Below, piece after piece: positions 1-64,000 of a DNA stretch of 64,000 nucleotides. Each line of letters opens with the position of its first letter. The stretch's first letter is position 1. The DNA is from Halovenus salina. GTDB lineage: Archaea; Halobacteriota; Halobacteria; Halobacteriales; Haloarculaceae. The stretch covers positions 1,178,001-1,242,000 of the forward strand of contig NZ_CP112972.1 of NCBI RefSeq assembly GCF_026410925.1, read 5' to 3'. The notes below the pieces were generated by a model. That model did no database searches, was not told the DNA's origin, and saw only the letters and a list, made by a program, of their open reading frames with translations. Made by a program: the position numbers and the translations under genes.

Positions 1-1
1 C

Positions 2-1135
2 AACTGGGACGCAATCGAGACGCGGATCAAGTTCTTCCCTGGGCTCCGAATACTGGCGGGACTTGGGTTCGTCGTCACGTTCCTCGTCGGCGGGCTCTGG
101 GTCGTCGAGGGCGGTGCCCCGCTGTTTTTCTCGGGGACGCTCTCAGCCGGTGAGTTCGTCACGTTCATCCTGCTCACCCAGCGGTTCATCTGGCCGATGG
201 CCCAGTTCGGGCAGATTATCAACATGTACCAGCGCGCACGCGCCTCCTCAGCGCGAATCTTCGGTCTGATGGACGAGCCCTATCGCGTCTCCGAGATGGA
301 GGACGCGCCAGACCTGGAGGTCGACGAAGGTCGCGTCGAGTACGACGAGGTGACCTTCGGCTACGACGACGAAGAGACCATCGTTGAGGACATCGACTTC
401 GAGGTCGAACCGGGCGAGACGCTCGCACTCGTCGGTCCGACCGGTGCAGGCAAATCGACGGTTCTCAAGCTGCTCCTTCGCCTCTACGATGTCGACGAGG
501 GGGCAGTCCGAATCGACGGGACCGACGTGCGCGGCGTAACGATTCAGAGTCTCCGCCAGTCGATGGGGTACGTCAGTCAGGATACGTTCCTATTCTACGG
601 GACAATCGAGGAGAACCTCACCTACGGCTCGTTCGACGCTACACGCGAGGAAGTCATCGAGGCAGCAAAGATGGCCGAGGCACACGAGTTCATCAAAAAT
701 CTCCCCGACGGTTACGACACCGAGGTCGGCGAGCGCGGCGTCAAGCTCTCTGGCGGCCAACGCCAGCGGATTTCTATCGCACGAGCCATCCTGAAGGACC
801 CGGATATCCTCATCCTCGACGAGGCCACGAGCGATGTCGACACCGAGACAGAGATGCTCATCCAGCGTTCGCTGGACAAGCTGACTGCAGACCGGACGAC
901 GTTTTCGATTGCCCACCGCCTCTCGACCATCAAGGACGCAGACCAGATTCTCGTCCTCGAAGGCGGAGAAGTGGTCGAGCGCGGGAACCACAGCGAACTA
1001 CTCGAAAACGACGGACTGTACGCCCACCTCTGGGGCGTTCAGGCGGGCGAAATCGACGAGTTACCCCAAGAGTTTATCGAGCGCGCCCAGCGCCGCCAGG
1101 CCCGCGTCGAGGCCGAAACTGACGACGACGACTGA
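2..1135 (+). CDS. ABC exporter, fused membrane + ATPase, 3' part
   Basis: The gene enters from the left edge; frame 2 is open from base 2, so the N-terminus is missing. The first ~65 visible residues are the end of the transmembrane domain (hydrophobic stretches around GLGFVVTFLVGGLWVV and FVTFILLTQRFIWP). The nucleotide-binding domain follows with Walker A GPTGAGKST (near base 437), signature LSGGQRQR (near 750), Walker B ILILDEATSDVD (near 805) and the H-loop IAHRLSTI (near 910). This is the layout of a homodimeric type IV ABC exporter of the MsbA/multidrug kind, which moves lipids or drugs outward using ATP. The substrate cannot be told. The acidic tail ends in a run of Asp, typical of halophiles. 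Confidence 0.93.
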   Translation, partial: NWDAIETRIKFFPGLRILAGLGFVVTFLVGGLWVVEGGAPLFFSGTLSAGEFVTFILLTQRFIWPMAQFGQIINMYQRARASSARIFGLMDEPYRVSEMEDAPDLEVDEGRVEYDEVTFGYDDEETIVEDIDFEVEPGETLALVGPTGAGKSTVLKLLLRLYDVDEGAVRIDGTDVRGVTIQSLRQSMGYVSQDTFLFYGTIEENLTYGSFDATREEVIEAAKMAEAHEFIKNLPDGYDTEVGERGVKLSGGQRQRISIARAILKDPDILILDEATSDVDTETEMLIQRSLDKLTADRTTFSIAHRLSTIKDADQILVLEGGEVVERGNHSELLENDGLYAHLWGVQAGEIDELPQEFIERAQRRQARVEAETDDDD

Positions 1136-1201
1136 CTGTCGGCAGCGGCGGATTCCGACCCGACCAATCACCTTTTGAGAGTCGCTCCCCCAAAGAGAGT
1201 C

Positions 1202-1957
1202 ATGAACGTCTTCGCCGTGGAGGGGTTGCCGGAGATCGAGCCCGGCGACGACATTGCCACGCTCCTCGAACGAGAAATCGAACTCGGTCCCGACGATATC
1301 GTCTGTGTTGCGAGTACCATTGTCTCGAAGGCCGAGGGCAGGCAGGCCGACTTGGCCGACTTCCCGGCTGGCGACCGCGCCGAGGCGATTGCAGAGACAA
1401 TCGGCGGCATTGCCGGAGAAACAAAGGACCCCCGGTTTGCACAGGCAGTCCTCGAAGAGAGCGAGGAGTTACTGCTGGAAGCACCGTTCCTGCTTGCTGT
1501 GACGCGGTTCGGACACATTACCGTCAACGCGGGCATTGACCGGTCGAACGTGCCGGACTCGGATTTGCTGTTGTTACCGGAAGATCCGACGGCAAGCGCC
1601 AAGCGCCTGCACGATGCGCTCGGGGTTCCGGTTATCGTGACCGATACGTCTGGCCGGCCGTTCCGGTACGGCCAGCGGGGTGTCGCGCTCGGCTGGGCTG
1701 GGATGCCGGCAGCCAGAGACTGGCGGGGGCGGCTCGACCGCGACGGTCGAGAGATGGGAGTTACCGTCCAGGCTGTTGTCGACGAACTATCCGCGTCCGC
1801 AAACCTCGTCACCGGCGAGGGTGCCGGTGGCACGCCCGTCGCAGTAATCAGCGACTGGGAGTTCGGTGACTTCGACGGGAGCGATAATCTGTTCCGCGAG
1901 GAAGATGACGACATTATCAGAGCGGCACTCAAGGAGTGGTCGTATGCTGGGAATTGA
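1202..1957 (+). CDS. cofE: Coenzyme F420-0:L-glutamate ligase CofE
   Basis: 251 residues, the usual length of the archaeal enzyme. CofE adds gamma-linked glutamates to F420-0 using GTP. The start chosen is ATG 1202 (MNVFAVEGLPEI), which fits the family N-terminus (xVxxGxPxIxxGDDxxxLI); the frame also opens further upstream. Recognisable are the GDDI motif near residue 15, VCVASTIVSKAEGR near residue 38 and the nucleotide/metal region around VTDTSGRPFRYGQRG. The 3' end overlaps mer by 14 bases, so the two are very likely co-transcribed. That makes sense because Mer uses F420H2 as its hydride donor. Confidence 0.92.
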   Translation: MNVFAVEGLPEIEPGDDIATLLEREIELGPDDIVCVASTIVSKAEGRQADLADFPAGDRAEAIAETIGGIAGETKDPRFAQAVLEESEELLLEAPFLLAVTRFGHITVNAGIDRSNVPDSDLLLLPEDPTASAKRLHDALGVPVIVTDTSGRPFRYGQRGVALGWAGMPAARDWRGRLDRDGREMGVTVQAVVDELSASANLVTGEGAGGTPVAVISDWEFGDFDGSDNLFREEDDDIIRAALKEWSYAGN

Positions 1958-2942
1958 GCTAACACCGGAGGAGCCTGTCCCAGACCTGGTCGAGTACGCG
2001 ACGACCGCCGCGGACAGCGGGTTCGATACCGTATTCTGCAGTCATCATTACAACAATCGCGACGAATTTACCGCACTGGGTGCTATCGCCAACGCGACCG
2101 ATGAACTGCGCCTCGGTCCGGGCATCACAAACCCATACGAGACGCATCCGGCGTCACTGGCGTCTCGGATGGCGACACTCGACGAACTGGCCGACGGCCG
2201 CGGCATCTTCGGGGTAGGCGCCGGCGACCGCTCGACGCTGAAAAACCTCGGATTTGATCACGACAACGCGCTTCGACGCGTGCTCGAAACCCTCCGAGTG
2301 TCTCGACAGCTCTGGGACGGCGACCGTGTCAACCACGACGGCACATTCACCGCTGCCGATGCAGGGCTGAACTACACACCGAGTGAAATTCCTGTCTACG
2401 TCGGCGCACAGGGCCCACACATGACGCGGATGGCGGCGAAATACGCTGACGGCGTTCTGTTCAACGGCTCGCATCCACGTGACATCGAATGGGCGGCCGA
2501 CCGTATCGAAGAGGGACGCTCAAAGCGCACCGAGGAGACGGCAGGGGGACCCGACCGCGTCTCGGAGTTCGATTTCGCCGCGTACGCGAGTGTTAGTGTC
2601 GCCGCCGACGCGGGGGCTGCCCGGGAGGCAGCCCGCCCTCCTACTGCGTTTATCGCAGCCGGCGCGCCGCCGCCTGTGCTTGCACGACACAACATCGACA
2701 AGGAACGAGCGGGCAAGATTCAGGAGGCAATCTCGTCGGGCGAGTTCACCACAGCCTTCGAAACCGTCAGCGACCAGATGCTCAATGCGTTCTGTATCGC
2801 TGGCGGCCCCGAAACCGTAGCGAGTCGACTTGATGAACTGTTGGAAACTGCAGACAGCGTCGTTATCGGGTCACCGGTCGGTCCAGATATCGGCGAGGCG
2901 CTCTCCGTTATGGATGTTGAATCTCTATCTTGCTCGGGGTGA
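1944..2942 (+). CDS. mer: F420-dependent 5,10-methylenetetrahydromethanopterin reductase (Mer-like)
   Basis: 332-residue luciferase-like (LLM) TIM-barrel flavin/F420 enzyme. Family features are the N-terminus MLGIELTPEE, VFCSHHYNNRDEF near residue 35, LRLGPGITNPYETHPASLASRMATLDELADGRGIFGVGAGD, and the Y-V-G-A-Q-G-P strand near residue 153. In methanogens Mer reduces methylene-H4MPT to methyl-H4MPT; haloarchaea lack methanogenesis and are thought to use it in C1/folate metabolism. ATG 1944 lies inside the end of cofE (14-base overlap). mch, the next enzyme of the same C1 pathway, lies 10 kb downstream. A general LLM-class oxidoreductase is the fallback call. Confidence 0.87.
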   Translation: MLGIELTPEEPVPDLVEYATTAADSGFDTVFCSHHYNNRDEFTALGAIANATDELRLGPGITNPYETHPASLASRMATLDELADGRGIFGVGAGDRSTLKNLGFDHDNALRRVLETLRVSRQLWDGDRVNHDGTFTAADAGLNYTPSEIPVYVGAQGPHMTRMAAKYADGVLFNGSHPRDIEWAADRIEEGRSKRTEETAGGPDRVSEFDFAAYASVSVAADAGAAREAARPPTAFIAAGAPPPVLARHNIDKERAGKIQEAISSGEFTTAFETVSDQMLNAFCIAGGPETVASRLDELLETADSVVIGSPVGPDIGEALSVMDVESLSCSG

Positions 2943-3114
2943 GGAGGTCGATTCCGGCACCGAGTGCGAGGTATCCGAGTGCGAGCGACGGAACGACGAC
3001 GAAAAGCGCGCCAAACGCGAGCAGGAGCCCTTCGGCGGGGCCTTGGGCCGCGACGTCAGCGAACTCTCCGGGCATGTCGATGATGCTATCGATAAGCTTA
3101 GAGATTGCACTCAT
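2908..3114 (-). CDS. Small membrane protein, unknown function
   Basis: 68 residues with one strong hydrophobic segment (about residues 29-56, GLLLAFGALFVVVPSLALGYLALGAG) after an amphipathic N-terminus (MSAISKLIDSIIDMPGEFAD). Convergent with mer, whose 3' end it overlaps by 35 bases. The upstream side on the minus strand has an AT-rich stretch just before the ATG (TATGTATGTATGAG), consistent with a short leader. Small one-pass proteins of this kind are common in haloarchaea; no function can be assigned. The alternative frame on the same strand (3110 down) is rejected because it lacks the hydrophobic pattern. Confidence 0.6.
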   Translation of the reverse strand: MSAISKLIDSIIDMPGEFADVAAQGPAEGLLLAFGALFVVVPSLALGYLALGAGIDLLTPSKIEIQHP

Positions 3115-3214
3115 ACATACATATTCGGACGGGCGGTATTTGTTCGTTCTGATACCCGAACAAGAGCCAGACGTCGACCAGCATCGCTAAGGGCGCGTAG
3201 CGACGAACATCAAT

Positions 3215-3460
3215 ATGGACGACACCTCACTGGATGAGTTCGTCGACGGCTACGGTGAGGAATCAGCAGGCGGAAACGACAGCGAGCACAGTAGCGAACC
3301 CACAGCAGACGAGAGTCCATCAGCCGATGATATCGAGCCCGCAGCACCGACTTCCGAGCTGACTCCATCCAAGACTGACTGTCAGCAGTGTGGAAAGCCA
3401 ACAGAACGCCTGTGGCGCGACGACGGTGAATTCGTCTGCCAGGACTGCAAGGACTGGTAG
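3215..3460 (+). CDS. Small zinc-ribbon protein, unknown function
   Basis: 81 residues. The first ~50 are acidic and low in complexity (Asp/Glu/Ser/Pro), probably unstructured. The C-terminus carries one zinc-ribbon: C-x2-C (DCQQCGK) and C-x2-C (FVCQDCKDW) separated by 15 residues, ending right after the second pair. This is the layout of a haloarchaeal conserved small protein family (I recall it as DUF7573-like). A DNA, RNA or protein-binding adapter is possible. Stands alone between convergent and downstream genes. Confidence 0.75.
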   Translation: MDDTSLDEFVDGYGEESAGGNDSEHSSEPTADESPSADDIEPAAPTSELTPSKTDCQQCGKPTERLWRDDGEFVCQDCKDW

Positions 3461-3562
3461 AGTAGTCCGGTTCCGGCACCCGACAATGGCTGTTCGAGGT
3501 GTTCATTCTTTCGCAGTACAAGCGAATATTTTTATACTGAGGTCCGGGTATTCCGCGGGTGT

Positions 3563-4822
3563 ATGCTGCGAGGAGGCCGAGTGATTGTCCTGATTGCATT
3601 GGTTGTACTTGCAGGCTGTGCCGGGCTGTCCGGAAGCGAAACCGGCACACCAGAGAGCACATCGACAGAAGTCACACCGGCGACACCAACAGCAACGCCG
3701 ACACCGGCAGCGACCCCGACTGCAACGCCCACGCCGACACCCACAGAGACACCGACACCCACGGCGACGCCAACGCCAGAGTACGACACCGAAGACGTTG
3801 CGGCGTCGACCGAGTACCCCCAGTCGGTCGCTCTCACCACGCTCGCCTGGAACGAAAGCATGTACATGATTGAAGGAAAAGCCGAGGTCTACGACGAGAG
3901 TGACGACCTCGTTCGGGAGTTCCGCTTCGACGGCGACGCAAAGCATACGATGACTGACCTCGACCCCGGCACGAACTACACGGTCGTCATCCCCGAAGTC
4001 GGCTACTACGAGATGCCGACCGTCACCGCCCACTTCGACCCCGGCCAAGTCGATAGCCTCAACATCACGACCGTCCCCGAGTTCAACAGTACCGACAAGT
4101 TCCAGTGGCAGTGGCGATACATTCCCTACTCGTTCATAAACGACACTACGCTCGAACTCAAAGACAGCGAACTCGACGACCTGCGCGAAGACAAATACCA
4201 GCTCGCCGGGAACGGTACATACGATGAGGGTGACTGGGAGTACATCTGGAACCTGAACTGGGTCTTTTGGGATGACGACCTTGTTCCTGAGACAGCAACT
4301 AATATTAGTGGCGACCTAAATTATCGGAAGCTCAATGGAAATTGGACTAAGCCTGTTGATGAGCGAGGCTTCCCGGTACACCCAAACCACCGCCCCTCGT
4401 TCAGGCCTGTCATTGACGGCATCTTCCAGATGGACAACCTCACGCTGGAATACGTCAACACCCAGACGTTGAACGAGTCGTCCGTCCCGAAACACCTCCG
4501 TCTTAAAAACTGGTCGACACCCGAGGAAATCAAAGGCGAAGAAGTCCTCGTGTTCAACATTGAACACTGGGGCCACTCCGAACGGGCTGGTGGAACTTAC
4601 TACATTCGGAACAAGAGCCAAGCCCGCATCTACGTTGATAAGGACACGGGACACATCCTCCGTTATCAGGCACGCGAGCGGCTTGGAGTCAACATCGGCT
4701 CGTTTGACGCATACGCAGGAAATAATCCGAGCATCCACGTCATCGACTTTTACAACCACGGTGACGAGGACATAGAGGTTGATCCAGACGACTATCCCCC
4801 ATACGAAGACGAGAAAGACTAA
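3563..4822 (+). CDS. Secreted lipoprotein with Thr-Pro linker
   Basis: 419 residues. The N-terminus MLRGGRVIVLIALVVLAGC is a signal peptide with lipobox LAGC (Cys 19). A Thr/Pro linker follows (residues ~30-75, made of TPTATP-type units), typical of exported haloarchaeal proteins held off the membrane and often O-glycosylated. The mature domain has a first beta-rich part (AKHTMTDLDPGTNYTVVIPEVGYYEM, fibronectin-III-like) and many N-glycosylation sequons (NxS/T). Later it contains a YYIRNKSQARIYVDKDTGHILRYQ region like outer-membrane or LolA-like folds seen in haloarchaeal lipoproteins. Function unknown; it is a cell-surface protein. Confidence 0.85.
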   Translation: MLRGGRVIVLIALVVLAGCAGLSGSETGTPESTSTEVTPATPTATPTPAATPTATPTPTPTETPTPTATPTPEYDTEDVAASTEYPQSVALTTLAWNESMYMIEGKAEVYDESDDLVREFRFDGDAKHTMTDLDPGTNYTVVIPEVGYYEMPTVTAHFDPGQVDSLNITTVPEFNSTDKFQWQWRYIPYSFINDTTLELKDSELDDLREDKYQLAGNGTYDEGDWEYIWNLNWVFWDDDLVPETATNISGDLNYRKLNGNWTKPVDERGFPVHPNHRPSFRPVIDGIFQMDNLTLEYVNTQTLNESSVPKHLRLKNWSTPEEIKGEEVLVFNIEHWGHSERAGGTYYIRNKSQARIYVDKDTGHILRYQARERLGVNIGSFDAYAGNNPSIHVIDFYNHGDEDIEVDPDDYPPYEDEKD

Positions 4823-5140
4823 CTGCTCGGCTCGACAGTCTGCTCTTCGACCGCCACGAGAAGAGACGCCTCGCTTACTGCTGGACGGATAGATAGAAAC
4901 AGACCTAACCGCCGTTAGAAGACACCGATTGCATTCGTCTTTATTAAGAGTTCGCAGGACAGCGATACAATTTCTTCATTACGCAAGTAGCGCAGATCAC
5001 AGTTCATAACAATATTTTGACTTCTTAGAGCGTTATTGGAGATCGGAAGCTGAAGGGATTGATATCACCGCTGTGAGTGGTGAATAGAAGGCCAATTTCT
5101 GCTGTCTAATGCCGTTGCTGTATTGCAGTTATGCTCTTAA
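4823..5140. other. Intergenic stretch, no gene recognised
   Basis: 318 bases between the lipoprotein gene and the convergent PKD-protein gene. It is more AT-rich than its surroundings (for example around 4935-5030). I see no open frame of note, tRNA or clear repeat. It must hold the transcription ends of two convergent genes. Confidence 0.5.
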
Positions 5141-7000
5141 CTAAACACGAATGACACCAATTGGACCAGGACCGATTGGGCCGATTCCGCCGGGGTCCAC
5201 TCCGATACCCGAACCGCCCGTGTCGGTACCACCACTATCATCGTCGCCTCTATCTGGTTCGGAATCTGGGCCAGGTCCAAACACGGGGTCACCGGAGGGA
5301 CCAACCAAGCCGGTATTGCTCGTCGGGTCTGTGTCAACTCCGGTGTCCGGCTGTGGGTCCGGGTCCGGCTGCGGGTCTGGCTCTGGCGCAGGTTCGGACC
5401 CGAAATCAGTGTCAGAGCCAATATCGTCGAGACCGCTTCCCGGACCAACCACGCCAGGGTTCGTATCGACTGAATCAGACCCACCAGAATCAGCCGAATT
5501 ATCCGTCCCGCCACCAGCATCAGAACCACCGTCCGGGTCTAAATGTTGCTCGTCTTCTGGGACTGTCACGTCGTCGCTCACGTCTCGGGTTTCGTCAACG
5601 CCGAAGTTTCCGTTGCCGAGTTCTACGTCCTCGTTGAGGTCTGCCTTGATTGTGCCCCCCTCTGCACCGAGGACTGCATCTGGAATATCGTCGCTCCCGT
5701 CGATATTATACTCAGTGCCATCCTCTGCCACGAACGTCACGTCGTGGTTCGCGGGTTCTATCTCGACTGGATCGTGGTCGACATCCTCCGGTGGCACAAC
5801 CTTCAGAACAGCTTCTCTGTCACCGCCCTCGGTTTCGACGATTTCTGCGTCGAGGTCGCCCTCCATCGCGTCCGCCCCACCATCACCGCCGGAACCGCCG
5901 ATACCGCCGTCACCGATACTACCACCACCGCCACCGTTACCAGGCGCTCCGTTGTCACCGTTGCTGCCACTGCCCCCGTTACTGCTGCCTCCATCACTTC
6001 CGCCGTCACTACTACCGCCACCCGACGAAGCGCCGCCGTCGTTCTCGCTGTCTTTGACAGTCACGTATCGGGTGTCAGTTTCGTTGGCTGTGTGTGCGAC
6101 AAAAGAATACGTACCGTCGTCGTCCCCGGCGGTGTTCCAGGCGAGTCGGAGTGTCTGCTTCGAGCCAGGAGGGGCCGAGACGCGCCCGCTGTCGACGGTC
6201 GTCCCGTTTCGGGTAAGCGAAACCAACTGTGTTGCCGTCGCCTCGCCGACGTTCTCGACTCGTGTCGTAGCGACGACTGTCTCCCCTGCCTCAACGGAGG
6301 TATTGATATCGGTGATGCTCACAGCTAGATACGGCTCCGGCGGGACGACACGGACGGTGATACCGTCGCTTGACTGATACCCCTTCTCGTCGACGACAGT
6401 CGCGTTGATTTCGTGAACGCCAGGCTCGGCGAACGTGACTGTCGTCTGATTGGTCGCCGACCAGTCCGCCGAGAGCCGTTCGCTCGTGTGAGGGGATCCC
6501 TCGTGGTGCCAGAGGACCGAGGCAAGCGGCTCCTCAGTCGCATTGGCTGAGACAGAAACCGTCCGCTGGGTGCCCGCAGTGACGGTTGATGGCCCGTCGA
6601 CGGTGACCTCTGGTGGGTCGTACGGCTCGACTGTCACATACAGCGTGTCCGTATCAGTCCGTCCCTGGTCGTCAGTGACGGTGACTGAGACCGCATACTC
6701 CCCAACTTCGTTGGCATCGAATGATGTCTGCATACAGGTGGAACACGCGGGTTCGACTGTCGACCCGCCCGGTGTCTCTATCTGCCACTCGTAGGAGTCG
6801 ATTGTTCCCTCTGGCGCAGTCGAACCCCCTGCGTCGAGATACACCGTCTCCCCCTCGGTGACGGTCTGGTCGAGGCCGGCATCAGCCAATGGCCCGAACC
6901 CGCCAGCAGTTGTTCCAGCGCCCACCCCCATAGCAAAGAGGACTACGAGAGCGACGCTTCCCCCTACCACTACCGTGTTGATGCGTCGTTGCGGTCGCAT
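5141..7000 (-). CDS. Large surface protein with PKD and CARDB-like domains
   Basis: 619 residues from ATG 7000 (MRPQRRINTVVVGG); the frame opens further upstream but that part is not signal-like. A signal peptide or anchor (VVVGGSVALVVLFAMGVGAG) is followed by a PKD domain (DAGLDQTVTEGETVYLDAGGSTAP...YEWQ...VTDDQGRTDTDTLYVTV). A second Ig-like domain comes next, then a CARDB-like domain (SITDINTSVEAGETVVATTRVENVGEA). A Gly/Ser-rich linker (~residues 320-375) leads to an acidic domain. The tail is a proline/glycine/aspartate repeat region ending GGIGPIGPGPIGVIRV. Presumably an exported S-layer-associated or adhesive protein. No sortase or archaeosortase-type C-terminal anchor is visible. Confidence 0.85.
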   Translation of the reverse strand: MRPQRRINTVVVGGSVALVVLFAMGVGAGTTAGGFGPLADAGLDQTVTEGETVYLDAGGSTAPEGTIDSYEWQIETPGGSTVEPACSTCMQTSFDANEVGEYAVSVTVTDDQGRTDTDTLYVTVEPYDPPEVTVDGPSTVTAGTQRTVSVSANATEEPLASVLWHHEGSPHTSERLSADWSATNQTTVTFAEPGVHEINATVVDEKGYQSSDGITVRVVPPEPYLAVSITDINTSVEAGETVVATTRVENVGEATATQLVSLTRNGTTVDSGRVSAPPGSKQTLRLAWNTAGDDDGTYSFVAHTANETDTRYVTVKDSENDGGASSGGGSSDGGSDGGSSNGGSGSNGDNGAPGNGGGGGSIGDGGIGGSGGDGGADAMEGDLDAEIVETEGGDREAVLKVVPPEDVDHDPVEIEPANHDVTFVAEDGTEYNIDGSDDIPDAVLGAEGGTIKADLNEDVELGNGNFGVDETRDVSDDVTVPEDEQHLDPDGGSDAGGGTDNSADSGGSDSVDTNPGVVGPGSGLDDIGSDTDFGSEPAPEPDPQPDPDPQPDTGVDTDPTSNTGLVGPSGDPVFGPGPDSEPDRGDDDSGGTDTGGSGIGVDPGGIGPIGPGPIGVIRV

Positions 7001-7024
7001 CGGTACGGCTTGTTGTCCTGTGTT

Positions 7025-7035
7025 GTTATATAAAT
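7025..7035 (-). promoter_or_regulatory. TATA box before the PKD-protein gene
   Basis: On the minus strand an AT-rich element (TTTATATAAC) lies 25-35 bases upstream of ATG 7000. This is the spacing of a haloarchaeal leaderless promoter and supports the chosen start. Confidence 0.5.
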
Positions 7036-7289
7036 ACGAGGTTGTATTTTGTATTTTAAAATCAGATTCGGAAAGCAATACCAGCACTCGATGAGCAGCC
7101 GCCTGGTAATGATGGTCCTGGCTACTGATTGTTATCGTTATGATTATTTTCTAACATAGGTTGCAGCACCGTACTGCTCGATGGCGAGGTCCAGTGTTGA
7201 GCCGGAAGTGACGGCCCGTGGCGCGGCTGCTTGCAGGGTCAACAGGGAGAACGGAAGCTATAGGTGAGAAACAGGGCAACGGATACCCA

Positions 7290-7565
7290 GTGAGCATCGC
7301 AGCGGAGCGAATCGAGCGGTTACACAAACTGGCACGGGATGCCGTCCGCGAGGGACACGACGACCGTGCTCGCCGCTATGTCCGTCGAGCGCGACGCCTC
7401 GCCGAGCGAAACCGGCTACGCCTCCCTCGTCAGTTCCTCCGGTTTACCTGTGACCGCTGTGACCTGGCGCTGGTGCCGGGAGCGAATGTCCAAGTCAGGC
7501 TACAGGACGGACACGTTGTCATCACCTGTGACTGTGGCGAACACGACCGGTATCCGTACGAGTAG
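7290..7565 (+). CDS. rnp4: Ribonuclease P protein component 4 (Rpp21 family)
   Basis: 91 residues from GTG 7290. Two in-frame starts lie upstream but homologues begin with xSIAAERIERL, so the GTG is preferred. The N-terminal helices (AERIERLHKLARDAVREG, RARRYVRRARRLAERNR) bind the RNase P RNA and Rpp29. A zinc ribbon follows with Cys pairs FTCDRCDLALVPG and ITCDCGEHDRYPY. The protein helps RNase P remove the 5' leader of pre-tRNAs. The next gene, a YhbY protein, is also RNA-binding, a pairing common in haloarchaea. Confidence 0.9.
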   Translation: MSIAAERIERLHKLARDAVREGHDDRARRYVRRARRLAERNRLRLPRQFLRFTCDRCDLALVPGANVQVRLQDGHVVITCDCGEHDRYPYE

Positions 7566-7626
7566 GTGGATTCTGCCAGGGAGTTTGCCCAAGTATAAAG
7601 GGCAATAGCCCGGAATACGTTCATCA

Positions 7627-7875
7627 ATGAGTTCCGACAAACGCCGAGAGAAGATGCATACACTCGACGTGACAGTCTGGGTTGGCAAGAACGGCGTCGA
7701 GTCCGTCGTCGACGAGTTGGAGACACAGCTGGAGGACAGACGATACGTGAAAGTGAAGTTCCACCGCTCGGCACGCGGAGGGACTGACACAGACGCACTC
7801 GCGGCCGATCTGGCCGACCGCGTCAACGCGACAGCCGTCGAGACCCGTGGCCACACGGCAGTGATAGAGCGATGA
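7627..7875 (+). CDS. YhbY-type (CRM domain) RNA-binding protein
   Basis: 82 residues, the size of a single CRS1-YhbY domain. It shows the family pattern VTVWVGKNGVESVVDELETQLEDRRYVKVKFHRSARGG with the GKxG loop near residue 20 and the final strand ATAVETRGHTAVIER. Such proteins associate with pre-50S ribosome particles and other structured RNAs. A TATA-like element (AGTATAAAG, 7593-7601) lies about 30 bases before the ATG. The stop overlaps the start of the mscS-type gene (ATGA at 7872). Confidence 0.9.
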   Translation: MSSDKRREKMHTLDVTVWVGKNGVESVVDELETQLEDRRYVKVKFHRSARGGTDTDALAADLADRVNATAVETRGHTAVIER

Positions 7876-8783
7876 GTGGGCTGGCTGTCCTCGCCGACGG
7901 GATTGCAGCTACGACCCCCGTTGCTGACCTCCTCGACGATGCGAATGTCCCGTGGGCGGCGACGATTGCACAGGCTGTCGTTTTTTTCGGCGTGCTGGTG
8001 GTCCTGTTTTACCTCGGCCGAACACTCATCACGCCGGTGGCAGGCCGGATGATGAACGCCCGAGGGCTCGATAGCCACGCCAAGAAGCCGCTGAAAAAGC
8101 TCATAAACTTCGTCATTCTGTTCGTCGCACTTTCGGTGGCCTTCGGGATGGCCGGGTTCGGAAGCTTCCTCAGGTCGCTTGCGACGATTGCCGCCGCAGC
8201 GACACTTGCAATCGGGTTTGCACTGCAGAACGTCATACAGAACTTCGTCTCTGGGATATTCATCTTTGCCGACCGCCCGTTCCGTATCGGCGACTGGATC
8301 GAATGGGACGACAACGCCGGCGTCGTTGAGGATATCAGCCTTCGTGTGACGCGGGTACGGACATTCGACAACGAGCTGTTGACCGTGCCAAACTCACAGC
8401 TCACAGACAACGTCATCAAAAACCCCGTCGCGAACGAACAGCTCCGTCTCAAGTTCGACTTCGGAATCGGCTACGACGACGACATCGACACGGCAACCGA
8501 GATTATCGTCGAAGAAGCTGAGAACCACGATGACATTCTAGACGAGCCAGCACCGTCGGTCAGACTCGTGGAACTCGGCGACTCGGACGTTGCTCTTCAG
8601 GCGCGAGTTTGGATTGCAAACCCGAGTCGGTCGGATTTCGTCGCAACGCGCGGCGAGTACGTCCAGGCGGTCAAAGAGCGATTCGACGAAGAGGGTATCA
8701 ACATCCCCTATCCGAACCGCACCATCGGCGGGACGCTCGACCTGTCGAACGTTGGTACGTTCGGCGAAACAGCCGACGACTGA
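7872..8783 (+). CDS. Small-conductance mechanosensitive channel (MscS family)
   Basis: 303 residues. Three or four hydrophobic segments (about 24-48, 75-95 and 100-125) are followed by the MscS beta domain. The pore helix carries the glycine/alanine pattern RSLATIAAAATLAIGFALQNVIQNFVSGIFI. The beta domain shows FRIGDWIEWDDNAGVVEDISLRVTRVRTFDNELLTVPNS, very typical of MscS. The channel opens under membrane tension and releases solutes on osmotic downshock, important for a halophile. It starts within the stop of the YhbY gene (4-base overlap). Confidence 0.93.
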   Translation: MSGLAVLADGIAATTPVADLLDDANVPWAATIAQAVVFFGVLVVLFYLGRTLITPVAGRMMNARGLDSHAKKPLKKLINFVILFVALSVAFGMAGFGSFLRSLATIAAAATLAIGFALQNVIQNFVSGIFIFADRPFRIGDWIEWDDNAGVVEDISLRVTRVRTFDNELLTVPNSQLTDNVIKNPVANEQLRLKFDFGIGYDDDIDTATEIIVEEAENHDDILDEPAPSVRLVELGDSDVALQARVWIANPSRSDFVATRGEYVQAVKERFDEEGINIPYPNRTIGGTLDLSNVGTFGETADD

Positions 8784-8985
8784 TCACAGTTACCGGGCCA
8801 AGGGACTCGCCATTTTGGCACTACTGTTATCGAAATCACGCAGTTAACTACAGATTAGCAAGAATATTTTTCATCGTCCGTGAACGAAATATGCAATTCT
8901 GGAAAAGATTTAAGTCCTGAGAGAGTCAACATATTGGATACAGGAAGACGTTTTCCCGGGCATAAGCCCCGACTCCCAGTCCAAC

Positions 8986-9966
8986 ATGACAGATACCACC
9001 ACGAGACGATACGCGCGCGAAAGCGAGAACGAAAGCGAAGATGAGTCAGAGCGTACTGACGACGAGACACTCACCTGTCCGGAGTGTAGCGGAACGCTCA
9101 CGTCAGACGCGGAACACGGCGAGACCGTCTGTGAAGACTGCGGGCTCGTCGTCGAAGAAGACGAGATTGACCCCGGTCCAGAGTGGCGGGCGTTCGACGC
9201 CCGTGAAAAAGACGAGAAGTCCCGTGTCGGTGCGCCGACGACACAGATGATGCACGACAAGGGGCTGTCGACGAACATCGGCTGGCAGGATAAAGATGCC
9301 TACGGCAATGCCCTGTCGAGTCGCCAGCGCGAGAAGATGCAACGGCTGCGCACCTGGAACGAACGGTTCCGCACTCGCGACTCCAGAGAGCGCAACCTGA
9401 AGCAGGCGCTGGGCGAAATCGACCGGATGGCCTCGGCGCTCGGTCTCCCCGAAAACGTCCGGGAGACCGCGAGTGTCATCTACCGCCGCGCGCTCGAAGA
9501 CGACCTGCTGCCCGGCCGCTCCATCGAAGGTGTCGCGACCGCATCACTGTATGCGGCCGCCCGCAAAGCCGGTACCCCACGCTCGCTCGACGAACTCACA
9601 CAGGTGTCACGCGTCGAGAAAGACGAAATCGCACGTACCTACCGCTATGTCGTCCGGGAACTCCAACTCGAAATCGAGCCGGCCGACCCCGAAAGCTACG
9701 TGCCCCGCTTCGTCTCCGATCTGACGCTCTCTGAAGAGGTCGAACGTCGCGCGCGTCAGTTGCTCGGCACGGCAAAGGAACAGGGCGTTCACTCCGGTAA
9801 GTCGCCGGTGGGTCTGGCGGCGGCGGCGGTCTACGCAGCTTCGCTGTTGACCAACGAGAAGGTTACCCAGAGCGAGGTCAGCGAGGTGGCGAACATCTCC
9901 GAGGTCACCATCCGAAACCGCTATCACGAACTGCTCGAAGCAGAGGAAGACATCCACGGGCTCTAG
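8986..9966 (+). CDS. tfb: Transcription initiation factor IIB (TFB)
   Basis: 326 residues. The N-terminal zinc ribbon has CPECSGTL and VCEDCGLVVEE (C-x2-C, 15 residues, C-x2-C). The B-reader/linker follows (GPEWRAFDAREKDEKSRVGAP), then two cyclin-like repeats (about residues 125-210 and 220-310). TFB bridges TBP at the TATA box and RNA polymerase. Haloarchaea carry several TFB paralogues; this one has a long Glu/Ser-rich N-terminal extension (ESENESEDESERTDD) before the zinc ribbon. The upstream region holds an AT-rich element (AAAAGATTTAAG, 8902-8913) that could be its BRE/TATA. Confidence 0.95.
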   Translation: MTDTTTRRYARESENESEDESERTDDETLTCPECSGTLTSDAEHGETVCEDCGLVVEEDEIDPGPEWRAFDAREKDEKSRVGAPTTQMMHDKGLSTNIGWQDKDAYGNALSSRQREKMQRLRTWNERFRTRDSRERNLKQALGEIDRMASALGLPENVRETASVIYRRALEDDLLPGRSIEGVATASLYAAARKAGTPRSLDELTQVSRVEKDEIARTYRYVVRELQLEIEPADPESYVPRFVSDLTLSEEVERRARQLLGTAKEQGVHSGKSPVGLAAAAVYAASLLTNEKVTQSEVSEVANISEVTIRNRYHELLEAEEDIHGL

Positions 9967-10017
9967 GCCGGCGGTCGAACGATACGCCTTTTTCTGTTGA
10001 GACCTGAGCCAGCGCCG

Positions 10018-12534
10018 ATGACAACGATTCCCACATCGGCGTTCGCAGACCAGCTGCAGGCGCTCGACCACGAGGAACACCGGTCGTTCGTCGCGGCACT
10101 CTGGTCGCTCGCCGGGTGGGAGACAACCGTAGACGGCGATGTCGTCGTCTGTACCCGAAACGGCAGGGAACGACGGCTGCTGGTGCTGCCGGCCGGCCGG
10201 CTGGCTCGTGTCCGATACGAGCCGCCACCGGCAGACCAGGTTGACCATGTCGTCTCACCGCGTGTCACGGATGGAGAGACAACAACAGTCGGGGATAGCG
10301 AACTCACGCTTGTCGATGCAGAGGATATGCGCCACCGGCTCGTGTACGGCTGTGAGCCCGCCGCCGCGGAGCAACTCTGGGATAGATACACTGACGTCCC
10401 GTTGCGCGGTCCATCCTGGGAGGAATCGGGCGACAGGTGGCTGTGGGCACACGCGGCACTGGGGGCCGTATCGCTCGTGTTGGTCGCCGGTGCCGTGGCC
10501 GTGCTGGTGTTGGGCCTACCGTTTCTGGAGGCGGAGAGCCCGTCTGAATCGCGCGTCGGGGCGCTCGACGGCAGCCTAGACCGCGAGATAGCGGTCGGAC
10601 CGGCCGAGTGGGAGAGTCGACAGCCAACAAGAATACCATGGGAGACAACGGTGTATGCCGGGACAAGAGACGGCTCCCTTGGCGCGCTCGACGGAGAGAC
10701 CGGCAAGCCGCTATGGACGACAAATCTGGGTGACCGGCTTCGTACCCCGCTGGTGGTGAACGGGACCGTCTACGTCCGTTCGATATCGGGCGTGTACGCG
10801 GTCGATGCACTGACTGGAGAACAACAGTGGGCCTACACCAATACGACGGAGAACTCCTCTCACTACGAGATTCTCTACAGCACGAGCACTCGCCTCACCG
10901 TCGTGAACGGGTCGGTCTATTTTGGTGACGGCGAGCAGCTGGTGGCACTGGACGCGGCAACGGGCGATGAGCACTGGCGCGTCGAGTCCGAGACAGTCAT
11001 CGCAGGGGCACCGACAGTACTCGACGGGACCATCTACATTGGTGGACTCAACGGCACCGTCGCGGCACACGACACCACAGATGGCGAGCGAGTCTGGCAG
11101 AGAAGCTACAACGGCGAGACGTTCTATTCGAGTGGTATTCCGAGTGGGCGAACGAACGAGACCATCTTCGTCGCTGGCGATTCGGCGCTGTACGAGTTCG
11201 ACACGGCGACCGGCAAGCAACGCTCGCAGTTCGACAGCGTCGTCTCGGGCGGCATGTCTCCCCCGGTCGTCCTCGCCGGGAACGGGACTCTCGGCAACGC
11301 GACCGAGGATTCGATGGTCTACGCCGCAGGCGCACGTTCGTTCCTGTACGGGTTGGATGCCGAGTCCGGCCAAGAACAGTTCAGGTACCGCGACGAAGTC
11401 GCACAGTTTTACCCCCCAGTGGTCGACAGGGCCGGTGACAACGAATCGGCGTCGGTGTATCTGGTGGGCCAGTCGCCGGTCAGTACCGCTTCCGCGACAG
11501 TGACAGCGCTCGACGCGAAGACGGGGGATGCACGCTGGCATGTGACAGAGCCGAACCAGCCCCTGTTGGCACCCACGACACACGATGGGGAGCTGTATGT
11601 CGGTACCGCCGCGGGTGAGGTGCTGGCACTCGGGACCGAGAACGGCACCGAGCGCTGGCGTGTGGCGGCCTTCTCGGGCGACGTGACGGGTGCGGTAACA
11701 GTCGTGGCCGACCCCGTTCGTGGCGACAGTGTCGACTCCCGAGTGCGTCTCGGCGTCGAGGGCCACCACGATTGGCTCACCAGCCAGAAACAGACCACTG
11801 AGGGCGGCGCGGGGTCCATTTCGGTGGTCGACACGAACGTCACCCAGACTGTCGCCGCCAGAGAGCAAGCCGAGGTCCAGGTGACGCTCGTGAACACCGG
11901 TAGCGAGCGAGCAAATACGACAGTCACCGTCACTCCCGACTGGGAGACCGCCGACGGACCACGTCCGGTGACAATCGGCCTGGGTCCCGGCGAAGGCAGC
12001 GAAGTCGTCGCCTCGTTTGCTGCGCCCGAGACGACCGGTTCTCGCTCGATAGCCGTCACTGTCGGCGACGAACGCTTCGAGTATACGACAGCCGTCCGCG
12101 CCCGACCAACGCACGAGGTGACGGCGCTGAACAGCCCCGAGACAGTGTGGGCGGACAGCAACGCGGAGGTCATCGCATCGCTGCGAAACACGGGCAACGT
12201 GACCGCAACCACCCCTGTTGCGCTGGCGTTCGACGGAGAGGTCGTCGATTCGACAGAGCAGACGATTCGCCCCAACGAGACGGTACCGGTCACGCTCACG
12301 CTCGACCCCGACAACGCGCCGGCCGGGGAGTACAACTACACCGTCGCGACGGGCGACCGCGTGCGTTCGGGGAGTATCGAAGTGCTGGCTGTCGACCGAC
12401 GTGAGGACGCACTTCCAGTCGTCTCGCAGGTGTTCGGCGTGACGTTGCTCATCAGCGGCCTCGCGCTTGGCTGGCGGACCGTAACCGACCTGCGGACGAC
12501 ACTACAGGCCCGAGGAGACGCCGCCGAATCCTGA
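10018..12534 (+). CDS. Membrane-anchored PQQ-type beta-propeller protein with restriction-endonuclease-like N-terminus
   Basis: 838 residues from ATG 10018 (MTTIPTSAF). Residues ~1-130 look like the Mrr/restriction-endonuclease-like module that haloarchaea fuse to membrane proteins (SFVAALWSLAGWETTV... and the SELTLVDAEDM strand), but I do not see the catalytic D...ExK residues. A transmembrane helix lies at ~143-172. Then come PQQ-like beta-propeller repeats of the form VYAGTRDGSLGALDGETGKPLWTT (about residues 205-560), two CARDB-like Ig domains and a C-terminal transmembrane helix (FGVTLLISGLALGW). The propeller should face outside. Function unknown; perhaps scaffold or sensor. Confidence 0.85.
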   Translation: MTTIPTSAFADQLQALDHEEHRSFVAALWSLAGWETTVDGDVVVCTRNGRERRLLVLPAGRLARVRYEPPPADQVDHVVSPRVTDGETTTVGDSELTLVDAEDMRHRLVYGCEPAAAEQLWDRYTDVPLRGPSWEESGDRWLWAHAALGAVSLVLVAGAVAVLVLGLPFLEAESPSESRVGALDGSLDREIAVGPAEWESRQPTRIPWETTVYAGTRDGSLGALDGETGKPLWTTNLGDRLRTPLVVNGTVYVRSISGVYAVDALTGEQQWAYTNTTENSSHYEILYSTSTRLTVVNGSVYFGDGEQLVALDAATGDEHWRVESETVIAGAPTVLDGTIYIGGLNGTVAAHDTTDGERVWQRSYNGETFYSSGIPSGRTNETIFVAGDSALYEFDTATGKQRSQFDSVVSGGMSPPVVLAGNGTLGNATEDSMVYAAGARSFLYGLDAESGQEQFRYRDEVAQFYPPVVDRAGDNESASVYLVGQSPVSTASATVTALDAKTGDARWHVTEPNQPLLAPTTHDGELYVGTAAGEVLALGTENGTERWRVAAFSGDVTGAVTVVADPVRGDSVDSRVRLGVEGHHDWLTSQKQTTEGGAGSISVVDTNVTQTVAAREQAEVQVTLVNTGSERANTTVTVTPDWETADGPRPVTIGLGPGEGSEVVASFAAPETTGSRSIAVTVGDERFEYTTAVRARPTHEVTALNSPETVWADSNAEVIASLRNTGNVTATTPVALAFDGEVVDSTEQTIRPNETVPVTLTLDPDNAPAGEYNYTVATGDRVRSGSIEVLAVDRREDALPVVSQVFGVTLLISGLALGWRTVTDLRTTLQARGDAAES

Positions 12535-12536
12535 TC

Positions 12537-13004
12537 TCAGATAGCTCTGACTGTGTAGCCCGTCTCAGCGGCGTCGAACTGGTCGAAGACGAGCCCCCAG
12601 GCGAGAAGACGGTCGAGATACCCCTCGCGGGCCCGACCGATGTGCCGGCGGTGGTCGTCGTCGAGTCGCGTGTGAATCTCTGTTTTCGTGAGCGGTTCGG
12701 CTGCCGCGTCGAGAACCGCCAGCACCTCCGAGACGCCGAAGACCTGTGTTTCGAAGCAATCACCGAGTGAATCGACGGCCAGCGCGTCGACACTCCGGAA
12801 GTAGCCGTCACCGTCGTCTGTGACACAGCCAAGCGCCGAGAGGAAGACGAGCCACTCGCTTGCGTACTCGCGGCGCTCGACGCCAACCCGGTCACAGAGT
12901 CGGGCACAGCAGTCACTCGTCTCGGCAGGGTCAGCAGGCACGGCCTGCCAGACACGCTCGATGTCCGAGATGTCGCCCGCAGGCGGTAGCTGTCGGTATC
13001 GCAT
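12537..13004 (-). CDS. Conserved haloarchaeal protein with winged-helix-like C-terminus
   Basis: 155 residues. The N-terminus has paired Cys (SDCCARLCDRVG). The central part reads like a helix-turn-helix or winged-helix fold (VLAVLDAAAEPLTKTEIHTRLDDDHRRHIGRAREGYLDRLLAWGLV), as in haloarchaeal DNA-binding or adapter proteins. Its start ATG overlaps the stop of mch (13004), so it is co-transcribed behind mch. The tight link to mch is suggestive, but no function can be assigned. Confidence 0.8.
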   Translation of the reverse strand: MRYRQLPPAGDISDIERVWQAVPADPAETSDCCARLCDRVGVERREYASEWLVFLSALGCVTDDGDGYFRSVDALAVDSLGDCFETQVFGVSEVLAVLDAAAEPLTKTEIHTRLDDDHRRHIGRAREGYLDRLLAWGLVFDQFDAAETGYTVRAI

Positions 13005-13936
13005 CAGAGTCCGAAGCTCTCAGCCAGGGTAGCTTCGTCGCGCTCGCCGTAGACGTGGGTGTCGCCGCCTCTAACATCGATTGTGACCTGGGCCGGGGCG
13101 AACAGCTCAACCGGAAGCTGGTCGTAGGCCCAGTCGACGGACTCGAAGATATCGACGAATGGGTCACCGTGTTCGTCCCCGGCCGTCGAGACGACCTCGT
13201 CGAACCGGTCGAACGGCTGGTCGACGACGAGATGTACCTGGCCGCCGTAGGCGAGGGCGTCGTTCGTCCGGGCCATCGCGGTCGGCTCGTCGTGGGCGAC
13301 CGGCGCAACCGGGGCCGACCCGCTGACAGAGAGCACGTCGAGGGGATCGTAGCCCAGTTCCGAGAGACGGAAAACAGCCAGTTCGGCCGCTCGCGAGGCC
13401 GCGAGAACGCTACCGGTTACACTCGCTGTCGAGAACGTCGGCAGGAAGACACTGCTCTCGGGGACGTCAGCGCGAGAAGCAACGGCAGCGGCGACCTCCT
13501 CGTCGGGCAGCTGGTCTGCCTCGACGGCGAGGACCGCAAACTCGAAGGCGTCCTGGAAGGCGATGCGTTCGTAGATGTCCTCCTCAGCGACGAGCGCGCG
13601 GGCCGGTCCGCTTCCGAGCCCCTGGAAGTTCTCGGTCTGGAGCTCCCAGCCAGCCTTACCCGAGCACAAAAGCGCAAGTGCCGGGTGGTCGGTCGTCATC
13701 TCGACGTGTGTGAGCGGTGCTCCGGCAACCTCGTCGACACTGCTCTGGACAGTCGCCAGCCCAGCGGTCCCAATCTCGGCGAGCAACAGCCCCGCCTCGG
13801 TTGCCCCAGGCAGTTCGACACCGAAATCCAGCACCATCGCCTCGTTGTCGAGGGTGTGTACGTCGATAGTGAGCTCCTCCGCGAAGTCGATGGCCTCGTC
13901 GACCAGTTCCATGGCCATCCGGTTGAGACTCTCCAT
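13004..13936 (-). CDS. mch: Methenyltetrahydromethanopterin cyclohydrolase
   Basis: 310 residues, normal length. Mch interconverts 5-formyl-H4MPT and 5,10-methenyl-H4MPT (or the folate analogue). Family features are the N-terminus LNRMAMELVDEAIDFAEEL, the motif TTDHPALALLCSGKAGWE, NFQGLGSGPARAL near residue 105, and SGSAPVAPVAHDEPTAMARTNDALAYGG near residue 205. With mer and cofE 10 kb upstream it indicates a functioning methanopterin/F420-type C1 pathway. The downstream winged-helix gene overlaps its stop codon. Confidence 0.94.
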   Translation of the reverse strand: MESLNRMAMELVDEAIDFAEELTIDVHTLDNEAMVLDFGVELPGATEAGLLLAEIGTAGLATVQSSVDEVAGAPLTHVEMTTDHPALALLCSGKAGWELQTENFQGLGSGPARALVAEEDIYERIAFQDAFEFAVLAVEADQLPDEEVAAAVASRADVPESSVFLPTFSTASVTGSVLAASRAAELAVFRLSELGYDPLDVLSVSGSAPVAPVAHDEPTAMARTNDALAYGGQVHLVVDQPFDRFDEVVSTAGDEHGDPFVDIFESVDWAYDQLPVELFAPAQVTIDVRGGDTHVYGERDEATLAESFGL

Positions 13937-13981
13937 ACTCCTCCGTTCGTGTCGCCTCCCTTATCAACTCGTGGACTGCCG

Positions 13982-14290
13982 TTACCGGCTGGTCGCCTCT
14001 CGGCCGAGATGGTCTTCGACTGCGTCGACTTTCGCCGCTGCCGGGTCGTCAGTCGTCCGCTTGTCGTCGATTTTTAGGAATGTGCCGACCCTATCACTGT
14101 CGACGGCTTCGTGAGCTGCCTGAGCGGCCGCAAAAATCTCCGAGACTGCTTCGGCTTCGAGTATCGTCCCCATCGGCGTCGTCTCGTACGCCACGTCGAA
14201 CGACTCCAGTGCTTCGACTGCCTTGGCTATCTCCGGTGCCATGCTCCCTTCGACTGTCGGTGAGACAGCGAGAAACGCAGTGACTGTCAT
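13982..14290 (-). CDS. Thiamine-binding MTH1187/YkoF-like protein
   Basis: 102 residues of the MTH1187 (UPF0045) family, a ferredoxin-like alpha/beta sandwich that binds thiamine-like ligands. Family pattern: TAFLAVSPTV near the N-terminus, FDVAYETTPMGTILEAE near residue 31, and the final helix with KIDDKR. It probably helps thiamine transport or storage. Lies 45 bases downstream of the mch start and on the same strand, but transcribed towards it, so it precedes mch in a possible operon. Confidence 0.85.
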   Translation of the reverse strand: MTVTAFLAVSPTVEGSMAPEIAKAVEALESFDVAYETTPMGTILEAEAVSEIFAAAQAAHEAVDSDRVGTFLKIDDKRTTDDPAAAKVDAVEDHLGREATSR

Positions 14291-14614
14291 ACAGGCAGTA
14301 CTGTCGCCACACGCAAAAGCACACCAGACAGGTAGTGTTCAGATAAGGGATTTCGGGGAAGAGTAAGATGGAGAAAGCCCTCGACGCTTTCGACTCCCAC
14401 GTTCCGCTCATGCTATTCGCGGAACACTCGCTGCGCTCCTCGCTCCCTCCGGTCGCTGTGGTGCTTGCGTCGTCGGGGTTCGTCGAGAGCGCCTCGCCCT
14501 TTCAGTTACCGTCTCCGCGTGCTGTGAGGGATATCAGAAGTAAAATTTAGTAATAGAAAATATTGTTTTTCATAAGGCCAGATTTATATGGATGTGGCGC
14601 CAATATAGTACTGT
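14291..14614. other. Intergenic region with a possible mobile-element remnant and the dps promoter
   Basis: The part from about 14331 (gtagtgttcagataag) to about 14540 does not look like coding DNA. It has runs rich in CTCGCTGCGCTCCTCGCTC-type short repeats that haloarchaea often show near decayed insertion elements. I found no matching inverted end, so this is only a possible MITE or IS remnant. The last 35 bases carry the dps promoter. Confidence 0.3.
14582..14589 (+). promoter_or_regulatory. TATA box of dpsA
   Basis: The element ATTTATAT lies about 26-33 bases before ATG 14615, the spacing of a leaderless or nearly leaderless haloarchaeal transcript. Confidence 0.55.
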
Positions 14615-15160
14615 ATGAGTACCCAGAAGTCACCGCGACGCGAGTTCGGTAGTGTCGGAGAAAACGAGCTACGGCTGGAGACAGAGAAGGCAACGCAGGT
14701 CATCGACGCGTTGAACGCAGACCTTGCGGCCACGTACGTCCTCTACCACCAGCTCAAGAAACACCACTGGAACGTCGAGGGAGCCGAGTTCCGGGATATC
14801 CACGAGTTCCTCGGAGAGGCCGCCGAGAACGCAGAGGAGGCCGCAGACGAACTCGCAGAGCGTGCACAGGCCCTCGGCGGGACCCCCGTTGCTGGCCCCG
14901 CCGCAATCGCCTCGCATGCACCTGTCGACTCAGAAGATGAAGACGTCTACGACATTCGGACCTCGCTGGGCAACGACCTCAACGTCTACGGCGACATTAT
15001 CGAGAACCTGCGCGACCACGTCGAGCTAGCGACGAACCTCGGAGACCACGCAACAGCGCAGATTCTCCGAGAGATTCTCATCGAGGTGGAAGAGGACGCC
15101 CACCATATCGAGCACTATCTCGAAGACGACACACTGGTGCTCGAAGACGCGACCAGATAA
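14615..15160 (+). CDS. dpsA: DNA protection / ferritin-like protein DpsA
   Basis: 181 residues, the length of haloarchaeal DpsA. The ferroxidase residues typical of Dps are visible: H in LYHQLKKHHWNVEG (near residue 47-50) and the pair AEFRDIHEFLGEAAE, with the acidic helix EVEEDAHHIEHYLEDD at the C-terminus. DpsA forms a dodecameric shell that oxidises and stores iron and protects DNA from peroxide. An iron-repressor-type box lies beyond its 3' end, in front of the divergent small gene on the other strand, so iron handling is a local theme. Confidence 0.94.
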   Translation: MSTQKSPRREFGSVGENELRLETEKATQVIDALNADLAATYVLYHQLKKHHWNVEGAEFRDIHEFLGEAAENAEEAADELAERAQALGGTPVAGPAAIASHAPVDSEDEDVYDIRTSLGNDLNVYGDIIENLRDHVELATNLGDHATAQILREILIEVEEDAHHIEHYLEDDTLVLEDATR

Positions 15161-15164
15161 CCGG

Positions 15165-15326
15165 TTACCGCTCCAGCGGGACTGTCAGGTCCGTTGCAAT
15201 CCAGCCCTCTGTGTTGTCTTCCTCGGTGAAGACCGTGCGGTCAGGCGAACTGCGGTGCATCGTCACCTTGCATTCGTCCTCCGGTGGCTGCTCTCTGTCT
15301 GCTTCCGATTCGTTGAAGGCGTCCAT
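15165..15326 (-). CDS. Small acidic protein, iron-box-controlled
   Basis: 53 residues, too short for most gene finders. It starts MDAFNESEADRE and ends TEGWIATDLTVPLER. The pattern DRTVFTEEDNTEGWIATD matches a haloarchaeal small-protein family (DUF7331 as I recall it). Support for a real gene comes from its promoter: on the minus strand a TATA element (TTATATTTTT, 15346-15356) is followed by a palindromic iron box (15336-15349) and then the ATG after 9 bases. Convergent with dpsA, with 4 bases between the stops. Function unknown; probably made under iron limitation. Confidence 0.7.
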   Translation of the reverse strand: MDAFNESEADREQPPEDECKVTMHRSSPDRTVFTEEDNTEGWIATDLTVPLER

Positions 15327-15335
15327 TACCCTGGA

Positions 15336-15349
15336 TTAGGCACTCCTAA
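15336..15349. promoter_or_regulatory. Iron-repressor (DtxR/SirR/Idr-type) operator 1
   Basis: TTAGGCACTCCTAA: perfect 5-base arms TTAGG/CCTAA with 4 bases between, the spacing of the DtxR-family iron box used by haloarchaeal SirR/Idr regulators. It overlaps the TATA box of the small gene at 15326 and so could block initiation when iron is plentiful. A further half-site (GGCCTAAAC) lies at 15369-15377. Confidence 0.65.
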
Positions 15350-15515
15350 AAATATAAGCGTTTTGGTTGGCCTAAACAACTATCAGTTCACATGAGCTGC
15401 CATCGGGGGACCATGTGATATGATACCGCATTCTGTGAAATCTATTTCAGTAGACAATCCTACAGAAATATAATTCAGATTATATTTATACGGGTGAGAC
15501 CACTAGTTTCTAGTG

Positions 15516-15782
15516 ATGAGATTTGGACATTCACCTTCACTGCCTCGTCTGTCGGGCCGACTCTCTCTGACGGCGATTGGCGTTGGTCTCGTCGTCCTCG
15601 CAGTTATTGCGACGCCGATGGCGGTTGCGTTGCCGATTGGCGGGACCGTTGTGACGACAGGTATGCTCTGGGGTATCGACAAGCTGCAGTCAGACAGCCA
15701 GGCGACAGCAAACCGAGTCGACTGTGCGCCGGCCACCGAGGCCTGTGTCGATAGTCCGGGCCCCTGTGCGGCCGACGACTGA
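15516..15782 (+). CDS. Small secreted or membrane protein, unknown
   Basis: 88 residues from ATG 15516 (a GTG directly upstream is possible). A hydrophobic segment at residues ~17-50 (LSLTAIGVGLVVLAVIATPMAVALPIGG) is followed by a Cys-containing tail with three Cys (VDCAPATEACVDSPGPCAADD). TATA-like TATATTTATA at 15481-15490 lies about 26-35 bases upstream, which supports the start. No function can be assigned. Confidence 0.6.
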   Translation: MRFGHSPSLPRLSGRLSLTAIGVGLVVLAVIATPMAVALPIGGTVVTTGMLWGIDKLQSDSQATANRVDCAPATEACVDSPGPCAADD

Positions 15783-15829
15783 TTAGGCTAGCGTGGTACG
15801 CTTTTGTATCGTGGTACCGTAGTCGACGT

Positions 15830-16438
15830 ATGAGCGACGCGGATTCCGATCCGGAGATTCGAGAACTCCTCTCCGAGTTGACGACGACGCTTCAAGAGTT
15901 AGAGGATGAAGTAGAGCGCGGACGACCGCGCGGGCCGCGCCTTCCCACGGCGAACGAGCTGGCGCGGTTCACAAGCGAGGTGGCGATTCCGGGGCTCGTT
16001 CTCCTGCTCCGGACGAACATCCGCGCACTCCAGTTGCTCCAGCGGACGCTCCGTCTCGCTGACGGCCGAGAGCCGTCGCCCGAGGGTACCGTCTCCGAAG
16101 CTCGAAACCGAGCGGAAGACGTCGGCCGCGCCTCACTCTCACAGCTCGACGACGTCCTCACAGACCTCCAGTCCGCCCTCGAAGGTCGAAGCGAGAGCGA
16201 GCAAGCAACAGAGCTCCTCGACCGTGCCCGCGATCTCCGCGAAGAGGTTCAAGACGAGTTGGCCCAAGACGGAGCCACGCCTGCGGAAAGCCCCAGCACA
16301 GACGACGCGGCTGCCATCGGTATCGACATCGAGTCAGAACTCGAGTCACTCAAAGACGACCTCGACGAAGCCGACGACAATCAAAACAACAGCGGAACAG
16401 ACGATGCACCAGATGACGGCGACGACGAGCCGTCCTAG
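15830..16438 (+). CDS. Conserved acidic helical protein
   Basis: 202 residues, very acidic. The first half has helices with a conserved block (GPRLPTANELARFTSEVAIPGLVLLLRTNIRALQLLQRTLRL) that could lie on a membrane. The second half is predicted coiled-coil (REEVQDELAQ, ESELESLKDDLDEADD) ending in an Asp/Asn-rich tail. It belongs to a haloarchaea-specific family (DUF7547 as I recall it). Convergent with the NfeD-like gene, whose stop it overlaps by 4 bases. Role unknown. Confidence 0.8.
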   Translation: MSDADSDPEIRELLSELTTTLQELEDEVERGRPRGPRLPTANELARFTSEVAIPGLVLLLRTNIRALQLLQRTLRLADGREPSPEGTVSEARNRAEDVGRASLSQLDDVLTDLQSALEGRSESEQATELLDRARDLREEVQDELAQDGATPAESPSTDDAAAIGIDIESELESLKDDLDEADDNQNNSGTDDAPDDGDDEPS

Positions 16439-16983
16439 CTCGTCTCTCGTTCGGCCGTGGCTTCACGGTCGGCCTCCAGTTCCCGGTCGATGTCGTCTCT
16501 GATTTTCGAGACAGATTCGACGGTGACGACGTTGCCGCCGCCGGGGTCAACCACGATAACCTCCTCGCCTTCTGGAATGTGCCCGTCCATGCTGCGGGCC
16601 TTGTAGTATGGGTTGAAGCCGCCGTCGTCAAGTTTGATTTCGCCCTCGGTCGGTGTTACCTGTTCGGTCACACGCCCGGTCAATCCGCGAAGCGAGTCCG
16701 AGTCTGAGGTGCGTGCCTTGCCCGAGCCACCCATCACGTCAAGTTCGCGGTACGCCCAGAGCGTCGCCAGCGAGGCGACGATGACGATGAGACTCATGAG
16801 GACCAGATTGACCGTCCCGGGGAGGATGAACGTTCCCAGATAGCCCACCAGCCCGGCCGCAAACAGCGCGACACCGACGACGAAAAAATGTGCGCCGGGA
16901 GCGAACGCCTCTGCAATAATAAGACCTGCACCTACCAGTATCAGAAGCAGTGGCAGATTCGTCAACGCAAGCTCCAACACCAT
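16435..16983 (-). CDS. NfeD-like membrane protein
   Basis: 182 residues from ATG 16983 (MVLELALTN); the frame continues upstream without a good start. Three hydrophobic helices (about residues 10-28, 32-55 and 62-85) are followed by a soluble OB-fold domain (LRGLTGRVTEQVTPTEGEIKLDDGG...YKARSMDGHIPEGEEVIVVDPGGG), the NfeD layout. NfeD proteins work with SPFH/stomatin proteins in membrane microdomains. An SPFH gene does exist in this window but 38 kb away (54227-55411). Confidence 0.88.
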   Translation of the reverse strand: MVLELALTNLPLLLILVGAGLIIAEAFAPGAHFFVVGVALFAAGLVGYLGTFILPGTVNLVLMSLIVIVASLATLWAYRELDVMGGSGKARTSDSDSLRGLTGRVTEQVTPTEGEIKLDDGGFNPYYKARSMDGHIPEGEEVIVVDPGGGNVVTVESVSKIRDDIDRELEADREATAERETS

Positions 16984-17039
16984 ACCACATAGTTGGAAGC
17001 CGCCCCGGAAAACAGTTCTGGCCGGGTTACAGACCGCGT

Positions 17040-17258
17040 CTACCAGTACGCCGTCCGGTCCCAGGTTCGCCACGGGCGTCCGATAGCGCCGAAAACGATG
17101 ACCGCGGTCAGGAGAAAGCCGAACGAGAGCAATGCTGGCGTCTGCATCTCCGAGGAGCGAAACAGCTTGTTACCGAGGAAAAAGTTGCTTCCGATGCCGA
17201 GAACGGCCAGTGAGACGGCTGTCACAGCGACCGTCCCGACGAGTGTTCGCCATCGCAT
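17040..17258 (-). CDS. Small two-helix membrane protein
   Basis: 72 residues with two hydrophobic helices (about 5-28 and 41-60) joined by a short polar loop (KLFRSSEMQTP). It ends GRPWRTWDRTAYW. It lies 57 bases upstream of the NfeD-like gene on the same strand and is probably co-transcribed with it. No family recognised with confidence; a conserved haloarchaeal membrane protein is likely. Confidence 0.6.
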   Translation of the reverse strand: MRWRTLVGTVAVTAVSLAVLGIGSNFFLGNKLFRSSEMQTPALLSFGFLLTAVIVFGAIGRPWRTWDRTAYW

Positions 17259-17318
17259 ACGTCACGGTATGCATCCCCGATATAAAATGCCAAGGGTCCA
17301 CGCCTCCGAAAGGAGGGT

Positions 17319-18035
17319 ATGACCACCGTTGCCGTGTTGGCCGAGCTGCCCGACGACGTAGCGCTGGACCACGAGAGCCTCTCTCCGACGGATGCCACGG
17401 CGCTGTACCGCGCGTCACTTCTCGACATCTGTGACACCGTCCAGCACGGCGAGGCCGACCTGCTCGTGAACTACCCCGACTCTGACCGCAACAGCAAGAC
17501 GGAGTTGCAGTCGTTGCTCGATGCCGAGCTAGCGGACCCAGGCTCAGTCCGGTACGAGGTTCAGGTCGGGGAGAGCTACGCGGGTCGCGTCGGCAACACA
17601 CTCACCCATCTCCTCGATGCCGAGAACGAGCAGACAGTCGGCGTCGTCGAGCCGACGGCACCACTGCTGCGACGAGAGCACATCGGCACGATTGCGATGA
17701 AGCTCCGGCGTGACGACGTGGTCCTTGGTCCGACGACCGACGGCGGACTCTATTTTGCCGGGTTCACCGAGCCGGTTGATTTCACCGACAGCTACGCCCC
17801 GCCGGCTGTCGAGACGATGACTCAGCAGGCAGTCGATGCGGGGCTATCGGTCGCGTACCTGCCTGTCTTGCCCCGCATCGATACGCCTGCAGGACTCACA
17901 ACGACTGTCTCGCTCGTTAGGGCACGCGCTGGAGCAGACAAGATTGTCCCCCCACGGACGACGGCCTGCATCGAGAAGCTGGGACTGACGGTCGAAGACG
18001 GAGACGTCGTTTCGACGCATTCCGACAACTCTTAG
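17319..18035 (+). CDS. DUF2064 / TIGR04282-like glycosyltransferase-fold protein
   Basis: 238 residues. It has the nucleotidyl/glycosyl transferase-A-like pattern: VAVLAELP at the start, VGVVEPTAPLLRREHIGTIAMKLRRDDVVLGPTTDGGLYFAGF around residues 108-150 (the GPxxDGGxYxxG signature of the family). Related bacterial proteins lie near glycolipid genes. Substrate unknown. It ends 30 bases before tRNA-Ser. Confidence 0.8.
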   Translation: MTTVAVLAELPDDVALDHESLSPTDATALYRASLLDICDTVQHGEADLLVNYPDSDRNSKTELQSLLDAELADPGSVRYEVQVGESYAGRVGNTLTHLLDAENEQTVGVVEPTAPLLRREHIGTIAMKLRRDDVVLGPTTDGGLYFAGFTEPVDFTDSYAPPAVETMTQQAVDAGLSVAYLPVLPRIDTPAGLTTTVSLVRARAGADKIVPPRTTACIEKLGLTVEDGDVVSTHSDNS

Positions 18036-18065
18036 AGGGGGCAGGTAGAACAGCGTACTGCCGCT

Positions 18066-18151
18066 GGTGGGATAGCAAAGTGGCCTAATGCGCCTGCCTT
18101 GAGAGCAGGTGGGGTTTTGCCCCTCCTGGGTTCAAATCCCAGTCCCACCGT
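18066..18151 (+). tRNA. tRNA-Ser (anticodon UGA)
   Basis: 86 bases. Acceptor arm GGTGGGA / TCCCACC with discriminator G 18151; anticodon stem CCTGC / GCAGG around loop CTTGAGA, giving anticodon UGA (Ser, UCA codons). A long variable arm (TGGGGTTTTGCCCCT), as required for serine tRNAs, precedes the T arm CTGGGTTCAAATCCCAG. Left boundary of the metal-related island that ends at tRNA-Gly. Confidence 0.93.
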
Positions 18152-18179
18152 TTCTCGGAGTCACAGACGACGAAAAGCC

Positions 18180-18474
18180 TCATCTCCAACGTGGCTCCCG
18201 GAACAGTAGTGCGGAATCGCCCTTGCCGAAGATAGCGAAGCGGTCGCCCTCAGAAGCGTGCTTGTCGCCGCGATGCAGTTGCGTCACGTCCCCGGCCATC
18301 ACCGCGTCTCTGATCCGTTCGGCCGGGAAGAGTTCGGTCCAGCGGTCGCCCCACTGATTGTGCCAGTACTCTTTGATGCTGGGACGAGCAGCGAAGTAGC
18401 GCTCTTGTTGGGCCTTCGGAAGCGTGGCGATCCACATCTCTGTCGGACCGACCCGGGCTGACTGACCCTCATCT
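18180..18474 (-). pseudogene. Remnant of a second COG0523/CobW GTPase (C-terminal domain)
   Basis: The minus-strand frame (open from 18632, stop at 18180) contains a stretch that parallels the C-terminal domain of the intact GTPase at 19795-21048: GQSARVGPTEMWIATLPKAQ here against [20 protein letters not shown] there, then YWHNQWGDRWTEL against [13 protein letters not shown]. There is no start codon or GTPase domain; the part of the frame before ~18474 merely overlaps the end of the FAD-protein gene. After GDRWTEL the similarity fades, so the tail is probably shifted or decayed. Confidence 0.6.
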
Positions 18475-19701
18475 TCACGGAGAGAGACTCGCCGTTTGGT
18501 TGGGAGTTCTCTCTGGCTGAGAGTTGAGTATCCGTTCGGCTGCTCGGCGTGCACCCGGGATATTACCTGCAAACGCCCCAAGGCTTCCTTCTGCGAGTCG
18601 TCCAGTGACGAAGACGCGGGAACACTCGCCATCCCGTTTTCTCCAAGCGAGCGTCGAGTCCTCGAGTACCGGCATCCCTCGGTACCCTCGTTCCAACGCG
18701 AGTTCCGAGGCGATCTGGTCTACTAACGGCCGGCCGTACACTGACTCAAATCCCGTCGCCAGCACCACGCGGTCTGCTTGGTATCCGACCCCTTGCTCCC
18801 CAGTGAGAAGTACCCCGTCTTGTGTCTCGACCGCTGCAGTAAGCTCTTCGTGATGGTGCTCGAGATTGTCGACCCTGTCGAGTTCACGCCGTAGGTACGG
18901 CGGTATTGTGCCTTCGTTACGCGCCTTCCGGAGTCGGTCGTATCGTGCCTGTGATCCAGGCGGCAGTGAATGGAGTTGCTTGGTGATATATTGCCAGTTG
19001 AGCCACCGCGGCTCTGCCTCGCGTAGCGCACTTTGCAGGGGCGACCGCGAGCAGAGCACGACCGATGTAGCCTGGCCTGCCACTGAGGTTGCAAACTGCG
19101 TTGCGGTTGTTCCGCCACCGATGACCCAGACACGTTCACCGTCTCTGATGCGCTGCGGTGGGGCTGTCGATTTGTCCCAGACATGGCTGACGCGATCTGT
19201 CTCCTCTGCCCAAGTGGGACAGTGGAACCGTTCGTTTGGACCGACGGCGAGCACGACGTTTGCGGCCCGGATCGAACCACCGGTCGTCTCGACGCGAAGC
19301 GGTCCATCGCCAGAGATTCCGGTGACTGTCGCTTTATCCACTAACTTTCGGAGATCGAACCGCTTGACGATGTACTCTGCGTAATCTATGAAGAGATCCA
19401 GCGTCGGGCGGGGCTGGCTGTTCTGTGTCGGAACCAGTTCGTCCCCGCGGTCGTTCGCCTCGGCAAACCGTTCGAGTCCGAATGGTGAGGGACCAATGTG
19501 CTGGACGTAGTTCGATCGCAACGTCTCCATACCGCAGGCTCGTGCTTTCTGACGAAACGATGCGAGCAGTTCACCCTCGCTGTCCACGACCATGAGGTCA
19601 TCCGGGGTGATGCCGGATTCTTTCAGTTCACGGGCGAGATACGTCCCGTGGATCCCGCCGCCGACGATCAGCCACTCGACTCTCGAGTCCGGAGCGCTCA
19701 T
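18475..19701 (-). CDS. FAD/NAD(P)-binding oxidoreductase (N-hydroxylase-like)
   Basis: 408 residues. FAD site GGGIHGTYLA near residue 13, NAD(P) site VIGGGTTATQFA near residue 173, and the LATGFES motif near 325 that resembles the ATGY motif of lysine/ornithine N-monooxygenases and the COG4529-type FAD proteins. Divergently transcribed from the COG0523 GTPase with only 93 bases between them and a shared palindrome. This suggests joint control, probably by metal availability. Substrate unknown; a role in making a metal chelator or cofactor is possible but only inferred. A CobW remnant lies directly behind it. Confidence 0.8.
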   Translation of the reverse strand: MSAPDSRVEWLIVGGGIHGTYLARELKESGITPDDLMVVDSEGELLASFRQKARACGMETLRSNYVQHIGPSPFGLERFAEANDRGDELVPTQNSQPRPTLDLFIDYAEYIVKRFDLRKLVDKATVTGISGDGPLRVETTGGSIRAANVVLAVGPNERFHCPTWAEETDRVSHVWDKSTAPPQRIRDGERVWVIGGGTTATQFATSVAGQATSVVLCSRSPLQSALREAEPRWLNWQYITKQLHSLPPGSQARYDRLRKARNEGTIPPYLRRELDRVDNLEHHHEELTAAVETQDGVLLTGEQGVGYQADRVVLATGFESVYGRPLVDQIASELALERGYRGMPVLEDSTLAWRKRDGECSRVFVTGRLAEGSLGAFAGNIPGARRAAERILNSQPERTPNQTASLSP

Positions 19702-19738
19702 GTCTCAGCATACCAGCCAGGAGTATAATAAATTTACA

Positions 19739-19763
19739 TCTAATAATAATAACTCTTATTAGA
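19739..19763. promoter_or_regulatory. Candidate metal-regulator operator (palindrome)
   Basis: TCTAATAA - 9 bases - TTATTAGA, perfect 8-base arms, in the divergent promoter between the FAD-protein gene and the COG0523 operon. A TATA-like element (GTATATTT) follows at 19771-19778. Read on the minus strand it begins TCTAATAAGAGTTA, almost the same as a site at 22132-22145. No known repressor consensus is claimed. Confidence 0.5.
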
Positions 19764-19794
19764 TAGTGTTGTATATTTGCTACTGATGAATACG

Positions 19795-21048
19795 ATGACA
19801 ATCCCAGTGACAGTGTTGTCCGGAACACTCGGTGCGGGGAAGACGACAGTGCTCAATCACATTCTGGCGGAAAGCGGAGACCGTGATATCGCGGTACTCG
19901 TCAACGATATGGGTGAGGTCAACGTCGATGCGGAGCTCGTTGCCGAGTCCTCGGATATCTCTGAAGAGGAGGAGGAACTAATCGAACTATCGAACGGCTG
20001 TATCTGTTGTGAGTTGCGGGGTGACCTGTTGGACGCGATCGGGAGGCTCACGAGTGAACGTGAGTTCGACGCACTCGTGGTAGAGTCGACTGGCGTTGCC
20101 GAGCCACTCCCGGTCGCTCAGACGCTGACCATGGGCTTTAACCAGTCCGATCTCGATCCGACCGAGTTCTACGAGGAGACGAGCATCGAGCCACTGGCGA
20201 ACTGCCACCTCGATACGACAGTGACGGTCGTGGACGCCCACCAGTTTGAGGAGGCGATGAACGCCGACGAAATGCTGAACGACGATGGAACAGACAAGCA
20301 TCTTGGCGATTTACTCGTCGAACAGGTCGAGTTCTGTGATGTTCTCGTCCTTAACAAGTGTGACCTTGTCCCGAACGAGGAACTCAAAGAAATAGAGGAG
20401 ACCCTCGAACGCCTCCAGCCACGCGCAGAGATTATGAGAACCGAATACGGCGCTGTCGCTCCCGAGAAAATCGTCAACACTGGACGGTTCGATTTTGAGG
20501 AGGCGAGCCAGTCCGCAGGCTGGATTCAAGAACTCAAAGAGCCACACGCGTCCGCCGAAGAGGAACACGGTGTGAGCTCACTCGTCTTTCACTCACGACG
20601 GCCCTTTCACCCTGAACGATTTGCAGATCTACTCGATGCATTGCCAGAGACGATCGTCCGGTCGAAGGGTCACTTCTGGCTCGCCGGGCGTGAGGAGATT
20701 GCGTTGTCACTCAACGTCGCCGGCCAGTCCGTTCGCGTCGGTCCCGGCGGTCGGTGGATTGCAACACTTCCCGAGGCGGAACAACAAAAACAGTTCGAAG
20801 CAAACCCCGTTCTCGAGGAACTGTGGGACGAACAGTGGGGAGACCGCGGCACACAGTTGGTCATCATCGGTCGTGAAATGAACCACGACGCCGTTCGTGA
20901 ACAGCTCGAAGCCTGTCTGCTCACCGCCGAGGAAATGGAGGAGGCGTGGGACAGCTACGAGGATCAGTTCCCAACCTTTGAGTTCAACAATGAAGAGAGC
21001 GCCCCCGAGCAAGAAGATGGGGCTGAAGAACTCGGAATTGCAGACTAA
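19795..21048 (+). CDS. COG0523 (CobW-type) metallochaperone GTPase
   Basis: 417 residues from ATG 19795 ([18 protein letters not shown]); ATG 19786 three codons upstream is also possible. Visible are Walker A GTLGAGKT (residues 10-17), the metal-binding CxCC motif CICC (69-72), ESTGVAEP, and NKCD of the G4 loop. The CobW C-terminal domain includes [11 protein letters not shown] and a WIATLP block. COG0523 GTPases insert or deliver metals (Zn, Co, Ni); many bacterial ones are induced by zinc starvation. It is followed in an operon by a small HEAT protein and a zinc-site-deficient uS14 paralogue, which points to zinc. The acidic C-terminal tail is halophilic. Confidence 0.9.
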
Positions 21049-21050
21049 CA

Positions 21051-21308
21051 ATGTCAGTCGAGTTTCAGACTGCCATAAAAAAGAGTGTAGCACGAGAAAA
21101 CCGATCGAGCGCGGTCGACAGACTCGCCGCAAAGGACGAGCGCGCGAATCTGTCGGTGCTCGTCCAAGCAGGCGGGCTTGCTGGCGAGTTTCGTCGCCAG
21201 GCACTCAAAGGACTCATCAACTGTGGCGGTACCGAACAGTTGAAATCGCTCGCAGACGACCCGTCTGTCCCGAAATCGTTGCGTCGGCGAGCCGAGGAGG
21301 CAGTATGA
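21051..21308 (+). CDS. Small HEAT-repeat-like protein
   Basis: 85 residues, all helical: an N-terminal helix ([29 protein letters not shown]) then two short helical hairpins ([49 protein letters not shown]) like PBS-lyase/HEAT repeats. It begins 2 bases after the GTPase stop and overlaps the uS14 paralogue by 4 bases (ATGA), so the three are an operon. Possibly an adapter for the GTPase or a ribosome factor; function unknown. Confidence 0.8.
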
Positions 21309-21466
21309 GCGACGAAGAAAACACCGACGGACAAGACGAGCGAGAGCGACGAGTATGTCTCGATACTGGCCGCGAGCAGGGGCTGGTCGGCAAGTACGAC
21401 ATCTGGCTGTGCCGGCAGTCCTTCCGAGAGAAAGCCCGTGATATCGGGTTCAAAAAGCACGACTGA
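21305..21466 (+). CDS. uS14 ribosomal protein paralogue lacking two zinc-ligand cysteines
   Basis: 53 residues. After an acidic leader ([16 protein letters not shown]) it matches archaeal uS14: [17 protein letters not shown] then [14 protein letters not shown]. Normal archaeal uS14 binds zinc with two C-x2-C pairs; here the first pair reads C-L-D-T and the second C-R-Q-S, so one cysteine of each pair is lost. In bacteria such cysteine-depleted (C-minus) ribosomal protein copies replace zinc-binding copies under zinc starvation and sit next to COG0523 genes. Here it is the third gene of a COG0523 operon, overlapping the HEAT gene by 4 bases. The canonical rpsN should be elsewhere in the genome (spc operon). 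Confidence 0.85.
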
Positions 21467-21655
21467 CCGGAGAAGCACAAACGAGCAAGTCACAAACCAG
21501 CAGTGTGTTATCGTCGGCGGCGAGACGATTGTTGTCGGTGGCGAGATCACTACCGCTTGCCTGCACACTCGTGGAGCAGGGGTGGGTAACGATACTCACG
21601 CGACACCCACTTGAGTGGACGGTCGCCGAGACGGAGTCGTCGTGGGTCAACTGGG

Positions 21656-22069
21656 TCACATATCGAGGCGACCCTGCATGCCGAGCCACCGGGCTCGGAG
21701 CCTCTGTTTGTCGAGGTCACCGAGTTCGTTTCTCATAATCTTGGAGCCGCTTCTCGAATTCGCTGCAAGGATACTAGCGTCGGTAGCTTTATCGACGAAG
21801 TTCATTGCAGGAGTGATACCGAAGAGTGCAACGTCGATGTCTCCACTCGCGAATGCCTTGACGACGCTGGACCCGGAGCTGAACCGCTCGACTGTAACAT
21901 CTGCCGCGACGCACTCGTAGTAGTTCTTCTGCGTCATCACGTAGTGTTGCATGTTTGGATAACTCGGGACGTACGCAACCGTGACAAAGTCGAGTGATTC
22001 CTCTCTTTGACCCAGACAGCCAGCAATTCCTGTGGCCTGGAGCAGCACCCGGCGCAAGATGTGGACCAT
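21656..22069 (-). pseudogene. Truncated ABC substrate-binding lipoprotein (NitT/TauT/THI5-like)
   Basis: The frame encodes a signal-like N-terminus MVHILRRVLLQATGIAGC (lipobox GIAGC), then the first ~90 residues of a periplasmic-type binding protein: FVTVAYVPSYPNMQHYVMTQKNYYE and VTVERFSSGSSVVKAFASGDIDVALFGITPAMNFVDKATDASILAANSRSG. Similarity stops about residue 110; intact members are ~330 residues. The tail (LGDLDKQRLRARWLG) does not fit, so the gene is broken and the rest deleted. It lies downstream of nikR on the same strand, so it could once have been a metal uptake component. Confidence 0.6.
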
Positions 22070-22131
22070 CAGTGTTAGTAAAGACAATAGTAACTGCAGT
22101 AATTTCTGCAATAAAAATGAAGTAATTAACT

Positions 22132-22147
22132 CTAATAAGGGTTAGAA
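22132..22147. promoter_or_regulatory. Second copy of the candidate metal operator
   Basis: TCTAATAAGGGTTAGA lies ~63 bases upstream of the broken binding-protein gene. It has small dyad arms (TCTAA/TTAGA) and shares 13 of 14 bases with the minus-strand reading of the palindrome at 19750-19763 (TCTAATAAGAGTTA). Confidence 0.4.
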
Positions 22148-22199
22148 AAAAGAGAGGGTATCAGAAGCAGTTGTATTCCGTGAGGAGAAGGGAGCCAAT

Positions 22200-22628
22200 T
22201 CATTTCATATCGGCGAGCGGACCGAAGTCATCCACCGGCAGCACAGAGTAGTCGACGGTGAGCGTGTCCTTTGTCGCTCTGATCTTCCCGACAAACGTCG
22301 AGATCTCTTCGAGCGAGCCTTCCAACACAAACAGTTCCATGCAATGGTGGCCGCCAACATGGCTATGAAAGTTCGAAGCGACGATGCCCTCGTGTTCGTG
22401 GCGAAGATGCATCATTTTCTCTTCGACGCTTGTTGTTTCGTAATCGAAAACTACTGTGACGACGCCCATCAACTCTCGATCTTCGAGTTTTTTATCCTCG
22501 AACTCACCGAGGAGGGTCCGACCCGCCTCCCGAATTACTTCACTGCGACCAGTATAGCCGTGGTCGTCCGCAAACTGGTCGATTCGATTGAGCAACTCTT
22601 CTGGCATCGAGATACTAACGACGCTCAT
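22200..22628 (-). CDS. nikR: Nickel-responsive regulator NikR family
   Basis: 142 residues from ATG 22628. Ribbon-helix-helix DNA-binding domain at residues 1-45 ([35 protein letters not shown]), then an ACT-like metal domain. The Ni(II) ligands known from E. coli NikR are all present: His 77 (LRHEHE), His 88 and His 90 (FHSHVGG) and Cys 96 (HHCMELF). The protein is therefore likely nickel-responsive, or responds to a related divalent metal. The gene precedes the broken binding-protein gene. No intact nickel transporter is in the window. Confidence 0.92.
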
Positions 22629-22649
22629 ATAACAACTGAATCCCCCTAA

Positions 22650-22662
22650 AATATTAAATATT
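22650..22662. promoter_or_regulatory. AT palindrome in the nikR promoter
   Basis: AATATT-A-AATATT, centred 28 bases upstream of the nikR start. It can be the TATA box, an autoregulatory site, or both. Too AT-rich to be decisive. Confidence 0.35.
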
Positions 22663-22739
22663 ACTATCTTCCGGACCAAAATTGAAGTGAGACTACATAA
22701 AAAGTGAGCAACAGCCTTGCCACTTTTAGTATGAATCAG

Positions 22740-22952
22740 TGGTGTTGTGGGTCAGCGTTCGAGTGAGGCGTCAGCCCGTCGGTCTTTCGTGTCGTGTTTA
22801 CGCCCGAGCGTTGGGCGGCGACCTTCCTGTTGCACGCCCAACCGATCCTCTCTGAACGCGGTGGGCACCTCGGCTACTCGCAGTCACCTGCAGACGATTC
22901 GGCCAGGGCGAGAGGCCACACTGAAATCCCACTCCTTTAGCGGAGGGGTAGT
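22740..22952 (+). mobile_element. Possible right end of an IS200/IS605-type element (remnant)
   Basis: The stretch after the nikR promoter has no convincing gene. Near its end the sequence ccacactgaaatcccactcctttagcggagg forms an imperfect hairpin (CCACTCC / GGAGGGG, about 22929-22948), followed by tagtttac. This resembles the right ends of haloarchaeal IS605/TnpB elements. A possible tnpB 3' end upstream could not be verified by translation. Confidence 0.3.
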
Positions 22953-23747
22953 TTACACCCGTCGAACGAGATGGTCGCGTACGGCTCGCTGACTTTCGGC
23001 GCAAAGCTCATCTAATCGTATTCCCGTTGAGAGAGCAGGATAATCGATAGGAAAATCCTGATAAAGATACTGAATTAGTGAGCGGTGCACAATCCCAGCA
23101 TGTGCGGCTTGACTCGTGGTTTCTTGGAGGAAGGTTTGCCGGTCTAGCAGTAACTGCTCGCAGCTGTCACGGTGAGATTCGAGCGTTGAATGCCTGTCCG
23201 CAAGCCCTTCAAATCCTACATCGAGCAACGGAGTTTCGTTGACATCAATAAGCCACTCTATGATTGGCGTGAGGGTATCCGCTGCAGTGGCAAGCTGGTC
23301 ACGCTCCCGATTTAGGGCAGCCTCCATTGCTTGGAGGTCCACCCGCTGGGATTGGGCTTCAGTCACGATAGCCTCCTGGAGATCGACCGTCAATCTGGTC
23401 TCGGTCGTCGGTGCGACTGCAATTGCGAGTGACTCCGATAACTCTGCGCGAATTGTCTGCAAAAGGGGCTCCTCATCGTCAAGGTCATCGACACTATGGG
23501 GACGAATCGTCTCTCGAAATGCCGTCCGAACCGCGGCACAATCCGTCTCTGTCTGGACGGACTGGTCAAGAAGCTGTGTTCCACCTGATGCGAGTGCTGT
23601 TACTTGGGATCCCGATTGGATTGAGCCCGGTGAAAGGTTTTTAACACGCGTGATGAACCGTTTGTAAGCAGTCTGCTTCTTCTGGACGGCATCGCGCTCT
23701 GAACGGACCCGTTCACGGGCGCTGTCAAGATGTGTTTCAAGACTCAT
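22953..23747 (-). CDS. Haloarchaeal coiled-coil protein (DUF7260-like), iron-box operon
   Basis: 264 residues. The N-terminus is a heptad-rich helix (LDSARERVRSERDAVQKKQTAYKRFITRVKNLS) like the DUF7260 family as I remember it. The remainder is helical with charged heptads (LNRERDQLATAADTLTPIIEWL). No membrane segment, no catalytic motif. Last gene of a four-gene operon: its start overlaps the stop of the preceding gene by 4 bases. Codon use is less GC-biased than in housekeeping neighbours, consistent with accessory DNA. Function unknown. Confidence 0.75.
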   Translation of the reverse strand: MSLETHLDSARERVRSERDAVQKKQTAYKRFITRVKNLSPGSIQSGSQVTALASGGTQLLDQSVQTETDCAAVRTAFRETIRPHSVDDLDDEEPLLQTIRAELSESLAIAVAPTTETRLTVDLQEAIVTEAQSQRVDLQAMEAALNRERDQLATAADTLTPIIEWLIDVNETPLLDVGFEGLADRHSTLESHRDSCEQLLLDRQTFLQETTSQAAHAGIVHRSLIQYLYQDFPIDYPALSTGIRLDELCAESQRAVRDHLVRRV

Positions 23748-24646
23748 GAAGATTCAGTAATTGGTGCAGTCGTAAGCCCCGCTGGTTCACCATCGACGTC
23801 CGCGGTGAGCGTAAATTGCCACGTGTCGCTGTTTGTTCGAGTTACCCCTGAAACGGTGAAGGTTGTATCGGGTTGGCGACACAACAGATCAATGGTGATC
23901 GGAAGCGTTGGAATAGCGGTATCCAGTGGGGACAGGGCGTATTCAGCGACTGTGATCTGACACTGCCGCTCGCCATCCACCGGGTCAACAGTCCATGGCG
24001 ATGTCGAGTAACTGTCGAGTAGCTCGATTGCCTCCATTCGGTCGAATGCAGCGGTGAGCGTAGTTTCTTGGGTCGATGAGACGGGCAATTGGGCTGCAGC
24101 CTGGCCGAGTACGGACGCTTGCGTCGTATTCGAAAGCTGTGAATCAAGTTCGGCAGCCATCTGTTCTAAAAGGCGCAAACAGAGCACATCTCGGCTGGAT
24201 ATCGTTTCGGCTGACTCAAAATACGCATCCATAACCGCCCGTTCTATCTCATCATACCCCTCGTTTGAGAGGGTTTCAAAGAGTGCGCCGGCAACCTGGT
24301 GGCAGAATTCGATCCGTCCCGACTGCTGTCCAGGAATGGCCGGAGCAGGGGGAAACGCCCATTCCTTGCGTGACTGTTCGGTAGCAGATGGCGGCCGGGT
24401 AACTGCAGGAGTCTCACAGACGATTGGATCATAACAGGGGACCTGCGGATCGTAGCGACGGAGAGCAGCCCGGTATTGTTCTGCAAGTTGGGCTGCCTCT
24501 GCCGCAGTTCGCCGATTCGGGAAGCGCTGGCCATCGACAGGAACGATTCGCTCACCAGTCCGACCACACAGGATCACATATGAGCCGTCCTCAACCACCC
24601 GCTTCTCGATCTGTGCCCTGATTTCTGTCAGTGTTTGTCCAACCAT
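23744..24646 (-). CDS. Haloarchaeal protein of unknown function (DUF7551-like), iron-box operon
   Basis: 300 residues. The N-terminal domain is well defined (IEKRVVEDGSYVILCGRTGERIVPVDGQRFPNRRTAAEAAQLAEQYRAALRRYDPQVPCYDPIVCE), which I associate with the DUF7551 family. The centre is helical (QVAGALFETLSNEGYDEIERAVMDAYFESA) and the C-terminal part is beta-rich (QCQITVAEYALSPLDTAIPTLPITIDLLCRQPDTTFTVSGV). It starts 1 base after the preceding stop and overlaps the next gene by 4 bases. It follows an iron-repressor-type box at the head of the operon, so it is probably induced when iron is short. Reaction or partner unknown. Confidence 0.8.
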   Translation of the reverse strand: MVGQTLTEIRAQIEKRVVEDGSYVILCGRTGERIVPVDGQRFPNRRTAAEAAQLAEQYRAALRRYDPQVPCYDPIVCETPAVTRPPSATEQSRKEWAFPPAPAIPGQQSGRIEFCHQVAGALFETLSNEGYDEIERAVMDAYFESAETISSRDVLCLRLLEQMAAELDSQLSNTTQASVLGQAAAQLPVSSTQETTLTAAFDRMEAIELLDSYSTSPWTVDPVDGERQCQITVAEYALSPLDTAIPTLPITIDLLCRQPDTTFTVSGVTRTNSDTWQFTLTADVDGEPAGLTTAPITESS

Positions 24647-24647
24647 A

Positions 24648-24824
24648 TTACTCTACCTCCGATTGGCGACCATCCACGGGTTGATCCCCATTCGGTGCAT
24701 TCTCGGTTGAATCAGCATTGTCTTGACGTTCGTTCGCACCAAAGATCCAGAGATAGACTCCTGCCCACAGTTCCCCTCGTTTTTCGCGCGTTGACTCAAG
24801 TAGGTACTTTCTGAGCATAATCAT
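24648..24824 (-). CDS. Small protein in the iron-box operon
   Basis: 58 residues, starting at ATG 24824 that overlaps the stop of the gene before it (ATGA). An amphipathic or weakly hydrophobic N-terminal half (MIMLRKYLLESTREKRGEL then WAGVYLWIFGAN) is followed by a polar acidic tail. It ends 1 base before the DUF7551-like gene, so translational coupling is likely on both sides. This tight packing is the main evidence that it is a gene. It may be a peripheral membrane peptide. No known family recognised. Confidence 0.6.
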   Translation of the reverse strand: MIMLRKYLLESTREKRGELWAGVYLWIFGANERQDNADSTENAPNGDQPVDGRQSEVE

Positions 24825-24991
24825 TCAGTAGCACAACACGAATCACTGTCCGGTCGGAGACGGAGTTCTGTACGTTCGATGGCGGCCAAAATCGGTAATT
24901 CTGATCCGCCCGCAGGCAACGAAATCGGGGCATTTGGCGTCTGAAACCGGTTTATTTGCCGGGACCGTCGGGAGTGTTCAGTTCCAGCCAT
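24821..24991 (-). CDS. Small first gene of the iron-box operon
   Basis: 56 residues (MAGTEHSRRSRQINRF ... SCCATE) with a basic N-terminus, a short apolar centre (ELPILAAIERTEL) and two adjacent Cys near the end. The ATG lies 6 bases after a palindromic iron box and about 26 bases after a TATA box, an arrangement that fits a leaderless transcript and matches the fhuD/fepB-like gene at 26231. Its stop overlaps the next start. No family recognised. Confidence 0.55.
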   Translation of the reverse strand: MAGTEHSRRSRQINRFQTPNAPISLPAGGSELPILAAIERTELRLRPDSDSCCATE

Positions 24992-24997
24992 TAGATT

Positions 24998-25011
24998 TTA
25001 GGCTAGCCTAA
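24998..25011. promoter_or_regulatory. Iron-repressor (DtxR/SirR/Idr-type) operator 2
   Basis: TTAGGCTAGCCTAA, a perfect 14-base palindrome that extends to 18 bases (TTTTAGG...CCTAAAA, 24996-25013). It matches the DtxR-family iron box. On the minus strand it lies between a TATA box (TATATTTTTT, 25011-25020) and ATG 24991. The plus strand also has a TATA-like element (AATATAAA, 25015-25022) towards the HEAT-repeat gene at 25156, so both directions may be controlled. Confidence 0.8.
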
Positions 25012-25155
25012 AAAAATATAAACTTTCTGCTATTCGGATATCTGCTAGTGTAATCGTGACCGGACTGATTGACTCATCCATCGACCTCAATCAAGAGAAC
25101 TACTTCCTTTTTTAGTGTGTACTGCCAAACTCTCTCTTAGAGGAGTTACAGATTA

Positions 25156-26169
25156 ATGGAGGACTCGAATGGACCACCGTCCGTAGCACATCTGACTGCC
25201 TCCCTCAAAGGGGGAGATGTCGGAGAGTTCTCGACGAGTCTGAACCAGTTTGAATCAGCAGCTCCGGAGGACCGAAAAGACGCTCTGCAAGCACTCCGGA
25301 GTCTCGCATCTGAGCAGCCTGACACACTCTCACCGGTGCTATCGGCTCTAGTTCCGTTCCTCATAGATTCGGAGCGCTCGATTCGCCTCGCAACCGCGAA
25401 GCTGTTCGTTACTGTCGCTGAGAGTTATCCTGACGAAGTTGCCGATGTCGTGCCATCGCTTGCGGAGCGATTAGCTGATGAAGACGAATTTTACTATGTT
25501 CGCGCTCGCGCGGCAGAAGCACTCGGCTACGTGGCCCTTGACGATCCAGAAACCGTCGCAACACCCGAGACCCTCGCCGAACTGCGAGTTGGACTTTCGT
25601 TTGATGAACCAGAAGTAAAAGAGAAACTGGCGAAAGCACTCGAATACGTAGCGTTAGGGCAGCCAGAGCGGCTTAAACATCAGATTCTGAGGTTGGCTGC
25701 GCATCTTGACGATGATAGCGAACTTGTTCGGTATCATTTGTGTACGGCAGTCACCGTTGTGGGCTGTGAGCATCCTGAATCACTCGCTGATTGCCGTGAT
25801 GAGTTAGTCGCTCGACTTGGCGACGATAATGTCTACGTCCGTGGTCGAGCTGCGGAAGCGCTTGGGCTACTTGCGCTGTCCGAGAAAATAGACAGCCCTT
25901 CTATTGAAAAATCGCTCACCGCCTTGGAAGACGACGAGGAGCCATTCGTTACTGACCGAGCCCAATTCGCCATCAAGAGTCTCACAGAGCAGAGTGACTC
26001 CGCAGACTCACTTGAGAAGATTGGAACAATCCCAATGATTCGGGATGAGACGGATACGATACTCAAAGAGATCACAACACCAGATACTGAGGGAGTATGC
26101 TCCCACTGCGGCCTTGCCCTTCCAGAACACGGCCCACCAATGTGTCCCCGTTGTGGCGCTCCGCGCTAG
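25156..26169 (+). CDS. HEAT-repeat protein with C-terminal zinc ribbon
   Basis: 337 residues. Six to seven HEAT-type helical hairpins are visible (for example VRARAAEALGYVALDDPETVATP and VRGRAAEALGLLALSEK). The C-terminus is a zinc ribbon: GVCSHCGLALPEHGPPMCPRCGAPR (C-x2-C, 12 residues, C-x2-C). HEAT proteins are scaffolds. It is divergent from the iron-box operon and 60 bases before the iron-box uptake gene, so a role in iron or metal handling is likely but only by context. The transcript would carry a leader of roughly 110 bases if it uses the TATA at 25015. Confidence 0.8.
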   Translation: MEDSNGPPSVAHLTASLKGGDVGEFSTSLNQFESAAPEDRKDALQALRSLASEQPDTLSPVLSALVPFLIDSERSIRLATAKLFVTVAESYPDEVADVVPSLAERLADEDEFYYVRARAAEALGYVALDDPETVATPETLAELRVGLSFDEPEVKEKLAKALEYVALGQPERLKHQILRLAAHLDDDSELVRYHLCTAVTVVGCEHPESLADCRDELVARLGDDNVYVRGRAAEALGLLALSEKIDSPSIEKSLTALEDDEEPFVTDRAQFAIKSLTEQSDSADSLEKIGTIPMIRDETDTILKEITTPDTEGVCSHCGLALPEHGPPMCPRCGAPR

Positions 26170-26203
26170 TCTGGATTCGGAATCCGTTGGCAACCGAAAC
26201 GAC

Positions 26204-26210
26204 TATATTG
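26204..26210 (+). promoter_or_regulatory. TATA box of the iron-uptake lipoprotein gene
   Basis: TATATTG ends about 21 bases before ATG 26231 (centre ~-24), with the iron box in between. This fits a leaderless transcript. Confidence 0.5.
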
Positions 26211-26212
26211 TT

Positions 26213-26226
26213 TTAGGCTGGCCTAA
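26213..26226. promoter_or_regulatory. Iron-repressor (DtxR/SirR/Idr-type) operator 3
   Basis: TTAGGCTGGCCTAA, a palindrome with perfect TTAGGC/GCCTAA arms except for the central bases, extending to TTTTAGG...CCTAAAA. It lies between TATA box and start codon of the uptake lipoprotein. Position and sequence parallel the box at 24998-25011. Confidence 0.8.
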
Positions 26227-26230
26227 AAAT

Positions 26231-27415
26231 ATGGTGCGAGATGAAACTACGGACGAGGTACCGACACGCAGAGACTTTGTCAAGGGCGGCGGTGCTCTTG
26301 TTGCCGGCGGGCTTCTCGCTGGCTGTTCTGATGATAGTGGAGAGTCCACACCGACCGACACCGCCACGGAGGCTGAGACAGAGGAGGATGTCACGACAAC
26401 CGATCAATCCCATACGGTAACGATGGAGCCCGTCGGGGAGCTGACGTTCGAGAGCGTCCCTGAGTCAGCAACGGTATACAACCCAGACTACATCGATATG
26501 ATGGTCGCGCTGGGACACGGGGATGCAGCTGAGTCCGTCTGGTACAAAGACCGCTATGTCACGCGGCATTACGACAATCTAGAGGGGGTTTCAATGGACC
26601 CCTCTGGCCTGACACAACTGTACAGCGACGGCATCTCGAAGGAGTTGTTCTACGAGCTCGATAGTGATCTACATCTGATGGACCCGAACCTCCTCATCAA
26701 CAATTACGACAACATCGAGCGCTCGGACGTTGAAGAGTTGAAAACAGAAATCGCGCCGTTCTTCGGGAATGCTATCTTCCGCCGGACGGACGACTGGCAT
26801 ACCCACCGCTACTACACGCTCTACGAGGCTTTCGAGAAGGTCGCGGCAGTGTTCCAAGAATCTGAGCGCTACGATGCAATCCGATCGGTCCACGACGACA
26901 TCGTCACTGACATTCAGGCCCGCGTGCCAGGGCCCGACAAACGGCCGAACGCAGCACTGCTGTGGCAGGGCGAAAACGAACCCGAAACATTCTATCCATA
27001 CCGGCTCTCCGGGATGGGGGCGAACAAGGAGCACTTCCATACGCTCGGAATTACTGACGCATTCTCGGGAACAGGTCTCGAAGGTCTCTCAACCAGTGAC
27101 CGGGGAACAATCGACTACGAGACGCTTCTTGAGGTGGATCCAGATTCGATTCTTCTCCGGGGCCACGGCGACAAATCACGTCAGGAGTTCCGGGACACTG
27201 TGCTCTCCTATATGCAGAGCCACAGTGTCGCCGCTCAGCTGACTGCAGTGAAAAACGAGATGGTGTTCCGAGGCGGCCCGATTTACGCAGGACCGCTTCA
27301 CAACCTCTTCCTGCTAGAACGATTCGCAAAATCGTTCTTCCCGGAGACGTTCATCGAGGAGCGACTGTTCGATCATCAGCGTGTTGCCGACATTGTCACA
27401 GGTGATTTCGAATGA
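26231..27415 (+). CDS. Iron-siderophore/heme-type ABC substrate-binding lipoprotein (Tat)
   Basis: 394 residues from ATG 26231, 4 bases after the iron box; an upstream in-frame start at 26045 lies inside the preceding gene and is rejected. The N-terminus has a twin-arginine signal TRRDFVKGGGALVAGG followed by lipobox LLAGC. A Thr/Glu-rich spacer leads to a FepB/BtuF-type periplasmic binding fold (VTMEPVGELTFESVPESATVYNPDYIDMMVALGHGDAAES and DYETLLEVDPDSILLRGHGD). It would capture an iron chelate outside the cell for an ABC importer, but no permease or ATPase follows it here. The iron box predicts expression only under low iron. Confidence 0.88.
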   Translation: MVRDETTDEVPTRRDFVKGGGALVAGGLLAGCSDDSGESTPTDTATEAETEEDVTTTDQSHTVTMEPVGELTFESVPESATVYNPDYIDMMVALGHGDAAESVWYKDRYVTRHYDNLEGVSMDPSGLTQLYSDGISKELFYELDSDLHLMDPNLLINNYDNIERSDVEELKTEIAPFFGNAIFRRTDDWHTHRYYTLYEAFEKVAAVFQESERYDAIRSVHDDIVTDIQARVPGPDKRPNAALLWQGENEPETFYPYRLSGMGANKEHFHTLGITDAFSGTGLEGLSTSDRGTIDYETLLEVDPDSILLRGHGDKSRQEFRDTVLSYMQSHSVAAQLTAVKNEMVFRGGPIYAGPLHNLFLLERFAKSFFPETFIEERLFDHQRVADIVTGDFE

Positions 27416-27497
27416 CAGAAGCATGGAAACAGCTCGCGCACAATCATGACATTGTGTTGTAAAGTCATCTTATAATGGTCTGGAACCAACAGCGCGT

Positions 27498-27815
27498 ATG
27501 GTCGAACGAGTCCATCATATCGCGTTCGTCGTTGGTGATCTTGACGCAGCTGCAGCGCAATTCGAGGAGACACTCGGTTTGGAGTGCTACACTCGAGAGA
27601 CGATGAGCGGCGACTATTACCTCGAAGTCGCCGTCTACGAACTGGACGGGCTCCTGCTAGAGCTGATTACTCCGACACGAGAGGAGGGGTGGATATACGA
27701 CCACTGGCGAGAACACGGAGATGGCTTTTTCCACATGGCGTTCGAGGTTCCCGACATCGATGCGGCCATCGAACAGTTCGCTGGTTCCGTCACAAAGTCG
27801 TCTAGAGTTCAGTGA
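27498..27815 (+). pseudogene. Truncated VOC/glyoxalase (methylmalonyl-CoA epimerase-like) gene
   Basis: 105 residues. It begins like methylmalonyl-CoA epimerases (MVERVHHIAFVVGDLDAAAAQFEETLGLE) and continues to GFFHMAFEVPDIDAAIEQFAGS, but stops where the last beta-hairpin, including the final metal-ligand Glu, should follow. Intact members have ~130 residues or more. The break lies just before the repeat region next to tRNA-Gly, so an insertion or recombination there probably removed the 3' end. It might still be expressed. Confidence 0.6.
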
Positions 27816-27890
27816 CAACGGACATCCTTGTCGAAAAGGTGGCTCCTTCGTTGCGCGCGTCTGCCGTGATTCAATTCCCTCTTGCACATA

Positions 27891-27974
27891 CACGGCTCAC
27901 GGTGCTCGCCGTTCGTCAGCCGAGACGCTCACACGGTTCGCGTCTCGTAATGCGCGGACCGGGAATTGAACCCG
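27891..27974. repeat. 84-base direct repeat, distal copy (contains tRNA-Gly 3' end)
   Basis: Identical at 82 of 84 positions to 28061-28144, 170 bases away. Its right part (27951-27974) equals the last 24 bases of the tRNA-Gly gene (T arm half and acceptor), and its left part (60 bases) equals the sequence just behind the tRNA. The rest of the tRNA is absent here. Confidence 0.85.
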
Positions 27975-28060
27975 ATGCAAATCCTCGCTGTCGCTCGGAT
28001 TTCCGTAGTTCAATTCACTCAAGCGATTTCACTGCTCACTGTCGTTCGTTCGAGTTGACC

Positions 28061-28144
28061 CACGGCTCACGGTGCTCGCCGTTTGTCAGCCGAGACGCTC
28101 ACACGGTTCGCGTCTCGTGATGCGCGGACCGGGAATTGAACCCG
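28061..28144. repeat. 84-base direct repeat, copy overlapping tRNA-Gly
   Basis: Partner of 27891-27974. Bases 28121-28144 are the 3' end of the functional tRNA-Gly; 28061-28120 lie downstream of it. The two differences are C/T near 28084 and A/G near 28120. Confidence 0.85.
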
Positions 28145-28191
28145 GGCTATGAGCTTGGGAAGCTCATGTCCTACCACTAGACCATCCGCGC
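28121..28191 (-). tRNA. tRNA-Gly (anticodon CCC)
   Basis: 71 bases on the minus strand. Acceptor GCGCGGA / TCCGCGC with discriminator A; D arm GTCTAGTGGTAGGAC; anticodon stem TGAGC / GCTCA around loop TTCCCAA, giving anticodon CCC (Gly, GGG codons); T arm CCGGGTTCAATTCCCGG. The 3' end is duplicated 170 bases away. Right boundary of the metal-related island. Confidence 0.93.
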
Positions 28192-28325
28192 ACGTCCCAA
28201 AATCCACCGCGGACCCACTTGAGTGTAGCGCTTCATCAAAGTGGACGCGTGTTCACTTTTCCCCCACTTCGCTCAGTTCTAGTGGCATCCGACCGGTTTA
28301 TTTGTGCTGACTCACAACTGAGCGC

Positions 28326-29171
28326 ATGGGAGAGATAGCGAGAACGGACGACCCACTCGACCTGATTTTCTCGGAAGCGGAACTCGAACGACAGCGCGAG
28401 CACATCACGTCGTTCATCAGCGACACCTACGAGGCCTCGGGGGCCGAGTCGGCGGTCATCAACCTCTCGGGAGGTATCGACAGCACACTCACGTCCCACC
28501 TCGCTGTCGAAGCACTTGGCCGTGACGCTGTCTACGGACTCGTGCTTCCCAGTACCGTCAACAGAGACGAGAACATGAGTGACGCCGAGCGTGTCGCCAG
28601 CGAACTGCTCGATATCGAGTACGACGTCGTCGAGATATCGCCCCTTGTCGAGTCGTTCCTTGAGACAATCCCGACCGTCGATACCGCGGCCCTCGACGAC
28701 GACACCGTCCAAGTCGCCGTTGGCAATCTCCGCGCCCGTATCCGGGCGGTGCTTGCGTTTTTCGAGGCGAACCGCCGTGGTGGACTCGTCCTTGGAACCG
28801 GCAACCGAAGCGAGGCGGCGGTCGGCTACTACACGAAGTATGGCGACGGTGCCGTCGACTGTCACCCGATTGGTAACCTCTACAAACAACAGGTCAGACA
28901 GCTCGCCCAGTATCTCGGCGTCCCGGAAGCGATGGCGACCAAGACGCCCTCGGCTGGACTGTGGGACAACCAGACCGACGAGGAGGAGCTCGGCGTGGGC
29001 TACGACACGCTGGACTCGATTCTGGCGCTTCACGTTGACGGGCCGCTCTCGACCAGCGCAACGGCGGCCGAGCTCGGCGTCGAAAAATCGACTGTCGAAC
29101 ACGTCCGAGAGCTTCACGCGGCGAGTCGGCACAAGCGACACGTCCCGCCGTCACCCGAACCGCTCTTCTAG
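28326..29171 (+). CDS. nadE: NAD+ synthetase (ammonia-dependent)
   Basis: 281 residues. The P-loop of N-type ATP pyrophosphatases is clear ([11 protein letters not shown], residues 45-55), as are [32 protein letters not shown] near residue 157 and the [17 protein letters not shown] motif. It amidates nicotinic acid adenine dinucleotide to NAD. It lacks the glutaminase domain, so ammonia is the likely nitrogen source. ATG 28326 fits the family start. Confidence 0.94.
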
Positions 29172-29434
29172 AGGCGGCCGACGTCTTCGACAGAGACGCT
29201 CTCGACGTCCTCGACCTCGGAGAAGGCTTCTTCGACGGCCTCGGTTCCGCCCTCCTCGTCAGGGACGATGACCGTCGGGATGAGCGCGGTGAGACCGAAG
29301 GCAACGTCGTCCGTGTTGACGTCACTAATCTCGGCTCCCTCGGGCAGCGAGGCTTCGAGACGATCCTGGAGGTCGTCCAGGTCGATCTCTGGGCTGTCCG
29401 GCATGACCTTGATTGCGGCAACTACGTCTCCCAT
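29168..29434 (-). CDS. ef1b: Translation elongation factor 1-beta (aEF1B)
   Basis: 88 residues from ATG 29434 ([19 protein letters not shown]), matching archaeal aEF1B length. The ferredoxin-like fold shows [44 protein letters not shown]. The protein is the GDP exchange factor of aEF1A. It overlaps nadE at its 3' end by 4 bases (convergent) and starts 2 bases after the zinc-finger gene, with which it forms a conserved haloarchaeal pair. Confidence 0.93.
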
Positions 29435-29436
29435 TG

Positions 29437-29616
29437 TTATGGGCCTGTGAACCCGCAGTCGGGGCACTGATAGAGGTTGCTCTGTTTGCGACACTTGGCA
29501 CAGCGGTAGACCTGGTGTCCGCACTCAGGACAGTCGAACTGTGCGGCGTTGGAGCCTGCAACGTTGATGCCACAGGAGATGCACTGGTTTCTGGTTTGCT
29601 CTTGCAGTCCGCTCAT
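29437..29616 (-). CDS. Zinc-finger microprotein (HVO_2753 family)
   Basis: 59 residues from ATG 29616 ([11 protein letters not shown]). Four C-x2-C knuckles: [30 protein letters not shown] and [10 protein letters not shown], the two-zinc-finger layout of the haloarchaeal HVO_2753-type protein, ending in GFTGP. It sits directly upstream of aEF1B, as elsewhere in haloarchaea. In Haloferax volcanii the homologue is reported to affect swarming and biofilm; the molecular role is unclear. Confidence 0.88.
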
Positions 29617-29682
29617 GTGAACTCGTTTTGGGCCGTCGTTTTTAACCCTTGTCAACTGTGACGACAGCGCCAGACCCGGCCG

Positions 29683-30561
29683 TCAGCCCACCAGGTCCCG
29701 ATGGTGTTCGTCGGTGGCTGTCGGGTCCGTCAGCGCGCTGTGTTGTGGGGTTTCATCCTCCCAGACGTAGAATCCCTCACCTGCGTCGAGGCCGGTCTTG
29801 CCCGCTTCGACGAGCGCTGTTAAAAGCGGCGGTGGCTCGAACCGAGGGCCGAGCCGCCCGGCAAGCGACTGGAGTGCATCGTGGCGCTCGGCGAGGCCGA
29901 GACGGTCTGCGCGTTCGAGCGGTCCAATCTCCCCCTGATAGAGCTGTTTGAACGCAGTATCGACCGCCGTCACGTCGGCAACGCCCTCGTCGACCATCCG
30001 AATCGCGACGACTTCGAGCGCCAGTGCGAGACGAACAGAGACATTTCCCGGCGTGTCGCGAACGGTAATCCAGTCACCGGCGACGCTCTCTGCGAACTGG
30101 CTGGCGCGGTCGGCGGCCACCGCCCCGGTCTGCTCGGCGAGGACGACCTCGACGAACGGTTCGGGGGGCTGGTGGAATCGGAATCCGACCGCACGCTCGG
30201 GGAGGCGGAGGCCAGCGGCCGCCCTCGTCACAGACACCGCAGGCACAGCACTCGCGACGAGGATATCGTCGTCGAGGTCGCCTTCGAGTTCGGCAAACCA
30301 GTCCTGAAGCGCTGCCGCGTCCGAGTGAGTGGTGTCGATAACGACATCTACGTCGGCAACGGCAGCATCCACTCCAGTTGTCGCTTCAAGGCAGTCGGTT
30401 GCCTCGATTCCATCGTCCCCCAGTCGGCGTTCGACGGTGTCGATGCTGTCCATAACCGCCGTCGCCTCCGAGTCGTATAGACGGACACGTTCGCCAGCAC
30501 GAACACACGCGGCCGCCACCTCGCGTGCCCTCTCGTCGGCCCCGAGCACACCAATGTTCAT
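29683..30561 (-). CDS. 3-hydroxyacyl-CoA dehydrogenase family protein
   Basis: 292 residues. The NAD-binding Rossmann motif is at the start (MNIGVLGADERAREVAAACVRAGERVRLYD), followed by VVIDTTHSD and the conserved hydroxyacyl-CoA dehydrogenase blocks RAVGFRFHQPPEPFVEVVLAEQT and GWITVRDTPGNVSVRLALALEVVAIRMVDEGVADVTAVDTAFKQLYQGEIGPLERADRLGL (GxVxNR-type region). It oxidises a 3-hydroxyacyl-CoA with NAD+ in fatty-acid breakdown or a related step. Catalytic His is likely in the HQPPEP block. Single gene, divergent from the htrII transducer. Confidence 0.88.
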   Translation of the reverse strand: MNIGVLGADERAREVAAACVRAGERVRLYDSEATAVMDSIDTVERRLGDDGIEATDCLEATTGVDAAVADVDVVIDTTHSDAAALQDWFAELEGDLDDDILVASAVPAVSVTRAAAGLRLPERAVGFRFHQPPEPFVEVVLAEQTGAVAADRASQFAESVAGDWITVRDTPGNVSVRLALALEVVAIRMVDEGVADVTAVDTAFKQLYQGEIGPLERADRLGLAERHDALQSLAGRLGPRFEPPPLLTALVEAGKTGLDAGEGFYVWEDETPQHSALTDPTATDEHHRDLVG

Positions 30562-30638
30562 ACCATTTTACACACACCGCCGGGGCTAAGAGCTTGTGCC
30601 TTGAGAAACCGTCATCAAACACAAACATGGTAGGTACA

Positions 30639-30647
30639 TTTTTTATG
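30639..30647 (+). promoter_or_regulatory. TATA box of the phototaxis pair
   Basis: TTTTTTATG lies 26-34 bases before ATG 30673, the position expected for a leaderless transcript of the transducer-rhodopsin pair. Confidence 0.5.
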
Positions 30648-30672
30648 CAAGTAGCAAAACAAATACGTAGTA

Positions 30673-32985
30673 ATGGCCAAAAAAGCAAGCTCGATTCTAC
30701 CGTCTTTCGTTCAGGGGAGTTATGCAGTCCAGCTAACCGTTGCGCTTTCGTTCGCGATTCTGGTGATGGTCGCCTTTGGTGCGGTCATCAGCGTGCAGGC
30801 ATCGAACACCCTGGAGGACACCGTCGAAGAGGATATGGTCGGGTTGGCCGACTCACAGGCAGGAGAGTTGGATTCGTGGCTCCTGAGCACACAACGGAGT
30901 GTCAGGGCTGCCTCGGACAGTCCAGCACTCGATACCGACGATACGGCGACGGTAAGCGAGGAGTTACAGAGATGGGTCGAGAACGAACAGGTGTCGGAAC
31001 ATGTCGCCGCGGTTCACTATCTCAACACGGAGACGATGACGTTCGAGGCCAGCTCGAACGAGCAGTTCGTCGGCCTCAACCCCGGCGAACAGGGCGCGCC
31101 GTTCGCCGAGGACCCACCCTCGTTCGACGGCCCCAGCGACACCCACGTCAGTGAGCCGTTCAGCGTTCCGCTTGCGGACCACCCGATAATCGCCGTCCTC
31201 TCGCCGGTCTCCGGACAGGACAACCGCGTCCTCGTGTACATGACCGACCTGCAGGCGAAATCTGATTCAGTTTCTGCGGCCCGGCAGAACTCAAGTACGA
31301 CGGTTATCAATCAGGACGGCGTCTACGTGACCCATCCCGACGGAGACCGGATTCTCGAAGAGTCGAACATCGACTCCGAGCAATACAGCGGCGTCACCGC
31401 CGACCAGACTCGGTTCGTCGACGACGGTGGGGAGCAGTTGCTGACGTTCAAAGGACTGGATACCGTCGACTGGACGGTCGTCGTCGAGACCGAGCGCAGT
31501 TCGGCATTTGGGCTCGCCGAACAGATTAACTCTAACCTCATCGGGCTCATCCTGTTCGCCGTCATCAACCTCGGTCTCGTCGGAGTGACCGTCGGAACCA
31601 ACACCATCACGTCGCTACGCCGACTTACGGACCGCGCCCAGAAGATGGGGGACGGGGACCTTGATGTCGACCTCTCAACGGCGAGAGACGACGAGTTCGG
31701 GGTCCTCTACCGGTCGTTCGACAACATGCGTTCCTCGCTCCAGGAGAAAATCACAGAGGCTGAACAGGCACAGGAGGATGCTGAGCAGGCCCGCCAAGAC
31801 GCCGAGCAGGCACGCAAAGAGGCTGTCGAAGAGAGCGAGCAGATGCAACAGATAAACGACGAACTCGAAGCAAAAGCCAAAGGATACCGTCGGGTTCTCG
31901 GAGAGGTGGCCTCGGGCGACCTCACCCAGCGGGTCAACCCCGAGAGCGACCACGAGGCGATGTCGTCGGTCGGTGAGGAGCTAAACACGACGCTCGACGC
32001 CCTGGAAGAGATTCTCTCGACAACCAAGTCCTTCGCGCGGGAGGTCTTGGAGGCAAGCGACAGCGCGGGCGAGAACGCCGAGCGCGTTGACACGGCAAGC
32101 CGAGAGGTGCGGGACTCCATCGGCGAAATCTTCGAGGGAGCCTCCGAGCAAAACGAGCGCCTCCAAGACGCAGCCTCCGACATGGAGGAGCTCTCGGCAA
32201 TCGCCGAGCAAGTTGCCTCCTCAGCACAGCAGGTCGCAGGCACCTCACAGTCGGCCGCAGAGGTCGGCGAAACCGGACGTGAGGCCGCGCAGGAAGCCGT
32301 CGAGGAGATGAGTGCCATCGACGAGGAAACCGACGAGACCGTCCAAGAGATAAACGCCCTGGCGAGCGAACTCGAAGAGATCGGCGAAATTGTCGACCTC
32401 ATCACTGACATCGTCGAGCAGACGAACATGCTCGCGCTGAACGCCTCCATTGAGGCCGCCCGCGCCGACGCCGGCGGAGACGGGTTCGCGGTCGTCGCCG
32501 ACGAAATCAAGAACCTCGCCGAAGAGACCCGAGACGCCGCACAGGATATTGAAGACAGAATCGAACGGATTCAGTCACAGACAGACGAGACAGTCGACAC
32601 AATCGAGGCGACGAGTCACCGCATCACCGCCGGCACCGAGACCGTCGGCGAGGCAATCGACGCCCTGGAGCGCATCGTCGAGTACACCGAAGAGGTCGAC
32701 GTAGGCATCCAAGAGATAGACGACGCAACCGAACAACAGGCACGTACCTCACAGAACGTTATGAACGTGATCGACGACCTGACCGACATCAGCCAGGAGA
32801 CTGCACGCGAAGCTGACACCGTTGCCGACGCCGCCGAACAGCAGGCCGACAAAATCGGCGAGGTGTCGAGTTCGGCGAGCCAGCTTCGTGAGAATGCTGC
32901 GGCGCTTGACGACCTGCTCGACCAGTTCACTGTCAGCGCAGACAGACAGCCCGAAGCGGCTGCCTCCACCGGAGGTGACGACTGA
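30673..32985 (+). CDS. htrII: Halobacterial transducer II (HtrII-like methyl-accepting protein)
   Basis: 770 residues, about the size of Halobacterium HtrII. Helix TM1 (about 19-41, LTVALSFAILVMVAFGAVIS), a large outside domain (about 42-285), TM2 (about 286-307), then a HAMP domain (TDRAQKMGDGDLDVDLSTARDDEFGVLYRSFDNM). A long coiled-coil signalling region follows, with the highly conserved hairpin tip (IVDLITDIVEQTNMLALNASIEAARADAGGDGFAVVADEIKNLAEET). It passes the light signal from the adjacent sensory rhodopsin to CheA. The big outside domain suggests it may also bind a chemical attractant or repellent. Stop and next start overlap (TGATG). Confidence 0.93.
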   Translation: MAKKASSILPSFVQGSYAVQLTVALSFAILVMVAFGAVISVQASNTLEDTVEEDMVGLADSQAGELDSWLLSTQRSVRAASDSPALDTDDTATVSEELQRWVENEQVSEHVAAVHYLNTETMTFEASSNEQFVGLNPGEQGAPFAEDPPSFDGPSDTHVSEPFSVPLADHPIIAVLSPVSGQDNRVLVYMTDLQAKSDSVSAARQNSSTTVINQDGVYVTHPDGDRILEESNIDSEQYSGVTADQTRFVDDGGEQLLTFKGLDTVDWTVVVETERSSAFGLAEQINSNLIGLILFAVINLGLVGVTVGTNTITSLRRLTDRAQKMGDGDLDVDLSTARDDEFGVLYRSFDNMRSSLQEKITEAEQAQEDAEQARQDAEQARKEAVEESEQMQQINDELEAKAKGYRRVLGEVASGDLTQRVNPESDHEAMSSVGEELNTTLDALEEILSTTKSFAREVLEASDSAGENAERVDTASREVRDSIGEIFEGASEQNERLQDAASDMEELSAIAEQVASSAQQVAGTSQSAAEVGETGREAAQEAVEEMSAIDEETDETVQEINALASELEEIGEIVDLITDIVEQTNMLALNASIEAARADAGGDGFAVVADEIKNLAEETRDAAQDIEDRIERIQSQTDETVDTIEATSHRITAGTETVGEAIDALERIVEYTEEVDVGIQEIDDATEQQARTSQNVMNVIDDLTDISQETAREADTVADAAEQQADKIGEVSSSASQLRENAAALDDLLDQFTVSADRQPEAAASTGGDD

Positions 32986-33674
32986 TGGACGTAACACTAT
33001 GGTACAGACTCGGCGCAATCGGGATGGCACTCGGAACGCTCGTTCTCGCCTACGGCTTCCGGCTCGTCCCGCGAGAGAACTACCGTCGCTATGCAGTGCT
33101 GGTGGCCGTTCCGCTCATCGCTGTCGGTGCCTACGTCCTCATGTCGCTCGAAGTCGGTGTCCTGGAGACCCAGACCGACGCGACGGTCTTTGGACTCCGG
33201 TACGTCGACTGGCTGTTGACGACGCCGCTTCACGTGCTCTACCTTGGGCTGCTCGCGGGCGCTTCGAGGGGAGACATCGGCAAATCACTCGCACTGATGG
33301 CCGGAACTATCGTCTTTGGCTTCGCCGGAGCGATGGTTGCACCGCCCCTGAAATGGGTCGGCTTCGCTGCCGGCGCTCTTGCCTTCCTCGGCGTCGTCTA
33401 CTACACTGTCACCAGCTTCGAGCAGGCCGCACGGGGGAACGGAACGCTCGCGTTACTCCGGAAGCTCCGGGCGTTCGTGGTCGTCCTGTGGCTCATCTAC
33501 CCGGTAATCTGGATGCTCGCTCCAGTTGGACTCGGACTGATGCAGATTAACACCTCGGGGCTAGTCGTCGCGTATCTCGATATCGTCTCGAAGGTCGGAT
33601 TCGGCCTCATCGCCCTCTCGGGGCAGCTATCGGCCGAAACTGCTTCGACGGCCACTGAAGTAGCCGCGGACTAG
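32985..33674 (+). CDS. sopII: Sensory rhodopsin II
   Basis: 229 residues, seven helices. Retinal Schiff-base Lys 203 (YLDIVSKVGFG), counterion Asp 75 (RYVDWLLTTPL), Asp 199 and Arg 72 are present, as is Tyr 172 (IYPVIW) that matches Tyr 174 of Natronomonas SRII. Position 204 in that numbering (Thr needed for signalling) is Ser 202 here, and the TTPL motif is followed by His 83. It should drive phototaxis through the transducer encoded just upstream with a one-base overlap. A proton-pump role is unlikely because the D96-type donor is Tyr 86. Confidence 0.95.
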   Translation: MDVTLWYRLGAIGMALGTLVLAYGFRLVPRENYRRYAVLVAVPLIAVGAYVLMSLEVGVLETQTDATVFGLRYVDWLLTTPLHVLYLGLLAGASRGDIGKSLALMAGTIVFGFAGAMVAPPLKWVGFAAGALAFLGVVYYTVTSFEQAARGNGTLALLRKLRAFVVVLWLIYPVIWMLAPVGLGLMQINTSGLVVAYLDIVSKVGFGLIALSGQLSAETASTATEVAAD

Positions 33675-34714
33675 CGGACGCCGGTCCCGCTGTCGGTGGC
33701 CATGAGGTCAACGCGACCGTCCGGCTGGACAATCCCGTCGTAGCAATCGTCTGCAAGTAACAGGCTCCCGTCGAGGTCCGCGTACTCGACGAGCGGCGCG
33801 AGCTGGCACGCGCCCGCAATCGACGCGCTGCTCTCTATCATACAGCCGAGCATGACATCCAGCCCCGCGGCCTTCGCGGCGAGAATCTGGCGCTTTGCGG
33901 GCCGCAGGCCGCCACATTTCATCAGCTTCACCACCACGATATCGACGGCGTCTGCGACCGTCCCCACGTCGGCGGCCGTGACACAGGACTCGTCTGCGGC
34001 CACCGGTAGCTCTCCCTCGACGGAGACCCGTCGGAGCCCGTCGATATCGTCGGCAGGCACGGGCTGTTCGAGGAACTCGACGCCGTGGTCGGCCAGCCAC
34101 GAGGTGTGCTCGACGGCCTCCTCGGCCGTCCACGCGCAGTTGGCGTCGACGCGGATGCGCGCCTCGGGTGCACCCTCGCGGACTGCGTCCAGCCGCTCCC
34201 GGTCGGCGTCAGTACCAAGCTTGACTTTCAGCGTCTCGAAGCCGCGCTCGACGGTCCGTCGTGCCCGGTCACGCATTTCCTCGGGTGAGTCGATCGGCAC
34301 CGTATAGGAGCTCTGTGGCGGTCGGTCTGAGTCGAGCCCCCAGCGACGGTACAGCGGCTCCCCGGCCTGCGTCGCCGCGAGGTCGTGCACGGCAATCGAG
34401 ACAGCCGCGCGGGCGGCGGCTTCGGCCGGCGCAGTCTCTGCCAGGCGTTCCTCGATGACCTGCTGGGCGTGTGGGTCGCCAACCTCGGTGGCCACGTCGA
34501 GCAATGCTGGCAGCGTCTCCTCGACACTCTCGGCCGTCTCACCGTAGTACGCTGAGGGACCTGCTGCACCGATGCCGACTCGGCCCGCCTCGTCTTCGAG
34601 TTCGACGGTCAGGACCGTCGCTTCCTCGGTCGTTCCCCGGGAGATGGTAAACGACTCTGCCAGGGAGAGTCTGTGACGCTCGAATCGGGCCGCTGTAATC
34701 TCAGATGTCGTCAT
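33671..34714 (-). CDS. Enolase-superfamily enzyme, dipeptide (Ala-Glu) epimerase type
   Basis: 347 residues. Active-site landmarks of the muconate-lactonizing subgroup: catalytic Lys pair in ETLKVKLGTD (near residue 162), metal ligands in IRVDANCAWT, FLEQPVPADD and PVAADESC, and second Lys in VVVKLMKCGG. The overall pattern fits L-Ala-D/L-Glu epimerases and o-succinylbenzoate synthases; DE-x-C around the third ligand favours the epimerase. Substrate is inferred. It overlaps the aldo/keto reductase upstream by 14 bases, so the two form one operon. It is convergent with and touches sopII (4-base overlap). Confidence 0.83.
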   Translation of the reverse strand: MTTSEITAARFERHRLSLAESFTISRGTTEEATVLTVELEDEAGRVGIGAAGPSAYYGETAESVEETLPALLDVATEVGDPHAQQVIEERLAETAPAEAAARAAVSIAVHDLAATQAGEPLYRRWGLDSDRPPQSSYTVPIDSPEEMRDRARRTVERGFETLKVKLGTDADRERLDAVREGAPEARIRVDANCAWTAEEAVEHTSWLADHGVEFLEQPVPADDIDGLRRVSVEGELPVAADESCVTAADVGTVADAVDIVVVKLMKCGGLRPAKRQILAAKAAGLDVMLGCMIESSASIAGACQLAPLVEYADLDGSLLLADDCYDGIVQPDGRVDLMATDSGTGVR

Positions 34715-35699
34715 AGGGATCAGGCTTCGATGCGTCGAGGCGCTCGAACTGCTCGTCGGACAGCGAGACGGTCGCAGCCCGGAGGTTCTCTTCGAGCTGG
34801 TCGGTGGTGCGTGCGCCGGCGATTGGCGCGGTCACGTCGGGGTGGTGGAGCTGGTAGGCAAGTGCGACCTGAGCTTCAGAGGCACCGATTGCGTTGCCGA
34901 CGTCCCGGACCACGTCAAGTACATCGAAGTTCTCCTCGGTCAGGTAGCTCTCCTCCCAGCGGTCCGAGTCCGAGGCCGTCGAATCGTCGGGCATGTCGGC
35001 ATCGCGCTCGTATTTCCCGGTCAGGAAGCCCTGGCCGAGTGGGCTCCAGGGGATGATGCCGACGTCCTGTTCGCGACAGAACTCCATGTACTCGGCCTCG
35101 ATTTCGCGGTTGACGAGGTTGTAGCGGGGCTGTGTGACAGTAAACGGTTCCCAGCCGTGCTGGCGAGCAATCTCGTTTGCCCGGGCGATACGCCAGCCGT
35201 TCGGGCGGAACGTCGACGCGCCGAGATAGTGGACCTTGCCGTCGTCGACCAGGCCGTCGAGTGTCCGCATCAGTTCCCGGGCCGGCGTCGACGAATCCCA
35301 CCGGTGGATGTACAGCAGGTCGAGGTAGTCGGTTCCCAGCCGGTCGAGCATCGCGTCGACCTGGTTGCGGATGTGTTTGCGGTTGAGCCCGCCGGCGTTG
35401 GCGTCGTCCTCGCGGGTCGGCCAGTAGATCTTCGAGGCGATAACGAACTCGTCACGGTTGCGTTCCTCCAGCCACTCGCCAATCCACTCTTCGCTGACGC
35501 CGCCGCCGTAGACGTCTGCCGTGTCGATAAAGCGCCCGCCAGCGGCCTCGTATGTGTCAAGCAGGTCGTGACCCCGCTCGCGGCTGATTTCGAGGTTACC
35601 GGCGGCGGTCTCGCGGCCGAATCGCCACGTTCCGAAGGCGATTTCGCTTACTTCCAGCCCGGTTCGTCCCATCGGGACCGTGTCGAGGTCGAGGTCCAT
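34701..35699 (-). CDS. Aldo/keto reductase
   Basis: 332 residues from ATG 35699 (MDLDLDTVPMGRTGLEVSEIAFG); the frame opens a few codons upstream but this start fits better. TIM-barrel features: catalytic Asp/Tyr/Lys/His in FIDTADVYGGG, VIASKIYWP and LLYIHRWDSS, and the NADP site near GIIPWSPLGQGFLTGKY and PIAGARTTDQLEENL. It reduces an aldehyde or ketone with NADPH, substrate unknown. Together with the epimerase it overlaps, a sugar or amino-acid derivative pathway is possible. Confidence 0.9.
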   Translation of the reverse strand: MDLDLDTVPMGRTGLEVSEIAFGTWRFGRETAAGNLEISRERGHDLLDTYEAAGGRFIDTADVYGGGVSEEWIGEWLEERNRDEFVIASKIYWPTREDDANAGGLNRKHIRNQVDAMLDRLGTDYLDLLYIHRWDSSTPARELMRTLDGLVDDGKVHYLGASTFRPNGWRIARANEIARQHGWEPFTVTQPRYNLVNREIEAEYMEFCREQDVGIIPWSPLGQGFLTGKYERDADMPDDSTASDSDRWEESYLTEENFDVLDVVRDVGNAIGASEAQVALAYQLHHPDVTAPIAGARTTDQLEENLRAATVSLSDEQFERLDASKPDPYDDI

Positions 35700-35775
35700 G
35701 CTCCGGGTGTCGGCTGCGAGCAAAAGAAAGGTTGGGGGTTTCGGTCACACAGTCGTCTAGTTGCGGTGACAGGCC

Positions 35776-37020
35776 TCAGCGAAAGAGGTCTCGGGCAGCG
35801 TCGAGGGCACCGACCAGTGCGTCGATTTCCTCGCGAGTGTTGTAGATATAGAAGGAGGCCCGCGCCGAGGCCGTCTTGCCCATCTTGTCGTGGAGCGGCT
35901 GGGTGCAGTGGTCGCCGGCGCGGATTGCAACGGAGTAGTCGTTGAGAATTTCGGAGATATCGTGGGGGTGGACGCTATCGAGGGTAAAGGAGACCAACCC
36001 GCCGCGCTGTTCGCCTGCCGACGGCCCCATGATGTCGATATCGTCGAACTCCGAGAGCCGGTCGATGGCGTACTGGGCGAGTGCGTTCTCGTGACGCTCG
36101 ATGCGTTCCATCCCGATATCGTCGAGGTAGTCAGCGGCCTCGGCGAGTGCGATACCCTGTGCGATTGCCGGCGTTCCTGCCTCGTACTTCCAGGGAAGGT
36201 CGTGCCAGGTCGTCTCATCGAACTCGACTTTCCGTATCATGCCGCCGCCGTACAGGAATGGGTCCATCTCCTCGAGGAGGTGTTGTTTACCGTAGAGACC
36301 GCCGATACCGGTCGGTCCAACCATCTTGTGGCCCGAGAAGGCGAAGAAATCGGCGTCCATCGCCTTCACGTCGACTGGCATCGTCGGCACCGACTGAGCG
36401 CCGTCGACGAAGATATAGGCGTCGTGGTCGTGAGCGAGGTCCGCGAGGTCGCCAACCGGATTGATGGTGCCGAGCGTGTTCGAGACGTGGACGACGCTCA
36501 CCATCTGCGTGTCGTCGGTGATTAGCTCGGCGGCGTGGTCCATGTCGAGGTGGCCGTCGTCGTCAACCTCGATGAACTGTATCTCTGCGCCGGTCCGGTC
36601 TGCAATCTGTTGCCAGGTCACCAGCGAGGAGTGATGTTCCATCTCGCTCATAACCACCTCGTCGCCGGGCTCGAGTTCGTTCAGCCCCCAAGCGTAGGCG
36701 ATGAGGTTCTCGGCCTCTGTGGTGTTGCGGACGAACACCATCTCCTCGCGCCCCTCGGCTCCGATAAACTCCGCCAGCCGGTCGTGAGCCTCTTCGTAGG
36801 CGACGCTCGCCTCCTGAGAGAGCTGGTGGATGCCACGGTGGATGTTCGCGTTCGTCTCGCGGTAGTAGTCGGCTATCGCGTCGACGACGGGCTCGGGTGT
36901 CTGTGAAGTCGCCGCGTTGTCGAGATAGACGAGCTGTTTGCCGCCAATCTCGCGCTCCAGGATAGGGAAATCGTCCCGGATACGCTCGACGTCGAGAAGT
37001 TCAGTCTCAGGCGTTGCCAT
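35776..37020 (-). CDS. sufS: Cysteine desulfurase SufS (group II)
   Basis: 414 residues from ATG 37020 (a second ATG two codons upstream). PLP Lys in the SGHKMVGPTGIGGLYG motif, ANIHRGIHQLSQEA near residue 60, EMEHHSSLVTWQ and the catalytic Cys in AIRAGDHCTQPLH (near residue 363), which is typical of group II SufS. It takes sulfur from cysteine for iron-sulfur cluster assembly with SufU or SufBCD, which are not in the window. Confidence 0.94.
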   Translation of the reverse strand: MATPETELLDVERIRDDFPILEREIGGKQLVYLDNAATSQTPEPVVDAIADYYRETNANIHRGIHQLSQEASVAYEEAHDRLAEFIGAEGREEMVFVRNTTEAENLIAYAWGLNELEPGDEVVMSEMEHHSSLVTWQQIADRTGAEIQFIEVDDDGHLDMDHAAELITDDTQMVSVVHVSNTLGTINPVGDLADLAHDHDAYIFVDGAQSVPTMPVDVKAMDADFFAFSGHKMVGPTGIGGLYGKQHLLEEMDPFLYGGGMIRKVEFDETTWHDLPWKYEAGTPAIAQGIALAEAADYLDDIGMERIERHENALAQYAIDRLSEFDDIDIMGPSAGEQRGGLVSFTLDSVHPHDISEILNDYSVAIRAGDHCTQPLHDKMGKTASARASFYIYNTREEIDALVGALDAARDLFR

Positions 37021-37098
37021 TACCATCTACTCAGGGTTGGAGGAGTAACATTATTTCGGTTTCTCGAAACTGTATTTGCCGCAGTCGTAATCCTGGCC

Positions 37099-37395
37099 TC
37101 ACAGCCACAGGAGCTGTGCGTGGCGGGTCCCATCCAGGTCGAGGACGTTCTCTTCGTCGACGAACCCGTGCTCGACTGCGAGCGCGACCGCAGCCGTGCC
37201 GACGAGGTTCGCCACGGTGCAGTTGGCGAGGCTCTGGACGACAGTCCCTTCGTCGGCGGGGTCGCCGTCGTAAAACTCTGGGTCGACACTCAGGGAGACG
37301 TCGCCGTTCTCGAACTCCTCGCCGAGTACGTCCGCGTCACAGACAGAGACGAGTCGGCCCTTGGGTGTCTCGCGTTCGTTCAGCAGTAGCTCCAT
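37099..37395 (-). CDS. DUF424 domain protein
   Basis: 98 residues of the archaeal DUF424 family: LLNERETPKGRLVSVCDADVLGEEFENGDVSLSVDPEFYDGDPADE and ANCTVANLVGTAAVALAVEHGFVDEENVLDLDGTRHAQLLWL. The family occurs across archaea beside translation genes but its role is not established. It is 3 bases downstream of the TPR gene and so probably co-transcribed with it. Confidence 0.87.
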   Translation of the reverse strand: MELLLNERETPKGRLVSVCDADVLGEEFENGDVSLSVDPEFYDGDPADEGTVVQSLANCTVANLVGTAAVALAVEHGFVDEENVLDLDGTRHAQLLWL

Positions 37396-37398
37396 GAG

Positions 37399-38127
37399 TT
37401 ATTCGAGGAGCTCCTGTTCCCGTTCGTCGCGCATCGCCTCGGCCTCCTCGGCGACCTCCTCGGCGCGTTCGTCTTCGCCCATCCGTTCGAGGGCGACTGC
37501 TTTCTCTTCGAGCAGGTCGGCGCTCCGGTAGCCGAGCCGAACCGCGTTATCGAAGGCGTTGAGGGCGTCTTCGGCGAGGCCGCGCTCGTTGAGGAAAAAG
37601 CCCCGGTTGTACCAGGCTTCGCCAAAGCGAGGGTCGATTTCGACGGCGCGTTCGGCGTGTTCGAGTGCCTGCTCGGTGCGGCCGAACTCCCAGAGCGCGT
37701 AGGCGAGGTTCGTCTCGGCCGTGGCGGCGTGCTCGGAATCGCCGTCGATATCGATTGCTTCCTTGTACGCCCCGATGGCGGCGTCGTACTCTTCGAGTTC
37801 TGCGTGGGCGACCCCCTTGTTGACCCACGTCTCCTGTTCGGTACGTTCATCCTCGGCGAACTGACCGGCCCGTTCGAGGGTTTCAGTCGCCTGCTCGTGC
37901 CGGTTCAGGCGGATATATTCGAGCCCGACATCGAGGACCGTCTCGGCGTCGACCGACTCGGTGTTGAGATTTGCCTCGTCGAGTATGTCCGGCAACGCGT
38001 GTGAGTCGACCGGGTCGACGGTATCGGGGTCGACAGCCAGGTCTGACGGTTCGAGGTCGAACGCGTCGTACGGGTCCTCGAAGCCCTGGCCTTCCGAAAA
38101 CTCGTGGTCTGGGGGGTCATCTGTCAT
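37399..38127 (-). CDS. Tetratricopeptide-repeat protein
   Basis: 242 residues, very acidic. Four to five TPR units are visible, such as EAYKEAIDIDGDSEHAATAETNLAYALWEFGRTEQALEHAERAVEIDPRFGEAWYNRGFFLNERG (W-LG-Y-A-F-A-P pattern), from about residue 80 to 215. TPR proteins mediate protein-protein contacts. Operon with the DUF424 gene; the partner is unknown. Confidence 0.88.
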   Translation of the reverse strand: MTDDPPDHEFSEGQGFEDPYDAFDLEPSDLAVDPDTVDPVDSHALPDILDEANLNTESVDAETVLDVGLEYIRLNRHEQATETLERAGQFAEDERTEQETWVNKGVAHAELEEYDAAIGAYKEAIDIDGDSEHAATAETNLAYALWEFGRTEQALEHAERAVEIDPRFGEAWYNRGFFLNERGLAEDALNAFDNAVRLGYRSADLLEEKAVALERMGEDERAEEVAEEAEAMRDEREQELLE

Positions 38128-38180
38128 ACACTCTCGTAGGCGTGGCGGACAATTAAGGCCTGCGTCACCAACTTCCGCGT

Positions 38181-38735
38181 ATGCGACTGTTCGTCAGCAT
38201 CGACATCGACGACCCAGAGCCGGTAGCTACCGTTCAGGAGCTGTTCGACAGCGCAGACGGGCTCCGATACACCGACCCCGAGCAGGCACACCTGACGCTG
38301 AAATTTCTCGGCGAGACCGGCGAGGATGACCTCCCAGCGCTTCGGACCGCATTCGGGGAAGCTGTCGCCGAAAGCGGCGTTAGCCCATTCGAGGCGTCGT
38401 TCGGCGGGCTCGGAGTCTTTCCCCACCTCGATTACATCAGTGTGGTCTGGCTCGGCGTTACCGAAGGTGAGACGGAGTTCACGCAGCTCCACGAGGCAGT
38501 CGAGCGGAAGACAGTCGACCTGGGATTCGACCCCGAAGACCACGAGTTCACGCCACATGTGACACTGGCGCGGATGGACCACGCAGGGAGCAAAGGCCTG
38601 GTCCAGGATGTCGTCCAGAATCGCGACCCGGACGCCGGAACAATGGTAGTCGACGAGCTACAACTGAAAGAGAGCACACTCACAGACGACGGCCCCGAGT
38701 ATAGGACCGTCGAGCGGTTTCAGCTTCCCGGCTAG
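38181..38735 (+). CDS. thpR: RNA 2',3'-cyclic phosphodiesterase (ThpR/LigT)
   Basis: 184 residues, family length. The two H-x-T-x catalytic motifs of the 2H phosphoesterases are present: HLTLKFLG near residue 42 and HVTLARM near residue 127. MRLFVSIDIDDP at the start fits. The enzyme opens 2',3'-cyclic phosphates to 2'-phosphates and can ligate tRNA halves in vitro. Overlaps the convergent lipoprotein gene by 4 bases. Confidence 0.93.
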   Translation: MRLFVSIDIDDPEPVATVQELFDSADGLRYTDPEQAHLTLKFLGETGEDDLPALRTAFGEAVAESGVSPFEASFGGLGVFPHLDYISVVWLGVTEGETEFTQLHEAVERKTVDLGFDPEDHEFTPHVTLARMDHAGSKGLVQDVVQNRDPDAGTMVVDELQLKESTLTDDGPEYRTVERFQLPG

Positions 38736-39232
38736 AACCGGTCTTCGACGACCTCCAGGCTGATAGACACAGGCAAGTCGGCGGTCTTGCCGACCTGTAT
38801 CTCCCCGTACGTCGAGTTGTCGACAACGAAATAATGAGTCCGATCGAAGTTGACCGAGGTACGGCCCCCGTCTCTGGGCACCGACGCTTCGTAGACGCCG
38901 GCTTCAGAGTTTTCCATAGCAACGGAGCGAAGCGATTTGTCTCCAACTGGCGGGTTCTCGGGCATTTCGTCTTCGACACGTGTCGCACGCTGGTAGCGCT
39001 GGTAGGCTTCGGCGTCTCTGAAGTAGAACGTCTCGAATCGGTGGTGCTCGGACCGCACGGTGTAGGACAGTTCGCCGGAGCCGTCGGGCTCCTCAATCTC
39101 TCTCGACCAGCCCTGGGAGGCGGGAATCCGTTCGGTCATCGACAAACTGACCACGACCTCACCGTTCAAGCAGCCACCCAGCCCGACAGTGGCCCCGAGA
39201 CCGGTCGCGGCCAGAAACGACCGTCGCCTCAT
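38732..39232 (-). CDS. Secreted lipoprotein, unknown
   Basis: 166 residues. N-terminus MRRRSFLAATGLGATVGLGGC is a Tat-style signal (RRRSFLAAT) with lipobox LGGC (Cys 21). The mature part is beta-rich with no family I recognise (SLSMTERIPASQGWSREIEEPDGSGELSYTV). Convergent with thpR. A cell-surface role is the only inference. Confidence 0.75.
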   Translation of the reverse strand: MRRRSFLAATGLGATVGLGGCLNGEVVVSLSMTERIPASQGWSREIEEPDGSGELSYTVRSEHHRFETFYFRDAEAYQRYQRATRVEDEMPENPPVGDKSLRSVAMENSEAGVYEASVPRDGGRTSVNFDRTHYFVVDNSTYGEIQVGKTADLPVSISLEVVEDRF

Positions 39233-39529
39233 AATAGTATATTTCTATCCAACGATATAGTATCTGCTGGCCAAATTATCGCACCTGATAACGGGCCTGT
39301 GGGGCCGTTACCCAGTGATTAGAAGACAATAGAAGATATAACCACATATCCCAGATCTTGTTATGTGACAACAATGAAAATGAGGAGAGGGACGCCTCGA
39401 TCAAAGTATCAACGCCGAAAACGTTGGTCAGCAGTGGCTGACAGACAGCGAGTCAGCGGCTGTGTTCACTATGTCGAATGAGGGGAAAAGAACACACATA
39501 TAAGTCCCGGCGGGGAAGAGAAGCACACT
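39233..39529. other. Intergenic region before rpl39e
   Basis: 297 bases, AT-rich on the left (around 39230-39280). The only element I can point to is the rpl39e TATA box at its right end. A 34-codon frame (39374 onward) looks spurious. Confidence 0.5.
39498..39504 (+). promoter_or_regulatory. TATA box of the rpl39e operon
   Basis: ATATAAG lies 26-32 bases before ATG 39530, fitting a leaderless transcript for rpl39e-rpl31e-eif6. Confidence 0.55.
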
Positions 39530-39682
39530 ATGGGTAAGAAATCGAAAGCCAAGAAAAAGCGGCTCGGAAAGCTCGAGGACCAGAACACGCGGGTCCCGGC
39601 ATGGGTCATCATGAAGACGGACCGAGACATGATTCGGAACCCGAAACGACGCAACTGGCGACGGAGTGATACGGACGAATGA
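39530..39682 (+). CDS. rpl39e: Ribosomal protein eL39
   Basis: 50 residues, below many gene-size cutoffs but unmistakable: [19 protein letters not shown], then [30 protein letters not shown]. It lines the exit tunnel region of the large subunit. The stop overlaps the start of rpl31e by 4 bases (ATGA at 39679), the standard archaeal order with eif6. Confidence 0.93.
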
Positions 39683-39957
39683 GCTCGAGTGGTCTCGACG
39701 AGCGGGTCATGACCGTCCCGCTCCGGAGTACGCTTGCAGGCTCGTCGAGCGACCAGGCAGACCAGGCGCTGTCGGTCATCCGCGAGCACCTCGCACAGCA
39801 TTTCTCCGTCGACGAAGACGCTGTCAGGCTCGACCCCTCGATAAACGAGGCAGTATGGGCAAACGGCCGGTCGAACCCCCCGAGCAAGGTTCGCGTCCGG
39901 GCAGCCCGCTTCGAAGAGGACGGCGACGGCGTCGTCGAAGCCGAAGCCGCAGAGTAA
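39679..39957 (+). CDS. rpl31e: Ribosomal protein eL31
   Basis: 92 residues. Family features: [75 protein letters not shown]. It forms part of the large subunit near the tunnel exit. Start overlaps rpl39e; the eif6 GTG begins one base after its stop. Confidence 0.94.
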
Positions 39958-39958
39958 C

Positions 39959-40627
39959 GTGTTCCGCACGGCCCTCGCTGGCTCGCCCTATATCGGTGTC
40001 TTCGCCCGGGCGACCGACGACTGTCTCCTCATCCGGCCCGACGTAGAGGAGAGCGTTCACGACGACTTCGCTGAGGAGCTTGGCGTCTCTGCAGTGCCGA
40101 CCACGGTCGGTGGATCGGGCACAGTCGGCGCTCTGGCGACGGGCAACGAGAACGGCCTCCTCGTGAGCAGTCGCGTCGCCGAGCGCGAGCGCGAGGCGAT
40201 TACCGACGCTATCGATCTCCCGGTGACAGAGCTACCGGGCCGTATCAACGCCGCCGGTAATGTTGTCCTCGTCAACAACAACGGCGCTTATGTCCATTCG
40301 GACCTCTCCGACGATGCGGTACGGAGCATCGAGACGGGCCTCGGCGTCCCGGTCACACGAGGGACAATCGCGGGCGTCGACACAGTCGGGACAGCCGCAG
40401 TCGCGACCAACAACGGCGTTCTCTGTCACCCGAAGACGACAGACGAACGCCTCGACGAACTCGAAGAAGCTCTGGGCGTTCCCGCCGATATCGGGACGAT
40501 CAACTACGGCGGCCCGCTCGTCGGGTCCGGATTGGTCGCAAACGACGACGGCTACATCGTCGGCTCCGAGACGACTGGTCCCGAACTCGGCCGTATCGAA
40601 TCCGCGCTCGGCTACATCGAGGACTGA
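39959..40627 (+). CDS. eif6: Translation initiation factor 6 (aIF6)
   Basis: 222 residues, five pseudo-repeats of the eIF6 fold. Features include [42 protein letters not shown], and [20 protein letters not shown]. It binds the 50S subunit and keeps it from joining 30S too early. The start is GTG 39959, one base after rpl31e. Haloarchaea usually continue this operon with rpl18a, pfdA and ftsY; here the next gene on the strand is crtB, so the usual gene order is broken. Confidence 0.94.
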
Positions 40628-40748
40628 CGCGGTCGGCTCATTTTACCGACACATCAGTTGTCACCAAATGCGACTATCTTCGGTGACACGTTCGTCACAA
40701 AGAGGGGACCCGATGACGGGGGGCTTTGTGTAACAGTGTTAGGTCGTG

Positions 40749-40757
40749 TTTTTATTA
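40749..40757 (+). promoter_or_regulatory. TATA box of crtB
   Basis: TTTTTATTA, 23-31 bases before the GTG start at 40780, supporting the GTG as the true leaderless start. Confidence 0.5.
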
Positions 40758-40779
40758 GCTATCCGACCGAAAGGATACT

Positions 40780-41739
40780 GTGAACGAGTCACAGCGACAG
40801 AGAGGAAAGGCCATCCACCGGCAGACTGGCCAGACCTTCTATTATGCGACCCGGCTGCTGCCGGAGCGGATCCGGGAACAGACCTACGTTCTCTACGGGT
40901 TCTTTCGGATTGCCGACGAGGTAGTTGACGGCGAGACGGAGATGACCAAGGAGGAGAAAGCGACCGAACTGGAGGGGTTACGGGCGGCTGCACTGGGAGA
41001 AGCGCCAGCCGACGACCCTGTTGTGGACGCGTTCTCGGAGCTGCGGGCGGAGGAGGGTATCGCCGACGAAGAGGTTGACGCCTTTATTGACGCCATGCTC
41101 GCCGATATCGACACGGAACGCTACGAGACCTTCGAGGACCTCCGTGGATATATGCGAGGGTCGGCTGCTGCGGTCGGGAACATGATGCTCGCCATCATGG
41201 ATGCCGACGACCCCGACGCGGCCCGGCCACACGCAATGAAACTCGGTGAAGCATTCCAGCTGACGAACTTCATTCGGGATGTCGACGAGGACATCACAGA
41301 ACTCGACCGGACTTACCTCCCGATGCAGACGCTCAAACAGTACGGCGTCACGGTCGACCAGCTTCGGCGGGGCGAGTGTACACCTGCCTTCCGCGAGGCG
41401 ATTCAGGCTGAACTCGTCCGGACAGAACAGCTTTATCGCGATGGTGTCCGCGGCATCGAACATCTGCCGAGTGACTGCCAGTTCGCCGTGTTGCTCTCGG
41501 CGGTGCTGTATGCCGAACACCACCGCCTGATTCGCAAACAGGAGTTCGACGTCCTTACGGCTCGTCCGTCGCTGTCACGCCGCCGAAAGCTGTGGCTAGT
41601 TGCCCGGACGTGGTGGCACTGGCGGCGGTTCCGTGACCCCATTGCGGTGTTCAAACGCGTCAGCGCGATTCCGGAACTCGACCGGACCACGACCGAACGG
41701 ACCGACGGTCAGGAGCATACAATTCCTTCGACCGACTGA
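40780..41739 (+). CDS. crtB: Phytoene synthase
   Basis: 319 residues from GTG 40780. The two Asp-rich sites of trans-isoprenyl head-to-head synthases are present: FFRIADEVVDGE (near residue 46) and QLTNFIRDVDEDITELDRTYLP (near residue 160). It joins two geranylgeranyl diphosphates into phytoene, the first step to bacterioruberin and to retinal. Retinal is needed for the sensory rhodopsin encoded 7 kb upstream. Confidence 0.93.
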   Translation: MNESQRQRGKAIHRQTGQTFYYATRLLPERIREQTYVLYGFFRIADEVVDGETEMTKEEKATELEGLRAAALGEAPADDPVVDAFSELRAEEGIADEEVDAFIDAMLADIDTERYETFEDLRGYMRGSAAAVGNMMLAIMDADDPDAARPHAMKLGEAFQLTNFIRDVDEDITELDRTYLPMQTLKQYGVTVDQLRRGECTPAFREAIQAELVRTEQLYRDGVRGIEHLPSDCQFAVLLSAVLYAEHHRLIRKQEFDVLTARPSLSRRRKLWLVARTWWHWRRFRDPIAVFKRVSAIPELDRTTTERTDGQEHTIPSTD

Positions 41740-41808
41740 ACCCCGAGCCAGACAGTTTGAGCGGGAAAGCGGGATAACTGATATGTCCGTCCTGTCGTAA
41801 GGTCGTCC

Positions 41809-42945
41809 ATGCATGTCGCCGTATTGGGTGCCGGATACGCAGGAGTAACACTGACGCGGACCCTGGAGCGACAGCTCCCCGAGTCGGCGGAGATAACCCT
41901 CGTCGACGAGCGAGACACCCATCTCGTCCAGCATCTGCTTCACCGCGCTGTCCGGAACCCGGAGATAGAAGACCAACTCCAGGTGCCACTCGAAGAGTGT
42001 TGCCAGCGGGCAACCATCCGCGAGGCGACTGTCGAGTCTGTCGACGCCGACGAGGGCCGCGTCAATATCGATGACGGCACGCTGAGCTACGATATCGGTG
42101 CAATCTGTCTCGGCGCACGGACCGCCTACTACGGCTTATCAGGTGTTCGTTCTCGGGCAACACCGCTGAAACGGCTCGAAGACGCCCGCGAAATCCGGTC
42201 GGCGTTTCTGGACTGCTGTGAAGATGGTGGCCGCGTCGTCGTCGGCGGTGCCGGACTATCCGGGGTTCAGGTAGCCGGCGAGCTTGCCGACCTCGCACGA
42301 GAGGAGGGTGCGGAGTCGGCGGTCGACGTTGTCCTCCTCGAACAGAAAGCCGACGTTGCGCCAGGGTTTCCGGAGCCGTTCCAGAATGCTGTTGCCGACG
42401 CACTCGATTGCCGGGGTATCGACGTCAGGACAGGGACGACTGTTACGGGCGCAGATGAGACGACACTAACCACCGATGCGGGGACGACAATCGAGTACGA
42501 CCAGCTCGTCTGGACCGGTGGTATCACCGGACAGCCCTCTCTCGGCGACACACGAAGGCAGGTCCAGTCGACACTCAGACTCGGTCGTCGCACGTTTGGC
42601 CTGGGTGACGCAGTCCGCGTCATCGACGACGAGGGAGAGCGCGTTCCGGCGACAGCACAGAGTGCGGTTGGGCAGGCATCTGTCGCGGCAGAGAATATCG
42701 CCGCGCTGGCAGATAGCGGCGTCGGCGGCTTCGAGCCGCGGCTGTCGCGGTATGTCTATCGCTCACGTGGCTGGGTAGTCACAGTCGGCGACGCAACCGT
42801 CGCACAGGTTGGCTCCCGCGTGCTCCGTGGAAAGCCAGCGAAGGCGCTCAAGACATCGATTGGTGTTCGCCATCTCGCTGGTGTCGGCGCTGTCGAGGAT
42901 GCAGTCGCGTTCGTACGGGAATCAGTCGGCGGGAGTCAGGCGTAG
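41809..42945 (+). CDS. FAD-dependent NAD(P)H oxidoreductase (NDH-2-like)
   Basis: 378 residues. FAD motif GAGYAGVTLTRTL at residue 7, second nucleotide motif GGAGLSGVQVAGELADLA near 147, and the conserved segment FGLGDAVRV near 265. This is the fold of type II NADH dehydrogenases and sulfide:quinone reductases; the redox Cys pair of the latter is not seen, so NDH-2-like is preferred. Expected at the membrane face, passing electrons to quinone. Overlaps the rps19e stop at its end (convergent). Confidence 0.87.
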   Translation: MHVAVLGAGYAGVTLTRTLERQLPESAEITLVDERDTHLVQHLLHRAVRNPEIEDQLQVPLEECCQRATIREATVESVDADEGRVNIDDGTLSYDIGAICLGARTAYYGLSGVRSRATPLKRLEDAREIRSAFLDCCEDGGRVVVGGAGLSGVQVAGELADLAREEGAESAVDVVLLEQKADVAPGFPEPFQNAVADALDCRGIDVRTGTTVTGADETTLTTDAGTTIEYDQLVWTGGITGQPSLGDTRRQVQSTLRLGRRTFGLGDAVRVIDDEGERVPATAQSAVGQASVAAENIAALADSGVGGFEPRLSRYVYRSRGWVVTVGDATVAQVGSRVLRGKPAKALKTSIGVRHLAGVGAVEDAVAFVRESVGGSQA

Positions 42946-43397
42946 CGCTGGAGTTCAGGGTCGTCACTAGCTTCGAGCACATCGGCAGCCGTCTCGTCGA
43001 GCAGGCTGTGACCGTCCGGGGTCACGGTTCTGCCTTCGCCCTCGGCAATTTCGACGTAGCCGGCCTCTTCGAGCTGCTGGAGAATCGTCCGGATGATGTT
43101 ACCCGAGCCATCCGACTTCTGGCGAGAGCGCACGCGGTATCGCGTTGTTCCCTGTTTCGCGCTGCCGTATTCGGATTCGAGCGAACCGACACCGACCGGA
43201 CCGTCGATGGCGACCTTGCGCAGGATGCTTGCGGCGCGTCGTGCCCAGAAGTCCTCCTGTTCAGGCGGCAGCTCTCGATCGACGCCGGCCGTCGTGAACT
43301 GGAGCCACTCCGGCTCGTCGAGCGCAGATTCGGCTTGCAGCGTTTCCGTGAGTTCCTCGATGACATCTTCCGCAGGCGCGTCGTAGAGACTTGTCAT
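42936..43397 (-). CDS. rps19e: Ribosomal protein eS19
   Basis: 153 residues from ATG 43397 (MTSLYDAPAEDVIEELTETL); the long upstream frame is not family-like. Conserved parts: LPPEQEDFWARRAASILRKVAIDGPVGVGSLESEYGSAKQG and IIRTILQQLEEAGYVEIAEGEGRTVTPDG. A small-subunit protein with a winged-helix fold. It lies on the strand opposite to rpl39e-rpl31e-eif6 although haloarchaea usually have these in one direction. Confidence 0.94.
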   Translation of the reverse strand: MTSLYDAPAEDVIEELTETLQAESALDEPEWLQFTTAGVDRELPPEQEDFWARRAASILRKVAIDGPVGVGSLESEYGSAKQGTTRYRVRSRQKSDGSGNIIRTILQQLEEAGYVEIAEGEGRTVTPDGHSLLDETAADVLEASDDPELQRYA

Positions 43398-43516
43398 TGC
43401 TACGGTTTTCCCGATGCCGTCATTTAACTGTTGTGAACCGGGTCGGCCGCTGACGCCGTGATTTTCCCCTACAGCAGATGCCCGGTGTTTTGTAGCCGAG
43501 GGCGCTACCCGGAAGT

Positions 43517-44383
43517 ATGGACGAACTGGAGGCACTCGGCCGACTCGCGGAGATCGTCCCCGCCGGGGGAGACGACGCGGCCGCGGTCAACGGGCTGGTC
43601 ATCACGACCGATATGCTCCACGAGCAGACGGACTTTCCGACAGGGACGACACAGTACACGGCTGGCTGGCGGGCCGTCGGCGCGTCACTATCGGACCTTG
43701 CGGCAATGGGTGCCGACCCGGTGGCCGCAGTTGCGGCCTACGGCGCGCCGACCTTCGAATGGGAGTCGGTGGGCGACTTTGTCGACGGTGCACAGTCGGT
43801 CTGTTCGCTGGCTGGTGGAGAGTACGTCGGCGGCGACCTCGACAGCCACGGGGAGTTCACCGTCGCAACTACTGCTGTCGGGCGAGCGGAGAACCCGGTC
43901 CCGCGAACGGGTGCCAGCCCTGGAGACGCGGTCTGTGTCACGGGGACGCTGGGACGGAGCGCGGTTGCACTCGAACTGTTCGAACGCGGGGACTCCGAGC
44001 GCGCAAACGAGGTATTTCGGTTCGAACCCCGGACAACGGCCGGCGCGAGGCTCCGGGAGAAGGCGACAGCGATGATGGACAGCAGCGACGGACTGGCGCG
44101 GTCGCTTCACCAGCTCGCGGCCGCCAGCGACTGCGGGTTCGCCCTCGAGTCGCCGTTACCGTTCGACGAGCATCTCGACGAGATAATCGACGGGCCCGAG
44201 CAGCGCCGCGAGTACGGCCTGTTTTTCGGCGAGGATTTCGAACTGGTGTGTACGCTTCCGGAGGCCGCTGTTGCGGACCGTTCGGCAGCGCTGGCTGTTC
44301 CGCTGACGCGTATCGGGACAGTTACCGAGGGTGGTGTGACGCTGGACGGCGAGCCCCTCGAAAATCGAGGCTACTCACACTGA
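43517..44383 (+). CDS. thiL: Thiamine-monophosphate kinase
   Basis: 288 residues, divergent from rps19e with 119 bases between. PurM/ThiL family features: GGDDAAAVNGLVITTDMLHEQTDF (ATP/metal site), RAVGASLSDLAAMGADPVAAVAAYGAP and MMDSSDGLARSLHQLAAASDCGF. It phosphorylates thiamine phosphate to the cofactor. No thiamine riboswitch is visible upstream. Confidence 0.93.
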   Translation: MDELEALGRLAEIVPAGGDDAAAVNGLVITTDMLHEQTDFPTGTTQYTAGWRAVGASLSDLAAMGADPVAAVAAYGAPTFEWESVGDFVDGAQSVCSLAGGEYVGGDLDSHGEFTVATTAVGRAENPVPRTGASPGDAVCVTGTLGRSAVALELFERGDSERANEVFRFEPRTTAGARLREKATAMMDSSDGLARSLHQLAAASDCGFALESPLPFDEHLDEIIDGPEQRREYGLFFGEDFELVCTLPEAAVADRSAALAVPLTRIGTVTEGGVTLDGEPLENRGYSH

Positions 44384-44386
44384 GTG

Positions 44387-45550
44387 TCAGCCGGCGAGTT
44401 CGGCAGCCTCGACAATTTCGACCGGAATCGGGGTGAAACACAGCGCCGCAAGGACGAACGTCACGATGCCAAGCGCAATCCGCTTGCGGTCGAGTGCGCT
44501 GTCGTCGATTGGTCGTGCCGGGCCACCGTAAGCAAGCCCGATTGCGAAGATGCCCCACATTATCCAGATAGTCATCGACTGCCATCCCGACGTGACGAAC
44601 ACGTAGAGTGCAAGCGCAAACAGCGCGCCCGGAACGAGTGTCGCAATATAGCGCTGTCGATCTCCGAACATTGCTCTGATGATATGTCCGCCGTCGAGTT
44701 GTCCGACAGGGAGCATGTTGAGCAGCGTCACCAGCATTCCGACCCACCCACCGAAGACGACAGGATGGACAACGCCGTTTTCGAGCTGGTCGCTGGCACC
44801 GACAAGCGTGGCAATCAGCTCAAGCAACGGCGGGTGGTTGAACAACACCACCGGCTCCTCACTGGAGGCTGCTGCCCCGGCTGGCTCCTGGACCGCGAGC
44901 GGGTCGAGATGAAGCCCGACCGCAGTCACGACGAACGTCGCCGCAAGACCGGCGAGTGGGCCTGCGACACCAATATCGAACAGCGCTTTCCGGTCAGGGA
45001 TTCGTCCTTTGATACGGATAACCGCCCCCAGCGACCCGATGACCGTCGGGACAGGAATGAAATACGGGAGCGTCGCGTCAACGCCGTGGTATCGGCTCAT
45101 AACGTAGTGACCGAGTTCGTGGACGCCGAGGACGCCCATGATAGCGACGACGAAGGGCCAGGCTTCGAGCATCCGCCAGGGCTCCTCGAGAAGCGGTATC
45201 TGGTACCAGAAGACAGACCCGGCCAGGAGTGTCGAGGCGACCGTGAGGAAAAACAAGATGACGTTCGTTCGGGGAAAGCCACTGCCGGTCGACGAGGGGC
45301 TCGCGACGAGAACGTACTCACCGCGGGAGAGACGAAGGTCATCACTACCACGGTAGCCCTGCTGGAGGCGAATCTCGTAGCCCCTGGCGTCGAAGGTCTG
45401 CCAGAGCTCTCGTTCGAGGTCGTCGCCGTTGGCGAGTGGCTCGCCGAGATAGAGGATGGTATCACCGTCGCGGCGGACCTCATAGACATCGAAGACGGTG
45501 CTGAACTCGTTGGGGCTGGGCGGCCTATCGGCTTCCCGGCTGCCGGTCAT
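44387..45550 (-). CDS. Site-2 protease family membrane metalloprotease (M50)
   Basis: 387 residues. Zinc motif H-E-L-G-H in GVLGVHELGHYVMSR (near residue 150-158) and a distal Asp motif LNMLPVGQLDGGHIIRAMFGD (near residue 280) are the M50 hallmarks. About six hydrophobic helices. It would cut regulatory proteins inside the membrane. Convergent with thiL, 3 bases between stops. Confidence 0.9.
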   Translation of the reverse strand: MTGSREADRPPSPNEFSTVFDVYEVRRDGDTILYLGEPLANGDDLERELWQTFDARGYEIRLQQGYRGSDDLRLSRGEYVLVASPSSTGSGFPRTNVILFFLTVASTLLAGSVFWYQIPLLEEPWRMLEAWPFVVAIMGVLGVHELGHYVMSRYHGVDATLPYFIPVPTVIGSLGAVIRIKGRIPDRKALFDIGVAGPLAGLAATFVVTAVGLHLDPLAVQEPAGAAASSEEPVVLFNHPPLLELIATLVGASDQLENGVVHPVVFGGWVGMLVTLLNMLPVGQLDGGHIIRAMFGDRQRYIATLVPGALFALALYVFVTSGWQSMTIWIMWGIFAIGLAYGGPARPIDDSALDRKRIALGIVTFVLAALCFTPIPVEIVEAAELAG

Positions 45551-45613
45551 CAGCTGTCCTATGTGGTGTATTAAAATAAAAGCACGGCTGGGACGACGGG
45601 CGGCAGCTGCGGG

Positions 45614-45859
45614 TCAGGAGGGCTCGACGCGCCACGTCGTCGCGCTCGTGTACGACCACTTCTCGATTTCCAGCTCCGTGGCCGAATCCTTGAGTTTGAC
45701 CATCAGGGCGCCGATTTCTTTGGGGGAGAGCTCAACTTCGTCCGCGATGAACTTGCTCTTGAAATAGACCTCGCCGTCCGAGGCCTTCCGCTTCAGGAAT
45801 GTGCGGAGCCGTTCCTCTTTCGAACGAGCGTCGGTTTGGGAGGGCGTTGTGGCGCTCAT
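45614..45859 (-). CDS. Small winged-helix-like protein (DUF7123-like)
   Basis: 81 residues from ATG 45859 (MSATTPSQTDARSKEERLRTFLKRKASDGEVYFKSKFIADEVELSPKEIGALMVKLKDSATELEIEKWSY). The pattern is a helix-turn-helix/winged-helix like small haloarchaeal regulators (I recall DUF7123). A TATA box (TTTATATG) lies about 35-42 bases upstream on the minus strand. Genomic neighbours pyrH and the protease suggest a housekeeping setting. Target genes unknown. Confidence 0.8.
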   Translation of the reverse strand: MSATTPSQTDARSKEERLRTFLKRKASDGEVYFKSKFIADEVELSPKEIGALMVKLKDSATELEIEKWSYTSATTWRVEPS

Positions 45860-46195
45860 TGTTACCTCTGTTTCTATGTATCGCTGGGAGGGACATATAA
45901 AGGGAGGAACGTTTGGGCCGCTTCGGTTACTTTCAGACAAATACACGTTTCAGGAAGAGTTTACAACAATAGCAGAGCTGTTTAGATGTTTTATAACTGC
46001 TTTTGATGGTTTGAAATTGAATACCTAACCCAACTATATTCCATTTTGTATATACTGAATACTACTGCCAAGAACAGCCAAAATGAGAGATTATTGCTGG
46101 TTTGTATGAGTACGGCCCCGACTAGCCCGGTGAGAGCGACCACAGCGGGATTGGCTTGACAACGCTTAAGAGTGAATCGGAGTAACGGCGAAACA
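45860..46195. other. Divergent intergenic region (DUF7123-like / pyrH)
   Basis: 336 bases. Left end holds the minus-strand TATA box (TTTATATG near 45893-45900). The centre is strongly AT-rich with no frame or repeat I can name. Right end carries TTAAG (46166-46170), 26-30 bases before the pyrH start, the probable TATA region of pyrH. Confidence 0.5.
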
Positions 46196-46882
46196 ATGAA
46201 AGTAGTTGTCTCTATCGGCGGGAGCGTTCTCGCGCCGTCAGTCGGCTCCGACCGAGTCGGTGCCTACGCACGCGTCATCGAGAACCTCGTCGACGAGGGC
46301 CACGAGGTGGGTATCGTGGTCGGAGGGGGGCCAACAGCGCGGGAGTACATCGGAGCGGCCAGAGAGCTGGGAGCCAACGAGATAGAGCTGGATAGCCTGG
46401 GTATCGCGGTGACACGCCTAAACGCACGGCTGCTCATCGCTGCGCTCGACGACCGTGCTGCACCGACACCGCCGACCGACCACGAAACAGCACACGAGGC
46501 GTTCCGGCGGGGAGATATTCCCGTGATGGGCGGCACCGTCGCCGGTCATACGACTGACGCGGTCGGGACTGCACTGGCCGAGTACATCGAGGCGGACCTG
46601 CTCGTGTACGCGACGAGCGTCCCGGGTGTCTACGATGCCGACCCCAGCGAGGACCCGGACGCAACGAAATTCAGCAGTCTGTCTGCCTCCGAGCTGGTCG
46701 ATGTGGTCTCAGATATCGATATCAAGGCCGGAAGTAACGCGCCGGTCGACCTGCTTGCGACGAAGCTCCTCGAGCGCTCGGGACTACGGGCTGTGGTCAT
46801 CGACGGAACCGACCCCGAGCATCTCGGCGCGGCAGTGGACGGCGACCACGACGGAACCGACATCGTCCCCGAAACGGAGTGA
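46196..46882 (+). CDS. pyrH: Uridylate kinase (UMP kinase)
   Basis: 228 residues from ATG 46196 (MKVVVSIGGSVLAP); the open frame begins earlier but this is the family start. Amino-acid-kinase motifs: VVVSIGGSVL (ATP), GIVVGGGPTAREYI (UMP/ATP site) and DLLVYATSVPGVYDADPSEDPDATKFSSL. It makes UDP from UMP in pyrimidine synthesis. The gene for LysRS follows 6 bases later. Confidence 0.93.
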   Translation: MKVVVSIGGSVLAPSVGSDRVGAYARVIENLVDEGHEVGIVVGGGPTAREYIGAARELGANEIELDSLGIAVTRLNARLLIAALDDRAAPTPPTDHETAHEAFRRGDIPVMGGTVAGHTTDAVGTALAEYIEADLLVYATSVPGVYDADPSEDPDATKFSSLSASELVDVVSDIDIKAGSNAPVDLLATKLLERSGLRAVVIDGTDPEHLGAAVDGDHDGTDIVPETE

Positions 46883-46888
46883 TTGTAC

Positions 46889-48535
46889 ATGACTACAGCA
46901 GAGCGTGATCCCTACGAGGTACTGTCCGACAGCGACCAGGCGTTCTGGGCTGACGCCGTCGCCGACGCCATCGAGGCCCGAAACCCCGACGAGCCAATTG
47001 TGATTAAGGGAGGGGTCTCTCCGTCGGGTATCCCACACATCGGCCACGTCAACGAGATACTCCGGGCGTACTACGTCGCGGCGGTTCTCAGAGACCGCGG
47101 CCACGAGGTCCGTCAGGTGTTCACTGCCGACGACCGCGACCGCCTCCGGAAGCTCCCGCGACAGCTCGCAGATCTGGATGGGAACATCGTCGGTCTCGGC
47201 GAGGTCGACGCCGGCGCACTCGGCCGGAACCTGGGGCGACCGTACACCGACATTCCGGACCCATTCGGCGCGAGCGACTCCTACGGCGACCATTTCACCG
47301 AGTTGCTCCGTCAGAGTGTCGACGACCTGGGTATCGAGGTCGAGTTCGTCTCGAACACGGACCTCTACGAAGAGGGAGCCTTCGACGACGTGATTCGACA
47401 CGTCCTCGCGAACCAAGAGCAGGCGCGGGATGTCCTCTCGGCCCACCAGGACAAGGTCGACGAAGAGTACGTTCCCTTCTTCGCCGTCTGTCAGGACTGC
47501 GGCCAGCTAACCGAGACGATTACCGGGGTTGACCTCGACGCAGACGTGGTCTCCTATACCTGTACAGATATCGAGACGGGAGACGACACGATTGCTGGCT
47601 GTGGACACGAAGGAACGGTCTCGATTCGAGAAGGGAAACTCCCCTGGCGCTTCGAGTGGCCCGCCCAGTGGAAGGTCCTCGATGTCGACTTCGAGCCGTT
47701 CGGCAAGGACCACGCCGAGGGGTCCTGGCCGAGTGGTGTCGATGTGGCCGAGAACGTCCTCGACGTGGAGCCCCCCGTGCCGATGGTGTACGAGTGGTTC
47801 ACACTCGACGGCGAGGCCCTGTCGTCGTCGAGCGGTCACGTCGTCACCGTCGGCGAGGTGCTCGACCTGCTCGAACCCGAGGTGCTCCGGTATTTCTTCG
47901 TCAAAGAACCGCTCAAACAGCGCGATTTCAGCATCGAGGGTATCGACCAGCTCGTCGACGAGTTCGACCGCTTCGAGGCGACCTCCTTCGGCGAGGGAGA
48001 AGCGACCGACAGCGAGCGCGCCTTCGCCGAACGGGCGTACCCCTTCGTCGTCGACGAGATTCAGGAAGAGCGGGTCCGGATTCCGTACACCTTCGCGGCG
48101 GTGCTTGGAATGACCAACGATGAGGCGCTTCGCAAGGAAATCGCTCGCAAACAGGGCCACATCGTCGACGACACGCCGGAGTGGGCTGTCAACGGGGCCC
48201 TAGACCGTGTCGAGCGGGCGCGGGCGTGGGCACGGCGAACCGGCAACGAGTTCGATTACGAGCTCAAACGCGGGGAGATGCCCGATGCGAGCTTCGACGA
48301 GGACACCGAGGCGGCCCTCGACGAACTCGCCGACTTCGTTGCCGAGGGCCACGACGGCGAGGCCATCCAGAGCGAGATATACGAGACTGCAAAGCGCCAC
48401 GACATCGACATGGGAGAGTTTTTCGCCGCCGGCTACCGCCTGTTTTTCGACGACGACGAGGGGCCACAGCTTGGCACCTTCCTCGGCAAGCTCGACCGCG
48501 AGTTCGTGGTCGACCGATTGCGCCGCGAACGGTAG
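46889..48535 (+). CDS. lysS: Lysyl-tRNA synthetase, class I
   Basis: 548 residues from ATG 46889. Class I signature near the start: GGVSPSGIPHIGHVNEILRAYY (HIGH motif PHIGH), and the second motif SSSSGHVVTVGEVLDLL, the KMSKS equivalent. Class I LysRS is the archaeal form, unrelated to the bacterial class II enzyme. A four-Cys zinc segment is visible (VCQDCGQL and YTCTD, GCGH). Follows pyrH 6 bases after its stop. Confidence 0.95.
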   Translation: MTTAERDPYEVLSDSDQAFWADAVADAIEARNPDEPIVIKGGVSPSGIPHIGHVNEILRAYYVAAVLRDRGHEVRQVFTADDRDRLRKLPRQLADLDGNIVGLGEVDAGALGRNLGRPYTDIPDPFGASDSYGDHFTELLRQSVDDLGIEVEFVSNTDLYEEGAFDDVIRHVLANQEQARDVLSAHQDKVDEEYVPFFAVCQDCGQLTETITGVDLDADVVSYTCTDIETGDDTIAGCGHEGTVSIREGKLPWRFEWPAQWKVLDVDFEPFGKDHAEGSWPSGVDVAENVLDVEPPVPMVYEWFTLDGEALSSSSGHVVTVGEVLDLLEPEVLRYFFVKEPLKQRDFSIEGIDQLVDEFDRFEATSFGEGEATDSERAFAERAYPFVVDEIQEERVRIPYTFAAVLGMTNDEALRKEIARKQGHIVDDTPEWAVNGALDRVERARAWARRTGNEFDYELKRGEMPDASFDEDTEAALDELADFVAEGHDGEAIQSEIYETAKRHDIDMGEFFAAGYRLFFDDDEGPQLGTFLGKLDREFVVDRLRRER

Positions 48536-48600
48536 GCCCTCGGAAACGGTCCACACACCAAAGAAAAAGGTATAGCACCGTCGGGCTCACACCAAGACAC

Positions 48601-51267
48601 ATGAGCGAAGCTGACGAGACAGACGACCGCCGCTTCGACCACACGGCAATCGAGTCGAAGTGGCAGCAGGCGTGGGACGACCAAGAGGTGTTTCGAATCG
48701 AAGACGACGCCGACGACCCCGAGTACGTGCTGGCGATGTTCCCCTACCCCTCCGGGGAGATGCACATGGGCCACGTCCGAAACTATGCGATAACGGACGC
48801 ATTCGCCCGGTTCAAGCGGATGCAAGGCGAGTCTGTCCTCCATCCGATGGGGTGGGACTCCTTTGGGTTGCCCGCCGAGAACGCCGCCAACGAGCGAGAT
48901 GTCGACCCGCGAGGGTGGACGATGGACTGCATCGCCAACATGAAAGACCAGATGGAGCTGATGGGACTTGGCTTTGACTGGGACCGCGAGGTTACGACCT
49001 GCGAGCCAGAGTACTTCCAGTGGAACCAGTGGTTCTTCCAGCAGTTCTACGACGAGGGTATCGTCGAACGCCAGACCGCAGAGCTCAACTGGTGTCCCGA
49101 CTGCGAGACCGTCCTGGCCGACGAGAACGTCAAAGGAGACAACGAGGAGTGCTGGCGGTGTGACACGCCCATCGAGCGCCGGGACATGGACCAGTGGTTT
49201 TTCACCACCACCGACTACGCCGAGGAGCTGTACGACTCCCTCGACGAGATGGACGGCTGGCCCGAGAACGTCCGGGAGATGCAGCGCAACTGGATTGGCA
49301 AACAGGAGGGAGCATCTGTCTCCTTCGATCTGACGACCGGCGACAGCGTCGACATCTTTACCACCCGGCTCGACACCATCTACGGCGCGACCTTCTTTGC
49401 GCTCTCGCCGGGCCACGAGGTCGCCGAGCAGATCGCCGAAGACAACGACGACGTGGCCGACTACATCCACCGCGCCGAGCACGAAGACGACGAGCTCGCA
49501 CAGACCTCCGGAGTCTTCACCGGCGAGTACGCCACCAACCCCGCGACAGGCGAGGAGATTCCGGTCTACGTCGCCGACTACGTGCTCGAAGATATCGGGA
49601 CCGGCGCGCTCTATGCGGTGCCCGCCCACGACGACCGCGACCACGCCTTCGCACGCGAACACGACATCCCAATCGAACAGGTCGTCGAACCAACCGACGA
49701 CGCCGAAATCGACCCGGCAGACGTTGCTGTCGAGGAACAGGCCTACACGGAGGACGGCCTCCTCGTCAACAGCGGCGAGTTCGACGGCCTGACGAGCGAG
49801 GAGGCACGCGAGCGGTTCGTCGAGCGCTTCGACGGCGAGTTCCGGACCGCACACAGCCTGCGCGACTGGTGTATCTCCCGACAGCGATACTGGGGGACGC
49901 CGATACCGTTCGTCGAGTGTCCCGACTGCGGATACGTACCGGTCCCCGAGGAGGACCTGCCCGTCGAACTCCCCGAGTTCGTCCAGACGACCGGGAATCC
50001 GCTCGATGCCGCCCAGGAGTGGAAGGAAACGACCTGTCCGGACTGTGGCGGCCCGGCAGAACGCGAGACGGACACGATGGACACCTTCGTCGACTCGTCG
50101 TGGTACTTCCTGCGGTACATCTCGCCCGACATGGAGGAGACTCCCTTCGACAGCGAGCAAGCCAGCGACTGGATGCCGGTCGACCAGTACGTCGGGGGAA
50201 TCGAACACGCGACGATGCACCTCATCTACTCGCGGTTTTTCACCAAGGTGCTCGACGACCTCGAGATGCTGGACGGACCGCGGGAACCATTCGAGAACCT
50301 GTTGACCCAGGGGATGGTCCGGAAGGAGGGGGCCGCAATGAGTTCCTCGACCGGCAACGTCGTCTCGCCGCGCCCGTTCGTCGAACAGTACGGCGCAGAC
50401 ACCGGTCGACTGTTCATGCTCGACGCTGCCCAGCCCGAGAAGGACTTCGACTGGACCGCAGAGGGAGCCCAGTCGTCCCACGACTTCCTCCAGAACGTCT
50501 ACAGCCTCACGGCTGATTTCGCCGCCGGCGAGGTCGAGACCGGAGCAGGCGGCAACGTCGACGACTATCTCGGCCGCGAGATTCGCGCGACGGCTGCGAC
50601 AGCGACCGAGGAGTTTGAGCAGTTCCGGTTCAACCACGCGCTCCAGGCAGTACGCGACCTTGTCTCGCTGTTGCGGCGGTACATCGAGGCCACCGAACCG
50701 AGCGAGGCTATCCTCGAAAATGGCCTGTCGACTGTGACCCGCCTGCTTGCGCCGGTCGCACCCCACGTTGCCGAGGAGCTGTGGGAGTTACTCGACGGCG
50801 ACGGACTGGTGGCGGAAGCCGACTGGCCGAATATCGACAAGCCCGAGGGGTACGCCGTGGAACGACGGCTAATCGAGAACACCCGCGAGGACATCCGTGA
50901 CATCATCGACGTGGCAGATATCGAGGATCCCACGCACATCGAGATTGCGGTCGCGCCAGCGTGGAAACACCGCGTCCGTGAACTCGCCGAGGAGGCCGAC
51001 GGCGACGTGGTCGGTGCCGTCATGAGCGACGGCGAACTCCGGGAGCACGGTGAGGCCGCCGCCGACTTCGCCAAGGAGTTCATCGGGCAGGAACACTTCG
51101 ACGACCAGCTCCCTCCCGCCGAGGAAGCCGCTGCCCTCGACCGCGCGACGTGGCTCGTCGAACGGGAGTTCGACGCCGAGGTCGACATCCACGACGCCGA
51201 GGATGCACCCGACGACCTGGTTGCGAAAGCCACCCCTGGGCGTCCTGCGATCAACATCGAGGAGTAA
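48601..51267 (+). CDS. leuS: Leucyl-tRNA synthetase
   Basis: 888 residues from ATG 48601 (MSEADETDDRRFDH). HIGH motif HMGHVRN near residue 57; zinc-ribbon-like Cys pairs (NWCPDCETV and CWRCDTP); CP1 editing domain with conserved TTRLDTIYGATF region and the Thr-rich active site; KMSKS equivalent AMSSSTGNVVSPRPFV near residue 580. Charges tRNA-Leu. The N-terminal part of the open frame before 48601 overlaps LysRS and is a shadow. Confidence 0.95.
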   Translation: MSEADETDDRRFDHTAIESKWQQAWDDQEVFRIEDDADDPEYVLAMFPYPSGEMHMGHVRNYAITDAFARFKRMQGESVLHPMGWDSFGLPAENAANERDVDPRGWTMDCIANMKDQMELMGLGFDWDREVTTCEPEYFQWNQWFFQQFYDEGIVERQTAELNWCPDCETVLADENVKGDNEECWRCDTPIERRDMDQWFFTTTDYAEELYDSLDEMDGWPENVREMQRNWIGKQEGASVSFDLTTGDSVDIFTTRLDTIYGATFFALSPGHEVAEQIAEDNDDVADYIHRAEHEDDELAQTSGVFTGEYATNPATGEEIPVYVADYVLEDIGTGALYAVPAHDDRDHAFAREHDIPIEQVVEPTDDAEIDPADVAVEEQAYTEDGLLVNSGEFDGLTSEEARERFVERFDGEFRTAHSLRDWCISRQRYWGTPIPFVECPDCGYVPVPEEDLPVELPEFVQTTGNPLDAAQEWKETTCPDCGGPAERETDTMDTFVDSSWYFLRYISPDMEETPFDSEQASDWMPVDQYVGGIEHATMHLIYSRFFTKVLDDLEMLDGPREPFENLLTQGMVRKEGAAMSSSTGNVVSPRPFVEQYGADTGRLFMLDAAQPEKDFDWTAEGAQSSHDFLQNVYSLTADFAAGEVETGAGGNVDDYLGREIRATAATATEEFEQFRFNHALQAVRDLVSLLRRYIEATEPSEAILENGLSTVTRLLAPVAPHVAEELWELLDGDGLVAEADWPNIDKPEGYAVERRLIENTREDIRDIIDVADIEDPTHIEIAVAPAWKHRVRELAEEADGDVVGAVMSDGELREHGEAAADFAKEFIGQEHFDDQLPPAEEAAALDRATWLVEREFDAEVDIHDAEDAPDDLVAKATPGRPAINIEE

Positions 51268-51275
51268 CGCCGGCG

Positions 51276-52592
51276 CTACTGTTTGCTTGCGCGGTCGAGA
51301 AAGGTGTCGAATGCGCCGCTTTCGGCGTGAAGATGTGAGTATGTCCCGAGTGTCTGGTACTCCGTCAGACCGTCGCGGTCGCCGTCGATGCCGTCACCGC
51401 GGGCCATCTCGAAGGCGAACGTTGCGTCACGGTCGACAGTCGCACCCGAGTAGTGGAACTCGTGGCCACGGTGGGTATCGCCGGCGGCTGCGGTCACCGT
51501 GTCGGTCTGTGCGCGGAGTTCGACGTGGTCCAGCGCCTGATACCGGTCGCACATTTCGACTCTGGCTGGGAGGACTCCCGCCATCTCGTGGCTCTCTCCC
51601 GCTGTCGTGGTGAGGCGTTCTGAGAGTGCCATCAATCCGCCACACTCGCCGAGGATGGGGACCCCCTCGGCTGCGCGGTCGGCAATCGTCGACAGCGCCG
51701 GGCTGGTGGCCAGTTCGGAGCCGTGAAGTTCGGGGTAGCCGCCGGGGAGGTAGACGCCGTCACACGCTGGGAGGTCGTCACCGTCTGTCGGTGCGAACGT
51801 GACGACATCGGCCCGCTGTTCGAGGCGTTCGCTGACCCCAGGATAGATGAACCGAAAGGCGCTGTCGCGGGCGACCGCAATCCGTGGTGTGTCAGTCGGT
51901 TGGTCGTCCAGCCCGCCCGCTGAGTCGGGCCTCGGCGGTTCACGCGCAACCGACGCGAGCGCGTCTCCGTCGATGTGTGTGGCGGCCTCGTCGAGCACGG
52001 CGGTATCGAGCGGACTCTCCTCACCCATATGCAGGCCGAGGTGTCGCTCGGGAATCGATAGTTCGGACAGCGGCGGAATCCGCCCGAAATACTGGAGCCC
52101 ATCGGGAAGTGCATCGCGGATACCCGACTCGTGACGACCGCCGTGGGTCTGCTGGCTAAGGACACCGACCACGTCGATGTTACGGTCAGCCTGGGCGGCG
52201 TACTGCTGGAAGCCGTAGGCGGTCGCGGCGACGCTCTCCATCCCGCCGCTGCCGTCGACGACGAGCACCACCGGCACATCGAGTGTCTCCGCGACAGCAG
52301 CAGTACTCGAATGGTCGCCGTCGTACAGCCCCATGACACCCTCGACGACACAGATATCACCAGAGCCGCGGTGGTAGTTCCGGCAGACGCCGTCGTCGCC
52401 TTCGAGCCAGGTATCGAGCGTGCGTGAGGGTTTCCCGGCGACGACAGCGTGGTGGCTCGGGTCGATGAAATCTGAGCCGGCTTTCGCAGGCTGGACCGAC
52501 AGCCCTGCCGATTCGAGCGCACGAATCGTCACCAGCGTTGCGACAGTTTTCCCCACACCAGACTCCGTCCCAGCGAGCACGAACCCTTCCAT
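51276..52592 (-). CDS. cbiA: Cobyrinate a,c-diamide synthase
   Basis: 438 residues from ATG 52592 (MEGFVLAGTESGVGKTVATLV). The P-loop of the CobB/CbiA family is visible (GTESGVGKT, residues 8-16), then VVEGVMGLYDG, and the class I glutamine amidotransferase domain with nucleophile Cys in ILGECGGLMALSE (near residue 320) and a final His/Glu region (THRGHEFHYSG). It amidates cobyrinic acid in the cobalamin pathway. Convergent with leuS, 8 bases between stops. Confidence 0.9.
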   Translation of the reverse strand: MEGFVLAGTESGVGKTVATLVTIRALESAGLSVQPAKAGSDFIDPSHHAVVAGKPSRTLDTWLEGDDGVCRNYHRGSGDICVVEGVMGLYDGDHSSTAAVAETLDVPVVLVVDGSGGMESVAATAYGFQQYAAQADRNIDVVGVLSQQTHGGRHESGIRDALPDGLQYFGRIPPLSELSIPERHLGLHMGEESPLDTAVLDEAATHIDGDALASVAREPPRPDSAGGLDDQPTDTPRIAVARDSAFRFIYPGVSERLEQRADVVTFAPTDGDDLPACDGVYLPGGYPELHGSELATSPALSTIADRAAEGVPILGECGGLMALSERLTTTAGESHEMAGVLPARVEMCDRYQALDHVELRAQTDTVTAAAGDTHRGHEFHYSGATVDRDATFAFEMARGDGIDGDRDGLTEYQTLGTYSHLHAESGAFDTFLDRASKQ

Positions 52593-52682
52593 TGACACTG
52601 TGTAGCGTGATGACGCCAATAGGTGTGCTGGTTCTGGCCGAAAACACGAAGTTTTTATCGCCGGCTCGGATTCTTTCGACAA

Positions 52683-53447
52683 ATGGCATCCACCCTCGGG
52701 CTCGTCATTCCAGCCTACCAGCCCGACATTGAGCAGCTCTCTGCCTACGTTGCGGATATCATTGGGGAGTTCGAGCCAGAGACGATTCGCGTCGAAGTCG
52801 ACGCAGCCGAAGAGCAGACCGTCACCGAGCTTGCCGACCTCCCCGCGGATATCTCAGCTGTCCCCTACCGCCGCGGAAAGGGGGCTGCAATTACGGCCGG
52901 GTTCGAGGCACTCGAGACGGACGTGCTCACGTTCGCGGACGCAGACGGCGCCACTCCGGCGACAGAACTCGCCCGGGTCGTCGATGCGGTCCAGACGCGC
53001 GGCAGTGACCTCGCAGTTGGTTCCCGACGCCATCCTCAGTCGACTGTCGCGACCCACCAGACGTTCGCCCGGCGACGCCTCGGCGACACGTTCGCCTGGC
53101 TGGCTCGCCGCCTGCTCGCAGTCGACCTCTATGACTACCAGTGTGGCGCGAAGGCGCTCACAGCCGAGTCCTGGGAAGAGATTCGCGGCCACCTCTACGA
53201 GCCGGGCTTCGCGTGGGATATCGAACTCATCGCGATGGCCGGTGCCCTGGGTCACAGGGTCGAAGAGGTCCCCATCGAGTGGCACGACAGACCGAATTCG
53301 ACGGTGTCGCCGGTGCGTGACTCGTTCCGGCTCGCCCGGGCGCTGTTTGGGGCACGCCACCGCGCAAAGCAGGTCAGTGATAACCCCCTCCACACCGCAA
53401 TCGCACAGCGGCGAAACCAACCGACAGCGCTCGTCGACGACGAATGA
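52683..53447 (+). CDS. Family 2 glycosyltransferase
   Basis: 254 residues from ATG 52683 (MASTLGLVIPAYQPD). GT-A fold features: LVIPAY near residue 6, PYRRGKGAAITAGFEA near residue 62, DADGA (metal-binding DxD-type) near residue 80, and AVGSRRHP near 115. These enzymes build dolichol-phosphate sugars or surface glycans. The stop overlaps the GtrA gene start by 4 bases, a frequent pair for a polyprenyl-phosphate sugar synthase and its flippase-like partner. Confidence 0.9.
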   Translation: MASTLGLVIPAYQPDIEQLSAYVADIIGEFEPETIRVEVDAAEEQTVTELADLPADISAVPYRRGKGAAITAGFEALETDVLTFADADGATPATELARVVDAVQTRGSDLAVGSRRHPQSTVATHQTFARRRLGDTFAWLARRLLAVDLYDYQCGAKALTAESWEEIRGHLYEPGFAWDIELIAMAGALGHRVEEVPIEWHDRPNSTVSPVRDSFRLARALFGARHRAKQVSDNPLHTAIAQRRNQPTALVDDE

Positions 53448-53899
53448 GCGGGAGCTCGCTCGACGCCCTCGCCTCTCGCGCCAGGTTCGGCAAGTTCGTC
53501 TCCGTCGGTGTCGTCGGCGCGATAAGCGACAACCTCGTGCTCACAGTACTGGGTCTCGGGATCGGCATTCCAGAGATGGCAGCAAAGGCCGCCGGCATCG
53601 AGACAGCGATTCTCGTGATGTTCCTGGTCAACGAGCACTGGACATTCGCCGACCAGGGGACAGGAGGGACCCTCCCGTTCGCCCGGCGTCTCGGCAAATC
53701 GCACCTGGTCCGCGCCGGCGGTTCGTCCATTCAGCTCGTCGTCTACTGGGTGCTAACACAGCGGCTCACGTTCGAGCTAAATCTGTTCGGGACCGACCTG
53801 TGGTTCATCGCCGCCAGCCCGGTCGCAATCGGCGTCGCGATGAGTGTGAACTACGTCTTCGAGAGCCTGTTCACCTGGCAGGTTCATACCGAGTCCTGA
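53444..53899 (+). CDS. GtrA-family membrane protein
   Basis: 151 residues with four hydrophobic helices (about 16-36, 44-64, 85-105 and 115-140). The segments FGKFVSVGVVGAISDNLVL and AVLVMFLVNEHWTFAD-like (ETAILVMFLVNEHWTF) are typical of GtrA/DPMS-like proteins thought to flip lipid-linked sugars. Coupled to the GT2 gene by overlap. It ends 77 bases before tRNA-iMet. Confidence 0.88.
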   Translation: MSGSSLDALASRARFGKFVSVGVVGAISDNLVLTVLGLGIGIPEMAAKAAGIETAILVMFLVNEHWTFADQGTGGTLPFARRLGKSHLVRAGGSSIQLVVYWVLTQRLTFELNLFGTDLWFIAASPVAIGVAMSVNYVFESLFTWQVHTES

Positions 53900-53976
53900 G
53901 CCGTAGATGCTGGTACAATCTCACAGACGGAAGCCGAAACGCAATCCTTAAACAGTGACCTCGGTTAAAAACAGGT

Positions 53977-54052
<76 letters not shown>

Positions 54053-54140
54053 ACTTTTGCCGCGAGCAATTCCGCGAGCGGCAAATATCGGTCACGGTGG
54101 TTTGAATGAGACCACGAGCGACTGAAAGGTGTGAGTGGAC

Positions 54141-54165
54141 GTGGTTCAAATCCACCTCCCGCTAT
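54141..54165. repeat. 25-base repeat, displaced tRNA-iMet 3' end
   Basis: A second copy of the T-arm/acceptor end of tRNA-iMet with no body of a tRNA in front of it. The intervening 88 bases contain a small inverted repeat (gccgcgagc ... gcgagcggc, about 54059-54082) but no gene. Looks like an integrated element remnant. Confidence 0.8.
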
Positions 54166-54226
54166 GTTCTGACGACGCAACGACGAGGAAGAGCGGACGC
54201 TGTATTCGAGATGGTGACGGTGACCG

Positions 54227-55411
54227 TCAGTCGTCGGCTCCTTCTTCGATGTCTGTGACGACTTCTTCTACGTCTCTGATGTCGGCCTCGGGACGCTCGC
54301 TCTCCGGCCCACCGACATCCGTCTCGTCGAACTGTGCGAGAATCTCTTGGATGTCGTCGAGGCCAAGCATCTCACGGGCCTCCTCGTCGAACTCCAGGCC
54401 TTCGAGGACGTGCCCGTTCTCTTTGACGTCGCTGCCCTGGAGGTGGCGGCCATAGCGTGAGACCAGCGAGGTGAGTTCCTGGGGCAGGACGAAGGTATTC
54501 GACTCACCTTGTCCAATGCCCTCCAGCGTCTCCATACCCTTGTCGATAATCGCCCGCTCGCCCATCGAGTCCGCCGCCTTCGCGCGGAGGACCGTCGAAA
54601 TGGCGTCACCCTGGGCTTCCAGAATCTGGCTCTGCTTTGCACCCTGGGCGCGGATGATGTTCGACTGTTTTTCCCCCTGTGCGGTCTCGATGGAACTGCG
54701 GCGTTCACCTTGAGCCTCCAGGATCATCGCACGGCGGCGACGCTCCGCAGAGGTCTGTTCTTCCATCGCCCGCTGGACATCTTTCGAGGGGTTGACCTCA
54801 CGGACCTCGACCGATTCGACGCGGATTCCCCACTCGTCGGTCGGCTCGTCCAGCTCCGTCCGGATTTTCGAGTTTATCTGCTGGCGTTTGCTGAGCGTGT
54901 CGTCCAGTTCCATGTCACCCAGGACGGCCCGGAGAGTCGTCTGCGCCAGATTCGACACCGCGCGCTTGTAGTCGTCCACTTCGAGGAACGCTTTCTCTGC
55001 ATCCATCACCTTGATGTAGACGACCGCGTCGGCAGTCACCGGCGAATTGTCCCGCGTGATTGCCTCCTGGTGAGGCACGTCAAGTGTCTGTGTCCGCATG
55101 TCGAATCGGTAGGTCCGGTTGACGAAGGGAGCAACAAAGTGGATGCCCGGGTCGAGCAACCGCTGGAACTTTCCGAAAACCGTCAGCGCCTCTTTGTCGT
55201 AGGCCTCGACGATTGTCACACTCGATGTGACGGTCACGACCGCCAGGCCGAGGACGAGCAGGCCGACGATGAGAGCAGGGTTAGCCAGCGCCCCACCGAG
55301 GACCGGAACGCCGACCACGACGGCGAGCACGGCAACGAGGATGACGACGGCGAGCAGCGTGTTCAGGTGTCGGTAGAGCGCTCGTCGGGGATCTTGTGGG
55401 TCGGCAGCCAT
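54227..55411 (-). CDS. SPFH/band 7 (stomatin-like) membrane protein
   Basis: 394 residues from ATG 55411 (MAADPQDPRRALYRH). Two hydrophobic segments near the N-terminus (about 15-35 and 42-62) are followed by the SPFH domain (VTIVEAYDKEALTVFGKFQRLLDPGIHFVAPFVNRTYRFDMRTQTLDVPHQEAITRDNSPVTADAVVYIKV). The long coiled coil (EAQGERRSSIETAQGEKQSNIIRAQGAKQ) ends in an acidic tail. It would form oligomeric membrane scaffolds. An NfeD partner is 38 kb away instead of adjacent. Confidence 0.9.
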   Translation of the reverse strand: MAADPQDPRRALYRHLNTLLAVVILVAVLAVVVGVPVLGGALANPALIVGLLVLGLAVVTVTSSVTIVEAYDKEALTVFGKFQRLLDPGIHFVAPFVNRTYRFDMRTQTLDVPHQEAITRDNSPVTADAVVYIKVMDAEKAFLEVDDYKRAVSNLAQTTLRAVLGDMELDDTLSKRQQINSKIRTELDEPTDEWGIRVESVEVREVNPSKDVQRAMEEQTSAERRRRAMILEAQGERRSSIETAQGEKQSNIIRAQGAKQSQILEAQGDAISTVLRAKAADSMGERAIIDKGMETLEGIGQGESNTFVLPQELTSLVSRYGRHLQGSDVKENGHVLEGLEFDEEAREMLGLDDIQEILAQFDETDVGGPESERPEADIRDVEEVVTDIEEGADD

Positions 55412-55565
55412 ACACAACATAGCTGCTCCGCTGTGGAAAACCCTCCCGTGTCGGCTCAGTAACCCACATCTGTCTACTTTCGGGTGACTGTATCGGTGAG
55501 AAACGAGTAACCAACACAAATATCTGATTTTTCAACAGAGACAAGCAGGAACATCGCCAGCCCAC

Positions 55566-56375
55566 TTATTCAGCGCGGGCCGCCTCGACCAATGTCGCTA
55601 CTCGGTCGGGGTCGACGCGATTGGTCGTCTGGCCCTGTTTCTTGAGCGCGGTGCCGACGATTGCACCGTCTGCGTCGTCGAGCAACGCCGAGACGTTCTC
55701 GGGCGTCACGCCGCTTCCGACGAAGACTGGAACGTCGCGGGTTGCGTCGTCACGCCCGTCGAGAGCCATACGCAGGTCCTCGTTGTCGGCCGGCTTGCCG
55801 GTCTCTGGACCCGAGACGACGACCGCGTCGGCGAGTCCGCGGTCGATGGTCTCTCTGACGAGGGCGGTCCTGTCGCGCTCGCCAAGTGGCGTCGCGTGTT
55901 TTACGTCGACATCGGCGAGGATAGCCACATCGGCGTCGAGTTGGTCTCGGAGCCGTAGCGTCTCGTGGGCACTCCCGTCGAGCACTCCCTGGTCGGTCAC
56001 CGACGCTCCGGTGTGGACATTGACTCTCATAAACGAGCCGCCAGCAGCTGCCGCGACCGAGAGCGCTGCTTCGGCGTCGTTTCGCAGGACGTTGACACCG
56101 AGGGGTACGTCGACAGCAAGAGAGAGTTCGCGGGCGGTCGCGGTCATCTCTGCGACGACGTGTTTCGGGACACCGTCAGGATAGAACGGCGCGTCGCCGA
56201 AGTTCTCGACAAGGATGCCGTCAAGGCCGTTTCTGGCGAGCGTGTGCGCGTCCGCGAGTGCACGAGCCCGGATATCGTCACGAGGCTGTTCGTGTCTGGG
56301 TGCGCCGGGAAGTGCCGGCAGGTGGACCATCCCGACAAGTGGCGTGCTCGTGTCGAAGAGGTCACGCAGGTCCAT
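55566..56375 (-). CDS. BtpA/SgcQ family protein
   Basis: 269 residues, a TIM-barrel family: LVGMVHLPALPGAP at the start, then NGLDGILVENFGDAPFYPD, VDVPLGVNVLRNDAEAALSVAAAAGGSFMRVNVHTGASVTDQG and VFVGSGVTPENVSALL. BtpA of cyanobacteria stabilises photosystem I; archaeal members have no known role. Follows the thioredoxin-like gene with no gap (stop 56376, start 56375). Confidence 0.88.
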   Translation of the reverse strand: MDLRDLFDTSTPLVGMVHLPALPGAPRHEQPRDDIRARALADAHTLARNGLDGILVENFGDAPFYPDGVPKHVVAEMTATARELSLAVDVPLGVNVLRNDAEAALSVAAAAGGSFMRVNVHTGASVTDQGVLDGSAHETLRLRDQLDADVAILADVDVKHATPLGERDRTALVRETIDRGLADAVVVSGPETGKPADNEDLRMALDGRDDATRDVPVFVGSGVTPENVSALLDDADGAIVGTALKKQGQTTNRVDPDRVATLVEAARAE

Positions 56376-56963
56376 CTACTGGTCCCAGTAGTCCGGTTCG
56401 TTGCCCGTCTTCCACTTGATCGAACAGCCCCGGGACGGCTTCGGTTCTTCAGCTATCTCGTCGCCGGCGAGGACAGTCTTGATATGGCCGGCCATCTCGC
56501 GCTCGCTGGCTTCGTCGTCAGGGTTCGGGGCGTCGTCCAGACGGCCGTGGTACGCGAGTCGGAACGTGGTTCCGGTGTTCTCGAAGAGGAACGGATCTGG
56601 CGTACACATCGCGCCGTAGGCTGCCGCGACCGACTGTGTCTCGTCGTGGAGGTACGCATCCCAGCGGATAGTCCCTTCTTCGACACGCTCACCCATCGTC
56701 TCGAAGTCGTCTTCAGGGTACTCGGTCGCGTCATTGGGGTTGATACCGACGACAGCAGCCTCGTCGAACTCCTCGGCCAGACGGTTCATCTCCTCGAATG
56801 TAGCCTTCGCGTACGGACAGTGATTGCAGGTGAAGACCACGAGCAACGCCTCGTACTCCTCGAAATCAGCAAGCGAATAGCTGTCGCCGTCGGTCCCTTG
56901 TAGTTCGAAATCCGGTGCTTCGTCTCCGGCTGTCAGCACGTCTGTCGATTCGAGTTCAACCAT
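56376..56963 (-). CDS. Thioredoxin-fold (peroxiredoxin-like/TlpA) protein
   Basis: 195 residues from ATG 56963 (MVELESTDVLTAGDEAPDF). It shows APDFELQGTDGDSYSLADF and the redox Cys pair in FTCNHCPYAKATFEEMNRL (C-x2-C with NHC), typical of the alkyl hydroperoxide reductase/thiol-specific antioxidant superfamily. Later FLFENTGTTFRLAYHGRLDD fits. Cytosolic (no signal peptide). Co-transcribed with the BtpA gene behind it and probably with the winged-helix gene in front. Confidence 0.85.
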   Translation of the reverse strand: MVELESTDVLTAGDEAPDFELQGTDGDSYSLADFEEYEALLVVFTCNHCPYAKATFEEMNRLAEEFDEAAVVGINPNDATEYPEDDFETMGERVEEGTIRWDAYLHDETQSVAAAYGAMCTPDPFLFENTGTTFRLAYHGRLDDAPNPDDEASEREMAGHIKTVLAGDEIAEEPKPSRGCSIKWKTGNEPDYWDQ

Positions 56964-57004
56964 ACACGCGGGTTCGAGCGCTACTGTCTTACCCGTTCTG
57001 GCTC

Positions 57005-57316
57005 TCAACGGTTGGCGTCGACAGCCTCGTTGAACTGTCGTGCGGCCTGATAGACATCGCTGTCTTCGTTGATCTGGTAACAGTTTTCGGATTCGGTCCC
57101 TGGGTCGTCGACGCGGTCAAGCATCCCGACTGTGGCGAGTTCCTCGAAAATATCGACGAGATACAGCGTCTTCAGCGGAACGCCGGCGGCGTCCGCGAGT
57201 TCTGAACGAGTGTATTGCCGCTCCGGTTCGACGGCGAGCAGTCCGGCGATGACCGCGGCTGCCTCGTCTTCGGCAGCGACTAACTCCCAGCCCGACTGTG
57301 TGGGCGTGTCTGTCAT
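57005..57316 (-). CDS. Small winged-helix transcription regulator
   Basis: 103 residues from ATG 57316 (MTDTPTQSGWELVAAEDEA). The winged-helix pattern is visible (RQYTRSELADAAGVPLKTLYLVDIFEELATVGMLDRVDD), like MarR/ArsR-type regulators that haloarchaea encode in large numbers. Upstream of the thioredoxin-like gene with 41 bases between and on the same strand; it may regulate this small operon. Confidence 0.8.
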   Translation of the reverse strand: MTDTPTQSGWELVAAEDEAAAVIAGLLAVEPERQYTRSELADAAGVPLKTLYLVDIFEELATVGMLDRVDDPGTESENCYQINEDSDVYQAARQFNEAVDANR

Positions 57317-57566
57317 TGCCCCGACGTTCGGAATCACGGCAAATAAGTCAGTGGGTTCCACACCGACGAAACTCGGGATAGTGACACTACTGGCCCGGGT
57401 GATCGCAGTGTCTGTCGGTCAGTATAGATAGGAACACTCATACATAACTATTCGTACCAAAAGCCCTGTCTCCCGGTACTTCACCGAGTCAAATCACTGG
57501 CATGACCTGGAAATGTAGCATTTACAGCACAAACTTTTTTCCTATGTTCACAGTAGTAGGGGTGTA

Positions 57567-60065
57567 ATGGCAATTGATGACAGTGGGGGGAGCGACGAAG
57601 AAGCCGGGACAGGGGGTCGTATGCGCTTCGGAGACGGCGTCGTTGTCGGCGAGTATTCCTGGAGCGACTTTCGACGCAAAGAACACGACGAGGGTCGGTT
57701 CGACCGGAGTAAATATCTTGGATTCGGTCCACGAGAGACCAGCCAGCGGCTCCAAGAGGGGGCAAGCGCGGCCAAGACGCTCAACCGCGTCGTCGAGCGG
57801 TATCTGGACCCCGAGAGGCGAGAGGTCGTCGTCGGCAACTACACCTGGGAACATTTCAAACAGGAGTACTACTACGACGAAGACGGCCTCCCGCCGGAGG
57901 ACGCCGATCCGTTCGATCCGGCAGAGTATCTCGGATTCGACCCAGCAGAGGCCGAGCAACACCTCAGCTACGGCGAAAGTGCCGCAGCCAGGCTCAAGAA
58001 GATTGTGGATGAACGGACCCTCGACACGAACGAAGAGCTCGACGAAGACGACTTTTTTTCGACGCGTGATGGAACGCCGACGGTCGTCAACCGGTACGAC
58101 CTCGAAAAGGCCGTTCCGATGGAGAAAAAGACTCACTTCATCGAACAACACCGATACTGGGTCAACAAGCCCTACGCCTGTGTCGTCGTCTTCAAATCAC
58201 AGAAGGAAAACGAGATCAAATACTACGTCATCGAGCCACATCTCAACGAAATCGAGGCCGAACTCCGGGACTTTCTCTCCCGAAAGCTCAAGACAGCAAT
58301 CAAATACACCGAGGACGATGTTATCGTCCAGGGGAGCGAACAGGACCGCGCCGACGTCATCGAGCGCGAGGCCGAGCGGCTTCTCCAGCGGTACAACATC
58401 TTCACCGGGAAGCGAAGCGTCAAAGAGAACGGTTCTGGCGGCGGCTGGCTCGACGAAATAAAGGACGCTATCGGCCTCGGCGATGATGAAGACGACGACT
58501 GGGAAGAGCTGCCAGAGTTGGACGGTGTTGCGGCCCGACCCGAGCCGGCACTAATCGAGGAAGATTCCGATACGTTGACCGAGTACCAGGTCGAGAAGAT
58601 GCTGTATATGCTCAAGCGGGATTTCATCGGGTACGCCCGCATCGACCCGGTCAAACACGACATCAACGTCGAGGACATCTCCTGTGACGGGTACAACAGC
58701 CGCGTCTTCGTCTATCACACCGACTACGAGCAGATTATTACGAACGTCGAACACGGCGAGGCAGAGCTCGACGACTTCGTCGTCAAGCTCGCCCAGCGCT
58801 CCGGAAAAGGCATCTCCAAGCGCCAGCCACAGGTCGACGCGACGCTGCCGGACGGCTCGCGTGCACAGTTGACGCTTGGGGCAGAAGTCTCAGACCACGG
58901 GACAAACTACACGATCCGCCAGTTCAAAGACGTGCCGTTCACGCCCGTCGACCTCATCAACTGGAACACGTTTAACCTAGATGAGATGGCCTTCCTGTGG
59001 CTCTGTATCGAGAACCACAAGTCGCTGATTTTCGCGGGCGGTACTGCCTCTGGAAAGACGACGAGCCTCAACGCGGTGTCGCTGTTTATCCCCTCCAGTG
59101 CCAAGATTGTCTCTATCGAGGACACCCGCGAGGTGGAGCTGCCACAGCGCAACTGGGTGGCGAGTGTCACCCGCCCCTCCTTCGGCGAGGACGACAAAGG
59201 CGACGTCGACGAGTTCGACCTGCTGGAGGCGGCGTTGCGCCAGCGGCCAGACTACATCGTCATGGGCGAGATTCGTGGCGAGGAAGGGCGAACCCTGTTC
59301 CAGGTCATGTCGACCGGTCACACTACATACACGACGTTCCACGCTGACACCGTCGGCGAGGTCATCAAGCGGTTCACTACAGACCCAATCAACGTCTCGA
59401 AGACGCTTTTCACCGCGCTGGACCTTGTGTCGATTCAGACCCAGACCCGTGTCGGTGGCCGCAAGGTCCGCCGCAACAAGAAGCTGACAGAGATAAACGA
59501 GTACTCTCCCGAGAACGACGAAATCAACGTCCGAGACGTCTACGAGTGGCGCGCCGAGACCGACCAGTTCCTCCAGATGGGCTCTTCGAGCACGCTCGAA
59601 GAGATCAAGTTCGATCGCGGCTGGTCACAGAACCGCCTCGACGAGGAGCTGTTCAAGCGCAAAATCGTCCTCGCGTACCTCATCGAAAACGGCCTGAACA
59701 CATACACCGAGGTCGCGGCGACAGTCCAGGCGTTTATCAACGACCCAGAGACGATACTCGCCATCATCGCAAAAGAGAGTCTCGAACGCTCGCTGGAGGA
59801 CCTCCGGGAGATGGAGTCAGTCCAGATTGAAGTCGACCCTCAAAAAGAGGAGTTGGTTCCCCGGCCCGAACCCCCGGAGCCGGTCATCGAAGAGACCGAC
59901 GACATCCTGCGGAGCGCCGAACCGATGCTCGAAGGATACCGGGAGATGGAGACGAGCGACCTCGTCGCGGCGCTAGAGGGAGGGAACGACGACTCCGCCA
60001 GCGCCGACGAGGAAGGCAACTTCGGGCAGTTCGTTCCCAAAGCAGGGACGGACGGCGATAGCTGA
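57567..60065 (+). CDS. Type IV pilus/type II secretion ATPase (GspE/VirB11-like)
   Basis: 832 residues. A long acidic N-terminal half (two related segments ...VVGEYSWSDFRRKEHD and VVGNYTWEHFKQEYY) precedes the motor domain. Walker A GGTASGKTT (near residue 492), Asp box, Walker B with GEIRGEEGRTL (near residue 565), His box and the C-terminal helical part. It powers assembly of archaeal pili or a related secretion system by ATP hydrolysis. The next gene is the membrane platform; gap 2 bases. Confidence 0.93.
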   Translation: MAIDDSGGSDEEAGTGGRMRFGDGVVVGEYSWSDFRRKEHDEGRFDRSKYLGFGPRETSQRLQEGASAAKTLNRVVERYLDPERREVVVGNYTWEHFKQEYYYDEDGLPPEDADPFDPAEYLGFDPAEAEQHLSYGESAAARLKKIVDERTLDTNEELDEDDFFSTRDGTPTVVNRYDLEKAVPMEKKTHFIEQHRYWVNKPYACVVVFKSQKENEIKYYVIEPHLNEIEAELRDFLSRKLKTAIKYTEDDVIVQGSEQDRADVIEREAERLLQRYNIFTGKRSVKENGSGGGWLDEIKDAIGLGDDEDDDWEELPELDGVAARPEPALIEEDSDTLTEYQVEKMLYMLKRDFIGYARIDPVKHDINVEDISCDGYNSRVFVYHTDYEQIITNVEHGEAELDDFVVKLAQRSGKGISKRQPQVDATLPDGSRAQLTLGAEVSDHGTNYTIRQFKDVPFTPVDLINWNTFNLDEMAFLWLCIENHKSLIFAGGTASGKTTSLNAVSLFIPSSAKIVSIEDTREVELPQRNWVASVTRPSFGEDDKGDVDEFDLLEAALRQRPDYIVMGEIRGEEGRTLFQVMSTGHTTYTTFHADTVGEVIKRFTTDPINVSKTLFTALDLVSIQTQTRVGGRKVRRNKKLTEINEYSPENDEINVRDVYEWRAETDQFLQMGSSSTLEEIKFDRGWSQNRLDEELFKRKIVLAYLIENGLNTYTEVAATVQAFINDPETILAIIAKESLERSLEDLREMESVQIEVDPQKEELVPRPEPPEPVIEETDDILRSAEPMLEGYREMETSDLVAALEGGNDDSASADEEGNFGQFVPKAGTDGDS

Positions 60066-60067
60066 CC

Positions 60068-62230
60068 ATGAGCCTCGATAACCGTCGTGGACGGCAGCTC
60101 GAAAGCGGAGAACGCTCACTGGGCGGGGTCTTCTATCCGCTGTATCAGTTGCTGTTCAGCGAGGACAGTGACTTCGTCAACGATGTCGAGGAGAAGTTGG
60201 CCCAGTCCCGGATGGCCGACAACGTCGAGATGTTCCTCTCGCGGGCGCTGGCAGTCGGGCTCATCGCCGGTCTCGGGCTGTGGCTGCTAGGTGTGTTTGT
60301 CGGTTGGCTGTTCGTCCAGTTGTTCGTCGGTGACGTGTTGGTCGGGATCCATCTCGGTCCGCTGGAGCCGTTGCGCGTGCTCCGGACGCCGCTTATCCTC
60401 CTGACTTCGGGACTCATCTTTGGCTCGATTGGGTTCGGTATCGGCTTCGGTTCGGTCACGTCGATACCGTACTTCCGGGCAGGCGGGCGCGAACGCGAGA
60501 TTAACACGCTGATGCCCGACGGAATCGCCTTCATGTACGCGCTGTCGGTCGGCGGCATGAACCAGCTCGAAATCCTGAAGGCGATGGCGAAAGCCGACGA
60601 TACCTACGGCGAACTCTCTCGGGAGTTCCAGTCCATCGTGCTGGAGACGGAGTATTTCGACACCGACTATCGGACTGCTGTCCAGAATCAGGCGCTGACG
60701 ACACCGAGTGACGAGCTGGCACAGTTTTTGACGGATATGCTGTCGATTCTGGACTCCGGGGGAGACATGACGGACTTCCTGGAAGACCAGAAGGACAACC
60801 ACCTTCGGACGGCCAAGCAGGAACAGCGTAAGCTGCTCGACACGCTGGAGCTGTTCGGCGAGATGTACATGACGCTGTCGCTGTTTCCGCTCTTGCTCAT
60901 CATCATTCTCGTCATCATGAGCATGATGGGAAGCGGCGACCAGACGATGCTCCTGTACGGCACCGTCTACGGGCTCATCCCGCTCATCGGCGCGGGCTTT
61001 CTGGTGATGGTCTCGACTGTCACCCACGACGAGATCGGCGACGGCTACCTGCGGCCCGACGCCGGCGAGGAGTTCACCGTCGACGAGGGTATTGGCGTCT
61101 TCAACCCCGGCCTCGTCGAGGAGTACACCGGCGAACGCGACCTCTTCGACAAGATCAAACGCCAGGAGGGGACCCACGAACTAATGGAAATCGTGAAGGC
61201 ACCGCACCTGTTCTTCCGGGACCACCCGACGCTGGTGTTAGTGTTGACGCTGCCGTTGACACTGCTCGTTCTCATCGGAGCGCTGGCGACCGGCAACATG
61301 CCGCTATCAGTGGATGCAATGAAAGCAGACCCCATCGTCGGGACGCTCGTGTGGGTGTACGTCCCCATCTATCTCAATCTCCTCCCGCTTGCAATCTTCT
61401 ACGAGTGGAACGTCCGCTCGCGGACGGCGATTCTCAGCGACCTCTCTGAGAACCTCCGGAAGCTGGCGAGTGCGAACGACACCGGGATGACGCTGCTCGA
61501 TTCAATCAAGGTCGTCTCGGAGACCTCCAGCGGGAAGCTCTCGAACGAGTTCGAGTCGATGCACTCGAAGGTCAACTTCGGGACGAGCCTGAAAGACGCG
61601 ATGCGGGAGTTCAACAACAAGTACCACGTCCCCCGGCTCGCCCGGAGTATCAAGCTCATCAGCGAGGCACAGGAGGCCTCCAGCCAGATTCAGGACGTGC
61701 TGTCGACGGCGGCGACCGCCTCCGAGAATCAAGACGAGATTGAGCGCGAGCGCAAAGCCCGGACGCTGATGCAGACGGTCATCATCATCATGACCTACCT
61801 GACACTGCTGGCAGTGATGGCACTGCTGAAGGTCCAGTTCCTCGAAACAATGTCCGGGCTGGCCGCTGCAGGCGAACAGGCAGGTGAGGAAGCGGCCGAA
61901 CAGACGGCTGATTTCGGCGGCAGCATCGACGCCGAGTTCCTCTCGATGCTGTTTTTCCACGCAGTCACACTGCAGGCCCTCATCTCGTCGTTCATCGCCG
62001 GATACATCCGCAACGTCGAGGTGCTCTCGGGCGCGAAGTACGCGGTGGTTCTCTCGACAATCGCGCTTATTACGTGGATTATCGTTGAGCAGATAACCAG
62101 TGGTGGCGGCGAGGAGACAGCACAGCTCCTGCTGTTGGTGGGTGCTCCGGCCGGGTGGTCGGTGCGTGACACCCTCGACCGGCGGACAGGCAAGGTCGGC
62201 GAGGAAACAGGAGGGTCGACGAGGCGATGA
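60068..62230 (+). CDS. Pilus/secretion membrane platform (TadC/GspF family)
   Basis: 720 residues, with about eight or nine hydrophobic helices. Two GspF/TadC domains in tandem are visible: the first around LMPDGIAFMYALSVGGMNQLEILKAMAKADDTYGELSREFQSIVLETEYF, the second around LSDLSENLRKLASANDTGMTLLDSIKVVSETSSGKLSNEFESMHSKVNFGTSLKDAMREFNNKY. The protein is the inner-membrane core that couples the ATPase to pilin assembly. Overlaps the next gene by 4 bases (ATGA at 62227). Confidence 0.92.
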   Translation: MSLDNRRGRQLESGERSLGGVFYPLYQLLFSEDSDFVNDVEEKLAQSRMADNVEMFLSRALAVGLIAGLGLWLLGVFVGWLFVQLFVGDVLVGIHLGPLEPLRVLRTPLILLTSGLIFGSIGFGIGFGSVTSIPYFRAGGREREINTLMPDGIAFMYALSVGGMNQLEILKAMAKADDTYGELSREFQSIVLETEYFDTDYRTAVQNQALTTPSDELAQFLTDMLSILDSGGDMTDFLEDQKDNHLRTAKQEQRKLLDTLELFGEMYMTLSLFPLLLIIILVIMSMMGSGDQTMLLYGTVYGLIPLIGAGFLVMVSTVTHDEIGDGYLRPDAGEEFTVDEGIGVFNPGLVEEYTGERDLFDKIKRQEGTHELMEIVKAPHLFFRDHPTLVLVLTLPLTLLVLIGALATGNMPLSVDAMKADPIVGTLVWVYVPIYLNLLPLAIFYEWNVRSRTAILSDLSENLRKLASANDTGMTLLDSIKVVSETSSGKLSNEFESMHSKVNFGTSLKDAMREFNNKYHVPRLARSIKLISEAQEASSQIQDVLSTAATASENQDEIERERKARTLMQTVIIIMTYLTLLAVMALLKVQFLETMSGLAAAGEQAGEEAAEQTADFGGSIDAEFLSMLFFHAVTLQALISSFIAGYIRNVEVLSGAKYAVVLSTIALITWIIVEQITSGGGEETAQLLLLVGAPAGWSVRDTLDRRTGKVGEETGGSTRR

Positions 62231-62670
62231 CACGCGGCCAGACGGTCACCGACTACTTGTTGGGGATTGTCCTGCTGTTGCTCTCGGTCACCATCGTGTT
62301 CGGATACTTTCCAGGGCTATTCCAGCCCTTCGAAGAGAACGTAGAAGACGAAGAGCGCGTGATGGCCGACAATCTCGCGGCCGAGCTAATCGACAACAGC
62401 ACCATCCCGGGGATGCAACAGACGGCGAGTTTCAACGCGCTAAACCGGACAATTGACACCGTTGCGAATGACTCTACGGGAGTTGGTGTCCCCGAGTGGC
62501 TCCGCTGGAACGCAACGGTCCAGAACGAGACAGGGGTGGTCGAATCCGGCGGCGTCACGCTCGCGAACGGGAGTGTCTGGAACGGCCGACAGACCGCATC
62601 GGTAGTCCGGTTCGTCCGGATTCCGAGCGTCTGTGAGAATGGCTGCCGTCTGGTGGTGCGGGTGTGGTAA
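62227..62670 (+). CDS. Small pilin-like membrane protein (DUF7287-like)
   Basis: 147 residues. MTRGQTVTDYLLGIVLLLLSVTIVFGYFP is an N-terminal hydrophobic helix after a T-R-G-Q start, like a prepilin. The outside part has several NxS/T sequons (VANDSTG, WNATVQNETG). I recall it as DUF7287. It follows the pilus platform with a 4-base overlap and precedes two similar small genes. Likely a minor pilin-like subunit, function by context only. Confidence 0.8.
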   Translation: MTRGQTVTDYLLGIVLLLLSVTIVFGYFPGLFQPFEENVEDEERVMADNLAAELIDNSTIPGMQQTASFNALNRTIDTVANDSTGVGVPEWLRWNATVQNETGVVESGGVTLANGSVWNGRQTASVVRFVRIPSVCENGCRLVVRVW

Positions 62671-62672
62671 CA

Positions 62673-63266
62673 ATGGACCGAGGACAGGCCTACTCACTCG
62701 AAGGCGTTGTCGGCACGATTGTCATCGCGAGTGCCCTCGTCTTCGGATTGCAGGCCGTCAGTATCGCGCCCTGGACTGACGGCGGGCCACAACAGGGGGT
62801 CGAAATACGAGAGCAGACAGAGGATACAATTGACATCCTGGCCGACGGCGACGCACTCGAAACGGGGGCCCTCTGTCTGGGCGGCGACAACGAGACGACC
62901 CCTCATCAGGGGGTGGTGTCGACCGACCCGGCGGTTGAGCCGGTGGGAACGGTACTGAACCGGACCCTCGAACAGACTGCCAACTACAACGTGTACATCG
63001 ACTACCCCGATACGAACGGGAGCGTCACCGAAATCGCCCTGGGTCCAGAGCGGACTCCGACAGGGCCGGCCGTAACTGTGACCCGGGAGGTGGTGCTGTT
63101 CGAGAGCGACCCGGTCTTCGAGCTCAACGCCACGTCCGAGGCGTGTGTCGAAGACACACAGTACAACAACCTCGGGGAGGTCCCCGAGGACGACATCTAC
63201 CTGCACAACCAAAACGGGAGCAGTGAACTCTACTCGGTCCTCCAGGTACGGGTGGTTGCATGGTGA
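62673..63266 (+). CDS. Small pilin-like membrane protein (DUF7288-like)
   Basis: 197 residues from ATG 62673 (MDRGQAYSLEGVVGTIVIASALVFGLQAV), a hydrophobic N-terminal helix preceded by D-R-G-Q. A Cys-containing outside domain follows (ETGALCLGGDN, EACVEDTQYNN). I recall it as DUF7288. It starts 2 bases after the previous stop and overlaps the next gene by 7 bases. Probably another pilin-like subunit of the same machine. Confidence 0.8.
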   Translation: MDRGQAYSLEGVVGTIVIASALVFGLQAVSIAPWTDGGPQQGVEIREQTEDTIDILADGDALETGALCLGGDNETTPHQGVVSTDPAVEPVGTVLNRTLEQTANYNVYIDYPDTNGSVTEIALGPERTPTGPAVTVTREVVLFESDPVFELNATSEACVEDTQYNNLGEVPEDDIYLHNQNGSSELYSVLQVRVVAW

Positions 63267-64000
63267 ACCGTCGCGGACAGTTGCTGCTGACGGCGGCAAT
63301 CCTGGTGTCGCTGACGATTGTCGCCTCGGCCGTGCTGCTGAACGACATCCACGCCTCGGCGGATGTCAACGCCCAGCAAGAGCGACAGGGGCTGGAGCAG
63401 ACCGAGCGGAACATCGAACAGCTACAGGACAGCCTCAGGGAGCTATTCATGGTCAACGGCTCCGAGGAGCGGATACCGTACGTCGACGACGCGGACAAGC
63501 TGGCGAACGCCACCGAGGAGTACGTGAAACAGTATCTGAACGTGTCGACACAGAATTCGGCCCAGTTCGTGAACGTGACACTGATTGATGCCGAGCAGAA
63601 CGCGGGGGCCGCTATCTGGCAGAACGCGACCGACACCTTCCCTGATGGACCGAACCAGCCAATCGTGGGGGGAAGTCCCTCGAATCTCACGTACATGTCC
63701 TACACAATCACAGACATCAGCGGGAGTTTCTCAGTCGAGTTGGGGACGAGCAGTCCGACTACAATCGAGATAACCAACAGTAAAGTGAGCGTCGACGGCA
63801 CAACGAAGTGCGACGGTTTCACCGCGAAAGAAGATACGCCCCTCAATATCGTACTTACGCACGGGACGGGGCAAATTAGCGTCGGTGACTCTTCCTGTGC
63901 GAGCGTTACTCTTGACGCATCCTACCATACCTCCGATAAAAAGGTCTTCTTCAAGAACGGAAGCAATGTCGAAGGAACGTTCGAAATGGTGGTAGAAGGC
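63260..64000 (+). CDS. Pilin-like membrane protein (DUF7261-like), cut by window end
   Basis: At least 247 residues; the frame is open to the last base. The N-terminus MVNRRGQLLLTAAILVSLTIVASAVLLN again combines R-R-G-Q with a hydrophobic helix. A helical stalk (QQERQGLEQTERNIEQLQDSLREL) and a beta-rich part follow. I recall it as DUF7261. It starts inside the end of the preceding gene (7-base overlap). Third RGQ protein in the operon. Confidence 0.75.
   Translation, partial: MVNRRGQLLLTAAILVSLTIVASAVLLNDIHASADVNAQQERQGLEQTERNIEQLQDSLRELFMVNGSEERIPYVDDADKLANATEEYVKQYLNVSTQNSAQFVNVTLIDAEQNAGAAIWQNATDTFPDGPNQPIVGGSPSNLTYMSYTITDISGSFSVELGTSSPTTIEITNSKVSVDGTTKCDGFTAKEDTPLNIVLTHGTGQISVGDSSCASVTLDASYHTSDKKVFFKNGSNVEGTFEMVVEG

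Follow-up and report, generated by a model that had tools for sequence, protein, structure and literature searches.

The analysed window, a stretch of 64,000 nucleotides from Halovenus salina, harbours an operon which encodes a COG0523/CobW-type GTPase, a small HEAT-like protein and a paralogue of the ribosomal protein uS14 with an incomplete set of zinc-binding cysteines. The combination is confirmed as real and recurrent; it goes beyond chance because the genome of H. salina also contains a diverged second triplet and the genes are linked repeatedly throughout the class. Islands of this type are in our judgement probably archaeal zinc-sparing modules. The operon and its upstream region comprise the following features:

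18475–19701, minus strand: FAD/NAD(P)-binding flavoprotein, divergent from the operon (PF13454, PF07992, PF13738)
19738–19764, no strand assigned: perfect 9-bp inverted repeat with a 9-bp spacer, a weak candidate for an operator (judged by local shuffles)
19745–19759, plus strand: promoter element AATAATAACTCTTAT upstream of the operon (two matches in the genome, 0 with the reversed pattern as control)
19786–21048, plus strand: COG0523/CobW GTPase with GCICC motif (PF02492, 168.5 bits; PF07683, 90.2 bits)
21051–21308, plus strand: HEAT-like helical protein of 85 residues (ORF, AlphaFold2 model, 14 aligned relatives)
21305–21466, plus strand: uS14 paralogue with CLDT and CRQS, each zinc-binding pair without its second cysteine (NF004424, PF00253)

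The coupled layout given in the preliminary description of this DNA is borne out by a gap of 2 bases between the COG0523 and HEAT-like reading frames and a 4-base overlap (ATGA) between the latter and the uS14 gene. The COG0523 frame, with its stop codon at 21046–21048, contains in-frame ATG codons at 19795 and at 19786; the former had been taken as the start and is indeed in frame, but the latter is better supported by its agreement with the start of a copy on contig C2 (MDTMTIPV; see below). The identification as a COG0523 GTPase stands on the cobW and CobW_C scores listed above, and the membership features of the family (CobW domain, CobW_C domain and CxCC motif) are all present, the last as GCICC at residues 68–72, which is invariant in an alignment of the window protein with 12 relatives. 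The best NCBIfam model is that of ZigA (NF038288) with 430.4 bits, under the equivalog cut-off of 600, and the MRF equivalog (NF047431) scores 199.9 bits, under its cut-off of 375. Just behind the flavoprotein, an ORF on the minus strand (18180–18632) contains a segment of about 50 residues that is similar to the final part of COG0523 proteins (weak ZigA/MRF match), perhaps a gene remnant, and a similar stretch is found behind the flavoprotein of contig C2.

The uS14 paralogue of 53 residues has lost one cysteine of each pair (C18-x2-T21 in CLDT and C36-x2-S39 in CRQS), as originally noticed, and the core motifs quoted at that time were found intact. The lost residues are zinc ligands of uS14. 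The protein exceeds the cut-offs of archaeal uS14 models (62.5 versus 54 bits for NF004424; 35.2 versus 27 bits for PF00253) and scores much lower against bacterial S14 models (17.6 and 13.8 bits); it is thus of archaeal type and not borrowed from a bacterial cysteine-minus S14.

Besides the window copy, the H. salina genome contains three uS14 matches. Those at C1:18024 and C1:3315435 are canonical, carry all four cysteines (ECQRC...CRQC) as had been predicted, and lie among ribosomal genes recognised by eye. The existence of two canonical copies was nevertheless rejected, since both are identical at 3156 of the 3156 bases compared and their spacing fits an overlap of about 31 kb between the ends of contig C1; judged from this 3156-base stretch, they most likely represent one gene at an unclosed contig overlap. 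The apparent overlap, an identical ribosomal segment, might also explain part of the listed contamination of 6.84%. The third match resides on contig C2 (188,763 bases) in a second COG0523–HEAT–uS14 triplet, diverged but intact and accompanied by the same divergent flavoprotein. The possibility that H. salina has no uS14 other than the window copy, named at the outset as the outcome that would speak against the proposal, is therefore rejected by the four-cysteine copy and by the second triplet. Between the two triplets, protein identities amount to 86% for COG0523 and 79% each for the HEAT-like protein and uS14. The corresponding dN/dS ratios (about 0.12 for COG0523, 0.33 for the HEAT-like protein and 0.28 for uS14, and 0.25 for the flavoprotein) are all below 1, as values without a significance test which in the two short genes derive from few differences and sites. 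A plasmid search for a close relative of the contig C2 triplet gave no match. Among five ribosomal families checked in the genome, uS14 alone is doubled; for eS27, eL37, eL42 and eS31 there was a single match per family.

Second uS14 copies were surveyed in 391 Halobacteria genomes including H. salina. A uS14 match was found in 385 of them, and at least 51 besides H. salina have two among the matches listed. From 49 of these 51 the second copy was fetched with its neighbourhood, G180 and G324 being left out as their best scores fall into the canonical range; together with the window and contig C2 copies, 51 copies were examined. The second cysteine of both pairs is missing in all 51 (46 recognised by pattern; five of the 49, missed by the pattern, read separately), and two cysteines are kept in 47 and one in 4. 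The four copies with a single cysteine disfavour the need for a disulfide or a two-cysteine metal site. Canonical uS14 of relatives, sampled non-randomly from the higher-scoring matches listed, has four cysteines in 20 of 20 cases. Across 10 aligned cysteine-minus copies the core is kept with 23 invariant positions, and the matches listed contain no internal stop codon. GLxGKYD is replaced by GLxG[AT]YD in five cysteine-minus copies (L062, L063, L064, L069 and L092), and L116 also has a threonine at the lysine position.

In a tree of 65 rows, cysteine-minus and canonical uS14 are split with support values of 100/98, and the split is kept at 98/92 with the four cysteine columns masked. A single origin of the cysteine-minus type would be compatible with this topology, which is based on few columns, has no fixed root and leaves five copies aside. 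Within the cysteine-minus branch, rows of different families are intermixed. Nine plasmid records have a uS14 match and eight of these are cysteine-minus; the match on a Natronorubrum bangense plasmid was rejected as such, being a canonical four-cysteine uS14 within a ribosomal operon. The Halorubrum ezzemoulense megaplasmid (L217) carries an unannotated cysteine-minus gene whose end is altered in the vicinity of an IS5 transposase gene. Horizontal movement of cysteine-minus uS14 thus appears likely. In a sample of 294 genomes from the phylum, the eight best uS14 matches listed (at least 94.7 bits) all belong to Halobacteria and the ninth scores 87.3 bits; among the matches listed, one genome outside Halobacteria (G612) has two.

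Within 6.5 kb of the 51 copies, genes for HEAT-like proteins (36), COG0523 (35, including one partial match, L083, and one split match, L073), FAD flavoproteins matching that of the window (34) and Pyr_redox_3 flavoproteins (17) are most frequent, followed by C2H2 proteins and FeoB-like proteins (16 each), ABC-3 permeases (8) and NikR (5), the names of neighbour families being derived from Pfam scans of representatives. Sixteen copies have no COG0523 match within this distance, 7 of them none of the sought genes, and some of the contigs end nearby. Two major arrangements were distinguished. The triplets anticipated in other haloarchaea recur as a co-directional COG0523–HEAT–uS14 order in 17 of 51 copies (architecture A), including the window type, mostly with the divergent flavoprotein and with named carriers mainly from the Natrialbaceae. 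Architecture B (15 of 51) has a Pyr_redox_3 flavoprotein directly 5' of uS14 and a divergent COG0523; the next gene downstream is FeoB-like in 13 of the 15, and an ABC-3 (Znu-type) permease lies within 6.5 kb in 7. Named representatives come from Halorubrum, Haloferax, Haloprofundus, Halomicrobium, Halostagnicola and Halocatena, among others. Three further copies have a divergent COG0523 and lack the Pyr_redox_3 flavoprotein, and in some genomes uS14 stands apart from HEAT and COG0523 matches. A third context is seen in L048, L056, L066, L068 and L080 (family f3), where cysteine-minus uS14 occurs without COG0523 near a common ORF of 987 residues (UvrA-like by eye) and other common genes.

Viewed from COG0523, a uS14 match is present in the fetched DNA of 27 of 80 named loci, partly from the same organisms as the class sample, and all 27 are cysteine-minus; the DNA fetched for the other 53 gave none, some of their contigs being short. 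COG0523 is thus often found without cysteine-minus uS14. Among 76 gene-called COG0523-family loci, for which genes were called by our own heuristic and a second COG0523 type was included, ZnuA (PF01297) occurs in 18, ABC-3 (PF00950) in 17 and NikR in 17, the latter mostly in loci with the second type. The ZnuA-type protein also matched manganese binding proteins, below the best zinc binding ones. The H. salina genome itself has two strong ABC-3 matches, each adjoining a ZnuA-like ORF and one also a DtxR-like ORF. The second COG0523 type (L042:2379-5187; L152–L167), often present as tandem pairs, is about 57 and 40% identical to the window protein and lies near NikR. Genes for MoCF-domain, tetrapyrrole methylase and NifU_N proteins are among its neighbours, as are znu-type genes in several loci; together they constitute a separate recurrent metal island. 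Downstream of the window operon, a NikR-like regulator (NikR_C, 78.5 bits) is encoded on the opposite strand (22200–22628), and three NikR-like genes are found within the 16 kb fetched around the contig C2 triplet (L042). Between the window operon and its NikR-like gene, a short minus-strand ORF (21656–22111) matches an NMT1/SsuA-type substrate-binding protein over profile positions 8–99 of 252 only and appears to be a shortened form related to the binding protein that adjoins NikR in other islands (L161).

The small protein between COG0523 and uS14, initially termed a HEAT protein, is present as an ORF, but that label found no Pfam match; the scan gave only UPF0147 with 16.5 bits, under the cut-off of 23.6. 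Its AlphaFold2 model (pLDDT 91) consists of six helices, and structure matches include alphaRep/HEAT-type chains. These are of a generic helical-repeat kind and none from the PDB reaches E ≤ 0.001, so that an assignment of function from the fold was dropped. The gene tracks COG0523 rather than uS14, as the COG0523–HEAT pair is divergent from the uS14 operon in architecture B. Because it comes after COG0523 in both architectures, its product may serve as an adaptor for the GTPase.

Common promoter elements connect the operon with its relatives. With at most one mismatch, AATAATAACTCTTAT has two matches in the 3.77-Mb genome, both 5' of the two triplets, and AATAATAACTNTTAT is likewise confined genome-wide to these two positions, which implies that the znu operons of H. 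salina are without that exact element. TAATAACT occurs in 26 of 52 COG0523-family promoters of relatives versus 4 of 178 AT-rich controls. The window promoter contains TAATAACT and has no GTT-N3-AAC next to the start. The latter dyad was found in promoters of COG0523 (16/52), ZnuA (2/9), a C2H2 micro-protein (6/15) and NMT1-type substrate-binding proteins (1/4) and in none of the 178 AT-rich controls; it was the best of 192 dyads (p = 9.6e-15; next dyad, 0.02) in a scan of the 30 bases immediately upstream of each called start, with control genes from the same loci. All promoter counts refer to heuristic gene starts after removal of near-duplicates and include the second COG0523 type. The p-values are optimistic because orthologues are not independent; the essential point is that the elements are common to unlike genes. 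A looser pattern, TTRNYAAC[AT][GC], is present in 6 of 8 ZnuA promoters versus 3 of 961 other genes. The start-adjacent TTAAYAACAGATG was discarded as a genome-wide regulon marker, since in G207 it gave two forward matches (at most one mismatch) versus one in the control; the motif as written is apparently too narrow. The perfect inverted repeat was rejected as a conserved operator; it is modestly unusual, 34 of 2000 local shuffles yielding one and the window holding 7, and is absent from the C2 promoter by eye. The C2H2 micro-protein, exemplified by L072:10089-10241 and its relatives, has 50 residues with two C2H2 fingers, and its family occurs in 26 of the 76 gene-called loci. It is a candidate for a zinc sensor.

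A further link to zinc is provided by hisI. On plasmid pHGLR2 of Haloferax gibbonsii LR2-5, uS14, a FeoB-like gene, a DUF7124-like gene and hisI follow each other in one direction, with an annotated metal ABC transporter about 5 kb beyond hisI. Haloferax marisrubri and Haloprofundus marisrubri have the same hisI in their islands, and in Haladaptatus pallidirubidus it lies close to a more distant COG0523; two of these loci had been fetched twice, from two collections. None of the remaining loci searched yielded it. Both genomes checked (2/2) possess a second hisI elsewhere. PMC2770081 names HisI as one of the families with paralogues in Zur regulons of bacteria. As hisI was outside the original finding, it lends independent support to the zinc reading.

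The sequences themselves show the loss of ligands, a canonical copy, gene linkage that recurs, dN/dS values under 1 and promoter elements common to relatives, and at this level the notion that the module works like a zinc-sparing ribosomal protein swap is well supported. We propose the following scenario. When zinc becomes scarce, repression by a presumably zinc-requiring repressor would be lifted and the COG0523 GTPase, its HEAT-like partner and cysteine-minus uS14 would be produced together. The uS14 copy, which has probably lost zinc binding along with its ligands, might then be taken into new 30S subunits in place of zinc-holding uS14, so that zinc would no longer be locked into ribosomes. 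COG0523, if it acts on zinc rather than on another metal, could hand the remaining zinc to its most important clients. The set is found in other haloarchaea beside genes for Znu-type uptake and for a FeoB-like transporter, and a few of them add a spare HisI; uptake would rise as well. The zinc-starvation reading offered originally is thereby sustained in its comparative part, namely by the four-cysteine copy, the recurrent triplets and the znu-type and hisI neighbours; its functional part, above all the induction at low zinc, is what we infer from these data.

Some observations do not fit this scenario easily. Most copies retain one cysteine of each pair, which a clean loss would not leave; COG0523 stays under the ZigA cut-off and is missing near 16 of 51 copies, as is uS14 from 53 of 80 COG0523 loci; and the window promoter has no GTT-N3-AAC at its start, nor does AATAATAACTNTTAT precede the organism's own znu operons. 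Moreover, in the data of PMC6305349 drawn on here, znuC of Halobacterium salinarum rises 18-fold on treatment of the cells with zinc and 38-fold with nickel, the former being the opposite of simple zinc repression. The rise with nickel, the NikR-like genes near some islands (5 of 51 within 6.5 kb, 17 of 76 COG0523-family loci), the NikR_C protein adjoining the window operon and the FeoB-type domains of neighbours would rather suit a metal-stress module for nickel, cobalt, manganese or iron, in which the uS14 copy resists mis-metallation instead of saving zinc. However, 46 of the 51 islands have no NikR match within 6.5 kb, the clearest metal assignment among the neighbours is given by ABC-3/ZnuA-type uptake and the hisI paralogue, and the ZnuA-type protein matched manganese binders less well than the best zinc ones. 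As the residues lost from uS14 are, in addition, just the zinc ligands, we regard a module for another metal as unlikely.

An adaptation of the ribosome to alkalinity, salt or oxidants, by a different 30S subunit or by escape from cysteine oxidation, would agree with the many loci from organisms named Natr-, a group common in soda lakes, with the reduced oxidation sensitivity expected from cysteine loss and with the flavoproteins adjoining the uS14 copy. This explanation need not be separate from zinc sparing, as alkaline brines likewise contain little free zinc. Cysteine-minus uS14 is carried by Haloferax and Haloarcula species as well, and no known oxidative-stress gene was recognised among those recurrent neighbours that were identified, which makes a specialised ribosome of this kind quite improbable. 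A mycobacterial Mrf-hibernation system exists in which a COG0523 protein has a partner, and the uS14 copy might by analogy act off the ribosome, as a regulator or as a partner of COG0523 with the HEAT-like protein as adaptor. The match of COG0523 to the MRF model and the isofunction of rps14b, marked unclear in PMC8305020, could be quoted in its favour. The MRF cut-off is missed by a protein whose supposed partner has kept the core of uS14 and in some genomes stands apart from HEAT and COG0523 matches, and we consider an off-ribosome role very unlikely. Finally, a mere passenger on plasmids without a present role, as the plasmid records, the altered gene beside the IS5 transposase, the patchy distribution over the class and the mixing of families in the tree might suggest, is hardly conceivable given the dN/dS of about 0.28 between the two H. 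salina copies, the same cysteine loss in 51 of 51 and reading frames free of internal stops among the matches listed.

Starting from zinc sparing as the preferred explanation, a more far-reaching and rather doubtful proposal may be put forward tentatively: independently of bacteria and with no part played by Zur, haloarchaea might have arrived at a zinc-sparing regulon which spreads horizontally and combines the uS14 swap, a spare HisI in some species and COG0523, znuABC and the two-finger C2H2 micro-protein under control of GTT-N3-AAC / TAATAACT, with the micro-protein or a NikR-like protein as zinc sensor. If true, zinc sparing by ribosomal protein exchange would have been reached separately by archaea, with partly the same neighbours as in bacteria (COG0523, Znu-type uptake, HisI), and would not just be a Zur-tied bacterial device. 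A function would be offered for the unexplained second uS14 of haloarchaea, archaeal ribosome heterogeneity would become testable in the cultured Haloferax gibbonsii LR2-5 and Natrialba magadii, and the promoter element would provide a handle on an archaeal zinc regulator.

The uS14 paralogy as such is already published: two distant paralogues, rps14a and rps14b, occur in about 20% of haloarchaeal genomes, e.g. in Natronomonas pharaonis, whose rps14b (NP_1768A) is marked as unclear (PMC8305020). The uS14 section of that report gives no cysteine pattern, gene neighbourhood or zinc reading for uS14; presumably rps14b corresponds to the cysteine-minus type. Among the papers listed by a literature search, mostly outside subscription journals, neither a tie of haloarchaeal uS14 to zinc nor expression data for the cysteine-minus gene came to light. 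In the relevant part of PMC7221443, znuABC is reported to go up at an early stage when Haloarcula hispanica is infected by a virus, and uS14 is unmentioned, and in that of PMC2770081 an archaeal link between COG0523 and zinc is predicted only via ZntR in Methanosarcina. Bacteria produce zinc-free ribosomal proteins under zinc shortage, and their Zur-regulated COG0523 genes cluster with znuABC (PMC2770081, PMC5912738). S14 is one of four proteins of the mycobacterial altRP operon described in PMC5912738, where the Zur regulon also includes zinc ABC transporters and chaperones. The haloarchaeal COG0523 resembles the zinc GTPases YciC/ZigA (PMC2770081) in its CobW and CobW_C domains, the GCxCC motif and the best NCBIfam match, and has znu-type and, in some species, hisI neighbours as in the bacterial Zur regulons covered by that source; unlike ZigA, the window protein remains under the equivalog cut-off and is paired with a HEAT-like gene. 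The uS14 copy shares with the Zur-regulated altRP proteins that it is a zinc-ligand-poor paralogue of a core ribosomal protein, coexists in H. salina with a zinc-holding primary form and is linked to COG0523 (35/51) or an ABC-3 permease (8/51). In contrast to them, it is a short uS14 of archaeal type and not a bacterial S14, it has lost the second cysteine of each pair while one is usually kept, and it is the only one of five families doubled in H. salina; we do not assign it to a Zur regulon. Since its uS14 is of archaeal type, the haloarchaeal module may best be viewed as an archaeal, independently built variant of the zinc-sparing swap.
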